Shown piece by piece: positions 1-43,854 of a stretch of DNA of 43,854 nucleotides. The position numbers were made by a program, and so were the translations under genes. A model generated the notes under the pieces. It made no database searches, was not told the DNA's origin, and saw only the letters and a program-made list of their open reading frames with translations. Position 1 is the stretch's first letter. Each line of letters opens with the position of its first letter. Origin of the DNA: Thermoleophilaceae bacterium (lineage in GTDB: Bacteria > Actinomycetota > Thermoleophilia > Solirubrobacterales > Thermoleophilaceae); the NCBI GenBank assembly GCA_016929195.1, contig JAFGJG010000036.1, positions 1 to 43,854 on the forward strand, given 5' to 3'.

Positions 1-1259
1 ACGCCGATCTCCTCGGTCGGGTAGCTCGACGGGCTGACGACGATCTCCTGCGCGAGGATCATCACGTCGACGGCGTGCTCGAAGGCCGGCACGTCGAAGC
101 TGCCGTCGTCGCGGCGGAACTTCAGGAGGTTGAGCGACGCGAGGTTGCACGCCGAGTCGTCGACGTGCATGTACTCGCTGCAGGGGTTCGAGGCGTTGAT
201 CCGCCCGGAGTTCGGGCAGGTGTGCCAGTCGTTGATCGTGGTGTCGTACTGGACGCCCGGGTCGGCGCAGCGCCACGCCGCGTCGGCGATCTGCTCGAGC
301 ACATCGCGCGCCTGCACGCGCTGGATCACGGCGCCGTCGGTGCGGGCGGTGAGCTCCCACTCCTGGTCCTGCTCGACGCGCTCCATGAACTCGTCGGACA
401 CGCGCACCGAGTTGTTCGCGTTCTGGTACTGGATCGAGGCGAAGGCCTCGGAGTCGAGGCGCATGTCGAAGCCGGCGTCGCGCAGCGCGGCCGCCTTCTC
501 CTCCTCGCGCGCCTTGCACCAGACGAAGTCGAGGACGTCGGGGTGGTCGACGTCGAGCACGACCATCTTCGCCGCGCGGCGGGTCTTGCCGCCCGACTTG
601 ATCGTGCCGGCCCACGCGTCCGCGCCGCGCATGAAGGAGACCGGCCCGCTGGCTGTGCCGCCCTTCGAGAGGTGCTCGGTCGAGGCGCGGATGTTCGAGA
701 GGTTGATTCCCGACCCCGAGCCGCCGCGGAAGATCATCCCCTCCTTGGTGTTCCAGGCGAGGATCGACTCGATCGTGTCGTCGACCGAGAGGATGAAGCA
801 GGCCGAGCACTGCGGGCTCTCCTCGAAGCCGACGTTGAACCAGACCGGCGAGTTGAAGGCCGCCATCTGGTGGAGCAGGATGTGGGTGAGCTCGTCCTCG
901 AAGGCCTGAGCGTCCTCGTCGCTCGCGAAGTAGCCGCCCTCGCGCCCCCAGGCCGCGATCGTGCCGGAGACGCGGCCGATCATCTGCTTGACGGACGACT
1001 CGCGCTCGGGCGAGTCGAGGCGACCGCGGAAGTACTTCTGGGCGACGATGTTCGTCGCGTTCTGCGACCAGGAGGCGGGGAACTCGACGTCACGCTGCTC
1101 GAAGGCGGGGTTCGCGGGGTCGCCGATCACGGCGTCGCGAATCTCCCACTCGACCGAGTCGAAGGGGTGCGTTCCTGCGTCGGTGAAGCGGCGCGGGACG
1201 GTGACGCCGGCATCGCTGGCGGCGATGCTCGGTGCGGTGGCGTCACGGCTGTCTGACAT
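1..1259 (-). CDS. nrdJ: Adenosylcobalamin-dependent ribonucleotide reductase (class II), N-terminal part
   Basis: Reduces ribonucleotides to deoxyribonucleotides in the cytoplasm using coenzyme B12 as radical source, independent of oxygen. The gene runs off the left window edge, so only about 419 N-terminal residues are seen. Visible family motifs are FNSPVWFNVG near residue 135, the CSACF segment near 151-155, a glycine-rich substrate loop FRGGSGSGINLSN near 177-189 and NPCSEY near 358-363, whose cysteine is the expected thiyl-radical site. Start is ATG at 1259; the ORF reads MSDSRDATAPS. It lies 35 bp downstream of nrdR on the same strand, so the two form an nrdR-nrdJ operon under the NrdR boxes at 1847-1894. 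The C-terminal redox cysteines and any TSCPD domain lie outside the window. Confidence 0.95.
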   Translation of the reverse strand, partial: MSDSRDATAPSIAASDAGVTVPRRFTDAGTHPFDSVEWEIRDAVIGDPANPAFEQRDVEFPASWSQNATNIVAQKYFRGRLDSPERESSVKQMIGRVSGTIAAWGREGGYFASDEDAQAFEDELTHILLHQMAAFNSPVWFNVGFEESPQCSACFILSVDDTIESILAWNTKEGMIFRGGSGSGINLSNIRASTEHLSKGGTASGPVSFMRGADAWAGTIKSGGKTRRAAKMVVLDVDHPDVLDFVWCKAREEEKAAALRDAGFDMRLDSEAFASIQYQNANNSVRVSDEFMERVEQDQEWELTARTDGAVIQRVQARDVLEQIADAAWRCADPGVQYDTTINDWHTCPNSGRINASNPCSEYMHVDDSACNLASLNLLKFRRDDGSFDVPAFEHAVDVMILAQEIVVSPSSYPTEEIG

Positions 1260-1294
1260 GTCTTCTCCTCGTCTCAGGGGGTGGCCGTCGGCCA

Positions 1295-1837
1295 TTAGGG
1301 GGAACGACCGATGTTGCTCCCCGAGTCGGATGGAACGGGGGCGCCGTCGGCGGCGTCTTCGAAGGTCAGTTGATCGGCTCCGGCGAGCGGCTCCTCCTTG
1401 AAGCGCCGGACCACCGCGTCGAGCTCGTCGAGGTCCGCGAGATCGCGGTAGACGGACGCGAACTGGATGGCCGCCACGGGGTCGAGCCGCGCGAGGCCGC
1501 GCTCCGCGAGGTCGCCGATCTGCTCGGCCCGCACCTCGGACCCGGCCCGCCGCGCGGCGGCCGCGATCGACTCCGCCAGCTCCTCGAGCTGGGCCTCGGT
1601 GACCGGCCGCTTGCCCGCGGCCCGCGCGAGCCCGCCGAGGAGCTTCTGCACGTCGAAGCGCTCGCTGCTCCCGTCGCGCTTGAGCACCGACACGACGGGC
1701 CCCTCCACGCGCTCGTAGGTCGTGAAGCGGTTGCCGCACCCGGCGCACTCGCGGCGGCGGCGGATGGAGTCGCCCGGCTCGGTCAGGCGCGAGTCGACGA
1801 CACGCGTCGATTCGAAGGAGCAGAACGGGCAGAGCAC
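1295..1837 (-). CDS. nrdR: Transcriptional repressor NrdR
   Basis: Nucleotide-sensing repressor of ribonucleotide reductase genes. The 180-residue protein has the N-terminal zinc ribbon with cysteines 3, 6, 31 and 34 (start LCPFC, then ECAGCGNRF) followed by the ATP-cone domain (about residues 46-136), as in the roughly 150-aa family; the extra C-terminal tail is Ser/Asp/Gly-rich. GTG at 1837 is the only possible start because an in-frame TAG sits just upstream at 1849. A TAGAAT -10 element ends exactly 6 nt before this GTG, so the mRNA is probably leaderless. Together with nrdJ downstream this is an autoregulated operon, since the two NrdR boxes flank its own core promoter. Confidence 0.96.
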   Translation of the reverse strand: MLCPFCSFESTRVVDSRLTEPGDSIRRRRECAGCGNRFTTYERVEGPVVSVLKRDGSSERFDVQKLLGGLARAAGKRPVTEAQLEELAESIAAAARRAGSEVRAEQIGDLAERGLARLDPVAAIQFASVYRDLADLDELDAVVRRFKEEPLAGADQLTFEDAADGAPVPSDSGSNIGRSP

Positions 1838-1843
1838 ACCGTC

Positions 1844-1894
1844 ATTCTACTACCTGTAGGGCCTCGATCCTTCTCGAACCACAACATGTTGTGG
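1844..1894 (-). promoter_or_regulatory. nrdR-nrdJ promoter with two NrdR boxes
   Basis: A perfect 16-bp palindrome CCACAACATGTTGTGG lies at 1879-1894. A second, degenerate copy (CTACTACCTGTAGGGC, 10 of 16 matches) lies at 1847-1862, exactly 32 bp away. NrdR is known to bind paired 16-bp boxes about three helical turns apart. On the minus strand TAGAAT at 1849-1844 is a good -10 hexamer, placing the proximal box over the -10 and the distal box just upstream of the -35 position. The GTG of nrdR then coincides with the expected +1. Confidence 0.8.
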
Positions 1895-1899
1895 CGCAA

Positions 1900-2826
1900 T
1901 TACCGCAAAGACGAGAGCGTCTGCTGCAGCCCCTCGACGAGCCCGATGTCGGACTTCCAGCCCAGCTGCTGCTGGGCCCGCGAGGCGTCGAGCGCGATGT
2001 GGCGCACCTCGCCCTTGCGCTCCGGCTGGAAGTCCGGCTCGAAGCCGTTCTGCGCATGGGGCGCGAGGACGTCGACGATGTCGATGACCGTGACCTCCTC
2101 GCCGCGGCCGATGTTGAAGGCTCCGCCGGCGTCCGACTCGGCGGCGAGCAGGTTCGCGCTGACGATGTCGTCCACATGGACGTAGTCGCGCGTCTGAAGC
2201 CCGTCGCCGAAGACGACCGGCTGCCCTCCCTCGATCACCCGGCCGCAGAAGATCGCGATAACCCCCGCCTCCCCGAGCGGGTCCTGGCGCGGCCCGTAGA
2301 CGTTGCCGAAGCGGAGCGCCACGGTGGAGAGCCCGTGCAGGCGCGTGTAGAGGGCGCAGTAGTTCTCGGCGCAGAACTTCGAGAGCCCGTAGGGCGCCTC
2401 GGGGGCCACCGGGTGGTCCTCGGGCGCCGGGATCGTCTGCGCCTCGCCGTAGATCGCGCCGCCCGTCGACGCGAACACGACCCGGCGGACGCCGTGGTCC
2501 TTCGCGGCGTTGAGGACGTTCACCGTCCCGCCGACGTTCACCGCTGCGTCAAACGCGGTGTCGGCCACCGACTTGCGGACGTCCACCTGGGCGCCGAGGT
2601 GGAAGATCACCTCGGGGGCGGTCCGCTCGACCAGCGCGCTCACCGCCTCGGCGTCGCGCAGGTCCACCTCGGCCAGCTCGGCGCCGTTCGCGAGCGCCCC
2701 CTCGAGGTTCTCGCGCCTGCCCGTCGAGATGTTGTCGAGGATCGTCACGGCGTCGCCCCGCTGGAGCAGGGCGTCCACGAGATTGGAGCCGATGAAGCCG
2801 GCGCCTCCGGTCACGAGCGTCTTCAT
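1900..2826 (-). CDS. NAD-dependent epimerase/dehydratase, UDP-glucose 4-epimerase-like
   Basis: Extended short-chain dehydrogenase (SDR), 308 aa, acting on nucleotide sugars for cell-surface polysaccharides. The N-terminal Rossmann motif TGGAGFIGS follows the start directly, then the ASTGG serine region and the catalytic YGLSK (Tyr-x3-Lys). FGNVYGPRQDP and the tail VHVDDIVSANLLA are typical of GalE/UDP-sugar epimerases. ATG at 2826 is chosen because it sits at the NAD fold; upstream in-frame codons add only a non-conserved leader. TACCAT lies 10 nt before the start. The gene ends 6 bp from the distal NrdR box. Exact sugar specificity cannot be told from sequence (galactose, glucuronate and other epimerases are possible). 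Confidence 0.85.
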   Translation of the reverse strand: MKTLVTGGAGFIGSNLVDALLQRGDAVTILDNISTGRRENLEGALANGAELAEVDLRDAEAVSALVERTAPEVIFHLGAQVDVRKSVADTAFDAAVNVGGTVNVLNAAKDHGVRRVVFASTGGAIYGEAQTIPAPEDHPVAPEAPYGLSKFCAENYCALYTRLHGLSTVALRFGNVYGPRQDPLGEAGVIAIFCGRVIEGGQPVVFGDGLQTRDYVHVDDIVSANLLAAESDAGGAFNIGRGEEVTVIDIVDVLAPHAQNGFEPDFQPERKGEVRHIALDASRAQQQLGWKSDIGLVEGLQQTLSSLR

Positions 2827-2899
2827 GAAGCCCGGCATGGTAGGTGGTCTGTCAGCCTGCGCAAGCCGATGCAGACGATGACCGAGCAAGGAGCGAGTG

Positions 2900-4261
2900 A
2901 TGCGTGAGCTGCTTGACGCCGCGGCCGGCCACGCCGCGGCCTATCTCGAATCCCTCCCCGAGCGGCGCGTGGGAGCGCCGCGGGGGGTGGAGGACACCAA
3001 GGCGGCGCTCGGCGCCGAGCTCCCCGGCGGCCCGGTCGACCCCCGCCGCGTGCTCGACGAGCTGGTCGCGGAGGCCGACCCGGGCATCACGGCGATGGGC
3101 TCGCCGCGCTACTTCGGGTTCGTCATCGGCGGCGCGTACCCGGCCGCGATCGCCGCCGACTGGATGGCATCCGCCTGGGACCAGAACTCGGGGCTCGCGA
3201 GCCCGACCCCGTCCGTGGCGGCGATCGAGGAGATCACCGGCGCCTGGCTGCTGGACCTCCTCGGCCTCCCCGCCGGCGCGTCGTTCGCGCTCGTCACGGG
3301 GTGCCAGATGGCGCACGTGACCGCGCTGGCCGCCGCTCGTCACCGCCTGCTGGCCGGCGCCGGATGGGACGTGGAGGCGGCCGGCCTCGCCGGTGCGCCT
3401 GCGCTGCGGGCGCTCGTCTGCGCCGAGCGGCACGTGACCGTGGACAGGGCGCTGCGGCTGCTCGGGCTCGGCACGGCGTGCATCGAGGCGGTCGAGGCCG
3501 ACGAGCGCGGCGCCATGCGCGCCGATGCCCTCGAGGCCGCGCTCGCCTCGGCCGACGGCCCCACCCTCGTGGTCGCGCAGGCGGGCAACGTCAACACCGG
3601 CGCGGTCGACCCGCTGGCGGAGGTCTGCCGGCTCGGCCACGCGGCCGGCGCCTGGGTGCACGTCGACGGGGCGTTCGGGCTCTGGGCGAACGCGAGCCCC
3701 GCGCGGCGCGGCCTCCTCGGCGGCTGCGAGCAGGCGGACTCCTGGGCCACGGACGGGCACAAGTGGCTGAACGTCCCCTACGACTGCGGCATCGCCGTGG
3801 TCGCCGACCCGAGCGCCCACTGCGCGGCGATGAGCGTCCAGGCGAGCTACCTCCAGCAGGGCGCGGGGCTGCGCGAGCCGATGGACTGGACGCCCGAGTT
3901 CTCGCGCCGGGCCCGCTCGCTGCCGGTCTACGCCACGCTGCGCTCTCTGGGGCGGACCGGCGTCGCGGAGCTGGTCGACCGCCTGTGCGAATGCGCGGAG
4001 CGGTTCGCCGCCGAGCTCGGCCGCCGGCCGGGGGTCGAGGTCCTGGCGCAGGGCCTCAACCAGGTGCTCGTGCGCCCGGAGGGCGACGTGGACGCCATCG
4101 TCCGCGCCATCCAGGACGAGGGGACCTGCTGGGTGAGCGCCACCACCTGGCGCGGGACCCGCTGCATCCGCATCTCCGTCTGCAACTGGCGGACGACCTT
4201 CGAGGACGTCGACCGTTCGGTGGCGGCGATGACGGAGCAGTTCGAGCGCGTGCCCGCTTGA
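2900..4261 (+). CDS. Pyridoxal-dependent decarboxylase (group II, aromatic-L-amino-acid decarboxylase family)
   Basis: Predicted cytosolic PLP enzyme that decarboxylates an amino acid; 453 aa, matching the family's usual 450-500. The PLP-binding lysine lies in DGHKWLNVPYDCG, and the ring-binding aspartate in VHVDGAFG. GSPRYFGFVIGG and WDQNSGLASPTPSV near the N-terminus are the typical active-site loops. A GTG and an ATG are adjacent (2897, 2900); the AAGGAG at 2888-2893 is 6 nt before the ATG, so the ATG is preferred. The gene is divergent from galE and 22 bp upstream of tmk, but the substrate (aromatic amino acid, glutamate or other) is not determinable here. Confidence 0.85.
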   Translation: MRELLDAAAGHAAAYLESLPERRVGAPRGVEDTKAALGAELPGGPVDPRRVLDELVAEADPGITAMGSPRYFGFVIGGAYPAAIAADWMASAWDQNSGLASPTPSVAAIEEITGAWLLDLLGLPAGASFALVTGCQMAHVTALAAARHRLLAGAGWDVEAAGLAGAPALRALVCAERHVTVDRALRLLGLGTACIEAVEADERGAMRADALEAALASADGPTLVVAQAGNVNTGAVDPLAEVCRLGHAAGAWVHVDGAFGLWANASPARRGLLGGCEQADSWATDGHKWLNVPYDCGIAVVADPSAHCAAMSVQASYLQQGAGLREPMDWTPEFSRRARSLPVYATLRSLGRTGVAELVDRLCECAERFAAELGRRPGVEVLAQGLNQVLVRPEGDVDAIVRAIQDEGTCWVSATTWRGTRCIRISVCNWRTTFEDVDRSVAAMTEQFERVPA

Positions 4262-4283
4262 CCCATTGCTACGGTCGCCGCCC

Positions 4284-4895
4284 ATGCGCGGCCTGTTCGT
4301 CACCTTCGAGGGCATCGACCGGTCGGGGAAGACCACCCAGGCCGGCCTGCTCGTCGAGGCGCTCCGCGACGAGGGCGTCGCGGTCCGTGAGCCGGGCGGC
4401 ACCGAGCTTGGCGAGCGCGTGCGCGACCTGGTCAAGGACGCCGCCCTCGACGCGGGCCCGCGCGCCGAGGCGCTGCTCTTCGCGGCGGCGCGCGCGCAGC
4501 TCGTGGAAGCGGTGATCCGGCCCGCGCTCGAGCGCGGCGGGGTCGTGGTCTCCGACCGCTTCCTGGACAGCTCGCTCGCCTATCAGGGCGATGCCCGCGG
4601 CCTGGGCGTGGACGAGGTCGAGCGCGTGAACCGGTTCGCCACCGGGGGCCTGCTGCCGGACCTGACCTTCCTGCTCGAGCTCGACCCGGCCGAGGCCGCC
4701 CAGCGCGCCGGCATGCTCGACCGCTTCGAGGACGAGGGCCTCGCTCTCCAGCGGGCGGTCGCTGAGGCCTACGACCGGCTGGCCGACGCGAGCCCCGGGC
4801 GCTGGCGCCGGCTCGACGCCGGCCGGCCCGCCGGCGACGTGCACGCCGACGTCATGGTCGCGGTCGAGGCCGCACGGGCGGCGGCCCGGGCATGA
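4284..4895 (+). CDS. tmk: Thymidylate kinase
   Basis: Phosphorylates dTMP to dTDP in pyrimidine deoxynucleotide synthesis. The 203-aa protein has the P-loop FEGIDRSGKTT at the very N-terminus, the DRFLDSSLAYQG substrate motif near residue 95, and the usual LID region around MLDRFEDE. ATG at 4284 is chosen because it puts the P-loop about 8 residues in, as in the family; an upstream ATG-equivalent adds six unrelated residues. TACGGT lies 8 nt before the ATG, a possible near-leaderless promoter. Its last codons overlap holB by 4 bp (ATGA), so the two are translationally coupled. Confidence 0.96.
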   Translation: MRGLFVTFEGIDRSGKTTQAGLLVEALRDEGVAVREPGGTELGERVRDLVKDAALDAGPRAEALLFAAARAQLVEAVIRPALERGGVVVSDRFLDSSLAYQGDARGLGVDEVERVNRFATGGLLPDLTFLLELDPAEAAQRAGMLDRFEDEGLALQRAVAEAYDRLADASPGRWRRLDAGRPAGDVHADVMVAVEAARAAARA

Positions 4896-6016
4896 GCGAC
4901 GTCGCGGTCCTGCCCGGAACGGAGGACCACCCGCACGCGCGGATGGTGCTGTCGACCGCTCTCGCCGACTCGCCCTCGCACGCCTACCTCTTCCACGGCC
5001 CCGCGGGAACGGGCAAGAGCACCGCGGCCCGCGCCTTCGCCGCCGAGCTGCTCGCCGCTGGGTCGGACGACCCCGAGTCGGTCCGCCGGCGCGTGCAGAA
5101 CGGCAGCCACCCCGACCTGACCTGGGTGCGCCCCACGGGTGCGCACGTGATGCGGGTGGAGGACGTGGAGGGCCCGGTGGTCGGCGCGGCCACCCGCACG
5201 CCGTTCGAGGCGTCGCGCCGCGTGTTCGTCCTCGAGCGTGTGGACACGATGAACGACGAGGTCTCGAACCGGCTCCTGAAGACGCTCGAGGAGCCGGCCT
5301 CGTTCGTCCACCTGATCCTGCTGACCGAGTCGCTCGGCCGGGTGCTGGACACCGTCGTCTCGCGCTGCCAGCTCGTGCGCTTCGAGCCGCTCCCCGCGGC
5401 GCGCATCGCGTCCGTGCTCGAGTCCGAGGGCGTTTCGCCCGAGCGGGCGCTCGCGTGCGCCGGCCTGTCGCTCGGCAACCTCACACGCGCGCGCTTCCTC
5501 GCGTCACCCGAGGGTCAGGAGCTGCGCGCCGAGGTCGGCCGCTTCGTGTCCGCCGCGCTGCACGGCGGCCCGCCCGAGCCGTGGCGGCCGCTGCTCGAGC
5601 GGGCCGAGCGCGCCCGCGCCGAGGCGGAGGAGCGCGCCGCCGAGGAGCGCGCCGAGCGCATCGAGCTGGAGCCGAAGGGCCGCGAGCGGCGCGGCCTCGA
5701 GCGCGAGGCGGAGGAGGCCGCCAAGCGCGAGGGCCGGCGAGCCCGCACGGGCGTCCTCGACCTGGCGCTGACGCTGGCCGAGCTGTCCTTCCGCGACCTC
5801 GTCTGCGTGGCGGAGGGCGCGCCGGAGGCCGTGCTGGCGGTGGACTCCCCGCCCGACCTGACGGGCGACGCGCGCTCGCGCGACGCGCGCCGGCTGCGCG
5901 AGGCGGCCGAGCGCTGCGAGGCCACGCGCCAGTCGCTCGAGCTGAACGTGACCGAGGAGCTCGCCCTGTCGGCGCTGGGGTTCCGGCTCGCGGCGCTGGC
6001 CGGCGAAGCGGCCTAG
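4892..6016 (+). CDS. holB: DNA polymerase III subunit delta-prime
   Basis: Clamp-loader ATPase subunit of the replication machinery. The 374-aa protein has a Walker A motif (HGPAGTGKST), the sensor region EEPASFVHLILLTES and the SRC motif VVSRCQLVRFEPL. Start ATG overlaps the tmk stop (ATGA), the usual tmk-holB pairing. Residues about 230-285 are a very charged Arg/Glu/Ala-rich helical insert not expected in the core fold. The stop codon is shared as CTAG (6013-6016) with the convergent PLP enzyme gene. Confidence 0.93.
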   Translation: MSDVAVLPGTEDHPHARMVLSTALADSPSHAYLFHGPAGTGKSTAARAFAAELLAAGSDDPESVRRRVQNGSHPDLTWVRPTGAHVMRVEDVEGPVVGAATRTPFEASRRVFVLERVDTMNDEVSNRLLKTLEEPASFVHLILLTESLGRVLDTVVSRCQLVRFEPLPAARIASVLESEGVSPERALACAGLSLGNLTRARFLASPEGQELRAEVGRFVSAALHGGPPEPWRPLLERAERARAEAEERAAEERAERIELEPKGRERRGLEREAEEAAKREGRRARTGVLDLALTLAELSFRDLVCVAEGAPEAVLAVDSPPDLTGDARSRDARRLREAAERCEATRQSLELNVTEELALSALGFRLAALAGEAA

Positions 6017-7026
6017 CCGCCCAGCGCCCGCCGAAGGTCGGCCCAGAGGTCCTCCACGTCCTCGCAGCCGACGCTCATGCGGATCAGGCCGGGCGGCACG
6101 TGCTCCTGGCGCTCGTGGGTGCCGCGCCGCTCCATCGTCGTGTCCACGCCCCCGAGGCTCGTGGCGTGGCGGATGACCCGCGCGTCCGCGCAGGCGGCGT
6201 CGGCCGCGGCGGCGCCGGCCAGCTCGAAGCTCACGACCGCGCCGAAGCCGGGGTAGCGCACGCGCGCGACGGCGGGGTGCTCCGCCAGGCGCTCGGCGAG
6301 CACGGCCGCGCTCGCCGACGCCTGCCGCAGCCGGAGCGGGAGCGTCCGCACGCCGCGCAGGGCGAGGAAGGTCTCGAGCGCCCCGGGGGTGGCACCGGTG
6401 AGGCCGCGCGTCTCCCGCAGCTCCTCCGCCAGGTCCGGGTCGCGGGCGACCGCGACGCCGAGCAGCAGGTCGGAGTGGCCGCCGACGAACTTGGTGGCCG
6501 AGTGGACGACCACGTCCGCCCCGAGGGCCAGCGGGCGCTGGAAGAGGGGCGTGGCGAACGTGTTGTCCACGACGAGCGTGGCGTCCGCGCGCCGCGGGGC
6601 GGCGCAGATCCGCTCGACGTCCGCCACCTCGAGGAGGGGGTTGGACGGCGACTCGAGCCAGATCACGTCCGCCGCGCCGGCGCGCTCGGGCCAGCGCTCG
6701 TCGGCGACCGGCAGCCGCTCGACCCGCCAGCCGTGGTCGCGCTCGCCGGCCTCGGCCAGGCCGGCCACGCCCAGGTAGCAGTCGTCTCCGAGGACGAGAT
6801 GCCCGCCGTCGGGCATCCGGTGCATGACGGCCGCGCAGGCCGCCATCCCGGACGCGAACGCCACCGCCTCGCCCCCCTCCAGGCCGCCGATCACGTCCTC
6901 GAAGGCCTCCCAGGTCTCGGTGGCCTCGGTCCGGCTGTAGACCCGCTCCGTCCCGAGCAGGAAGTTCGACGCCGGGACGAGCGGCGCGTTGAGCGGCGCA
7001 CCGGGCGCCTCGGGCCGGCCGCCCAC
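6013..7026 (-). CDS. Cys/Met-metabolism PLP-dependent enzyme (cystathionine gamma-synthase/lyase family)
   Basis: PLP enzyme for trans-sulfuration (cystathionine synthesis or cleavage, or methionine gamma-lyase). Family signatures are YSRTEATETWEAFE near the N-terminus, GMAACAAV, and the PLP lysine in HSATKFVGGHSD. It is somewhat short (337 aa from this start against about 380). The first conventional start is GTG at 7026, but conserved sequence (KPETWAV) continues upstream without an ATG, GTG or TTG; a CTG at 7065 overlaps the TGA of the upstream gene as CTGA and is a possible non-canonical, coupled start. The true N-terminus is therefore uncertain. Confidence 0.85.
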   Translation of the reverse strand: MGGRPEAPGAPLNAPLVPASNFLLGTERVYSRTEATETWEAFEDVIGGLEGGEAVAFASGMAACAAVMHRMPDGGHLVLGDDCYLGVAGLAEAGERDHGWRVERLPVADERWPERAGAADVIWLESPSNPLLEVADVERICAAPRRADATLVVDNTFATPLFQRPLALGADVVVHSATKFVGGHSDLLLGVAVARDPDLAEELRETRGLTGATPGALETFLALRGVRTLPLRLRQASASAAVLAERLAEHPAVARVRYPGFGAVVSFELAGAAAADAACADARVIRHATSLGGVDTTMERRGTHERQEHVPPGLIRMSVGCEDVEDLWADLRRALGG

Positions 7027-7061
7027 GACCGCCCAGGTCTCGGGCTTGACGTCGCCGCGTC

Positions 7062-7721
7062 TCAGAGCGTCGGCTTGGCGACCAGGTAGTAGAACGCGAC
7101 GGCCATCGCCGCGGTCGCGAAGCTCCACAGCGCGGCCCAGGCGATCCGCTCCTGCGGCTGCATCTGCGGGCGGGCGAGGCCGAAGATCACCACCAGCTCG
7201 AACACCACGCACGCCGCGGCGAACGGGACGGCGCCCCACAGGCCGGTGATCGCCATGAGGATGTACAGCGGCACCTGCGTGCCCGCGGCGGCCCCGCCCG
7301 CGGAGAGGATGAGCATGAAGTACTCGTTGTAGGAGTCGCGGTAGATCGGGACGCGCGGGTTGAGCGCGTCGCGGAACCGCGACCCGAATGCCTGGTCTGA
7401 CATCGCGGGCATCATTCCATCACGCGCGGCTCGGCGTTCCAAGACCGCCGCCGCGGCGGGGCAGGAGGCCACCCGCCACGGCGCCAGCCCGCGCACCACG
7501 CGGAGCGGCTCGCCGCGCGCGTCGAGGAAGACCACGTCGATCGGGAAGCGCATGCCGAAGGTGTGCACGGAGCGGCAGCGGGGCATGAGGAGCGCCGTGT
7601 CCGGGGGCAGGCCACGGAGCAGCGCGAGGCCGAGCAGCCGCGCCCGCGGCGAGCGCGCCACGTGTACCCGGAGGCGCCCGAGCCGGAACGACTCGAGCCG
7701 CTGAAGCCTGCGCGGCACCAC
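7062..7721 (-). CDS. DUF192 domain fused in frame to a three-helix membrane protein
   Basis: One 219-aa reading frame holds two parts. Residues about 10-97 are a DUF192 domain (LLGLALLRGLPPDTALL, HTFGMRFPIDVVFLD, RVVRGLAPWR), a small beta fold of unknown function. From the internal ATG at 7403 (MSDQAFGS) follows a 113-aa protein with three hydrophobic segments (LILSAGGAAAG, LYILMAITGLWGAVPFAAACVV, WAALWSFATAAMAVAFYYLV). The usual C-terminal end of DUF192 (ELPAG-type strand) is cut off at VLERRAARDG. The start is GTG 7721. It may be a true fusion, or two genes whose stop codon was lost. It lies directly upstream of the cystathionine-family gene. Confidence 0.7.
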   Translation of the reverse strand: MVPRRLQRLESFRLGRLRVHVARSPRARLLGLALLRGLPPDTALLMPRCRSVHTFGMRFPIDVVFLDARGEPLRVVRGLAPWRVASCPAAAAVLERRAARDGMMPAMSDQAFGSRFRDALNPRVPIYRDSYNEYFMLILSAGGAAAGTQVPLYILMAITGLWGAVPFAAACVVFELVVIFGLARPQMQPQERIAWAALWSFATAAMAVAFYYLVAKPTL

Positions 7722-7761
7722 GCCGATAGGAGGAGCGGGCCGGGCTAGACTCGTCCCCTTC

Positions 7762-7834
7762 GCCGACGTAGCTCAGTTGGTAGAGCACCTCTCTCGTAAA
7801 GAGGATGTCGCCGGTTCGAGTCCGGCCGTCGGCT
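7762..7834 (+). tRNA. tRNA-Thr (CGT)
   Basis: Full cloverleaf of 73 nt. The acceptor GCCGACG (7762-7768) pairs with CGTCGGC (7827-7833), followed by discriminator T. The anticodon stem CCTCT/AGAGG encloses the loop CTCGTAA, giving anticodon CGT for threonine codon ACG. The T-arm GGTTCGAGTCC is standard. CCA is not encoded. A TAGACT -10 element at 7746-7751 sits 10 nt upstream. Confidence 0.97.
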
Positions 7835-7840
7835 TCCCGC

Positions 7841-8632
7841 TCACGGCGCCACGCCGGCCGCGGCCCAGGCCCGCGCCGTCAGCTCGAACGGCTCGTCGCC
7901 GGCGCCGAGCCGTCTCCGGTAGGCCGCGCGGAGCGCCGCCCGCCCATCGGCTTCGAGCGACTTGCAGAAGGCCCCCGACGGCGCGATCCCGGTCGGGAGC
8001 GGAGCCCAGAGGTCGTCGAAGCCCGCGTAGGCCGCCCGCGACTCGAGCGAGCCGGAGCGCACCTCGCGCAGTCCGGCCGAGCTCAGCAGGCCGGCGAGCT
8101 CGCCCTCGCGGCAGAAGCGCATCACCACGCCCTCGTCGGCCGCGGCGCCGCGCTCGGGCTCGATCTCCCGCGCGGCGTCCCAGAACGCCCGGAGCAGCGT
8201 CATCTCCCCGGCGTAGTCCCAGACGCAGGCCGCCACGACGCCGCCGCTCTCGGTCACGCGGATCAGCTCGGCCACGCCGGCCTCTGGGTCGGACATGAAG
8301 TTCACGACGAGCTGGGACAGCGCCGCGCCGAAGGCGCCGCCGGGGAACGGCAGCGACTCGGCCGGGGCCACCACCACCTCGACCCCGGGCAGCCGCGCCC
8401 GGCACGCCTCCGCGAACGGCTCCGACGGATCGGCCGCGGACACGTTCCCCGGCCCGAGCCGCTCCGCGAGCGCCGCGGCGAGCGCGCCGGGGCCGCACCC
8501 GACGTCGAGCGCCCGGGTCCCCGGCGCCACGCCGGCGAACTCGATCAGCGCCCGCGCCAGCGACGGCGTGTAGCGGCCCACGTGGGCGTCGTAGACGTCG
8601 GCCGGCGCGCGAAAGCTCTCCGCGCCGGACAT
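7841..8632 (-). CDS. Class I SAM-dependent methyltransferase
   Basis: 263-aa protein with the Rossmann SAM-binding motif I (LDVGCGPGALAAAL, residues about 42-55), an acidic post-I residue in SAADPSEPF and motif III-like ESGGVVAACVWD. It resembles the UbiE/Methyltransf_11 group of small-molecule methyltransferases. It follows the GH5 gene by 4 bp on the same strand and has no promoter of its own, so the two are co-transcribed. The substrate is unknown. The 3' end faces tRNA-Thr with only 6 bp between. Confidence 0.85.
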   Translation of the reverse strand: MSGAESFRAPADVYDAHVGRYTPSLARALIEFAGVAPGTRALDVGCGPGALAAALAERLGPGNVSAADPSEPFAEACRARLPGVEVVVAPAESLPFPGGAFGAALSQLVVNFMSDPEAGVAELIRVTESGGVVAACVWDYAGEMTLLRAFWDAAREIEPERGAAADEGVVMRFCREGELAGLLSSAGLREVRSGSLESRAAYAGFDDLWAPLPTGIAPSGAFCKSLEADGRAALRAAYRRRLGAGDEPFELTARAWAAAGVAP

Positions 8633-8636
8633 GCGC

Positions 8637-10055
8637 TCAGCGAGCGCAGCCCGCCGCGGCCGGCGAGACCTTCACGGTCACCGTCCGCGCCCACGGCTTC
8701 GCGTGCAGCACCAGCGACTCGCTGCAGCGGCGCGAGACCACCCATGCGCCCTCCGCCCGCACCGAGTAGCCCTCGGGGTAGATCAGCTCCGGGACGTGCA
8801 CGACGCTCGGCCGCCACCACGGCGAGCGGCGGCCGCTCGGCCCGCGGGTCGAGTACGTCAGCTCGAAGTCCCTGGTGGACGGGTCGAACGACAGGGCGGC
8901 GGGCGTCCCGGCCACCGTCTCGGGGTACGGCCGCACGAGCGCGCGGAACCCGTCGGCGCTCGCGACGTTGTCGAGGCCGGCCGGTTGCGCCGGGTCGTCG
9001 ATGACCGACTCGTTGTAGGCCCAGAACATCCAGGGCACGAGGCGGGCGTCGAAGCTCGCCGTCAGGCGCTCGAGCGTCGCGGCCGACGTGGTCGCGCCGA
9101 ACTCGGTCGCCAGCACCGGCGCGCGGTCGCGCTCGGCCGCCTTCACGGCGAAGTCCACCACGCTCGCCTCACCGGCCGGGGAGCTCGCGTAGGAGTGGAA
9201 CGACAGCCCGTTGCCGGTCTCCCTGCCCGGCAGCGAGGTCGGGCCGATGCCGAAGTTGAAGAGCACGAACGGCTCGACGAACACGAGCTGGCTCCGAGTC
9301 CAGCGGCGGATCGCGGCGGTCATCTTCGCGTTGAAGGGCCCGGTCAGCCGGCGCTCCAGGTCCGCGCAGCCCGCGGCGGTGAGGCACGGTCCCCAGGCCG
9401 CGCCCGGGAACGGCTCGTTCATCACGTCGTAGCCGAAGACGTACGGCGAGCGCGCGAAGCGGCGGGCGACCGCGCTCACGCCCTGCGCGTAGTAGTCCTG
9501 GAGCCCGATCCCGCCCGGACCGGGGCGGTTGGCCCAGAGGTTCTCGAAGGCGCGCTGCATCGCCGGGTTCTGGATGTAGTAGAGCGGGAAGACGGCGTCC
9601 GGCGGGTTCGGCAGCCCGTCGTCGATCGCCATCCAGTCGGGCAGCCCGTTGCCGTTGTACTTGGGGGCGAAGCCGTCCTGGTGGAAGTCGATCAGGACGA
9701 AGATCCTGCGCCGGCCGAGCTCCTGCACGGTGCGGGCCAGCTGGTCGATGTACCCCTGCTCGACCCTGCCGGGCTCGGGCATGAGCCCGCGGAAGTCCAC
9801 GCCGAGGCGCACGGAGTTGAAGCCGTGCTCGGCGAGGAACTCGGCATCGTCCGCGCCGAAGCCGAACGCGGCCGGGTGGTACGGCGCCGACTTCGCGACC
9901 TCGTTGACGCCGCGCAGCTGGACCACGCGCCCGGTCGCGTCCGTGATCCAGCGGCCGTCCGAGCGCAGCGGCGGCACGGGGCCGGCGCCGCTCGCGTGGG
10001 CGCTGCCGGCGCCCAGCAGGAGGAGCGCCAGGGCGATGGCGAGCCGGCGGAGCAC
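8637..10055 (-). CDS. Secreted glycoside hydrolase family 5, endoglycoceramidase-like
   Basis: Predicted exported retaining beta-glycosidase. It has a signal peptide (RRLAIALALLLLGAGSAHA), the GH5 acid/base glutamate in YDVMNEPFPG, the nucleophile glutamate in LATEFGATTS and a C-terminal beta-sandwich, the architecture of bacterial endoglycoceramidases (GH5_29-like), which cut oligosaccharide from glycosphingolipids. LRSDGRWITDATGRVVQLRGVN is the usual N-terminal strand. Two GTG starts are possible (10061, 10055); 10055 is chosen because TATCGT (10067-10062) ends 6 nt before it, giving a leaderless start and a better signal peptide. A paralogue lies at 22209-23702. Glycolipid substrate is inferred from the family only. 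Confidence 0.85.
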   Translation of the reverse strand: MLRRLAIALALLLLGAGSAHASGAGPVPPLRSDGRWITDATGRVVQLRGVNEVAKSAPYHPAAFGFGADDAEFLAEHGFNSVRLGVDFRGLMPEPGRVEQGYIDQLARTVQELGRRRIFVLIDFHQDGFAPKYNGNGLPDWMAIDDGLPNPPDAVFPLYYIQNPAMQRAFENLWANRPGPGGIGLQDYYAQGVSAVARRFARSPYVFGYDVMNEPFPGAAWGPCLTAAGCADLERRLTGPFNAKMTAAIRRWTRSQLVFVEPFVLFNFGIGPTSLPGRETGNGLSFHSYASSPAGEASVVDFAVKAAERDRAPVLATEFGATTSAATLERLTASFDARLVPWMFWAYNESVIDDPAQPAGLDNVASADGFRALVRPYPETVAGTPAALSFDPSTRDFELTYSTRGPSGRRSPWWRPSVVHVPELIYPEGYSVRAEGAWVVSRRCSESLVLHAKPWARTVTVKVSPAAAGCAR

Positions 10056-10090
10056 GCGCACACGATATGCCGCGGGATACTTCCGGTGTG
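10053..10090. promoter_or_regulatory. Back-to-back leaderless promoters for the GH5 and NTF2-like genes
   Basis: On the minus strand TATCGT (10067-10062) is followed after 6 nt by GTG 10055. On the plus strand GATACT (10076-10081) is followed after 6 nt by GTG 10088. Neither gene has a Shine-Dalgarno sequence. The -35 regions of each promoter must lie inside the other gene's start region, so the promoters overlap. No clear -35 hexamers are visible. Confidence 0.5.
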
Positions 10091-10513
10091 CCGCTCGACC
10101 ACCTGGACCTCGCCCGCCGCGGCTTCGAGACCATCAACTCGGGCGACCTCGACGGGCTCCTGGAGCTGGTCGCCGACGACATCGTGGCGGACGTCCCGAC
10201 CGGGTACGCCAACGCCGACACCTATCGCGGCCGCGACGGGTTCCGGCGGATGGCGGAGCAGTGGCTCGAGCCCTGGAGCAGCTTCCACGCCGAGCCGCTC
10301 GGCTTCATCGAGGAGGGCGACGCCGTCGTCGTGCCGATTCGCCAGACCGCGACGGGACGCGAGAGCGGCATAGAGGTGGAGATGGAGCTCGCCTACCTGA
10401 TGCGCGTCCGCGACGGCAAGCTGATCCAGTGGCGGCTCTGCCGGGACACGGACGAGGCGCTCGAGTTCGCCCGCAATACCCCCGTTTTTGACCCGGGCGC
10501 CCCATCGGGTTAG
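10088..10513 (+). CDS. NTF2-like / SnoaL-like protein
   Basis: 141-aa cone-shaped alpha+beta barrel family (SnoaL_2/NTF2-like): LARRGFETINSGDLDGLLELVADDI, then YRGRDGFRRMAEQW, and the strand pattern VVVPIRQTATG and LAYLMRVRDGKLIQWRLCRD. Members are small enzymes or ligand binders; the function here is unknown. An upstream in-frame ATG at 10067 adds seven residues, but GTG 10088 is preferred because it directly precedes conserved sequence and has a -10 hexamer at leaderless distance. It is divergent from the GH5 gene. Confidence 0.8.
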   Translation: MPLDHLDLARRGFETINSGDLDGLLELVADDIVADVPTGYANADTYRGRDGFRRMAEQWLEPWSSFHAEPLGFIEEGDAVVVPIRQTATGRESGIEVEMELAYLMRVRDGKLIQWRLCRDTDEALEFARNTPVFDPGAPSG

Positions 10514-10516
10514 CGT
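10488..10516 (+). promoter_or_regulatory. Promoter of the secreted hydrolase gene
   Basis: TTGACC (10488-10493) and TAGCGT (10511-10516) are separated by 17 bp, close to actinobacterial SigA consensus. The -35 lies inside the 3' end of the NTF2-like gene. The expected start of transcription is near 10523, leaving a leader of about 48 nt with GAAGGAG (10559-10565) before the ATG. Confidence 0.5.
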
Positions 10517-10570
10517 CCCCTTCGCAATAGGTCCCTGCCGCCGCCGGGCCCGAGTCGCCGAAGGAGCCCC

Positions 10571-12184
10571 ATGTCACGTCGGTCCGGTCTTCGCCCGCTC
10601 GTCCTCGTCTTCTGCTGCGCGCTCGCGGCGCTGCTCCTCCTCGCCCCGGCCGCGCCGGCGAAGAGCAGGCTGAGGTTCGAGCCCTGCGGGACGACGCCCG
10701 ATGCGGCGACCACCGAGTGCGCGACGGCCGACCTGCCGCTCGACTACGACCGCCCACGTGGGCGCGAGGTGCACGTCGCGGTGGCGCGAGTTCCGGCGGC
10801 CGGCGAGCGGACCGGTGCGCTCGTCTTCAACTTCGGCGGCCCCGGCGGCGCGGCCGTGGACTACCTCCAGGAGGTGGGCGCGACCGGCTACTGGGCCGCG
10901 CTGAACGAGCATTTCGACATCGTCGGGTTCGACCCGCGCGGCGTCGGCCAGAGCACGCCGGCGGTCGACTGCCACGTGGACCAGGAGCAGGAGGGCATCT
11001 ACTCCCAGCCGTTCACGACGCCCTTCAACCTCGACGTGAAGGCGCTGCTCCGGAAGGACAGGAGCTACATCCGCAGCTGCCGCCAGGACAACGGCGCGAT
11101 CCTGTCGCACCTCTCGACGGCGAACGTCGCGCGCGACATGAACGCCCTCCGCAGGCTGCTTGGAGAGCGGAGGATCAACTACTTCGGCTACTCGTACGGC
11201 ACCTTCCTCGGGGCCACGTACGCGAGCCTGTTCCCGAACCGCTACCGCGCCATGGTGCTCGACGGGCCGATCGACGCGTCCGGCTACATAAACAAGCCGT
11301 GGCGGGACCTGGCCGAGCAGACGGCCGGCTTCGAGCGCGCCCTGCGGCGCTTCTTCCAGGCGTGCGCGCGCGACCAGGTCGCGTGCTCCGGCTTCGGCGG
11401 TGAAGACCCGTGGATCGCATGGGACGAGCTGGTCGAGCAGGCGGACGCCAATCCCATCCCGGCGGACGGCTTCGCGCCCGACCCGCGGCCCGTCGACGGC
11501 GACGACCTCCGCTGGGCGGCCACCGGCGAGGTCTACCTCAAGGAGCTGTGGGGCGAGCTCGGCCTCGCGCTGAAGATGGCGCAGGACGGCGACGGCTCGC
11601 TGATCCGCGAGCTGGTCGACCTCGACTACGGCCGCCTCGACGACGGCACCTACGACCCGGGCTACGACACCTACTTCACGATCGGGGCGAGCGAGCAGCG
11701 CTACCCGCGCGACGTGGGCTTCTACCTGGACCGCGGGGACGACTCCTGGGGGCAGTTCGACGACGCGTTCTTCAACAGCGGCTACGTGGAGCTGAACTAC
11801 GGCCTGTGGCCCGAGCGCGACCGCGACGCCTACGCCGGCCCGTTCAGGGTCTCGGGCTCGAAGCCCACGCCGCTGGTGATCGCTAACACCTACGACCCGG
11901 CCACGCCCTACCGGGGCGCGCTCAGGCTGGTGCGCCAGCTGGGCAACGCGCGCCTCATCACGATGCGCGGCGACGGGCACACGGCCTACCCGGGCGAGTC
12001 GAGCTGCATCGACACCGCGACCGAGGCCTACGTGAACGAGCTGACGCTGCCCGAGAAGGGCACGGTCTGCCGCCAGGAGGTCCAGTTCGAGGCGCCGGTG
12101 GCGGCCCAGGCGAAGGCGAGCAGCGCGAGCCCCGCAGCGCGGGCCGACCGTCGCGTCACGGGGGCGCGGATCCCGCGGCCGTAG
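10571..12184 (+). CDS. Secreted alpha/beta hydrolase, tripeptidyl aminopeptidase-like
   Basis: 537-aa exported serine hydrolase. A signal peptide (RPLVLVFCCALAALLLLAPAAPA) is followed by the alpha/beta fold with oxyanion motif FNFGGPGGAA, nucleophile serine in GYSYGTFLG and a C-terminal TAP-like domain carrying the aspartate (NTYDPATPY) and histidine (RGDGHTAYPG) of the triad. These enzymes remove tripeptides or act as carboxylesterases outside the cell (Streptomyces SlpD/SlpE, TAP). ATG is preceded by AAGGAG at 5 nt. Its 3' end overlaps the convergent DAPG-hydrolase-like gene by 29 bp. Confidence 0.88.
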   Translation: MSRRSGLRPLVLVFCCALAALLLLAPAAPAKSRLRFEPCGTTPDAATTECATADLPLDYDRPRGREVHVAVARVPAAGERTGALVFNFGGPGGAAVDYLQEVGATGYWAALNEHFDIVGFDPRGVGQSTPAVDCHVDQEQEGIYSQPFTTPFNLDVKALLRKDRSYIRSCRQDNGAILSHLSTANVARDMNALRRLLGERRINYFGYSYGTFLGATYASLFPNRYRAMVLDGPIDASGYINKPWRDLAEQTAGFERALRRFFQACARDQVACSGFGGEDPWIAWDELVEQADANPIPADGFAPDPRPVDGDDLRWAATGEVYLKELWGELGLALKMAQDGDGSLIRELVDLDYGRLDDGTYDPGYDTYFTIGASEQRYPRDVGFYLDRGDDSWGQFDDAFFNSGYVELNYGLWPERDRDAYAGPFRVSGSKPTPLVIANTYDPATPYRGALRLVRQLGNARLITMRGDGHTAYPGESSCIDTATEAYVNELTLPEKGTVCRQEVQFEAPVAAQAKASSASPAARADRRVTGARIPRP

Positions 12185-12953
12185 GGCCGTAGCGCTCGTA
12201 GAGCTCGGGCAGCAGGCCGCCGAGGTTCGCGTACTCCTCGGCGCAGTGGCGCGCGAGCGCGCGCGGCAGCCCGTCCGGCAGCGTGCGGCGGCGGACGAAG
12301 CCGGTGTTGATCGCGGCCGCCAGCGGCGCGGCGAGCGGCCCGGGCAGGTAGGGGCGCAGCGCGGCCCCGAGCCAGAAGCGGCTTCGCAGGATCAGGCCTC
12401 CCGGCTCGTCCAGGAAGACGTGGGCCATCGGCGTGTGGCGAACGCGGCGCGTGTCGTCGCCCGCCCAGCCGCAGACGATCGTGGCGACCGCCGGGTCGCC
12501 GAGGTGGTCGCCCGCCATGCCGAGCTCGCTCGGTGGCGCGAACTCGATGCGGGCCCGCACGCGGCCGACGCCCACGTCCTCCACGGGGTGGTGCACGGTC
12601 CCCCAGTGGGCCTTGGCACCGGCGGTGCGGGGCCGCTCGACCGAGTTGGCGAAGTGCGCGCGCGGATGCCAGATCCGGTAGCGCAGGTCGTCGGCCGGGT
12701 GCCAGTCGAACCACCAGTCGACCATCGCCCCCGTCACGCCGGGCATCGCGGTTCGCACGGCCACGTAGGCCACGCCGTCGGGCAGCGTGCACCAGCCGGT
12801 CTCCGCCGCGAGCGGCGTGGGGTCCGCGAGCCGCTCGACGTCCTCGCGGGGGAGCGCGTCCGCGGGATCGATCGGCCCGCGCTCGATGGCGGCGAGCACG
12901 TCCAGCTGGGGCGGGTCCATTGGGCGGTCGAGGTACGCGGCGAGATCGCTCAC
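12156..12953 (-). CDS. DAPG hydrolase (PhlG)-like protein
   Basis: 265-aa member of the 2,4-diacetylphloroglucinol hydrolase family, zinc enzymes that cleave a carbon-carbon bond next to an aromatic ring. Recognised from VDWWFDWHPADDLRYRIWHPRAHF and the C-terminal LARHCAEEYANLGG, where His and the Glu four residues on match the zinc pair of PhlG. GTG 12953 overlaps the stop of the flavoenzyme gene (GTGA), so the two are coupled. The actual substrate is unknown; a related acylated or carbonyl-bearing ring is likely. The family match rests on memory of the conserved motifs. Confidence 0.7.
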   Translation of the reverse strand: MSDLAAYLDRPMDPPQLDVLAAIERGPIDPADALPREDVERLADPTPLAAETGWCTLPDGVAYVAVRTAMPGVTGAMVDWWFDWHPADDLRYRIWHPRAHFANSVERPRTAGAKAHWGTVHHPVEDVGVGRVRARIEFAPPSELGMAGDHLGDPAVATIVCGWAGDDTRRVRHTPMAHVFLDEPGGLILRSRFWLGAALRPYLPGPLAAPLAAAINTGFVRRRTLPDGLPRALARHCAEEYANLGGLLPELYERYGPTAAGSAPP

Positions 12954-14260
12954 AGGCGCCCCATCCACGCGTGGAAGCGCCCCTCGGGGTCCCGGTGGGC
13001 CCGCACCGTGTCGAGCCGCGCCATGTTCGCGTCGCTCGCGAAGCGCGCCGGGCGGCGCCCGAGGTTCTCGTCGGCCAGCTGGATACCGGTGGCGAGGCCC
13101 TCCATCTCGCGCATGCGCTCGGTGACCCACCCGACGTTGGCGTCGTCGCGGGCCGGCTCGGTCCAGACGCCGTAGAGGGCGATGTAGGTCTCGTCCTCGA
13201 CGCTGTACGCCATGTCCCGGCGCGGCGGGCTCGCGCCCCAGTTCATCCAGAGCATGTGCGATGGCGCCTCGGGCAGCGTGGCCGCGATCCGCTCTAGGCC
13301 CGGGAGGAGGTCGGCGATCGGGGCGTGCGTCCACATGTTGTCTGCCGCGTAGCGGTGGTCGTCCGGGTAGGCGGCGTGCACGCCCGCGTAGAGGTCCTCG
13401 AGGCGCGCCGGCACGTTGGGCGCGGCGAGCTTGGCGCGGCCGAGCGCCGGGCAGGTCTCGAGCAGCGCGAGCGCCTCGGCGGCCTCCTCCTCGGAGTCCA
13501 TCAGCACGGGCCCGGTGACGGCGATCTCGGGCTCGCCGCCGGCGTCGCGGTGGATCACCACCATCAGCTCCATCGCGCGCGGGACGCGCGGGCCGATCTC
13601 GTGGGCCCAGCGGAACACCTCCTCGAGGCAGTCGACGGGGTAGAGGAAGACGCCGTTCGCGATCACCGGCGGCCGCTCGTGGAGGCGCAGGTGGAAGGCT
13701 GTGACCGCGCCGAAGAAGCCGGGCCCGGCGCCGCGGGCGGCCCACAGGAGGTCGGCGTTCTCGTCCTCGCTCGCGCGCACCAGCTCGCCGTCCGCGGTGA
13801 CCACGTCGATCGCCTCGACGCCCATGCACGCCGGGCCGTGCACGCGCCCGTTCCAGCCGAAGCCGCCCTGCAGCAGGTAGCCCCCGACGGCCACCCCCGT
13901 GCAGTGACCGGCCGGGAAGAAGAGCCCGTGCTGCTCCAGCTGGGCGAGCAGCTCGTTCCCGCGGCAGCCGGGCTGGACGCGCGCGGTCCGCGCCCCGGCG
14001 TCCACGACCGCCTCGCGCAGCCGCGAGACGTCGAGCAGCAGCCCCCCGTCGCGCACGTGGTTGCCGGCCCAGCTGTGGCCGCCCGAGCGGATCCCGATCC
14101 GCAGCCCGCCGTCGCGCGCGAGGCGGACCGCGGCGGCCACGTCGTCCTCGCTCTCGGCCTGCACCACCACGTCCGGGAAGCGGTCCGGCGTGCGCGCGTT
14201 CCAGCACGTGGCCCGGCGGGCCTCCTCGTAGCCGTCCTCGCCACGGCGCAGAACGATCAT
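12950..14260 (-). CDS. FAD-linked oxidase, berberine-bridge-enzyme type
   Basis: 436-aa flavoprotein of the PCMH/BBE family. The FAD-binding domain has RSGGHSWAGN, whose His is the usual 8-alpha attachment site, and AGHCTGVAVGGYLLQGGFG, whose Cys matches the second (6-S-cysteinyl) attachment site, so bicovalent FAD is plausible. The C-terminal half is the substrate domain, but the usual terminal BBE tail (YYG.N..RL) is not evident. It starts at ATG 14260 with TAGAGT 7 nt upstream. It oxidises an alcohol, sugar or phenol-type substrate, perhaps feeding the downstream hydrolase. Confidence 0.83.
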   Translation of the reverse strand: MIVLRRGEDGYEEARRATCWNARTPDRFPDVVVQAESEDDVAAAVRLARDGGLRIGIRSGGHSWAGNHVRDGGLLLDVSRLREAVVDAGARTARVQPGCRGNELLAQLEQHGLFFPAGHCTGVAVGGYLLQGGFGWNGRVHGPACMGVEAIDVVTADGELVRASEDENADLLWAARGAGPGFFGAVTAFHLRLHERPPVIANGVFLYPVDCLEEVFRWAHEIGPRVPRAMELMVVIHRDAGGEPEIAVTGPVLMDSEEEAAEALALLETCPALGRAKLAAPNVPARLEDLYAGVHAAYPDDHRYAADNMWTHAPIADLLPGLERIAATLPEAPSHMLWMNWGASPPRRDMAYSVEDETYIALYGVWTEPARDDANVGWVTERMREMEGLATGIQLADENLGRRPARFASDANMARLDTVRAHRDPEGRFHAWMGRL

Positions 14261-14267
14261 CCGTCCC

Positions 14268-14291
14268 ACTCTACGGTACGCTCGTACTACT
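14268..14291. promoter_or_regulatory. Divergent promoter/operator between FAD oxidase and IclR genes
   Basis: Only 31 bp separate the two start codons. An inverted repeat GTACG-CT-CGTAC occupies 14276-14287, a likely binding site for the IclR-type protein encoded alongside. Minus-strand TAGAGT (14273-14268) lies 7 nt from the oxidase ATG. Plus-strand TACGCT (14277-14282) lies 9 nt from the iclR ATG and overlaps the repeat. Confidence 0.55.
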
Positions 14292-15035
14292 ATGCAAGAC
14301 GGTGGAATCCAGGCCGTGGCGCGCGCCGCAAGCGTCCTGCGCGCGCTCGGGTCCGCGCCCGAGGGCCTCAGCCTCGGGGAGCTGGCCGGCGCCGTCGCGC
14401 TCCCGAAGTCGACCGTGCACCGGCTCGTGGGCGCGCTGGCGGCCGAGGAGCTGGTCACGCCGTCGCGGCGCGGCAAGGTGCGCCTCGGCCCCGGCCTCGC
14501 CCGGCTCGGCGCCGCGAGCGGCGAGGCGCTCCGCGAGCGCTTGAGGCCGGTGCTGCTGGACCTGCGGCGCGAGCTCGACGAGACCGTGGACCTGGCTGTG
14601 CTCGACGGCGCGAGCGCCCGGTTCGTCGAGCAGCTGCCCGCGCCGCACCGGCTGCGCGCCGTCTCGTCCGTGGGCGCCGCCTTTCCGCTGCACTGCACCG
14701 CCAACGGGAAAGCCCTGCTGGCGGCGCTGCCGGAGACCGAGGTCAGGCGCCTGGTCCCGGCGCGCCTCGCGCGACAAACGCCGGCCACGATCGTCACCCG
14801 CGGGGCGCTGCTCGAGGAGCTCGCGCGCGTGCGCGCGGACGGGGTGGCGTTCGACCGCGAGGAGCACACGGAGGGGATCTGCGCGGTGGGGGCTGCCGTG
14901 GGCGGCCCGGAGGGGCCGGTCGCGGCCATCTCGGTGCCGGTGCCCACGCCCCGCTTCCGCGCCGTCGAGGCGCGTCTCGCCGAGCGGGTCCGCGCTGCCG
15001 CCGCGGAGGCGTCGGCGCTCGCCGGCTCCGGTTGA
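14292..15035 (+). CDS. IclR family transcriptional regulator
   Basis: 247-aa regulator. The N-terminal winged helix-turn-helix reads SLGELAGAVALPKSTVHRLVGALAAEELV, and the C-terminal GAF-like effector domain ends in GICAVGAAVGGPEGPVAAISVPVPTPRF, the IclR signature. IclR proteins typically control adjacent catabolic genes for aromatic or small organic acids. It is divergent from the FAD oxidase/DAPG-hydrolase pair with an inverted repeat between, so it is the likely local regulator; the inducer is unknown. Confidence 0.92.
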   Translation: MQDGGIQAVARAASVLRALGSAPEGLSLGELAGAVALPKSTVHRLVGALAAEELVTPSRRGKVRLGPGLARLGAASGEALRERLRPVLLDLRRELDETVDLAVLDGASARFVEQLPAPHRLRAVSSVGAAFPLHCTANGKALLAALPETEVRRLVPARLARQTPATIVTRGALLEELARVRADGVAFDREEHTEGICAVGAAVGGPEGPVAAISVPVPTPRFRAVEARLAERVRAAAAEASALAGSG

Positions 15036-15078
15036 GCCGTCAATCTCACGCGATCGCCCGCTCGTTCGTCCCATCCCC

Positions 15079-15960
15079 GTGAGCGTCCAGGCCCGGCCGG
15101 CTGCTTCCAGAGAGCTGCCCGCGATCGCGGCCGGCGTGACGACGGTGGTGCTCTGGGCGAGCGCGTTCGTCGGGATCCGCGACGCCGGGGCCGACCTCTC
15201 GGCCGGGCCGCTCGCGCTCGGGCGGCTCGCCGTGGCGAGCCTCGTGCTCGGCGTCATCGTCCTCGCCCGCCGCGAGCGGCTCGTCCCGCGCGCCGACGTG
15301 GCCGGCCTGCTCGTCTGCGGGCTGCTCTGGTTCGCCGTCTACAACGTGGCGCTGAACGAGGCCGAGCGGCGCGTGGACGCCGGCACCGCGGCGATGCTCG
15401 TGAACATCGGCCCCGTGCTGATCGCCCTGCTCGCCGGGCGGCTGCTGGGCGAGGGCTTCCCGAGGACGCTCCTCACCGGCTGCGGAATCGCGCTCGCGGG
15501 AGTCGCGATCATCGGCCTGGCCACGTCCTCGGAGGGCATTACGGCCAGCTGGGGGACGGCGCTCGGCCTCGTCGCGGCGCTCACCTACGCCGGCGGCGTG
15601 ATCGCCCAGAAGCCGCTGCTCGAGCACAGCAGCGCGCTCGCGGTCACGTGGCTGGCGTGCTGCATCGGCGCGCTCGCCTGCCTCCCGTTCGCCCCCGCCC
15701 TCGTGAGCCAGGCCGGCGATGCCGAGGGCTCGTCGATCGCGTGGATGGTCTACCTCGGCGTGTTCCCCACGGCGCTCGCGTTCACGACCTGGGCGTACGC
15801 GCTCGCGCGCAGCAGCGCCGGGCGGATGGGCGCGCTCACCTACTTCGTCCCGCCGCTCGCGATCCTCATGGGCTGGGCGCTGCTCGACGAGGTCCCGCCC
15901 GCCCTCGCGCTCGCGGGCGGCGCGCTCTGCATCACGGGTGCTGCGATCGCCCGGCGGTGA
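15079..15960 (+). CDS. DMT/EamA family transporter
   Basis: Inner-membrane exporter of the drug/metabolite superfamily, 293 aa with about ten hydrophobic helices arranged as two EamA repeats (first: ALWASAFVGIRDAG... style start, VVLWASAFVGI; second from SWGTALGLVAALTYAGGVI). ALTYFVPPLAILMGWALLDE is the typical last-but-one helix. GTG 15079 is chosen because it precedes the first helix closely; no good ribosome binding site is seen. It might form a transcript with the downstream GFA gene but that gene has its own -10 hexamer. Substrate unknown. Confidence 0.88.
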   Translation: MSVQARPAASRELPAIAAGVTTVVLWASAFVGIRDAGADLSAGPLALGRLAVASLVLGVIVLARRERLVPRADVAGLLVCGLLWFAVYNVALNEAERRVDAGTAAMLVNIGPVLIALLAGRLLGEGFPRTLLTGCGIALAGVAIIGLATSSEGITASWGTALGLVAALTYAGGVIAQKPLLEHSSALAVTWLACCIGALACLPFAPALVSQAGDAEGSSIAWMVYLGVFPTALAFTTWAYALARSSAGRMGALTYFVPPLAILMGWALLDEVPPALALAGGALCITGAAIARR

Positions 15961-15973
15961 TTACGATGCTCGC

Positions 15974-16405
15974 GTGACTGGCCCTGCGTTCACGGGCGGG
16001 TGCCTCTGCGGCGCCGTCCGCTTCGAGGTGGAGGAGCTCGGCCCCGCGTCCTACTGCCACTGCACGCGCTGCCGGCGCCGCACCGGGGCGGCCGCGTCGG
16101 CGCAGACGCGCATCGACGGCTCGAGCCTGCGCCTGCTGGCGGGCGAGGACCGGGTCCGCTCCTACCGCCCCGAGCAAGGCTTCGAGAAGCTGTTCTGCGC
16201 CGGGTGCGGCTCGCAGCTCTTCAGCCGCAACCCCGCCGAGCCGGCGCAGATGAGCGTTCGGCTCGGCGCCTTCGACGACGACCCCGGCGTGCGGCCCCAG
16301 TGGCGCCAGTACGTGGCTTACGCCGCCGAGTGGGAGCCGATCCCCGACGACGGCCTCCCGCGCTACGACGAGGGCAAGCCCGGCGGCTTCGCGGAGGCGC
16401 CGTGA
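15974..16405 (+). CDS. GFA family protein (glutathione-dependent formaldehyde-activating fold)
   Basis: 143-aa zinc protein with the CENP-V/GFA cysteine pattern: GGCLCGAVRF, YCHCTRCRRRTG and FCAGCGSQLFSR. Most members have no proven role. GTG 15974 is the start: TACGAT (15962-15967) ends 6 nt before it, again a leaderless arrangement. The 3' end overlaps the alkylsulfatase start (GTGA), so the two are translationally coupled, but a functional link is not established. Confidence 0.85.
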   Translation: MTGPAFTGGCLCGAVRFEVEELGPASYCHCTRCRRRTGAAASAQTRIDGSSLRLLAGEDRVRSYRPEQGFEKLFCAGCGSQLFSRNPAEPAQMSVRLGAFDDDPGVRPQWRQYVAYAAEWEPIPDDGLPRYDEGKPGGFAEAP

Positions 16406-18291
16406 CCGAGCCGCGCGACGCCACCGCCACCACCGCGGCGCGCAACGCGGAGCTGGGCGCGTCGCTGCCGCTCGACGACCCGCGCGACTTCGAGCTGGCC
16501 ACCCGCGGACACGTCGCGCCGCTGCCGGGCCCGGTGCCCGGGCCGGACGGGAGCACGGCATGGGACCCGGACGCCGGCGCGGCCTTCCTCGGCGGCGAGG
16601 CGCCGCCCGAGGTCAACCCGAGCCTCTGGAGGCACGCGCGGCTGAGCGCGACCCACGGCCTGTTCGAGGTGACCGAGGGCATCTGGCAGGTGCGCGGCGC
16701 CGACGTCTCCAACATCACCTTCGTGGCCGGCGAGACCGGCTGGATCGTGGTGGACGCGCTCACGACCGCGGAGACCGCGCGCGCCGCGCTCGCGCTCGTG
16801 AACGAGCACGCCGGCGAGCGCCCGGTCAGGGCTGTGCTCTACACGCACACGCACATAGACCACTTCGGCGGCCTGCGCGGGATCGTGTCCGAGGAGGAGC
16901 TGCCCGGCGTCCGCATAATCGCCCCGGAGGGCTTCCTCGAGGCGGCCGTGAGCGAGAACGTGATCGCCGGCCCCGCGATGGCGCGCCGCGCCGAGTACAT
17001 GTTCGGCAGCCTGCTCCCGCGCAGCCCGCGCGGCCACGTGGACGCCGGGATCGGGATGACCACGCCGCGCGGCACGCCCGGCCTCCTGGCGCCGACGGAG
17101 CTGATCGAGGCGACCGGCACGGTCCTCGAGATCGACGGCCGGACGGTCGAGTTCCAGCTCACGCCGGAGACCGAGGCGCCGGCCGAGATGAACTTCCTGT
17201 TCGCGGACTTCCGGGCGCTGTGCGTGGCGGAGAACTGCTCCGGCACGCTCCACAACCTCTACACCCCGCGCGGCGCGCAGATCCGCGACGGGCTCGGCTG
17301 GAGCAAGTACATCTCGGAGGCGATCGAGCTGTTCGGCGGCCGCTTCGACGTGACCTTCGCGTGCCACCACTGGCCGCGGTGGGGCGAGGGCGACTGCCGC
17401 CACCACCTCGAGACGCAGCGCGACCTCTACCGCTACATCCACGACCAGAGCATCCGGCTGGCGAACGCCGGCCTGACGATGGAGGAGGCCGCCGAGGAGC
17501 TCGCGCTCCCGGAGTCGCTGCGCGACGAGTTCGCCTGCCGCGAGTACTACGGCACGGTGAGCCACAACGTGAAGGCCGTCTTCCAGCGCTACCTCGGCTG
17601 GTTCGACGGCAACCCGGCGCACCTGAACCCGCATCCCCCGGTCGAGGCGGCGCGCCGCTACGTGGACTACATGGGCGGCGCGGACGCGGTCCTCGAGCGC
17701 GCCCAGAGGTCGTTCGCGGACGGCGACTACCGCTGGGTCGCCGAGGTCGTGAACCACGTCGTCTTCGCCGACCCCTCGAACACCGCCGCGCGCGAGCTCC
17801 AGGCCGACGCGCTCGAGCAGCTCGGCTACCAGGCCGAGTCCGGGCCCTGGCGCGCCTTCTACCTGACCGGCGCGATGGAGCTGCGCGAGGGCGTCACGCC
17901 GGGCCGGACGCTCGCCGACGCGCCGAACGTGGACGTGCTCCAGGCGCTGACCGCGGAGATGGTGCTGCACGTGGTCGGCGTCCGCATCGACGGGCCGCGC
18001 GCCGACGGTCGCGTGATCGAGCTCGACGTGGTCTTCACCGACGTGGACGAGTCGTTCGCGCTCACGGTCTCCCACGGCGCGCTCAGCCACCCGCGCAGGA
18101 CGCGGCCGGACGTGCCGGCGACCGTGCGCGCGCCGCGGCTCGCGTTCCTGGCGGTGATCGGCGGCGTCGTGAGCGCGGCGGACGCGATCGCGGCGGGCGC
18201 GGTCGAGGTCGACGGCGACGCGGCGGTCCTCGACGAGCTGCTCGACCTGCTCGAGGCCCCGCCGGCGCGCTTCGCGATCGTCACGCCGTAG
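16402..18291 (+). CDS. Metallo-beta-lactamase-fold alkyl sulfatase (SdsA1/BDS1 type)
   Basis: 629-aa hydrolase releasing sulfate from alkyl sulfates such as SDS. The MBL metal motif THTHIDHFGG is followed by the second ligand region AENCSGTLHNLYTPRG and CHHWPRWGEG; then come the dimerisation domain (RRYVDYMGGADAVLERA, residues about 410-540) and the SCP2-like C-terminal domain (from about 520). Length fits the family. GTG 16402 overlaps the GFA stop. No signal peptide is seen, so it is probably cytoplasmic. It overlaps the convergent mct-like gene by 11 bp. Confidence 0.92.
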   Translation: MTEPRDATATTAARNAELGASLPLDDPRDFELATRGHVAPLPGPVPGPDGSTAWDPDAGAAFLGGEAPPEVNPSLWRHARLSATHGLFEVTEGIWQVRGADVSNITFVAGETGWIVVDALTTAETARAALALVNEHAGERPVRAVLYTHTHIDHFGGLRGIVSEEELPGVRIIAPEGFLEAAVSENVIAGPAMARRAEYMFGSLLPRSPRGHVDAGIGMTTPRGTPGLLAPTELIEATGTVLEIDGRTVEFQLTPETEAPAEMNFLFADFRALCVAENCSGTLHNLYTPRGAQIRDGLGWSKYISEAIELFGGRFDVTFACHHWPRWGEGDCRHHLETQRDLYRYIHDQSIRLANAGLTMEEAAEELALPESLRDEFACREYYGTVSHNVKAVFQRYLGWFDGNPAHLNPHPPVEAARRYVDYMGGADAVLERAQRSFADGDYRWVAEVVNHVVFADPSNTAARELQADALEQLGYQAESGPWRAFYLTGAMELREGVTPGRTLADAPNVDVLQALTAEMVLHVVGVRIDGPRADGRVIELDVVFTDVDESFALTVSHGALSHPRRTRPDVPATVRAPRLAFLAVIGGVVSAADAIAAGAVEVDGDAAVLDELLDLLEAPPARFAIVTP

Positions 18292-19510
18292 TGCGGGCCG
18301 CCCCCGCGACCACGCCGCGCTCGTAGAGCCCGCCGATCTCGGCGTCGGCGAGGCCGAGCACCTCGGCCAGCACCTCGTCCGTGTGCTCGCCCAGCACCGG
18401 CGCGGGCATCGGCGCGAGCCGCTCGGCCGCCGAGAAGTCGAGCGGCGAGCCCGGCATGAGATACGTGCCGATGCCGGGCTGCTCGACCTCCGCGAACATC
18501 GGGTTCTCGGGCGAGCAGCGCGGGTCCTCCTCCACCAGCTGGGTGAACGTCTGGTACGGGCCCCAGGACACGCCGTTGGGCTCGAAAGCCTCGCGGAGCT
18601 CGTCCATCGTCCTGGCGAGCACCCACGGCTTCAGCGTCGCGCCGATCACCTCGCGCGCGGCGAAGCGCCCGCCCTCGTCGTCGAGGTCGACGTCCATGAG
18701 CTTGCCGATCGTGTCGAACGCCTCGCCGAGGCCGGTGGCGTCCACGAGCCCCTTCCACTGGCGCCGGGTCAGCGCCACGATCATCACGCGCCGGCCGTCC
18801 TTCGTCAGGAAGTCGCGCCCGAAGGCGCCGTAGAGGTAGTTGCCGTCCTTTGGCCGCTCGTGGCGGTTGACCTGGACCTCGGCGATCTTGCCGAGGTTCG
18901 CGACCATCCAGAACGCCACGTCCGACAGGGCGAGCTGCACGCACTGGCCCTCGCCGGTCCGCGCCCGGTGGCGCTCGGCGGCCAGCAGGCTCGCCGTGGC
19001 CATCATCCCCGTGATCGCGTCCCACGCCGGGAGCAGGTGGTTGAAGGGGACGCTCAGGTTGCGCGGCCCGGTGGCCCACGGGAACCCGGTCGCGGGGTTC
19101 ACGGTGTAGTCCACCGCCGAGGAGCCGTCGTGGTTGCCGGTGATGTTGACCATGACGAGGTCGCTCCGGCGCTCCGCGAGGGTCGCGTAGTCGAGGAAGC
19201 CGCGAGCCGGGAAGTTCGTCAGGAAGAGGCCGGCGTCGGGGCCCGGCGCGGCGATGAGCGCCGAGACGAGCTCGCGCCCCTCGTCCGAGCGGAGGTCCAC
19301 CTGGATCGAGCGCTTCCCCTTGTTGAGCCCGGCCCAGAAGAGGCTCTTGCCGTCCGCCGTCACGGGCCAGCGGCCCCTGTCCAGGCCGCCGCCGATCGGG
19401 TCGAACCGGATCACGTCGGCGCCGAGCTGCGCCATCGCCATGCCGCCGAGCGGGGCCGCCACGAACGCCGAGCCTTCGATGACCCGCATCCCGCCGAGGA
19501 TCCCTGCCAT
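18281..19510 (-). CDS. mct: 2-methylfumaryl-CoA isomerase (mesaconyl-CoA C1-C4 CoA transferase)-like
   Basis: Class III (CaiB/BaiF) CoA transferase, 409 aa. Conserved features are LGGMRVIEGSAFVAAPLGG, GADVIRFDPIGGGLD, the catalytic aspartate in LLPAWDAITG, GNYLYGAFGRDF and VEQPGIGTYLMPGSPLDF. From memory these match the Chloroflexus Mct subfamily, which moves CoA within mesaconyl-CoA, better than generic racemases. ATG 19510 is preferred over the adjacent GTG because GGAGGG (19520-19515) is 4 nt away. It is the last gene of a three-gene operon with the hydratase and lyase, which supports the assignment. Another CaiB-type transferase remains possible. Confidence 0.8.
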   Translation of the reverse strand: MAGILGGMRVIEGSAFVAAPLGGMAMAQLGADVIRFDPIGGGLDRGRWPVTADGKSLFWAGLNKGKRSIQVDLRSDEGRELVSALIAAPGPDAGLFLTNFPARGFLDYATLAERRSDLVMVNITGNHDGSSAVDYTVNPATGFPWATGPRNLSVPFNHLLPAWDAITGMMATASLLAAERHRARTGEGQCVQLALSDVAFWMVANLGKIAEVQVNRHERPKDGNYLYGAFGRDFLTKDGRRVMIVALTRRQWKGLVDATGLGEAFDTIGKLMDVDLDDEGGRFAAREVIGATLKPWVLARTMDELREAFEPNGVSWGPYQTFTQLVEEDPRCSPENPMFAEVEQPGIGTYLMPGSPLDFSAAERLAPMPAPVLGEHTDEVLAEVLGLADAEIGGLYERGVVAGAARTTA

Positions 19511-19526
19511 CACTCCCTCCCCTCTC

Positions 19527-20528
19527 CTAGGCGACGAGCGCCAGGAAGCTCCAGTCCAGCACGGGTTCTGGGTCTCCTTCCGCCCCTCTGACCGCGGAGA
19601 CCTGGGCCCTCAGCCCGGCGAGCGCGCCGCCGCTGTCGCGCGGCTCGACCGACTCCACGTGGATCTCCGTTCGCAGCACGTCGCCCTCGAACACGGGGGC
19701 CAGGTGGTCGCAGCCCCGCCAGGCGACGATCGTCGCGAGCGCGGGGATCGCGCGGGTGGCGTGCGCGGCGGCGACGGCGATCGTGTGGCCGCCGTACACG
19801 AGCCGGCGGCCGTGCGAGCTGCGCGTGGAGTCCGTGTGCGCCATCGCCACGTTCAGCGTGAGCCGGGCGAGCTCGGTCGCGCCGGTCACGGTCTCACCGG
19901 CCTCCACGACCAGCGACTCGCCCGGTGCGAGCGCCTCGTGGTGCGGCCCGGGCACCGCGTCCCTCAGCGGCCCGACGTCCCACTCGCCGGGCACCGCGCG
20001 CTCGACCCCCTCGGGATCGAGCGAGCTCGGGATGTCGTCGAACGCGTCCGCATGCCCGGTGTCGGCGTCCGGGTCCCGGAGCGGGATCATCGGGCAGCGC
20101 CAGAAGTCGAGCACGGGCTCGCCACGCTCGTCGGTGGTCCGGATCCGCAGCGCCACGAGACCCGAGCCCGAGCGGTTCTGCTTGAGGCCCACCACCTCGG
20201 TGCGGGTCCGGAGGGTCTCGCCCAGGAAGACGGGGCGGGCGAGCACGAGCCCGCGGTAGAAGAGGTTCCCGCGGACGCGCTGGGTCGGCCCGGTCGACTG
20301 GCCGATGGCCACGTCGCAGACGAGGTTCGGGTGTGCGAGCGGCTCCCGGCGGCCGGTCACCGCTCGCGCCAGCGGCGCGTCGAGCGCTAGCCGCAGCCGG
20401 TCGCCGGTGATGGCCTGGTGCGCGGCGGCATGGCCGGCTCCGAGCGTCAGCCCGGGGGCGTCCTCGAAGACCTGCCCATGCTCGAAGTCCTCGAACCACG
20501 GCCCGCCGATCCGGACTGCCGCGTTCAC
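19527..20528 (-). CDS. mch: Mesaconyl-CoA hydratase (beta-methylmalyl-CoA dehydratase)-like, double MaoC fold
   Basis: 333-aa protein with two hot-dog (MaoC-like) halves: an N-terminal half around FEDFEHGQVFEDAPGLTLG and RVRGNLFYRGLVLARPVFLGETLRTRTEV, and a C-terminal half with RLTLNVAMAHTDSTRSSHGRRLVYGGHTIAVA and LAPVFEGDVLRTEIHV. This length and layout fit Mch, which interconverts beta-methylmalyl-CoA and mesaconyl-C1-CoA. GTG 20528 overlaps the lyase stop (GTGA), and 13 bp separate it from mct. Related itaconyl-CoA hydratases are the main alternative. Confidence 0.78.
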   Translation of the reverse strand: MNAAVRIGGPWFEDFEHGQVFEDAPGLTLGAGHAAAHQAITGDRLRLALDAPLARAVTGRREPLAHPNLVCDVAIGQSTGPTQRVRGNLFYRGLVLARPVFLGETLRTRTEVVGLKQNRSGSGLVALRIRTTDERGEPVLDFWRCPMIPLRDPDADTGHADAFDDIPSSLDPEGVERAVPGEWDVGPLRDAVPGPHHEALAPGESLVVEAGETVTGATELARLTLNVAMAHTDSTRSSHGRRLVYGGHTIAVAAAHATRAIPALATIVAWRGCDHLAPVFEGDVLRTEIHVESVEPRDSGGALAGLRAQVSAVRGAEGDPEPVLDWSFLALVA

Positions 20529-21352
20529 CCGAGCCCCGCCGCGCGGCCGCGCGCCACGGTCGCGAGCGCCTGCTTGCGAATGGCCTCGTCGATCATCTCG
20601 CCGTCCAGCTCGACCGCGCCGGGCGAGCCGTCGGCGAGCGCGGCGACCACGGCGGCCGCCCGCTCGAGCTCATCCGGCGCGGGCGTGAACGCCGCGTTGA
20701 TCGCGGCCAGCTGGCCGGGGTGCACGGCCCACTTGCCGTCGAAACCGAGCGTGCGGGCGTGAGCGGCCCAGCGGCGCAGCCCGGCGTCGTCGCGGATCGC
20801 GAGGTGCGGCCCGTCGATCGCCTGGATGCCGGCCGCGCGCGCGGCCACGAGCACGCTGTCCTGGGCGTGGAGCCACAGCTCCGGCACGTCGGCGCCGGGC
20901 CCCCGCCCGAGAGAGGCGGCCAGGTCGGCATAGCCGAGGATCAAGGCATCGAGCCGCGGCGAGGCGGCGGCGATCTCGCCCGCGCTCTGGAGGCCGGCCG
21001 CGGTCTCCACGAGCGCCTGGAGGCGCGTGCCGCGGGGAACGGCGATGTCGACCTGCGCCAGCTCCGCGGCGCTGTCGACCTTGGGGATCACGAGCGATCC
21101 CGCTCTCCCGGCCAGCTCGGCCACGTCCGCCTCGAACCAGTCGCCGCCCGGTGCGTTCACGCGCACCGCCGCGCCCGCTAGCGCGCCGCCGTCCAGGACG
21201 GACGCGACCAGCTCGCGCGCCCTGGCCTTGTCCGCGGCCGCCACACCGTCCTCGAGGTCGATCACGACCTCGTCGGCCGGGAGCGCGGCCGCCTTCGCGA
21301 GCATCCGCTCGGACGAGCCCGGAACCGACAGACAGGAGCGACGGGCCTTCAT
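20525..21352 (-). CDS. CitE-like CoA-ester lyase (malyl/beta-methylmalyl/citramalyl-CoA lyase)
   Basis: 275-aa TIM-barrel lyase of the HpcH/HpaI-CitE family. VIDLEDGVA, LVIPKVDSAAEL, LVETAAGLQ and LILGYADLAASLG carry the Mg-binding Glu/Asp and active-site residues. It is closer in size to CitE/citramalyl-CoA lyases than to the roughly 350-aa Chloroflexus malyl-CoA lyase. As first gene of the operon with mch and mct it probably makes or cleaves beta-methylmalyl-CoA (glyoxylate plus propionyl-CoA) or citramalyl-CoA (pyruvate plus acetyl-CoA). ATG 21352 follows TAGTGT by 6 nt, so the operon mRNA looks leaderless. Confidence 0.85.
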   Translation of the reverse strand: MKARRSCLSVPGSSERMLAKAAALPADEVVIDLEDGVAAADKARARELVASVLDGGALAGAAVRVNAPGGDWFEADVAELAGRAGSLVIPKVDSAAELAQVDIAVPRGTRLQALVETAAGLQSAGEIAAASPRLDALILGYADLAASLGRGPGADVPELWLHAQDSVLVAARAAGIQAIDGPHLAIRDDAGLRRWAAHARTLGFDGKWAVHPGQLAAINAAFTPAPDELERAAAVVAALADGSPGAVELDGEMIDEAIRKQALATVARGRAAGLG

Positions 21353-21358
21353 GGACGA

Positions 21359-21404
21359 ACACTAACCCCGCAACGGCGCCCGGATGGGTGAACGTTCCGT
21401 TCAC
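21359..21404. promoter_or_regulatory. Divergent promoter region with 17-bp palindromic operator
   Basis: GTGAACGTTCCGTTCAC (21388-21404) is a perfect inverted repeat with 7-bp arms and a 3-bp centre, of the size bound by TetR-type regulators. Minus-strand TAGTGT (21364-21359) is the -10 of the lyase operon. On the plus strand AAGACT (21426-21431) lies 7 nt before the tauE ATG. The operator sits just upstream of the lyase -35 position and over the tauE -35 position, so it could control both. No regulator gene is adjacent. Confidence 0.6.
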
Positions 21405-21438
21405 AAGTCCGGGATGGGGGCGTGGAAGACTCGCCCCG

Positions 21439-22200
21439 ATGTCGGTCCCTGAGGCGGTGGCAATCGCGGTCTGGTGCTTCCTCGTCGCGCTCGCGGGCGG
21501 GGTCGTGGGGCTCGTGCTCGGCAATCTGCGGCTGCCGGTGGTGCTGCTCGTGGCCTCCTCGCCCGCCACGGGCGGCGCCGCGAACATCGCGATCTCCGGG
21601 GTGGCCGCCACCGCCGCCTCCGTCGGCCACGTGCGCGCGGGGAGGATCAACTGGCGGCTGTTCCGCTGGATGGCGCCGCCGTCGGTGGTCGGGGCCCTCG
21701 CCGGCGGGTACCTGGCCGGCGAGATCTCGGACGAGCTGCTCCTCTTCGTGATCGCGGCGGTGCTGCTCTACAGCGGTGCGGATCTGCTTCGCTGGGAGCG
21801 CCCGGCGGCTCCGGCGGCTGGGACGGAGCCCCACCGGCTCGACATCCGCGCGGCCGTGCTGGCGGGCCTGGGCATCGGTCTGCTGGGCGGGCTCGTGGGG
21901 CTGATCCTCGGGGCCCTGCGGATGCCCGCCCTGCTGAAGCTGGTGGGCGAGGTGCCGTCGCGCGCCGTGGGGACCAATCTGACCGTGGGCGTTCTCGTGG
22001 GTGTGGCGGGGCTCGTCGGCCACTTGCCGGACGCGGCACCCGACTGGGACCTGCTCGCGCTGGGCGCGGCGGCCTCGATTCCCGGGGCGGTGCTGGGCGC
22101 CAGGCTGACCGGCCGGCTCTCCGAGCGGCAGCTGGTGCGGGCGATCGGCGCCGCGCTGCTCGTGGCCGGCACCGCCGCGCTGGTCCAGGCGCTGACCTAG
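21439..22200 (+). CDS. TauE/SafE (TSUP) family membrane permease
   Basis: 253-aa integral membrane protein with about eight hydrophobic helices in two repeats: AIAVWCFLVALAGGVVGLVLGNLRLPVVLL and AGLGIGLLGGLVGLILGALRMPALLKL share the G-x2-G-x3-G-L-R-(L/M)-P pattern of the TSUP family. Members export sulfite, sulfoacetate or other organic anions. ATG 21439 is chosen as it opens the first helix. It is divergent from the CoA-lyase operon with a common palindrome between, suggesting a role in organic-acid movement, which is only inferred. Confidence 0.85.
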   Translation: MSVPEAVAIAVWCFLVALAGGVVGLVLGNLRLPVVLLVASSPATGGAANIAISGVAATAASVGHVRAGRINWRLFRWMAPPSVVGALAGGYLAGEISDELLLFVIAAVLLYSGADLLRWERPAAPAAGTEPHRLDIRAAVLAGLGIGLLGGLVGLILGALRMPALLKLVGEVPSRAVGTNLTVGVLVGVAGLVGHLPDAAPDWDLLALGAAASIPGAVLGARLTGRLSERQLVRAIGAALLVAGTAALVQALT

Positions 22201-22208
22201 GCGCGGGG

Positions 22209-23702
22209 TCAGCCGCCGCAGGGCAGCAGCGCCGGGCGGACGGTCGCGTCGCCCGCCGGCGGTTCGATCACCACGGCCACCACGCCGGCCCGGCGGCGGT
22301 TCTCGACGACGACCCGGTCGCCGCCCTGCCGGACGACCCGGCCGCCGGCGGTCCAGACGCGGTAGCCCTCCGGGTAGTGGAGCGCCCGGGGGACGGTGAT
22401 CACCGTCGGCCCGCGAGTGCCGCGGCGCGTGACGTAGACCAGCACGAAGCGGCCGGTGCGCACGTCGAACCTGTAGTGGACCGGGGTGCCCGCGACCGCC
22501 CGCGGGTAGACGCGCGCGATCACCTCGGCCTTCGCCTCGGCGAGGTTGCGCAGCTCGCCGCTCCGCCACGACAGGCCGTACGTGTACCCGGTCATGAATC
22601 TCTCCGAGCGCTCGAGCAGGCAGTTGAGCCCGTCGAAATCGTCGTTCGTCGTCGCGGCCACCTCGGTCATGAGCGGCGGGCCTCCCAGCCGCGCCGCCGT
22701 GGCCTCGGCGTTCCGCATCACGCTCGTCTCGATGGGCGGGCAGATCGTGCGCGCCTTCTCGACGAGGGTCGGGTCGTGGGTGACCTGCCACTGGGCGCGC
22801 GTCGGGCACTGGTTGTGGAAGGAGAGCCCCACCGGGCCGGTGCCCCGTGGAGGCTTCACGTATCCGTTCACGGCGCCCTGGTTGAAGAAGATGTGCGGCT
22901 CGTAGAAGACGGGCCGGTGGCGGTCCACGGCCCGGATCGAGCGCGCGAGCGAGTCGAACAGCGGCTGGAGGGTCGTGCGGTCGAGCTCGGGGCAGCCCGC
23001 CGGAGGGACGCAGCCGCCGAAGGCGCTGCCCGGCCAGGGCTCGTTCATCAGGTCGTAGCCCACGAGCATCGGGTCGCGGCCGAGCCGCCTCGCCACGTGC
23101 TGCCAGGCACGGCCGTACGAGCGCCAGGCGTCGCCCTGGTCCGCGTAGAAGTTGTCGAATGCGCGCTGGGTGGCGGGGGAGAAGTAGTTGAGCGGGAAGC
23201 CGAGCCCCGGGTCGAACGCAAGCCCGTCGTCGTGGGTCACGTAGTCGGGGAACCCGAGCCCGTTGAAGCGGTCGCCGAAGCCGTCCTGATGGCTGTCGAG
23301 CACAGTGAAGACGCCGCGGCGCGACAGCTTCTGCTGGACCGAGGCGATGCCCGCGAGGTAGGCCGGGTCCCACCCGTCCTTTACGGGCTCGAGCCCGCGC
23401 CAGAACCAGGCGAGCCGCACGGCGTCGAACCCGAGGGCGGCGAGCCTGTCGGCGTCCGCGTTCGTGAACCCGTTCGGGAGCGCGGCGTCGTCGGGCGGGT
23501 AGAACGGCTCGCCCTTCCAGACCGCGAACAGCCCGTGGAGCACGACGACGCGACCGAGCGGGTCGCGGAACCAGCGCCCGTCGGTGTGGAGCGGGCCGCC
23601 CACGGACTCCCCCTGGCCGCCCGCGGAGGCCGTGCCGGGGGCCGCCGCCGCGGCCAGGGCAGCGACGAGCGTGACCAGGGCTACGAGCCTCCCGTACCTC
23701 AT
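22209..23702 (-). CDS. Secreted glycoside hydrolase family 5, endoglycoceramidase-like (second copy)
   Basis: 497-aa exported enzyme. The signal peptide (LVALVTLVAALAAAAAPGTASA) is followed by the same opening as the 8637-10055 paralogue (LHTDGRWFRDPLGRVVVLHGL), LDSHQDGFGDRFNG, the acid/base glutamate in YDLMNEPWPG and the nucleophile region LMTEVAATT. ALHYPEGYRVW marks the C-terminal beta domain, parallel to LIYPEGYSVR in the paralogue. TAGGCT lies 9 nt before the ATG. It is convergent with tauE (8 bp apart) and divergent from the riboswitch-controlled NlpC/P60 gene. Glycolipid or related glycan hydrolysis is inferred from family. Confidence 0.83.
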   Translation of the reverse strand: MRYGRLVALVTLVAALAAAAAPGTASAGGQGESVGGPLHTDGRWFRDPLGRVVVLHGLFAVWKGEPFYPPDDAALPNGFTNADADRLAALGFDAVRLAWFWRGLEPVKDGWDPAYLAGIASVQQKLSRRGVFTVLDSHQDGFGDRFNGLGFPDYVTHDDGLAFDPGLGFPLNYFSPATQRAFDNFYADQGDAWRSYGRAWQHVARRLGRDPMLVGYDLMNEPWPGSAFGGCVPPAGCPELDRTTLQPLFDSLARSIRAVDRHRPVFYEPHIFFNQGAVNGYVKPPRGTGPVGLSFHNQCPTRAQWQVTHDPTLVEKARTICPPIETSVMRNAEATAARLGGPPLMTEVAATTNDDFDGLNCLLERSERFMTGYTYGLSWRSGELRNLAEAKAEVIARVYPRAVAGTPVHYRFDVRTGRFVLVYVTRRGTRGPTVITVPRALHYPEGYRVWTAGGRVVRQGGDRVVVENRRRAGVVAVVIEPPAGDATVRPALLPCGG

Positions 23703-23762
23703 CGGGCGGCGAGCCTACACCGGTGTGGGTGGGCGAGACGCAGCACGAAATTCGGACCGTTC

Positions 23763-23802
23763 TGCAACGGAAGTTGCACTTAGCAGGGAAAAAGCGTGAT
23801 AG
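23763..23802 (+). promoter_or_regulatory. Promoter of the riboswitch-NlpC/P60 transcript, with inverted repeat
   Basis: TTGCAC (23774-23779) and TGATAG (23797-23802) are spaced by 17 bp, a good SigA-type promoter; the first transcribed base should be near 23809, ten bases ahead of the riboswitch. A perfect inverted repeat TGCAAC-GGAA-GTTGCA (23763-23778) overlaps the -35 and could be an operator. Confidence 0.6.
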
Positions 23803-23818
23803 AACGACGCCCTTCATA

Positions 23819-23953
23819 GCGCCGAATCGCTGGTCCCCAGGGGCCGGCGACCGGGGGAACCAAGGCGGCAGATGCCGCAGGGGCGAATCCCGTGGGCCGG
23901 AGGCACCGCGGGTAGCGCGAGAGCGCGAGTCCGTCAGCTCACCTCGGAGGCGT
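23819..23953 (+). ncRNA. Cyclic di-AMP riboswitch (ydaO/yuaA leader)
   Basis: The leader carries the conserved blocks of this class in order: closing helix GCGCC (23819-23823) with GGCGT (23949-23953), AATC just inside it, GGGGGAACCAA near 23853, GGGCGAATCCC near 23881, and GCGAGTCCGTCAGCTCACCTCG (positions about 23924-23945; key block CCGTCAGCT). In actinobacteria this element precedes Rpf and NlpC/P60 cell-wall hydrolase genes, and c-di-AMP binding normally turns the gene off. The reading frame starts 32 nt after it, so control of transcription end or of translation are both possible; no clear terminator hairpin with U-tract follows. Confidence 0.92.
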
Positions 23954-23985
23954 GCAGAACCGCAACAACCGAGAGGCATACCGAC

Positions 23986-25296
23986 TTGCACAGGGATCTT
24001 TCCTGCCCGGACGTCTGGCAGCACTCGCTGGAGCGCTCCCGCGCCCGGCGCGAGAACCGCTCATCCACGGGGCGCTTCACCCGGCCGGCCGCGCCGGACA
24101 GGGTCACGCGCGACCTCTCCGACTCGGATCTGTGGAGCGCCTCGCGCGCCCGCTCGCGCCGCCGCCACGAGGCGCACGATCCCACCTTCGAGACGCCCGC
24201 CCGCGGGATCTCGGTCGCGGCGCTGCTGCTGGCGGGCGGCGGCTCGGCGACCGCGATCGCCTCGACGCTTGGAGGCGGCGGCGAGGCAGAGCCGGCCGAC
24301 GCGAAGTCGAAGCCCGACGTTGCCGCCGTCGCGAAGCCGGCGCCCGAGACGACCACGACCGAGCGCGCGGCAGCGCCGTCCCGGCGCACGGCCGTCACGC
24401 GGACGGCGGCCGCGGTCACCACGCCCGAGCCGAAGGCGAAGCCGCCCGGCGGGGTCGCCGAGCTGCAGAAGGCGCTCGGGATCGCCGTGGACGGCGACTT
24501 CGGGCCGAGGACGAGGAAGGCGCTGGCCGCCTGGCAGGGCGGTCACGGCCTGGCCGCGGACGGCGTGGCCGGTCCCCAGACCCGCGCTGCGCTCGGCCTC
24601 GGCGAGGGCGCCGTGCTGCGCTGGGCGGGCCGTCCGGCCAAGCGCCGCGCTCACAGGCGCGCAACCACCACGACGCGCACGCTCGCGGTCGCCGCCCACA
24701 GGGGCGGGGGCGGCGTGAAGGCGCTCCAGCAGGCGCTCGGCCTGCCCGCCGACGGCGTGTTCGGCCCGGCCACCGAGCGCGCGCTCAAGGGCTGGCAGAG
24801 ATCCCACGGGCTCACGGCCGACGGCGTGGCCGGTCCCCAGACCCGCGAGGCCCTCGGCCTCGGCTCGGGCGCGGTGCTCAAGCGCAAGGGCGGCGGCGGC
24901 CACAGGAGCTCCACCGGCGGAGGCGGCGGCAGCGCGGACTCCTCGGTGGTCGCCCGCGTGGTCGCGGCGGCGAACGCCATCGCTGGGAAGCCGTACGTCT
25001 ACGGCGGCGGGCACGGCTCGTTCGAGTCGGCCGGCTACGACTGCTCGGGGTCGGTGTCCTACGCCCTGCACGGCGGCGGCCTGCTCTCCTCGCCGATCGA
25101 CTCGACGGGCTTCATGAGCTACGGGGCGCCCGGGCCCGGCCGGCGGATCACGATCTACGCGAACCCCGGCCACGTCTACATGGTCATCGACGGGCGTCGC
25201 TTCGACACGAGCGCGCGCTCCGAGACGGGCTCGCGCTGGACCGGCACCGGCCGCTCCGGCAGCGGGTACACCGTCCGTCACCCGGTCGGGTACTAG
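23986..25296 (+). CDS. NlpC/P60-type peptidoglycan hydrolase with two peptidoglycan-binding domains
   Basis: 436-aa cell-wall endopeptidase under the c-di-AMP riboswitch. From TTG 23986 (GAGAGG 9 nt upstream) it has a 70-residue cytoplasmic N-terminus with two copies of LSxxDxWxxSxxRSRxRxE (near residues 5 and 44), a membrane anchor (ISVAALLLAGGGSATAIAS, about 73-93), an Ala/Thr/Pro linker, two PG_binding_1 domains (about 156-207 and 242-294, each with DGxFGPxT and ADGVAGPQTRxALGLG), a Gly-rich linker and the catalytic domain with cysteine in YDCSGSVSYAL (about 353) and histidine in NPGHVYMVI. It cuts stem peptides during growth or resuscitation. A longer in-frame start would lie within the riboswitch and is rejected. 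Confidence 0.9.
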   Translation: MHRDLSCPDVWQHSLERSRARRENRSSTGRFTRPAAPDRVTRDLSDSDLWSASRARSRRRHEAHDPTFETPARGISVAALLLAGGGSATAIASTLGGGGEAEPADAKSKPDVAAVAKPAPETTTTERAAAPSRRTAVTRTAAAVTTPEPKAKPPGGVAELQKALGIAVDGDFGPRTRKALAAWQGGHGLAADGVAGPQTRAALGLGEGAVLRWAGRPAKRRAHRRATTTTRTLAVAAHRGGGGVKALQQALGLPADGVFGPATERALKGWQRSHGLTADGVAGPQTREALGLGSGAVLKRKGGGGHRSSTGGGGGSADSSVVARVVAAANAIAGKPYVYGGGHGSFESAGYDCSGSVSYALHGGGLLSSPIDSTGFMSYGAPGPGRRITIYANPGHVYMVIDGRRFDTSARSETGSRWTGTGRSGSGYTVRHPVGY

Positions 25297-25655
25297 CCGG
25301 GCCGCCAGCCCAGCTCGTGCTGCACGCGCTTCGGCAGGGCCGCGACGATCAGGTCGTAGGAGTCCTCGAGCATGTCCTCGACGAGCCGGTCCGGCAGCGA
25401 GCCGTCGAGCGTCACGGTGTTCCAGTGGCGCTTGTTGAGGTGGTAGCCGGGCCGCACCGCGGGGTAGCTCCCGCGCAGCTGCTCCGCCAGCTCGGGCTCG
25501 CACTTGAGGCTGACCTCGAGCGTCTCGGCGTCGAGCCTGCTGATCGCGAAGATCTTCCCGTGGACCTTGAACACCGATGTCTGCGGCCCGAACGGGAACT
25601 CCTCCACGGCGCCCGGTGGCGCGAGGCAGCGGCGGCGTAGGCCGTCGGCGTCCAC
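25293..25655 (-). CDS. MmcQ/YjbR family protein
   Basis: 120-aa CyaY-like fold protein. Typical features are VEEFPFGPQTSVFKVHGKIFA at the start, SLKCEPELAEQLR, and PGYHLNKRHWNTV in the middle. Members are annotated as DNA-binding on structural grounds, with no settled role. GTG 25655 is the start; TACGCT (25668-25663) ends 7 nt before it, so the mRNA is probably leaderless. It overlaps the NlpC/P60 gene tail-to-tail by 4 bp and is divergent from the VTT gene. Confidence 0.88.
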   Translation of the reverse strand: MDADGLRRRCLAPPGAVEEFPFGPQTSVFKVHGKIFAISRLDAETLEVSLKCEPELAEQLRGSYPAVRPGYHLNKRHWNTVTLDGSLPDRLVEDMLEDSYDLIVAALPKRVQHELGWRPG

Positions 25656-25662
25656 GCCGGCG

Positions 25663-25708
25663 AGCGTAGTGGTCGTCCACCCTGGCGGGCCGCCCGGGCC
25701 ACTACCCT
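25663..25708. promoter_or_regulatory. Divergent leaderless promoters for yjbR-like and VTT genes
   Basis: Minus-strand TACGCT (25668-25663) lies 7 nt before GTG 25655. Plus-strand TACCCT (25703-25708) lies 6 nt before ATG 25715. Neither gene has a ribosome binding site. Only 59 bp separate the two start codons. Confidence 0.5.
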
Positions 25709-25714
25709 CGCCAC

Positions 25715-26398
25715 ATGGATCCGACCGCGGACCACGCGGCCGGAAGGCGCGCCGCCCTCGCGCGCCTCGGGCTCTACGCGATCTCTCTCGGGACCCTGTT
25801 CGGGGCGCTCCTGCTCCTCGGCGCGATCCCCTCCGCGGACGAGGCGCGCGAGTTCGGCGAGAGCCTCGGGCCGTTCGCCGCGCTCGCGTACATCCCGCTG
25901 TTCGCGGTCGTGAACTTCGTCGTGGCGTGGGCCGTCCTGGCGGGGGCGGCCGGGCTGCTCTTCGGAACCGTGGCCGGGTGGCCGCTGGCGCTGGCGGGCG
26001 TGACGCTCGCCGCGCTCACGCAGATGAACGTCGCGCGGCGGCTGGCGAAGGGCCACCACGGCAACCTGCTGCCCCAGCGTACGCGCGGGATCGAGGACTT
26101 CCTCCAGCACAGCGGCACGATCGCCGTGATGGAGTCGCGCATCGTCCCGTTCCTGCCGTACGGCGTCGTGAACTTCGCCGCGGGCCTGACCCGGCTCACC
26201 TACCGCGAGATGGCCGTGGGCACGCTGGTCGGCGCGGCTCCCAAGGTGTTCGCCTACGTGGCGCTCGGCGGGAGCATCTCCAACCTCCACGCGACCGAGG
26301 TCAAGGTCGCGGTCGGCCTGCTCGTGGTGCTCGGCGTCGTCGGGCTGGTCGTGGTCAAGCGCCAGATGAACGCGGCCGCGGCATCGGCGAGCCCGTGA
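25715..26398 (+). CDS. VTT-domain (TVP38/TMEM64, DedA-like) membrane protein
   Basis: 227-aa inner-membrane protein. Hydrophobic segments at about residues 18-40, 50-85, 155-180 and 190-215 bracket the VTT core: VNFVVAWAVLAGAAGLLFGTVAGW and the signature SRIVPFLPYGVVNFAAGLTRLTYREMAVGTLVGAAPKVFAY (positions about 138-178). Family members act as lipid scramblases or flippases or affect membrane integrity. It is followed by a coupled small membrane protein (GTGA overlap) and then pgsA, consistent with a membrane-lipid setting. Confidence 0.88.
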   Translation: MDPTADHAAGRRAALARLGLYAISLGTLFGALLLLGAIPSADEAREFGESLGPFAALAYIPLFAVVNFVVAWAVLAGAAGLLFGTVAGWPLALAGVTLAALTQMNVARRLAKGHHGNLLPQRTRGIEDFLQHSGTIAVMESRIVPFLPYGVVNFAAGLTRLTYREMAVGTLVGAAPKVFAYVALGGSISNLHATEVKVAVGLLVVLGVVGLVVVKRQMNAAAASASP

Positions 26399-26688
26399 CC
26401 TACTTCCAGGCGGTGCGCATCTACTCGGCGCTCGAGGTGTGCGTCTTCACCGCGCTTCTCGTCGTCGCGATCGGCGGGCTCGGCGAGAGCGCCGAGGCGG
26501 CGCTCGGATGGACGCACGGGGTCGGCTGGATCGTCCTCTGCCTGCTCGTGGCGCAGGGCGCGCGCCGGCGGATCTTCCCCTGGTGGCTGCTCGCCGCGAC
26601 GGTCTCTCCGCTCGGCCCGGTGGGCAGCACCGCCGGGCTCGAATACCTCGCGCGGACGCGCAGGAAGGCCGAGTCGCCCTCCGGGTAG
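26395..26688 (+). CDS. Small membrane protein, DUF3817-like
   Basis: 97 aa with three hydrophobic helices (LEVCVFTALLVVAIGGLG, HGVGWIVLCLLVAQG, WWLLAATVSPLGPVGSTAGLEYL). The order of helices and the PLGPVGS motif resemble DUF3817 proteins of actinobacteria, whose function is unknown. GTG 26395 overlaps the VTT stop codon, so the two are coupled; pgsA starts 21 bp after it. Confidence 0.7.
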   Translation: MTYFQAVRIYSALEVCVFTALLVVAIGGLGESAEAALGWTHGVGWIVLCLLVAQGARRRIFPWWLLAATVSPLGPVGSTAGLEYLARTRRKAESPSG

Positions 26689-26709
26689 CCTGGAGCGCGC
26701 TCGAGGCCG

Positions 26710-27273
26710 ATGTTCCCGCTGAACCTGCCCAACGCGCTCACGCTGATCCGGATCCTGTTGGTGCCGGTGCTGGTGGTCGCTCTGACCGTTGAGACGCCGG
26801 GCGGGTCCACGATCGCGGCGATCGTGTTCGCGGCCGCTGCGCTCACCGACGGGCTGGACGGCTACATCGCGCGCTCGCGCCAGGCGATCACGACGTTCGG
26901 GAAGGTGATGGACCCGGTCGCCGACAAGCTGATGATCGCCGCGGCGCTGATCTCGCTCGTCAGCCTCGACCGGGTGGCCGGCTGGGTCGCGATGGTGATC
27001 ATCGCGCGCGAGTTCGCCGTCAGCGGGCTGCGGATAGCGGCCGGCCAGCAGGGCGTCGTGATCCCGGCGAGCGCGCTCGGCAAGCTCAAGACGATCGTGC
27101 AGGTGGCGGCGGTCCTGGCGCTGATCGCGGCCAACGACGCCGACGCCGTGTGGGTGCAGGCGCTGGTCTACGCGATGGTCCTGGTGACCGTCGTCTCGGG
27201 CGCGGACTACTTCCTGAACTTCAGGCGCAAGCTCGAGCAGGCCGCCCGCTCGGAGCCCTCGGCTCAGTCGTAA
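26710..27273 (+). CDS. pgsA: CDP-diacylglycerol--glycerol-3-phosphate 3-phosphatidyltransferase
   Basis: Membrane enzyme for the committed step of phosphatidylglycerol synthesis. The 187-aa protein begins MFPLNLPNALTLIRILLVP and has a perfect CDP-alcohol phosphotransferase motif D-G-x2-A-R-x8-G-x3-D-x3-D in DGLDGYIARSRQ...GKVMDPVADK, plus about five membrane helices. ATG 26710 is preceded by GAGG; TAGCCT overlaps the previous gene's stop and could be a -10. Likely part of the VTT-DUF3817 transcript. It overlaps the convergent Clp-N-like gene by 10 bp. Confidence 0.94.
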   Translation: MFPLNLPNALTLIRILLVPVLVVALTVETPGGSTIAAIVFAAAALTDGLDGYIARSRQAITTFGKVMDPVADKLMIAAALISLVSLDRVAGWVAMVIIAREFAVSGLRIAAGQQGVVIPASALGKLKTIVQVAAVLALIAANDADAVWVQALVYAMVLVTVVSGADYFLNFRRKLEQAARSEPSAQS

Positions 27274-27707
27274 TGCGACTCGAGCGTGGCGAGGCGCTCG
27301 GCGAGCTCCTCGCGGCTGGTCCCGCGCAGGTAGAGCACGCGGTCGAAGAGCCGGCCGTAGACGTCGAGGACGGCGAACAGCAGGTCGGCGGTGCCGATCG
27401 TGTCGGCGAGCCGCGCGCGGGCGAGCTCGCCGGCGCGCTTGGACACGTCGTCGACGACGGCCGCGCCGAAGGCCGGGGTGCCGTCCACCTCGCCCGAGTG
27501 GTCGGCGTCGGAGCCGGTCATGAGCGGTGACTCGCCCACGCCGAGGCTCTGCAGGGCCGAGCCCACCTGTCCATGGAGCCGCAGGACCCGAAGCCAGCGC
27601 TCGGCCTCGTCCTCGGCGGAATGGGCGAACGGCATGGCGGTGCCGGCGAGCGCGATGATGAGCGCTGCGTCCTGAGACAGGGGGATATGGCGCGGCTGGA
27701 CGGTCAA
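27264..27707 (-). CDS. Stand-alone Clp N-terminal-domain-like protein
   Basis: 147 aa, not firmly identified. FGAAVVDDVSKRAGELARARLADTIGTADLLFAVLDVYGRLFDRVL resembles a Clp_N repeat (the peptide-recognition domain of ClpA/B/C), with the phrase IGTADLLFAVL matching the family's IGTEHLLLAL; the first half (LSQDAALIIALAGTAMPFAHS) is a second helical unit. No ATPase domain follows. TTG 27707 is chosen because GGAGG (27718-27714) is 6 nt away; an in-frame ATG at 27764 would add 19 residues. It follows folE2 on the same strand, probably in one operon. It may be an adaptor-type protein, but that is a guess. Confidence 0.6.
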   Translation of the reverse strand: MTVQPRHIPLSQDAALIIALAGTAMPFAHSAEDEAERWLRVLRLHGQVGSALQSLGVGESPLMTGSDADHSGEVDGTPAFGAAVVDDVSKRAGELARARLADTIGTADLLFAVLDVYGRLFDRVLYLRGTSREELAERLATLESHYD

Positions 27708-27778
27708 GGAAAGCCTCCGTGCTTTCGTTCTCTCGAGGACTACATCGGCAGCCGGAGCCGCCATCTTGACCGGCCTGT

Positions 27779-28768
27779 CTAGGGCGACTCCAGCCACTCG
27801 CGCGCGGTCACGTGACGGCGCTCGTGCTCCCCGCCCGCGATCTCTCGCATGAGGTCCACGACGAGGCCGTGGCGCTCGGCCACGACGTTGTGCTTGTGGA
27901 TGGTCTCGAGGTTCTCCTGGCGCGCCGAGATGAACGCCTGCTCGCCCAGATCGGCGTAGCGCTCGGTCGCCATCCGGACCATCTCGCGGACGCAGTCCTC
28001 GACGAACCGCGGCCGGCGGTGTGCCTTCTCGACGACCTCGACCTCGTCGGGGCGCTTCATCAGCTCGTAGATCTCCGAGCTCATCGAGGCCTCGACGATC
28101 GCGAGCATGTCCGTGGCCTCGAGGGACGCGTCGCAGGACTCGGGGCAGCCCACGTGCAGCGTGCCGATGCCGCGCTGGTTGTGGGTGGCCACCGGCACGG
28201 CCTGGAGCACCCGGGCGATCTCGTCGTCGGTGAAGCCGTCCGCGCGCAGCCGGTCGGCCGCGCGCTCGCTGACCATCTCCTGCGCGCACGGGCAGGCGGT
28301 CATGCCCTGGGCCTGTACGCCGATGAGCCGGCGCGTGCCGCGCTCGGACGCGACCGCCGAGCCGAACAGCGTGTAGATCTCCTGGGTGGGCGCGCCCGAG
28401 GACGGCGCGGTCTTGTTCTCGGGGTAGCGCGCGGCGATCGTCACCTCGGCGCGGCAGCCGTCCTGGCGGTCCCGCACGCGCTCGGCGATGTGGGAGGCGA
28501 GCGTCTCTGCCTTGAAGGCCTCGCCGAGCACGACCTCGTCGATCGCCTCGTTCACGACCTCCTCGAAGCGGGACATGTGCGCGCCCTTCTGCTCGGGCCC
28601 GAGGTCCACGTAGCACTCGAGCTCGGCGTAGAAGAGCTGCTGGTGCCCGTTGTGGCGGATCCGGACGACCTTGTCGACGCCGGTGACCCCCACGCGCGAG
28701 AGGCTCACCTGAGTCGACGGGCGACGGGCCTGGACGTCTGCGCCGAGTAGCACCGTGCGGTCGCTCAT
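27779..28768 (-). CDS. folE2: GTP cyclohydrolase FolE2/MptA type
   Basis: Metal-dependent GTP cyclohydrolase IB (COG1469) making dihydroneopterin triphosphate, or its cyclic phosphate in the archaeal MptA branch, for folate or deazapurine-type cofactors. The 329-aa protein shows the family hallmarks YVDLGPEQKGAHMSRFEE, AEVTIAARYPENKTAP, QGMTACPCAQE with the metal cysteine and THNQRGIGTLHVGC. ATG 28768 is preceded by GGGAGG at about 6 nt. It is divergent from rpoD and followed by the Clp-N-like gene. No FolE1 is seen in the window. FolE2 versus MptA cannot be settled here. Confidence 0.9.
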   Translation of the reverse strand: MSDRTVLLGADVQARRPSTQVSLSRVGVTGVDKVVRIRHNGHQQLFYAELECYVDLGPEQKGAHMSRFEEVVNEAIDEVVLGEAFKAETLASHIAERVRDRQDGCRAEVTIAARYPENKTAPSSGAPTQEIYTLFGSAVASERGTRRLIGVQAQGMTACPCAQEMVSERAADRLRADGFTDDEIARVLQAVPVATHNQRGIGTLHVGCPESCDASLEATDMLAIVEASMSSEIYELMKRPDEVEVVEKAHRRPRFVEDCVREMVRMATERYADLGEQAFISARQENLETIHKHNVVAERHGLVVDLMREIAGGEHERRHVTAREWLESP

Positions 28769-28796
28769 GCGGCCTCCCACGATACCTGCACGGTCC

Positions 28797-28826
28797 TTGC
28801 ACCAGATCGCACGAATCGGGTATAGA
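28797..28826 (+). promoter_or_regulatory. rpoD promoter
   Basis: TTGCAC (28797-28802) and TATAGA (28821-28826) are spaced by 18 bp and are followed by CTGG. The predicted leader to the TTG start at 28968 is about 135 nt. Confidence 0.65.
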
Positions 28827-28874
28827 CTGGCCGCGGCTGCACGCCTTGGCATTCCGCCCGAATGGCTCAGCCCC

Positions 28875-28945
28875 TCGCGGTGACCACCGCGACCGCCGTA
28901 CAACCGAGTGACTCGCACGATTCGGCCCCCCATCGGGTGGGGCCG
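28875..28945 (+). promoter_or_regulatory. Two hairpins in the rpoD leader
   Basis: Hairpin one: TCGCGGT (28875-28881), loop GACC, ACCGCGA (28886-28892). Hairpin two: CGGCCCC (28923-28929) with GGGGCCG (28939-28945), loop of nine. The second ends 10 nt before the GGAGG ribosome binding site (28955-28959). They could regulate sigma-factor translation, but no match to a known RNA class is recognised. Confidence 0.4.
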
Positions 28946-28967
28946 GCACGGTTCGGAGGTGGAGGGG

Positions 28968-30098
28968 TTGACTGAAAAGCACGAGGGTGTCGCGCTTCTT
29001 GTGGAGGAGATCGACACGCCGTTTCTCGAGAGCGAGGAACTGCGGGCACTGGTCGCCGAGGGCAGGGAGCGCGGGTTTCTCACGTTCGAGGAGATCGCAG
29101 CCTGCCTCGAGGAGGTGGAGGTCACGAAGGAGCAGGTCCGCGACCTGCATCTGCACCTCCTGGACGCAGGCATCGAGATCGTCTCGAACGATTCACGAGC
29201 CGGCGGCGTCCCGGAGACGCCGGCCGAGGTGCAGCACGCGCCGAAGAAGCCGGAGATCGACCTCACGGTCGAGCCGAGCCTCGACTCTCTGCGGCTGTAC
29301 CTGCGCTCGATCGGCCGCGTGGACCTCCTGACCGCCGAGGAGGAGGTGACCCTGGCCAAGCGCATCGAGCGCGGCGACATGATCGCAAAGCAGCAGATGA
29401 TCGAGGCCAACCTGCGCCTCGTCGTCTCGATCGCGAAGGGGTACCTGGGCCGAGGCCTGTCGTTCCTCGACCTGATCCAGGAGGGATCGCTCGGACTGAT
29501 CCGCGCCGTCGAGAAGTTCGACTACCGGCGCGGCTACAAGTTCTCGACCTACGCCACCTGGTGGATCCGCCAGGCCGTGACGCGTGCCATCGCCGACAAG
29601 GCGCGCACCATCCGCATCCCCGTGCACATGGTCGAGAAGCTGAACAAGGTCGTGCACATCGAGCGCCAGCTCGTCCAGGAGTTCGGCCGCGAGCCGACGC
29701 CCGACGAGATCGCGAGCGAGCTCGAGTGGACGGCGCGCGAGGTCAAGGACATCCTGCGCATCGCGCAGCTGCCGGTATCGCTCGAGAAGCCGATCGGCGA
29801 GGAGGAGGACTCCGAGCTCGGCGACTTCGTGGAGGACGAGACGGCCGAGTCGCCGTTCGAGCTCGCGTCGGAGAACCTGCGTCGCGAGAACGTTCGCCGG
29901 GCGCTGGACGCCCTGCCTCCGCGCGAGCGCGAGGTGATCGAGATGCGCTACGGGCTCACCGGCCACAAAGCGCGCACGCTCGAGGAGGTCGGACGCGCCT
30001 TCGGAGTCACGCGCGAGCGCATCCGCCAGATCGAGAACAACACGCTGAAGAAGCTGGAGGGGCTTCCCGAGGCGCAGCGCCTCAGGGACGCTTCATGA
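28968..30098 (+). CDS. rpoD: RNA polymerase principal sigma factor RpoD/SigA
   Basis: 376-aa sigma-70. It has a short region 1.1, region 1.2 ([21 protein letters not shown]), region 2 ([35 protein letters not shown], about residues 170-210), region 3 ([20 protein letters not shown]) and region 4 with [15 protein letters not shown] at the C-terminus. The complete group 1 sequence in regions 2 and 4, and the housekeeping-type leader, favour the principal sigma factor. TTG 28968 is chosen: GGAGG lies 8 nt upstream, and sequence before it is non-conserved; GTG at 28959 or 28908 are alternatives. It overlaps the convergent GNAT gene by 17 bp. Confidence 0.94.
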
Positions 30099-30666
30099 AC
30101 CACATCTTCGCGCCGCGGGGAAGGTCGCCGCAGCCGATCTCCTCGAAGCCGAAGCTCGCGTAGTAGGGCAGGTTCGCCGGGTTCGAGGTGTCGAGGTACA
30201 CCGGCGCGTCCGCGTCCTCGAACACCCGCCCGAGCAGCTCCCGTCCGACGCCCGAGCGCTGCCGCGCCGGGTCCACCGCGAGGAACCAGACGAACACGTG
30301 CGGCTCCTCCGGGTGGCCGCCGTCCTGCACCGCCGTGGTCCGGAGGCCCCGGAGGATCGCGGGCGGCCCGGCCAGCGCGAACCCCGGGACGTAGGCGAAG
30401 AACGTGCGGCCGGGCGGCGGGAAGAGGCCGGCGGCGAAGGTGGCGGCCACGCCGGCGAGCCGCCCGTCCCTGAAGGCCCCGTAGACCGGCCCGCCGTGCC
30501 GGTCGATGACCCGCAGGGCGGCGCGGTGGTAGAGCCGGGCCACGAAGCGCCGGTGCCCGGTGCGGTCCGGCCCGACCGCGAGCCAGCCCGGGTCGTGCAG
30601 GAGCGCGTCGGTGATGATCCGCGCCGCCTCCCCGTGGAGGTCCGATCCGATGGGGGCGACCGTCAT
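30082..30666 (-). CDS. GNAT family N-acetyltransferase
   Basis: 194-aa acetyl-CoA-dependent acyltransferase. Motif A is [21 protein letters not shown] (Q/R-x2-G-x-G/A pyrophosphate loop), followed by [23 protein letters not shown], the usual acceptor-side C-terminal part. The substrate is unknown. ATG 30666 follows TAGGCT by 9 nt. It is divergent from the tRNA pair and overlaps rpoD at the 3' end. Confidence 0.87.
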
Positions 30667-30698
30667 GGCGACGAGAGCCTACGCGCGACGGGCGCGTC

Positions 30699-30704
30699 TA
30701 CAAT
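30699..30704 (+). promoter_or_regulatory. -10 element of the tRNA-Tyr/tRNA-Thr transcript
   Basis: TACAAT at 30699-30704 lies 17 nt before the tRNA-Tyr gene. No clear -35 is visible. Confidence 0.45.
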
Positions 30705-30721
30705 CGCCGTTCCACGCCACT

Positions 30722-30803
30722 GGGGGGATGTCCGAGTGGTTAAAGGAGTCAGGCTGTAAACCTGATGGCTATGCCTACGCAGGTTCGAATCCTGCTCCCC
30801 CCA
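30722..30803 (+). tRNA. tRNA-Tyr (GTA)
   Basis: 82-nt class II tRNA with a long variable arm. Acceptor GGGGGGA (30722-30728) pairs with TCCCCCC (30796-30802), discriminator A. The anticodon loop CTGTAAA gives GTA for tyrosine, and the T-arm reads GGTTCGAATCC. CCA is not encoded. It lies 27 bp before tRNA-Thr(GGT), the usual bacterial order ahead of rpmG-secE-nusG. Confidence 0.97.
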
Positions 30804-30830
30804 CTACCGGCCCGATAGCCGGAACAGAGC

Positions 30831-30903
<73 letters not shown>

Positions 30904-30931
30904 TCACGCGAACGGCTCGGCGGCACCGCCC

Positions 30932-31669
30932 CTAGTTCACGGGGATCGCGATCAGGCTGCTGAAGTTGGCCGTCCCGTTGGCGACCGAGACATCGCACTC
31001 GACGCTCAGCTGGGACGGGGAGGTGGTGGTCACGGCCTGTAGCGACACGGGTATCGACGCAAGCGCCGGCAGGGTCTTCATCGAGACCTGATCGATCGTC
31101 GTGGCGCCTGCCTTCAGCGTGCAGTCGACGGTGTCGCCTGCGCCTGAGTGGAAGAGCTGGGTCTTCGCCAAGACGACGTAGTCGGCCGCCGGAACGGTGA
31201 GGGCGACAACCACGGTGGGCGGACTGGCCGTGGGAAGCGCCGTCAGCCCGGCGGTGGCCGACAGCGGAGAGAGGACGCCGTCGGCTCCATCGGCTCCGTC
31301 GGCTCCATCCGCTCCGTCACTCCCATTCGTGCCGTTGACGCCGTCGACGCCGTCAGCGCCGTCGGCACCGTTGGCACCATTGGCGCCGTTGGGGCCGTTG
31401 GCCCCGTTGACGCCGGCCGCTCCAGTCGATCCCCTCAGCGTCCGCTTCGAGCTGGCGTTCAGGTCCCGCGGCGTGATGGTGCCGTTCTTGACAGTCCTGC
31501 TGGTCACGGCACCCGTCGCGATGTCCCCTGTCCTGATCAGGGTCTTCGCGACCGCCGATCCGCCGAGCGCGACGAAGAGGATGGCCGCCGCCCCGCTCAC
31601 CGCGATCGGAAGCATTCGAGATTGACGCCGTTCCCCGGTTCCAGGGTTTCTGGGCCTGCGATTCAGCAT
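30932..31669 (-). CDS. Collagen-like repeat surface protein
   Basis: 245-aa exported or membrane-anchored protein. An N-terminal hydrophobic segment (LPIAVSGAAAILFVALGGSAVA) is followed by IRTGDIATGAVTSRTVKNGTITPRDLNASSK, a leader typical of actinobacterial collagen-like proteins, then about 17 uninterrupted Gly-X-Y triplets rich in GAN and GAD (near residues 80-132) and a C-terminal beta-type domain (ALTVPAADYVVLAKTQLFH to the end). The triplets should form a trimeric triple helix at the cell surface. ATG 31669 is preceded by AAAGGAG at about 8 nt. Function is unknown; it may be structural or adhesive. Confidence 0.8.
   Translation of the reverse strand: MLNRRPRNPGTGERRQSRMLPIAVSGAAAILFVALGGSAVAKTLIRTGDIATGAVTSRTVKNGTITPRDLNASSKRTLRGSTGAAGVNGANGPNGANGANGADGADGVDGVNGTNGSDGADGADGADGADGVLSPLSATAGLTALPTASPPTVVVALTVPAADYVVLAKTQLFHSGAGDTVDCTLKAGATTIDQVSMKTLPALASIPVSLQAVTTTSPSQLSVECDVSVANGTANFSSLIAIPVN
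31277..31435 (-). repeat. 9-bp-periodic repeats encoding Gly-X-Y triplets
   Basis: On the plus strand the block is made of runs such as GTCGGCTCC, ATCGGCTCC and TTGGCACCG every 9 bases, all encoding glycine triplets of the collagen-like protein. Such repeats are prone to slippage, so repeat number may vary among strains. Confidence 0.75.
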
Positions 31670-31704
31670 GGGCACTGCTCCTTTGGTGTGCCGCTGCGGA
31701 AGCG

Positions 31705-32676
31705 CTACTGGCAGCGGTTTGCGCAAGGAGCGATTGCTCCTGCACATAACCCATCGACACCCAGGCCCGGAAGCATGACCGGGAGCCGCGCGGCCGCCTC
31801 AAGGACCTCCGGTGTCCCGTCGTCCAGCACCAGCGCGCCACCGTACGGCAGCCAGGACGCCGCGCGCTCCGGCCCGCTCAGCAGCGCGGCCTTCGCCCTG
31901 ACCTCCGCCTCGAGCGCCGTCGGCGCGATCGCCGTCGCCTGCACGACGCCCGTGAACGCCGGGCGTCCGGTCGCCGGGTCGAGCAGGTGGTGGGCCGGCC
32001 GCCCGTCGCGCCCCTCCCAGCTGCGCCGACCGATGCCGCTCGTGGCCACTCCGCCTTCGGCCACCTCGAAGCGGAGGAGCACGGTCCCGTCGAACGGGCT
32101 CTCGACTTCGACGGCACGCGCGGCACCGCCCACCCGCAGGTCGCCCCCGCAGACGACCGCGAATCCGGGTCGTCCCCGGAGTCGCTCGGCGAGCACGTCG
32201 GCGAACAGCCCCTTCGCGAGACCGCCCGAATCGAGCATCAGGCCGGGGGGCCGGCGGACCCAGTCCGCGCCGGCGGTCAGCTCCCGCCACCGCCCGAGCG
32301 GCGACGGGCCCGCGGGGACTCGCGCTGGGGCATGCGCAAGCGCATCGGCCAGCGGACGGGACGGCGGCGCATCCGGCACGTAGCCCGCGGCCTCGATCTC
32401 CGAGAGCAGCGTCCCGTCGACCAGACCGCCTGTCAGACCGCCGGCCCAGCCGACCGCCGCCGCGAGCCGCGCCAGCATTGGGCTGACCGGCACCACGGTG
32501 CGCGTGTCAGCGTTCAGCCTCGAGAGCTCGCTCGCTGCCAGGAACCGGCTGAACCGTGCGTGCCAGGCCAGCAGCGTGGCACGCGCGGCCCCGGTCGCGG
32601 CCGCCGCTCCCGGACCCGCGGCGCGGATCGTGCAGCGCCCGCCGAAGCACTCGAAGTCGACGGCAGCCTCGGTCAC
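31705..32676 (-). CDS. apbE: FAD:protein FMN transferase (ApbE)
   Basis: 323-aa enzyme that attaches FMN covalently to Ser/Thr of exported redox proteins. Signatures are SRFLAASELSRLNA, LDSGGLAKGLFADVLAERL, VVCGGDLRVGG and the Mg/FAD region ATSGIGRRSWE...HHLLDPATGRPA. GTG 32676 overlaps the stop of the preceding small gene (GTGA). It is the last gene of a four-gene coupled operon with a ferric-reductase-like membrane protein, which fits flavinylation-dependent electron transfer across the membrane. No lipobox is seen; a classical signal peptide is not evident either, so its location is uncertain. Confidence 0.9.
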   Translation of the reverse strand: MTEAAVDFECFGGRCTIRAAGPGAAAATGAARATLLAWHARFSRFLAASELSRLNADTRTVVPVSPMLARLAAAVGWAGGLTGGLVDGTLLSEIEAAGYVPDAPPSRPLADALAHAPARVPAGPSPLGRWRELTAGADWVRRPPGLMLDSGGLAKGLFADVLAERLRGRPGFAVVCGGDLRVGGAARAVEVESPFDGTVLLRFEVAEGGVATSGIGRRSWEGRDGRPAHHLLDPATGRPAFTGVVQATAIAPTALEAEVRAKAALLSGPERAASWLPYGGALVLDDGTPEVLEAAARLPVMLPGLGVDGLCAGAIAPCANRCQ

Positions 32677-32924
32677 GACTGCCCCGTGGACACCGACGCC
32701 GGCTGGTAGCCGCCGCCGGAGTCGTCCGACTCAGCCGAGTCGTCCGAGGCGGCCGAGGTGGTTCCGGAGTCGCTCGCCGCCGTCTGTGCGGCGCTCGCCC
32801 CGAGTGCGGGATCGTGGCCCGTGGCCATCTGCACGTAGATCCCCGCGAACAGCGCGAGGAACGCCGCCACCGCCAGCGCCGCCACGGTCTGCCGGATGCG
32901 CCGCGCGCGCTCGCGCGGGCTCAT
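32673..32924 (-). CDS. Small single-pass membrane protein with Ser/Asp-rich tail
   Basis: 83 aa: a basic N-terminus (SPRERARRIRQ), one membrane helix (TVAALAVAAFLALFAGIYVQM) and an outside tail rich in Ser, Ala, Asp and Gly ending VSTGQS. ATG 32924 overlaps the stop of the ferric-reductase-like gene, and its own stop overlaps apbE. Position between the two suggests it is a partner or the substrate of ApbE; the tail contains near-matches (DSGTTSAAS, STGQS) but no exact copy of the known flavinylation motif. No family is recognised. Confidence 0.75.
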   Translation of the reverse strand: MSPRERARRIRQTVAALAVAAFLALFAGIYVQMATGHDPALGASAAQTAASDSGTTSAASDDSAESDDSGGGYQPASVSTGQS

Positions 32925-33469
32925 GCCGACACCTGCCGACGCGCGGCCGGAGCCGGCCGCCGGCGCGTCATCCGCACCAAGAGCAGCGCCAGCGCCGGGG
33001 CGGCCGGGATGGCCACCGCCGCGAGGAACCAGGCCTGGCCCGCATCGGTGCCCCCGCCGAGCGAGTGAGCGACGGCGCCGAGCCACGCCAGAGCCGTGAA
33101 GCGGTGGAGCATCCGCCAGCGCGCCACGCCGATCCGCCCGCGCGCGTAGTAGCTGAGGCCGAGCGCGAGCAGCGCCCACGCGCTGAGGATCCCCAGGGTC
33201 GTCCAGAGCCGCTCGTACGAGCTGACGAAGGGGATCGTCAGGTCCGCGACGCTCGGGTGCAGGAAGCCGTCGCCCAGCAGCGTCACCGCGTGGAGTGCGA
33301 TCGCGGCGATGGTCGCGAGCGACAGCGCCTCGTGCGCCGACTTCAACCCGCGCACGCGCGGCGGCACGCGCAGGCTCTGAGCGAGGCCGACCGCCACCGC
33401 CGCGCTGGCGGTGAGCAGCGCCACGGCGCCGGCGGCCCGGCTGGCGATCCAGAACAGGTGCTCTTCCAT
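32921..33469 (-). CDS. Ferric-reductase-like transmembrane protein (heme b)
   Basis: 182-aa protein with five to six membrane helices of the FRD/MsrQ type. Histidines suited to bind two hemes lie in AHEALSLATIAAIALHAV and MLHRFTALAWLGAVAHSLGGG. It should carry electrons across the membrane; no NADPH or FAD domain is attached, so electrons must come from quinol or another partner. ATG 33469 begins 5 bp after the lipoprotein gene's stop. Part of the lipoprotein-FRD-small protein-apbE operon. Confidence 0.85.
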   Translation of the reverse strand: MEEHLFWIASRAAGAVALLTASAAVAVGLAQSLRVPPRVRGLKSAHEALSLATIAAIALHAVTLLGDGFLHPSVADLTIPFVSSYERLWTTLGILSAWALLALGLSYYARGRIGVARWRMLHRFTALAWLGAVAHSLGGGTDAGQAWFLAAVAIPAAPALALLLVRMTRRRPAPAARRQVSA

Positions 33470-33474
33470 GATGG

Positions 33475-33888
33475 CTAGGAGGCGGTCGTGCCGACGGTCC
33501 CGCCGGAGCCGCCGCCCTTCGGCGGCTCGCCGGCCGGCGGAGCGCCCTGCGGCATCAGCGACTCCATTGCCGTGCGCACCCCGGACTCGGAGACCCCGAG
33601 CTCGTCGGCCAGCGTGGAGAACGGGTCGTCGCTCGGCGACCGCCCCGGCTGCGGCCGGGTGGCCTCCATGGCCTGCTGCAGCTTCGCCTCCGAGACGCCG
33701 AGCTTCTCCGCCAGCGCACCGATGTCCGGGCCATCGCCCGGCCGGCCCGGTGGCGGGCCGGCCTGCGACCCGGACCGCTGGCCGGTCGCCGCCGCCGCGT
33801 CGCTCGATCCGTCGGTGCCGCAGCCGGTGACGGCGATCATGCCGGTCACCCCGAGCAGGGCGGCGGTATTCCTCAGCCTCGTATTCAC
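33475..33888 (-). CDS. Putative lipoprotein with two LGVSE helical repeats
   Basis: 137 aa with a lipoprotein signal (LLGVTGMIAVTGC, lipobox VTGC, cysteine about residue 23). The mature part has two copies of a 20-residue unit, IGALAEKLGVSEAKLQQAME and FSTLADELGVSESGVRTAME, in Pro/Gly/Ser-rich surroundings. The unit resembles short helix-turn-helix-like repeats but no function is recognised. GTG 33888 is preceded by GAGAGGAAG. It is the first gene of the FRD-apbE operon and is divergent from the carH-like gene with 142 bp between, which hold the CTGTACAG repeats. Confidence 0.75.
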   Translation of the reverse strand: MNTRLRNTAALLGVTGMIAVTGCGTDGSSDAAAATGQRSGSQAGPPPGRPGDGPDIGALAEKLGVSEAKLQQAMEATRPQPGRSPSDDPFSTLADELGVSESGVRTAMESLMPQGAPPAGEPPKGGGSGGTVGTTAS

Positions 33889-34004
33889 GATGCTTCCTCT
33901 CGTCGGGGGGGGTGTTCCTAAGACGGAGGCATCGTGGGGTGGCGAGCTAGGCGGCTCCTGAACGTTCCCTGAGGGGATCCTGGGCCTTTGGATCTCAGAC
34001 CGAT

Positions 34005-34024
34005 CTGTACAGGGGCTGTACAGT
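34005..34024. promoter_or_regulatory. carH-like gene promoter with twin CTGTACAG operator
   Basis: CTGTACAG-GGG-CTGTACAG occupies 34005-34023: two 8-bp palindromes with 11-bp periodicity. The -10 hexamer TACAGT (34019-34024) overlaps the second copy and ends 6 nt before ATG 34031, so the mRNA is leaderless and the operator covers the promoter. CarH of Thermus is known to bind tandem 11-bp repeats, so autorepression by the gene product is likely. Being symmetric, the site could also act on the divergent lipoprotein operon. Confidence 0.75.
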
Positions 34025-34030
34025 GAGCCG

Positions 34031-34882
34031 ATGGAGGCGCACCGGCTCCGAATCGGCGAACTGAGCCGCCGTACGGGGGTCTCCAGGGAGCTGCTGCGCG
34101 CGTGGGAGCGACGCTATGGAGTGCTACGGCCCGAGCGCACGGAGGGCGGGCTCCGGCTCTACTCGGCTGACGACGAGCGCCGGGTCCGGCGCATGCAGGT
34201 CGAGATGGCGGGCGGGATCTCCGCCGCCGAGGCCGCGCGGGTCGTGGCGGGGGGGGAGCCCGAGCCGAGGCCCGAGACCGGCAACGCGCTGGAGTCGGCG
34301 CGGGAGCGGCTCACCCGGACGCTCGAGGACATGGATGCGGAGGGAGCGCACGCCGCGCTGGACGCTGCGCTGACGGCGTTCATGGTGGACACCGTGCTCT
34401 CGGGCGTCGTCCTGCCCTTCCTTCGCGACCTGGGCTGGCGCTGGGAGCGCGGTGAGGTCTCGGTCGCACAGGAGCACTTCGCCAGCAACCTGATCCGGAG
34501 CCGCCTGCTGGGCCTGGCGAGGGGGTGGGAGCGGGGCGAGGGTCGGCGAGCGCTGCTGGCCTGCGCCTCCGGCGAGCAGCACGATCTGGCTCTCATCGCC
34601 TTCGGCCTCGCGCTGCGCAGCCGGGGCTGGCGCATCGCGTTTCTCGGGGCGGATACGCCCGCGGCGAGCGTGGCGGAGGCAGCGGAGCGGCTCGCGCCCG
34701 AGCTTGTCGTGATCACCGCCGTGTCTGCGAGCGCCTTTCGCTCCGAGGCGCGCGATCTGGAGGAGCTGGCTGCGAGGCACGAGGTCGCCATCGCGGGCCC
34801 CGGCGCCACGCGCGCGGTCGCCGGCAAGCTCGGGTGCGCGCTCATCGACGGCGACCCCGTGGCAGCCGCGGCCGAGCTCTGA
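34031..34882 (+). CDS. CarH-type B12-dependent photoreceptor, MerR-family repressor
   Basis: 283 aa. The N-terminal MerR winged helix reads RIGELSRRTGVSRELLRAWERRYGVL (7-32). The cobalamin-binding part has the four-helix cap motif Trp138-x9-Glu148-His149 and lower-ligand His184 in GEQHDLALIAFGLAL; the 35-residue distance between the two histidines equals that in Thermus CarH (142 to 177). Such proteins bind adenosylcobalamin as tetramers on DNA in the dark and fall apart in light, derepressing targets. ATG 34031 has TACAGT 6 nt upstream. Operator repeats in its own and the next promoter point to autoregulation and control of the fasciclin gene. Confidence 0.92.
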   Translation: MEAHRLRIGELSRRTGVSRELLRAWERRYGVLRPERTEGGLRLYSADDERRVRRMQVEMAGGISAAEAARVVAGGEPEPRPETGNALESARERLTRTLEDMDAEGAHAALDAALTAFMVDTVLSGVVLPFLRDLGWRWERGEVSVAQEHFASNLIRSRLLGLARGWERGEGRRALLACASGEQHDLALIAFGLALRSRGWRIAFLGADTPAASVAEAAERLAPELVVITAVSASAFRSEARDLEELAARHEVAIAGPGATRAVAGKLGCALIDGDPVAAAAEL

Positions 34883-34932
34883 CGATCCGGCGGCGGGGAT
34901 GGGTCTCGCCCCCTTCTTGGCGCGGACACACC

Positions 34933-34965
34933 ATTGACAAGAGCTGTACAAAAGCTGTACGTTCC
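34933..34965 (+). promoter_or_regulatory. Fasciclin gene promoter with three tandem 11-bp CarH-type repeats
   Basis: Three 11-bp units follow each other: ATTGACAAGAG, CTGTACAAAAG, CTGTACGTTCC. The first contains the -35 TTGACA (34934-34939) and the third the -10 TACGTT (34958-34963), spaced by 18 bp. Fourteen of 19 bases from 34944 equal the carH-promoter operator. Three repeats from -35 to -10 is the reported geometry for a CarH tetramer blocking a promoter. Confidence 0.8.
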
Positions 34966-35007
34966 TTCAGCGATGCATGTACACCGCTCACCATTGGAGG
35001 AGCACGG

Positions 35008-35523
35008 ATGAGAAAGCTCGCAGTTACCGCAGTGATCGCAATCGTCGCGCTCGCGACGGCGGCGGTGGCCTTCGGCGGCGGCGACGGCACGGGCCCGGCC
35101 GAGTCCGCAAAGGCCCGCAAGAACATCGTCAAGACGGCTGCCGGCGATCCCCGCTTCGACACGCTCGTGTCGCTCGTGAAGCAGGCGGGCCTGGCCAAGA
35201 CCCTGTCCGGGAAGGGACCGTTCACGGTCTTCGCCCCCACGGACAAGGCGTTCAAGAAGGTTCCCGCGGACACCCTCGAGGCGCTCGGGGCCGACAAGGA
35301 GGCCCTGAAGCGCGTGCTTCTGTACCACGGCGTGTCGGGCCGCTACCCCGCCGCGCGGGTGGTTAAGAAGGAATCGCTGAAGAGCCTCGCGGGGCCGCGT
35401 CTCACCGTTCGCGTGAAGGGCGACACGGTCAGGGTCGGCGGCGCCAAGGTCATCGATCCGGACATCAAGGCCTCCAACGGGATCGTCCACGCCATCAACG
35501 GCGTGCTCATCCCCCCGGAGTAA
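35008..35523 (+). CDS. Secreted fasciclin (FAS1) domain protein
   Basis: 171-aa exported protein: signal peptide (KLAVTAVIAIVALATAAVAFG) followed by one FAS1 domain with the H1/H2 blocks FTVFAPTDKAFKKVP (H1) and NGIVHAINGVLIPPE (H2) and YHGVSGRYPAARVV between. FAS1 proteins mediate adhesion, and some algal members (AstaP) bind carotenoids. GGAGGAG lies 6 nt before ATG 35008. The promoter carries CarH-type repeats, so expression is predicted to rise in light. A strong hairpin follows the gene at 35538-35567. Confidence 0.9.
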   Translation: MRKLAVTAVIAIVALATAAVAFGGGDGTGPAESAKARKNIVKTAAGDPRFDTLVSLVKQAGLAKTLSGKGPFTVFAPTDKAFKKVPADTLEALGADKEALKRVLLYHGVSGRYPAARVVKKESLKSLAGPRLTVRVKGDTVRVGGAKVIDPDIKASNGIVHAINGVLIPPE

Positions 35524-35537
35524 CCCGCCCTCGGGTG

Positions 35538-35567
35538 CGGCCCTGGCGACCGGCGTCGCCGGGGCCG
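35538..35567. terminator. Bidirectional hairpin terminator without U-tract
   Basis: A 13-bp stem (CGGCCCTGGCGAC with GTCGCCGGGGCCG, one G-U pair) closes a CGGC tetraloop between the convergent fasciclin and NTF2-like genes. No T-run follows on either strand. Confidence 0.7.
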
Positions 35568-35573
35568 TGCCCC

Positions 35574-35948
35574 TCAGGCGCCGGCGCGCGGCTCCCAGTC
35601 GGCCTCGGAGATGAGGCCGTCCCGGAAGCGCCAGGTCCAGCGCACCTGAGTCTCGGCGAAGCCGCCCTCGGAGCGCTGGACGCGCGCGGACCCGAGGACG
35701 GTCACGCTGTCGCCGTTCTCCTCGTACTCACGCGGCCGCAGCACCACGCGGGTGCCCTTGCCCTCGGCGTCGGCGAAGAACCCGCGCACCTCCTCGCGGC
35801 CGTGGAGCGTGCGCCCGTTGGTCGTGTAGAGCCGCACGCTCACGTCCTCGCAGACGTGCTCCGCCAGGTACTCGCCGCCCTGCCGGAGCCCGTCTTCCTG
35901 CATGGCGCGGTAGAGCTCCTTCACGAGAGCCAGCTTGGGCGAGTCCAC
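35574..35948 (-). CDS. NTF2-like (SnoaL-like) protein
   Basis: 124-aa cone-fold protein: [41 protein letters not shown], and the strands [29 protein letters not shown]. It is a second member of the same superfamily as 10088-10513 but not closely similar. Function unknown. GTG 35948 has GAGAGG about 8 nt upstream. A 16-bp palindrome 20 bp before the start suggests control by a TetR-type repressor encoded elsewhere. Confidence 0.8.
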
Positions 35949-35968
35949 GTGGCAATCCTCTCATGACC

Positions 35969-35984
35969 TAGACCGTTCGGTCTA
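35969..35984. promoter_or_regulatory. TetR-like palindromic operator
   Basis: TAGACCG-TT-CGGTCTA is an inverted repeat with perfect 7-bp arms, 20 bp upstream of the NTF2-like GTG. Palindromes of this form are typical of actinobacterial TetR-family sites. No tetR gene lies in the window. Confidence 0.6.
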
Positions 35985-36034
35985 CCCTCAAAACGAGGTA
36001 ATCGGGCCAGCCGTGGGCGTTGTTCGCCGCGCGC

Positions 36035-36040
36035 TAGACT
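36035..36040 (+). promoter_or_regulatory. -10 element for rpmG-secE-nusG transcript
   Basis: TAGACT at 36035-36040, followed by GG, matches the -10 seen before tRNA-Thr(CGT) and resembles that of rpoD. Leader to the rpmG ATG is about 65 nt. No clear -35. Confidence 0.45.
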
Positions 36041-36111
36041 GGCCAGGACCTCGCGGCCGGAGCGGGGTCTTTCGCTGCCCGGCCGCCCAGAATCAACCTT
36101 CCGAAGGGGCC

Positions 36112-36276
36112 ATGGCTCGCGGAGACGTACGAATCGCCGTCACCCTCGCCTGCGAGGAGTGCAAGCGGCGCAATTACCAGTCGGAGAAGTCCAAGCGCAA
36201 CGATCCGGACCGGATCGAGCTGCGCAAGTACTGCCGCTGGTGCGGCCGGCACACCGCGCACAGGGAGACCCGGTGA
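36112..36276 (+). CDS. rpmG: 50S ribosomal protein L33
   Basis: 54-aa ribosomal protein of the zinc-binding (C+) form, with CEEC and CRWC pairs ([25 protein letters not shown]). ATG 36112 is preceded by GAAGGGG at about 5 nt. It begins the rpmG-secE-nusG-rplK-rplA group. The tRNA-Trp that often lies between rpmG and secE is absent; only 38 bp separate them. Confidence 0.96.
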
Positions 36277-36314
36277 CGGATCGCCCATATACGCGCGCGC
36301 GAAGGAGCTAGCGC

Positions 36315-36818
36315 TTGGCCCGCGACCGCCAGCAGGCGAAGCAGCGCCAGGCGGAGCGGCGCGCGCGCCGGCTCGCCCAGGAGCGCGGCGACGGGGCTCC
36401 CCAGGAGGAGAACCCCGCGGTCAGCCCTGAGCTGGCGGCCGGCGCACCCCCCCAGGACGAGGGCCAGTCCGAGGCGCTCGTCTTCGACGAGGAGACCGAC
36501 CTCGGCAACGAGGACGAGCACCTCACCGAGGAGGAGATCGAGGCCGAGGAGGAGGCGGAGGAGGAGCTCGCCGCCCGCGGCGAGGACGGCTTCGAGCCGC
36601 GCGGCCGCCGCGGCGCCGACCCCGAGGCCCACAAGGACCGGCCCCGTGTCGTACAGTTCCTCGTCGCAGTCTGGGCCGAGCTACAGCGAGTACAGTGGCC
36701 CGACCGTCAGGCGCTCACCACGCTGACGGGCGTCGTGCTCGGCTTCGTCCTGATCATGGGCGGGTACCTCGGACTGCTCGACGCAATCTTCTCCGAAGTG
36801 ATCAAGGCAATCATCTGA
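36315..36818 (+). CDS. secE: Preprotein translocase subunit SecE with long acidic N-terminal extension
   Basis: Inner-membrane subunit of the SecYEG channel. The conserved part is the C-terminal 60 residues: VVQFLVAVWAELQRVQWPDRQAL and one membrane helix (GVVLGFVLIMGGYLGLLDAIF). Before it lies an unusual 105-residue extension, basic at first (RQQAKQRQAERRARR) and then strongly acidic (EEEIEAEEEAEEELAARGEDG). Total 167 aa against about 65-125 in most bacteria. TTG 36315 is the start, with AAGGAG 8 nt upstream. Its stop overlaps the nusG start (TGATG). Confidence 0.92.
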   Translation: MARDRQQAKQRQAERRARRLAQERGDGAPQEENPAVSPELAAGAPPQDEGQSEALVFDEETDLGNEDEHLTEEEIEAEEEAEEELAARGEDGFEPRGRRGADPEAHKDRPRVVQFLVAVWAELQRVQWPDRQALTTLTGVVLGFVLIMGGYLGLLDAIFSEVIKAII

Positions 36819-37339
36819 TGTTTCGCTGGTACGCGGTCAACACCTACTCAGGGCACGAGAACAAGGTCAAGCAGAACCTTGAGCACCGGCGCATCTCGCT
36901 GGGGCAGGAGAACAGCATCCGCCAGATCGTCGTCCCGACCGAGCAGATCCAGGAGCTCAAGGACGGGCAGAAGATCCAGAAGGAGCAGCGGACGATGCCC
37001 GGCTACCTGCTCGTGAACATGAACCTCACGGACGACTCCTGGTCGCTCGTCAAGAACACGCCCGGGGTCACCGGCTTCGTCGGCGCCTCGAACAGCCCGG
37101 TCCCGCTCAACCAGGGCGAGGTCGACCGGCTCCTGCATCGCGAGGCCGCCGAGCGCCCGCGCACCCGCGCGCAGTTCTCGATCGGCGAGTCGGTCAAGGT
37201 GGTCTCCGGTCCGCTCTCCGACTTCTCCGGCGAGATCTCCGAGATCAACGAGGACGGCGCCAAGCTCAAGGTGCTGGTATCGATCTTCGGTCGCGAGACC
37301 CCGGTAGAGGTCGGCTTCGACCAGGTGAAGAAGATCTGA
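36818..37339 (+). CDS. nusG: Transcription termination/antitermination factor NusG
   Basis: 173-aa elongation factor linking RNA polymerase with Rho or the ribosome. NGN domain starts FRWYAVNTYSGHENKVKQNL and includes PGYLLVNM and TPGVTGFVG; the C-terminal KOW domain is FSIGESVKVVSGPLSDFSGEI. ATG 36818 shares bases with the secE stop, so translation is coupled. rplK follows after 3 bp. Confidence 0.97.
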   Translation: MFRWYAVNTYSGHENKVKQNLEHRRISLGQENSIRQIVVPTEQIQELKDGQKIQKEQRTMPGYLLVNMNLTDDSWSLVKNTPGVTGFVGASNSPVPLNQGEVDRLLHREAAERPRTRAQFSIGESVKVVSGPLSDFSGEISEINEDGAKLKVLVSIFGRETPVEVGFDQVKKI

Positions 37340-37342
37340 GAC

Positions 37343-37765
37343 ATGGCACGCAAGGTCCTCACACTCATCAAGCTCCAGGTCCCCGGCGGCCAGGCCAACC
37401 CGGCGCCGCCGGTGGGCCCCGCGCTCGGCCAGCACGGCGTGAACATCATGGAGTTCTGCAAGGCGTTCAATGCCCAGACCCAGCAGGACACCGGCACGAT
37501 CATCCCGGTGGAGATCACGGTCTACGAGGACCGCTCCTTCACCTTCATCACGAAGACGCCGCCGGCCGCGGTGCTCATCAAGCAGGCCATCAACCTCGAC
37601 AAGGGCTCCGGCGAGCCGAATCGCAACAAGGTCGGCACGATCACGCCCGCGCAGATCCGGCAGATCGCCGAGCAGAAGATGCCCGACCTGAACGCGAACG
37701 ACATCGAGGCGGCGGCCAAGATCATCGAAGGCACGGCGCGCTCGATGGGCGTGGAGGTCCGCTGA
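37343..37765 (+). CDS. rplK: 50S ribosomal protein L11
   Basis: 140 aa, standard length. [36 protein letters not shown] is the N-terminal signature (residues about 8-43; key PPVGPALGQ), and the C-terminal RNA-binding domain ends TARSMGVEV. It binds the GTPase-centre rRNA. Starts 3 bp after nusG and overlaps rplA (TGATG). Confidence 0.98.
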
Positions 37766-38490
37766 TGCCGAAGCACGGCAAGCGCTATCGCTCGAACCTC
37801 GAGTCCGTGGACCGCGAGAAGCTCTACGAGCCCTCGGAGGCGGTCTCGGTGATCAAGGGCTTCCAGGCGGCCAAGTTCGACGAGACCGTCGAGGCGCACA
37901 TCCGCACCGGGCTCAACGTCCGTCACGCGGAGGAGCAGCTGCGCGGGACCATCTCGCTGCCCCATGGGCTCGGCAAGGAGATGACCGTCGCGGTCTTCGC
38001 GAAGGGCGACAAGGCCCGCGAGGCGGAGGAGGCCGGCGCGGACCACGTGGGCGCCGAGGATCTTGCGAAGCGCATCGAGGAGGACGGCTTCACGGACTTC
38101 GACGTCGCGATCGCGACGCCCGACATGATGCCCGTGGTCGGCAAGCTCGGCCGGATCCTCGGGCCGCAGGGCAAGATGCCCAACCCGAAGGTCGGCACCG
38201 TCACGAACGACGTGTCCAAGGCCGTGTCCGAGTCGAAGGCCGGGAAGGTCGAGTACCGCACCGACCGCCACGCGATCGTGCACATGACGATCGGCAAGCT
38301 GAGCTTCGACGAGAAGGTGCTGCTCGAGAACTACGCCGCGCTGATCGACGAGATCGTCCGGGCCCGCCCGGCCGCGGCGAAGGGCCGTTACCTTCAGTCG
38401 ATCACGCTGACCACCACGACGAACCCGGGGGTCAAGGTCGACCCCGCGCGCACGCGGGGAATCGCCGAGGAGGCCGCGCCGGTAGGCTAG
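37765..38490 (+). CDS. rplA: 50S ribosomal protein L1
   Basis: 241 aa. [23 protein letters not shown] opens the protein; the signature [19 protein letters not shown] sits near residue 130. L1 binds 23S rRNA at the exit site and often represses its own rplK-rplA mRNA. ATG overlaps the rplK stop by one base. The L10 leader follows directly. Confidence 0.98.
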
Positions 38491-38609
38491 GCCCCGATCT
38501 TTCTGCCCGAGACCCTCGGCAGCCGCGAGGCGGAAGTCCGGGGCAGGTGGAGCCACGACGATCGTCCGCGATCCGTTCCGTGAGCCCGCCTGCGTGCGGG
38601 CTCTTCTTT
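38491..38609 (+). ncRNA. Ribosomal protein L10 leader with attenuator
   Basis: The 134-nt spacer before rplJ contains the elements expected of the L10(L12)4-binding leader: CGAGACCCTCGGCAGCCGCGAGGCGGAAGT (region 38508-38540; key block GGCGGAAGTCC) and a closing GCCCCG/CGGGGC helix (38491-38496 with 38542-38547). It ends in an intrinsic attenuator hairpin GAGCCCGC (38582-38589) with GCGGGCTC (38596-38603) and the T-rich TTCTTT. Excess L10-L12 should stop transcription or translation of rplJ-rplL. Confidence 0.8.
38582..38609 (+). terminator. Attenuator terminator before rplJ
   Basis: Stem GAGCCCGC/GCGGGCTC with loop CTGCGT, followed by TTCTTT, 16 nt before the rplJ ATG. It is the only hairpin in the window with a recognisable T-run. 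Confidence 0.75.
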
Positions 38610-38624
38610 GAGCAAAGGAACAGG

Positions 38625-39305
38625 ATGAACAAGGACCAGAAGGCAGCGGTCGTCGAGGAGGTGACCGCCCAGATCAAGGAGTCGGGAGCGGTCTTCGCCG
38701 TCGACTACCGCGGCATCACGGTGCCTCAGGCGGCAGAGCTGCGCGCCCGGCTGCTCGAGGCGGGGGCGCGCTTTCGCGTCGTCAAGAACACGCTGACGCA
38801 GATCGCGGCCGACCAGGCCGACGCCGAGTCGCTGAAGCAGGTTCTCGAGGGGCCGACCGCGTTCACGTTCGTCCGCGAGGACGGCGACGTGGCGCTGGCC
38901 GCCAAGGCGCTCGCCCAGTTCAAGCGCGAGCACGACGTGCTCGGCTTCAAGGGCGGCATCATGAACGGCGAGGTCCTGTCGGTCGAGCAGCTCGGGGAGC
39001 TCGCCCGCCTGCCGGCACGCGACGTTCTGCACAGCCAGCTGGTCGGGGTCATAGCGTCGCCGATCACCGGGCTCGTCCGTGGGCTGAACGCGCTGATCGC
39101 CGGCCTGGCGATCCAGCTCGGCCAGATCGTGGAGCAGGGCCTGCTGCCCGCCGGCGAGGCGCCGGCCGAGGCGGCGGAGGCCGAGGCACCCGCCGAGCCG
39201 GAGCCGGAGGCCGAGGAGGCTCCCACCGAGGAGGCCTCGGCCGAGGAACCGGAGGCTGATGAAACTGAAGCGCCCTCCGAGGGCGAAGACGAGAAGGAGG
39301 GCTAG
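38625..39305 (+). CDS. rplJ: 50S ribosomal protein L10
   Basis: 226 aa; the base of the ribosomal stalk. NKDQKAAVVEEVTAQI and FAVDYRGITVPQAAELRARL are the typical N-terminus, VVKNTLTQIA the rRNA-binding part. The C-terminal 55 residues are an acidic Ala/Glu/Pro tail (EAEAPAEPEPEAEEAP) beyond the usual 165-180 aa. ATG 38625 is preceded by AAAGGAA; an upstream in-frame start would lie in the leader and is rejected. rplL ATG comes directly after the stop. Confidence 0.97.
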   Translation: MNKDQKAAVVEEVTAQIKESGAVFAVDYRGITVPQAAELRARLLEAGARFRVVKNTLTQIAADQADAESLKQVLEGPTAFTFVREDGDVALAAKALAQFKREHDVLGFKGGIMNGEVLSVEQLGELARLPARDVLHSQLVGVIASPITGLVRGLNALIAGLAIQLGQIVEQGLLPAGEAPAEAAEAEAPAEPEPEAEEAPTEEASAEEPEADETEAPSEGEDEKEG

Positions 39306-39686
39306 ATGGCCACTGCAAAAGAGCTGATCGAAGAGATCAAGAAGATGAGCGTGCTCGAGCTGTCCGAGCTGATCAAGGCGCTCGAGGAGGAGTTCGGCGT
39401 GTCCGCCACCGCGGTCGCCGCGGCGGCCCCGGCCGCCGGAGCGCCCGCCGGTGACGGCGCCGCCGCCGAGGAGGAGTCGTCCACGGTCGACGTGGTGCTC
39501 ACCGGCGCCGGCGACAAGAAGATCCAGGTGATCAAGGTCGTTCGCGCCGCCACCGGCCTCGGCCTCAAGGAGGCCAAGGCGCTCGTGGACGAGCTCAAGC
39601 CCGTCAAGGAGGGCATCGACCGCGACGAGGCGGACAAGCTCAAGGGCGAGCTCGAGGAGGCCGGCGCGAGCGTGGAGCTCAAGTAG
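39306..39686 (+). CDS. rplL: 50S ribosomal protein L7/L12
   Basis: 126 aa stalk protein. The N-terminal dimerisation domain ([20 protein letters not shown]) is joined by an Ala/Gly-rich hinge to the factor-binding domain ([33 protein letters not shown]). AAGGAGGGCTAG gives a strong ribosome binding site inside the rplJ end. A hairpin terminator follows at 39711-39738. Confidence 0.98.
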
Positions 39687-39710
39687 CGCACGCCGCTTCA
39701 GCAGCGTTGT

Positions 39711-39738
39711 CGAGGGGCCGCCGCGAGGCGGCCCCTCG
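39711..39738 (+). terminator. Hairpin terminator after rplL
   Basis: A perfect 12-bp stem CGAGGGGCCGCC/GGCGGCCCCTCG with loop GCGA. No T-run follows. It would separate the ribosomal operon from the gamma-glutamyltransferase gene. Confidence 0.7.
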
Positions 39739-39785
39739 CCGTTCCGGGGGTGTTTCCGGGCGCGGAGCCGGGTAGGGCTCGGGAG

Positions 39786-41504
39786 ATGGGCCGCCGCGTC
39801 GCCACCCTCGCCCTCGCCGCACTGGCCGCGCTCGCGCCGGCGGCCGGCGCGCAGGCCGGCGCCACCGCGACCGGCCACGGCGGCGCCGCGGCGTCCGTGG
39901 ACAGGGCCGCCACGCGGACGGCGATCTCCGTGCTCCGCCGCGGCGGGAACGCCGTGGACGCCGCGGTGGCGGCCGCCGGCGTTCTCGGCGTGGTCGAGCC
40001 CTATTCCTGCGGGATCGGCGGCGGCGGGTTCATGGTCATCCGCACGCCGAGCGGCAGGGTCACGACCATCGACTCGCGGGAGCTCTCGCCCGCGGCGATG
40101 ACCCCCACGTCCTTCATGGAGAACGGCGAGCCGCTCGAGTTCGACCCGGCCCGCTACAGCGGCCTGTCGGCCGGCGTGCCGGGCACGGTCCGGGGCTGGT
40201 CGGAGGCGCTCGAGGGGTACGGCACCTGGTCGCTCGGGCGCGCGCTCCATCCGGGGGCGGCCGTCGCGCGGCGCGGCTTCCGGGTCGACGACACCTTCGT
40301 CAGCCAGACCGAGGACAACGTGCCGTGGTTCGACGACGTCCCGTCCACGGCGGCGCTCTATCTAGACCCCGACGGGACCCCCCGCGACGCCGGCACGATC
40401 ATCCGCAACCGGGACCTTGCGCGCACCTACGGGCTGATCGCCAGGCGCGGCCCGCGCGCCTTCTATGAGGGTCCGATCGCCGACGCGATCGTGAAGGCCT
40501 CGAACGAGCCGCCGGTCGCCGCCGGCGCTGACCACGTCTGGCGCCCGGGGCTGCTGAGCGCCGGCGACCTCGAGTCCTACACGGCGCCGGAGCGCCGTCC
40601 GACACGCGTGCGCTTCCGCGGCCTCGACGTGTGGGGAATGGGCCCGCCCTCGAGCGGCGGGTCGACGGTCGGCGAGGTGCTGAACATCCTCGACGGCTAC
40701 CGCGCGCTCGCCTCGGACCGCACCCGTGCGCTCCACCTCCTGATCGAGTCGGAGCGCCTCGCCTTCGCCGACCGGGGCGCCTACCTCGCGGACCCGGACT
40801 TCTTCGACGTGCCCCTCCGCGACCTGCTCTCGCGGCGCTTCGCAGCCGAGCGGCGCGAGCTGATCGACCCGGCGGCCGCGGGCACCAGCCCGGCCGAGCC
40901 GGGCGATCCGTACGGAGACGGCGGCGGCCCTGGCCACTCCACGACCCACCTGACGGTGTCCGACGGCCGCGGGACCGTCGTCTCCTACACGTTCACGATC
41001 GAGTCGATCGGCGGCAACGGCATCGTCGTGCCGGGCCACGGCTTCCTGCTCAACAACGAGCTCACGGACTTCGACTACGACGATCCCGCCGCGCCGAACA
41101 GCTCGGACGGCCGCAAGCGGCCGCGCAGCTCGATGAGCCCCACGATCGTCACCCGGCGCGGGCGGCCGTACCTGGCGGTCGGATCGCCGGGAGGGGCCAC
41201 GATCATCACGACGGTGGCGCAGATCCTGCTCGACCGGCTCGCCCTGGGCGCGTCCCTCCCGGACGCGATCGCGGCGCCCCGGGTGAGCCAGCGGAACGCC
41301 ACGCCGAGCCAGGCGGAGCAGGCCTTCGTCGACTCGCCGGAGGGCCGCGCCCTCGCGGCCGGCTACGGGCAGACCTTCGAGACGCCGGACGACCCTGAGA
41401 TCGGCGCCGCCACCGGCATCGACTTCGGGCGCCACGGCCGCGTGCTCGCCGCCGCCGAGCCGGTCCGGCGCGGCTCGGGCAGCGCGGCGGTCGAACGGCC
41501 CTAG
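39786..41504 (+). CDS. ggt: Gamma-glutamyltransferase (glutathione hydrolase)
   Basis: 572-aa exported Ntn-hydrolase that removes the gamma-glutamyl group from glutathione-like compounds. A signal peptide (RRVATLALAALAALAPAAGAQA) is followed by GGNAVDAAVAAAGVLGVVEPYSCGIGGGG (large-subunit start) and the self-cleavage/nucleophile site GHSTTHLTV, whose first Thr of TTH becomes the small-subunit N-terminus; RSSMSPTIV and GSPGGATIITTVAQ bind the substrate. ATG 39786 is chosen as it opens the signal peptide; TAGGGC lies 7 nt before it. Its place between rplL and rpoB is unusual. Confidence 0.93.
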   Translation: MGRRVATLALAALAALAPAAGAQAGATATGHGGAAASVDRAATRTAISVLRRGGNAVDAAVAAAGVLGVVEPYSCGIGGGGFMVIRTPSGRVTTIDSRELSPAAMTPTSFMENGEPLEFDPARYSGLSAGVPGTVRGWSEALEGYGTWSLGRALHPGAAVARRGFRVDDTFVSQTEDNVPWFDDVPSTAALYLDPDGTPRDAGTIIRNRDLARTYGLIARRGPRAFYEGPIADAIVKASNEPPVAAGADHVWRPGLLSAGDLESYTAPERRPTRVRFRGLDVWGMGPPSSGGSTVGEVLNILDGYRALASDRTRALHLLIESERLAFADRGAYLADPDFFDVPLRDLLSRRFAAERRELIDPAAAGTSPAEPGDPYGDGGGPGHSTTHLTVSDGRGTVVSYTFTIESIGGNGIVVPGHGFLLNNELTDFDYDDPAAPNSSDGRKRPRSSMSPTIVTRRGRPYLAVGSPGGATIITTVAQILLDRLALGASLPDAIAAPRVSQRNATPSQAEQAFVDSPEGRALAAGYGQTFETPDDPEIGAATGIDFGRHGRVLAAAEPVRRGSGSAAVERP

Positions 41505-41516
41505 CATCCGGGGGGC

Positions 41517-41900
41517 ATGGGCCCCGCGCTCGACCACGTGGTCATCCACGTCTCCGACTGGCAGCGCTCGAACGCGTTCTACCGCGACGTCCTCGGCGCC
41601 GAGCTGATCGAGCGCGACGGGAGCGAGGCGCGCCACTACCGCTTCGGCGCCCAGCAGCTGAACGTGCACGGTCCCGGGCAGGAGCCGAGCCCGGTCGCGG
41701 CACGGCCGGCCGCTCCCGGAGGCGCGGACCTCTGCTTCGTCTGGGATGGGCCGATCGACGGCGCGGTCCAGCACCTCGAGTCTCACGGGGTGGCCGTGGA
41801 GGAGGGGCCGGTCACCCGCTACGGCGGCCGCGGGCGCGGCACGAGCGTCTACTTCCGGGATCCCGACGGAAGCCTCCTCGAGTTCCTCTCATACGCGTGA
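41517..41900 (+). CDS. VOC family protein (glyoxalase-like)
   Basis: 127-aa protein with two beta-alpha-beta-beta-beta units. LDHVVIHVSDWQRSNAFYRDVLGAELIER opens unit one (His 7 a likely metal ligand), and VYFRDPDGSLLEFLSY closes unit two with the usual glutamate ligand. It could be a lyase, isomerase or ring-cleaving dioxygenase; no substrate is evident. It starts 12 bp after ggt and overlaps the next gene (GTGA), so the three are likely co-transcribed. Confidence 0.88.
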   Translation: MGPALDHVVIHVSDWQRSNAFYRDVLGAELIERDGSEARHYRFGAQQLNVHGPGQEPSPVAARPAAPGGADLCFVWDGPIDGAVQHLESHGVAVEEGPVTRYGGRGRGTSVYFRDPDGSLLEFLSYA

Positions 41901-42388
41901 GGGGGTGGGCGGCAGCGGCGGCGGCGCTGGTGGTCGCGGGGGCGGACCTGGTCCTGCACCTCCGGCGCCCGCGCTGGATCCTGATCGCGCTGTTCGACCA
42001 CCCCGCCCACGTCGCGACGGCGGCGCTCATGGCCCTCAACCTCCGCGACCGCTCGCCGCGCTGGCACGCCGGGTTCCTGGCGGGCTCGCTCCTGCCCGAC
42101 GTGGATCACATCCCGCTCGCGATCGGGGAGCACCCCACGCCGGAGACCCGCCGCCCGGCCACCCACTCGCTCTTGGCGGTGGCCCCCCTGTTCGCGCTCG
42201 CGCGCGCGAGTCGCAGCGAGCTGGCGGACGGCACGGCTTGGGGCACCCTCGCGCACTTCGCCCGCGACGTCGCGGTCCCGCCGGGCGCCCCGCTGCTCAA
42301 GCCTTTCCGTGAGGAGGACGTCCTGCTGCCGTATGCGGCGTACGCGCTCGCGCTCGTCGGCCTCGCCGGAATGGCGATGACCCGCTAA
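41897..42388 (+). CDS. Membrane-bound metal-dependent hydrolase-like protein (DUF457/YdjM family)
   Basis: 163 aa with hydrophobic segments and the conserved acidic/histidine motifs of DUF457: FDHPAHVATAALMAL, GSLLPDVDHIPLA, RRPATHSLLAVAPLF and TLAHFARDV. These residues probably bind metal at the membrane face; biochemical function is unproven. GTG 41897 overlaps the VOC stop. It is the last gene before the rpoB promoter region. Confidence 0.8.
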   Translation: MRGWAAAAAALVVAGADLVLHLRRPRWILIALFDHPAHVATAALMALNLRDRSPRWHAGFLAGSLLPDVDHIPLAIGEHPTPETRRPATHSLLAVAPLFALARASRSELADGTAWGTLAHFARDVAVPPGAPLLKPFREEDVLLPYAAYALALVGLAGMAMTR

Positions 42389-42601
42389 CCTCTGGCGCGG
42401 CCTATAGCCGCAGCCGTCCCTGGAAGTGCGCCGGCACATATACCCGGCGCCTCGAGACGGGGTCCGTGATGGCCGCGCCTCACCCATCCGGGTGGGCACC
42501 CGCCCCTTGCCGGGGCGGAGATGAGTCTGCTATTCTGGTGGGTCGCGCTTTGCGCCCTGCCCGCCTGTCCTCGAAGTACGGAATCTGAAGGAGTCGCCGA
42601 G
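42389..42601 (+). promoter_or_regulatory. rpoB promoter and leader region
   Basis: 213 bp without a gene. Candidate promoter: TTGCCG (42507-42512) and TATTCT (42531-42536) spaced by 18 bp. Upstream are hairpins GCGCCGG/CCGGCGC (42428-42450) and CCGCCCC/GGGGCGG (42500-42518), the second overlapping the -35; they may end the ggt-VOC-DUF457 transcript. The leader to TTG 42602 is about 60 nt and carries AAGGAG (42588-42593). Confidence 0.6.
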
Positions 42602-43854
42602 TTGGCACGCGTTGACGCTGCTCGCACCCGCCGCTCGTTCTCCCGTCTGGAGAACGCCCTCGAAGTCCCAAACCTGATCGATATCCAGCGGCGCTCGTTC
42701 GAGTGGCTGGTCGACACGGAGAAGGGTGGTCTCAGGGAGACCATCGACGATGTCTCGCCCATCGAGGACTACACCGGCAACCTCGCCGTGGTCTTCGAGG
42801 AGATCCACTTCGACGAGCCCGTCGCCCCGATCTCCGAGTGTCGTGAGAAGGACCTCACCTACGCGCGACCGCTGACCGTCAAGGTCGCGTTCCAGAACCG
42901 CGAGACGGGTGAGATCCGTGAGCAGTCCGTCTTCATGGGCGACTTCCCGTGGATGACCGACTGGGGCACGTTCATCATCAACGGGACCGAGCGCGTCGTC
43001 GTGACGCAGCTCGTGCGCTCGCCGGGCGCTTACGTGATGGAGCCCAAGGACCGCGAGAAGCAGGTCTTCATCGCGAACCTGATGCCGGCCCGCGGCTCCT
43101 GGCTCGAGCTCGAGATCGACAAGAAGGGCAAGGTCTTCGTCCGCATCGACCGGAAGCGCAAGCTCCCCGTGAGCGTGCTGCTGCGGGCGATGGGCGACGT
43201 GCTGCGCGAGGGCACCCACGAGAACGACAAGGGCATGATCCCCGGCTGGACCGGGTCCGACGAGGACATCCTCAAGCTCTTCGACGACAGCCTCTACATC
43301 CGGCTCACGCTGGACGCGGACGCCGAGGTCACGAAGTCGGAGGAGGGCGCGCTCATCGAGCTGTTCAAGAAGCAGCGCCCGGGCGAGCCGCCGTCGATCG
43401 ACGCCGCGAAGAACCTGCTCAACCAGCTGTTCTTTGACCCGAAGCGCTACGACCTCACGCGCGTCGGGCGCTACAAGCTCAACTCGCGGCTCCACATCGA
43501 CGAGCCGCTCGACCGCCGCACGCTCACGCCGCGGGACATCATCGAGCTCATCAAGGAGCTCATCTCGCTGCCGCGCCAGCTCGGCATCCCCGAGTCGGGG
43601 ATGTACGACGGGGACGAGGGCGAGGAGCCGATCAAGGACTTCGCGCTGGAGGCGGTCTCGCTGCCGCGCGAGCCCATCGAGGAGCGCCTCGACGAGTACG
43701 AGCACTTCGGAAACCGCCGGCTGCGGACCGTCGGGGAGCTGATCCAGGAGGCCTTCCGGATCGGGCTCTACCGCATGGAGCGCGTCGTGCGCGAGCGCCT
43801 CACCACCGAGGACGCCGACACGATCACCCCGCAGACGATCATCAACATCCGGCC
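42602..43854 (+). CDS. rpoB: DNA-directed RNA polymerase subunit beta, N-terminal part
   Basis: The gene runs off the right edge; 417 codons are seen. It opens ARVDAARTRRSFSRLENALEV and PNLIDIQRRSFEWLVD, then shows the conserved DFPWMTDWGTFIINGTERVVVTQLVRSPG (residues about 115-143; key INGTERVVVSQL-type block) and DPKRYDLTRVGRYKLN. The rifampicin region is not reached. TTG 42602 is chosen because AAGGAG lies 8 nt upstream and the next residues match beta-subunit N-termini. It has its own promoter rather than sharing the rplJ-rplL transcript. Confidence 0.96.
   Translation, partial: MARVDAARTRRSFSRLENALEVPNLIDIQRRSFEWLVDTEKGGLRETIDDVSPIEDYTGNLAVVFEEIHFDEPVAPISECREKDLTYARPLTVKVAFQNRETGEIREQSVFMGDFPWMTDWGTFIINGTERVVVTQLVRSPGAYVMEPKDREKQVFIANLMPARGSWLELEIDKKGKVFVRIDRKRKLPVSVLLRAMGDVLREGTHENDKGMIPGWTGSDEDILKLFDDSLYIRLTLDADAEVTKSEEGALIELFKKQRPGEPPSIDAAKNLLNQLFFDPKRYDLTRVGRYKLNSRLHIDEPLDRRTLTPRDIIELIKELISLPRQLGIPESGMYDGDEGEEPIKDFALEAVSLPREPIEERLDEYEHFGNRRLRTVGELIQEAFRIGLYRMERVVRERLTTEDADTITPQTIINIR

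What the first reader, a model, noticed from the sequence alone, without database searches (positions are those of the whole stretch)
33475..35523. Predicted light- and B12-controlled surface locus: CarH photoreceptor, fasciclin protein and divergent redox operon
The CarH-like protein keeps Trp-x9-Glu-His and a histidine exactly 35 residues later, as in Thermus CarH. Its own promoter has CTGTACAG-GGG-CTGTACAG over the -10, and the next gene's promoter has three 11-bp repeats from -35 (TTGACA) to -10 with 14 of 19 bases shared. CarH normally controls carotenoid genes; here the direct neighbour is a secreted FAS1 protein, and the symmetric operator also faces a lipoprotein-FRD-ApbE operon. Some FAS1 proteins bind carotenoids, so the target may be a photoprotective carrier. 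Control of the FAS1 gene is strongly supported; control of the redox operon is inference.
Basis: partly seen in the sequence, partly recalled or inferred. Interest (0 to 1): 0.75.

Follow-up and report, generated by a model that had tools for sequence, protein, structure and literature searches.

The report
CarH light switch controlling a fasciclin
A vitamin-B12 light sensor normally tied to carotenoid making sits beside, and carries its DNA-binding repeats in front of, a secreted adhesion-type (fasciclin) gene, and the same pair recurs in many bacteria of at least three phyla, including ones with no carotenoid genes.

Summary
carH (34031-34882) keeps the AdoCbl-sensing residues. Its promoter carries two 11-bp repeats, and the next gene, a secreted fasciclin (FAS1, 35008-35523), has a tandem 11-bp CarH-type operator from -35 to -10 (34934-34961), plus in-phase units at 34923 and 34978. 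The three-repeat pattern occurs once in the 3.46 Mb genome, at this promoter. Of 232 genomes of the order, 21 have both genes; in 14 they are neighbours, usually divergent. The pair also occurs in Gaiellales, Pseudomonadota and Gemmatimonadota. CarH-linked FAS1 genes carry the operator, commonly ending in the -35 TTGACA; none of 14 FAS1 genes from CarH-less genomes does. Best explanation: dark AdoCbl-CarH represses FAS1 and light releases it. The carotenoid-carrier idea fails for this genome: it has no phytoene/squalene synthase, nor have 6 of the 13 other order genomes with the pair. Control of the lipoprotein-ApbE operon is unsupported. A TtCarH-type bis-His light state cannot form (Glu139 replaces His132; no named actinobacterial CarH surveyed has this His). 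The light response is inferred, not shown. New target and module for a known photoreceptor family.

The parts
34031..34882 (+). carH: MerR DNA-binding domain + B12-binding_2 + B12-binding (Rossmann) domain; W138, E148, H149, H184; Glu139 at the TtCarH His132 position
34005..34024 (+). carH autoregulatory operator: two tandem 11-bp units (TGTACA at 34006 and 34017) over a putative leaderless -10 TACAGT (34019-34024)
34934..34961 (+). core CarH operator of the FAS1 promoter: three tandem 11-bp units TTGACA / TGTACA / TGTACG; unit 1 is the -35 element and unit 3 overlaps the -10 (TACGTT 34958-34963)
34923..34983 (+). extended in-phase array: CGGACA 34923 (3/4), core units, TCAGCG 34967 (2/4), TGTACA 34978 (4/4)
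35008..35523 (+). secreted single-domain fasciclin (FAS1) protein, 171 aa with an N-terminal signal-like segment; the only FAS1 gene in the genome
33475..33888 (-). divergent lipoprotein-like gene (VTGC lipobox); considered, control by CarH not supported
32921..33469 (-).
31705..32676 (-). ApbE FMN transferase; considered, not part of the module

Best explanation
carH and FAS1 form a light- and B12-gated module. Shown by sequence: a CarH-family regulator with the AdoCbl pocket residues; CarH-type 11-bp direct-repeat operators at its own promoter and over the -35/-10 of the FAS1 promoter; no other strict sites in the genome; the same gene pair and the same operator type in many relatives. Inferred: in the dark, AdoCbl-bound CarH oligomers sit on the repeats, block RNA polymerase at the FAS1 promoter and limit carH itself; light photolyses the Co-C bond, CarH lets go, and the secreted fasciclin is made, probably as a surface/adhesion protein that helps cells meet photo-oxidative stress by adhesion or aggregation, as proposed for fasciclins under photo-oxidative control in Azospirillum and Rhodobacter. 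The target is not tied to carotenoid synthesis.
For: CarH homology and residues. Operators in the genome. Pair in 14 of 21 order genomes that hold both genes (rough chance estimate 1e-33 if genomes were independent), and in Gaiellales, Pseudomonadota and Gemmatimonadota. Operator score upstream of FAS1 (max 12): linked mean 10.2, 11 of 18 at >=11; unlinked FAS1 in CarH+ genomes 7.7, 0 of 10; FAS1 in CarH-less genomes 7.3, 0 of 14. The operator reads toward FAS1, commonly with TTGACA as its last unit; upstream of carH 16 of 20 linked loci score >=11 against 0 of 20 inside the gene. FAS1 linkage needs about 10 changes on the CarH tree, at least 4 forced, so it was gained or lost repeatedly; the window FAS1 lies in the mainly CarH-linked part of the FAS1 tree. 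AdoCbl supply: the genome has a cobalamin adenosyltransferase. Operator consensus from PMC9304148. Fasciclins in photo-oxidative stress and adhesion.
Against: No expression or binding data. TtCarH His132, the upper ligand of the light state, is Glu here, and TtCarH H132A stays largely tetrameric in light (PMC10442372); but Bacillota CarHs in the survey also carry Glu there (15 of 15), and B. megaterium CarH changes form in light. Two other genomes of the same genus have no FAS1 match and have carH beside a PRC-barrel or an ECF sigma gene, so the pair is not fixed. NCBIfam TransRegCarH scores 143 bits against an equivalog cut-off of 400. The chance estimate treats related genomes as independent. 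The role of FAS1 is by analogy.
Confidence: 0.8

Rival explanations
1. FAS1 is a photoprotective carotenoid carrier (AstaP-like) induced by CarH.
For: Algal AstaP shows that a FAS1 domain can bind carotenoids (PMC10147662); AstaP structures match, but weakly (8c18, E 1e-10).
Against: No phytoene/squalene synthase and no over-threshold CrtI in this genome, nor PF00494 in 6 of the 13 other order genomes with the pair. The protein matches the bacterial fasciclin structure 1w7d far better (E 5e-27). A cyanobacterial FAS1 homologue did not bind carotenoid.
Confidence: 0.05
2. The regulator senses AdoCbl status (or redox) rather than light; it represses FAS1 when AdoCbl is plentiful, with little or no light response.
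For: His132 of the TtCarH bis-His light state is Glu here and is never His in the surveyed actinobacterial CarHs; TtCarH H132A stays mostly tetrameric in light.
Against: W, E, H and H for AdoCbl stacking and ligation are kept; Bacillota CarHs carry Glu in the survey, and B. megaterium CarH is light-responsive; some CarH neighbours in the clade are DNA photolyases.
Confidence: 0.13
3. CarH also controls the divergent lipoprotein-membrane protein-ApbE operon.
For: The carH operator is palindromic and lies in the shared intergenic region (sequence).
Against: No such operon at the other CarH loci searched; the repeats lie about 115 bp from that operon's start, not over a recognisable promoter; no -35 TTGACA on that strand.
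Confidence: 0.1
4. The repeats only autoregulate carH, and FAS1 is a neutral neighbour.
For: carH has its own operator at 34005-34024.
Against: FAS1 has a separate, longer operator containing its own -35, downstream of carH where it cannot serve the carH promoter; operators go with CarH-linked FAS1 genes and are absent from FAS1 in CarH-less genomes.
Confidence: 0.02

Closest known systems
CarH of Thermus thermophilus (TtCarH) and its 3-repeat operator
   Same: Domain order, Wx9EH, axial His 35 residues on, three tandem 11-bp TnnACA repeats with the -35 element in one of them
   Different: His132 is Glu139; the target is a fasciclin gene, not carotenoid genes; an extra in-phase repeat at 34978
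CarH of Bacillus megaterium (four-repeat operators over -35 or -10)
   Same: Longer tandem array over -35/-10; Bacillota CarHs in the survey carry Glu after the Trp
   Different: Target genes; the B. megaterium protein itself was not aligned here
Fdp (RSP_1409), fasciclin of Rhodobacter sphaeroides
   Same: Single-domain bacterial FAS1; adherence factor (PMC7561615), raised under photo-oxidative stress (PMC7074977). The bacterial fasciclin structure 1w7d is among the good matches; that it is Fdp is from memory
   Different: Regulated there by Prr and the photo-oxidative stress response, not by CarH
Fasciclin of Azospirillum brasilense under RpoE-ChrR (Dubey et al. 2021, cited in PMC10949492)
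   Same: Fasciclin linked to photo-oxidative stress and flocculation
   Different: Sigma-factor (RpoE-ChrR) control instead of a B12 photoreceptor
AstaP carotenoid-binding fasciclins
   Same: FAS1 fold
   Different: Weak sequence match; no carotenoid synthesis found in this genome

Membership tests
CarH B12-dependent photoreceptor/repressor | MerR DNA-binding domain followed by two-part cobalamin-binding domain | tested here: met
   Pfam MerR_1, B12-binding_2, B12-binding all over cut-off; near full-length match to TtCarH
CarH B12-dependent photoreceptor/repressor | Wx9EH motif and axial His | tested here: met
   W138, E148, H149, H184; alignment
CarH B12-dependent photoreceptor/repressor | His next to Trp (TtCarH His132), upper ligand in the light state; present in many, not all, CarH, so not strictly defining | tested here: not met
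   Glu139; no His in surveyed named actinobacterial CarHs; not universal in the family
CarH B12-dependent photoreceptor/repressor | Operator of tandem 11-bp nnnnTnnACAn repeats over promoter elements | tested here: met
   consensus from PMC9304148
CarH B12-dependent photoreceptor/repressor | AdoCbl-dependent DNA binding in the dark, released by light | not testable with these tools
   needs purified protein
CarH B12-dependent photoreceptor/repressor | NCBIfam equivalog cut-off for HTH-type repressor CarH (NF052513) | tested here: not met
   143 bits against 400; a strict equivalog model, so it counts against the exact name, not against the family
CarH B12-dependent photoreceptor/repressor | Controls carotenoid synthesis genes (usual target, not strictly defining) | tested here: not met
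   no PF00494 in genome; CrtI hits all below cut-off
Fasciclin (FAS1) secreted protein | FAS1 domain over nearly the whole mature protein | tested here: met
   PF02469 E 2.8e-38, profile 1-123/123
AstaP carotenoid-binding FAS1 | Carotenoid binding / carotenoid available in the cell | tested here: inconclusive
   no synthesis genes found; binding itself not testable here

The most novel reading that the evidence does not exclude
A widespread, carotenoid-independent CarH-fasciclin (often CarH / DUF378-FAS1) light module in at least three phyla, in which light switches on a secreted adhesion-type protein, and which in Actinomycetota is run by CarH proteins whose light state cannot use the bis-His cobalt ligation known from Thermus.
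Probability: 0.6. Interest if true: 0.7.

Novelty: new variant of a known kind. Interest (0 to 1): 0.6.

Why it matters
CarH is described in the papers read here as the switch for carotenoid genes. This locus and its relatives point to a second, independent output: light-gated secretion of a fasciclin, the same protein class that alphaproteobacteria place under photo-oxidative stress control. It would join two unrelated light-stress circuits on one effector, help explain why bacteria without carotenoid genes keep CarH, give bacterial fasciclins a testable physiological role, and raise the question of how CarHs without His132 signal light. No paper found in the held library joins CarH/LitR with a bacterial fasciclin, which does not exclude subscription papers.

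Tried and rejected
Carotenoid carrier: rejected for this genome. Redox-operon control: no conservation and no suitably placed promoter. Chance repeats: rejected by whole-genome pattern counts and by unlinked/CarH-less FAS1 controls. A fixed genus-level pair: rejected, since the two same-genus genomes have carH but no FAS1 match. DUF378, which lies between carH and FAS1 in several relatives, was not found in this genome. The generic sigma-70 scan gave nothing. Structure prediction was not run: a FAS1 model would match all FAS1 folds and not separate adhesin from carotenoid carrier. The AstaP pocket positions were not aligned residue by residue.

Full report
What is there. carH (34031-34882) encodes a MerR DNA-binding domain followed by the two-part cobalamin-binding domain. 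It aligns over its length with Thermus CarH and keeps W138-x9-E148-H149 and H184, 35 residues after H149. The next gene (35008-35523) encodes a 171-aa protein with an N-terminal signal-like segment and one fasciclin domain (E 2.8e-38); it is the only fasciclin found in the genome.

Operators. The published CarH operator is a tandem series of 11-bp repeats nnnnTnnACAn that overlaps the -35 or -10 (PMC9304148). The FAS1 promoter has TTGACA (34934, the -35), TGTACA (34945) and TGTACG (34956), and, in the same phase, a further TGTACA at 34978 and CGGACA at 34923; the -10 TACGTT lies 18 bp downstream of the -35, in unit 3. The carH promoter has two units (34006, 34017) over TACAGT, six bases before the ATG, so a leaderless carH transcript is likely (inference). 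In the 3.46 Mb assembly (97.6% complete) CTGTAC-N5-CTGTAC occurs without mismatch only at these two promoters, and the three-unit pattern occurs once, at FAS1. In this genome the recognisable strict sites are therefore carH itself and FAS1; weaker sites cannot be excluded.

Comparative test. In 232 genomes of the order, 48 have CarH and 59 have FAS1. Of the 21 with both, 14 have them as neighbours: G000, G016, G038, G060, G116, G119, G152, G154, G158, G160, G209, G220, G222, G223. All are divergent except the window, where FAS1 lies downstream in the same direction. The pair also occurs in a Gaiellaceae genome (L048), another Thermoleophilia genome (L055), a Steroidobacteraceae genome (L082), another gammaproteobacterium (L096) and a Gemmatimonadota genome (L099). 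The best three-unit score in the 400 nt upstream of FAS1 averages 10.2 of 12 for linked genes, 7.7 for unlinked FAS1 in CarH genomes and 7.3 in CarH-less genomes; none of the 24 controls reaches 11, while 11 of 18 linked ones do. Where 400 nt was too short, because a small gene lies between, the operator was found nearer carH. The usual design is repeat-repeat-TTGACA reading toward FAS1, the third repeat being the -35, with a weak TAnnnT -10 about 18 bp on. In several loci a DUF378 gene (Pfam E 4e-20) lies between operator and FAS1, with a second triplet over its start.

The window as a rearranged case. On a FAS1 tree the CarH-linked proteins cluster (4 changes against a shuffled mean of 13.8, none of 500 shuffles as low), and the window FAS1 lies among them (not a starred branch). 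The one unlinked FAS1 with a fair operator (L150, score 10, p 0.012) also lies there, as expected of a gene controlled in trans. So FAS1 has a different position relative to carH in the window lineage but has a CarH operator: the strongest single argument for regulation. On the CarH tree the FAS1 label needs about 10 changes, at least 4 forced by well-supported branches, so the pairing arose or was lost repeatedly.

Carotenoids. The genome has no PF00494 (phytoene/squalene synthase), and its CrtI-like hits are far below the family cut-off. Of the 14 order genomes with the pair, 7 lack PF00494 (G000, G038, G060, G116, G119, G152, G158) and only 4 have CrtI above the cut-off (G154, G209, G220, G222). 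The CarH-FAS1 link does not need carotenoids, so the carrier idea is unlikely here. The fasciclin is much closer to the bacterial fasciclin structure 1w7d (E 5e-27) than to AstaP (8c18, E 1e-10). In R. sphaeroides, Fdp is an adherence factor whose loss cuts adherent cells 100-fold (PMC7561615), and RSP_1409 is raised under photo-oxidative stress (PMC7074977). In A. brasilense a fasciclin under RpoE-ChrR is linked to photo-oxidative stress and flocculation (cited in PMC10949492). In M. kansasii two fasciclin genes are light-induced (PMC9861118). A light-gated adhesion or aggregation protein is the best reading, by analogy.

The photoreceptor. In TtCarH, His132 becomes the upper cobalt ligand in light, and H132A stays largely tetrameric (PMC10442372). 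The equivalent residue is Glu139 here. Among 67 CarHs at the surveyed loci only two, the gammaproteobacterial L082 and L096, have His there; most others have Glu, Ala or Gln. By phylum among named genomes: Actinomycetota 0 of 19 His, Bacillota 15 of 15 Glu, Myxococcota 6 of 8 His. The genome can make AdoCbl (adenosyltransferase). Light sensing is therefore likely but unproven; an AdoCbl-only switch is the main rival.

Other CarH neighbours in this clade are PRC-barrel/DUF2382 proteins, DUF378, ECF sigma factors, photolyases and SDR/SRPBCC sets, several with the same operator, so CarH output in Thermoleophilia looks broad and FAS1 is one recurrent part of it. The divergent lipoprotein-membrane protein-ApbE operon was not seen at the other CarH loci searched and is left out of the module.

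Verdict: observation confirmed; FAS1 control strongly supported; carotenoid-carrier and redox-operon claims not supported; a new target and module for the known CarH family.

Noticed in passing
L044:7326-8509 (G000:C170:47325-48508): A MarR regulator gene directly followed by a stand-alone B12-binding protein that keeps Wx9EH and a later GEQH histidine: a candidate second, split B12 photoregulator in the same genome.
   Followed up: partly
L028, L033, L035, L038, L167, L173, L178 next to carH: PRC-barrel + DUF2382 proteins are recurrent CarH neighbours in this order, some with CarH-like repeats between the genes.
   Followed up: partly
L027:6780-7031; also L032, L036, L047, L049, L055, L126, L132, L134: A DUF378 small membrane protein lies divergent from carH, often with FAS1 behind it; a second repeat triplet overlaps its start region in several loci.
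   Followed up: partly
L029, L137, L140, L175 next to carH: ECF sigma factor genes beside carH, suggesting that CarH may feed a sigma cascade in some relatives.
   Followed up: no
L051:2811-3623: In a Nitriliruptoraceae genome the gene divergent from carH encodes a secreted DUF4397 protein with a 12/12 operator between: another surface-type CarH target candidate.
   Followed up: no
window 31705-33888: Lipoprotein, membrane protein without Pfam match, small protein and ApbE form a compact minus-strand operon; possible flavin-based extracytoplasmic electron transfer set.
   Followed up: no
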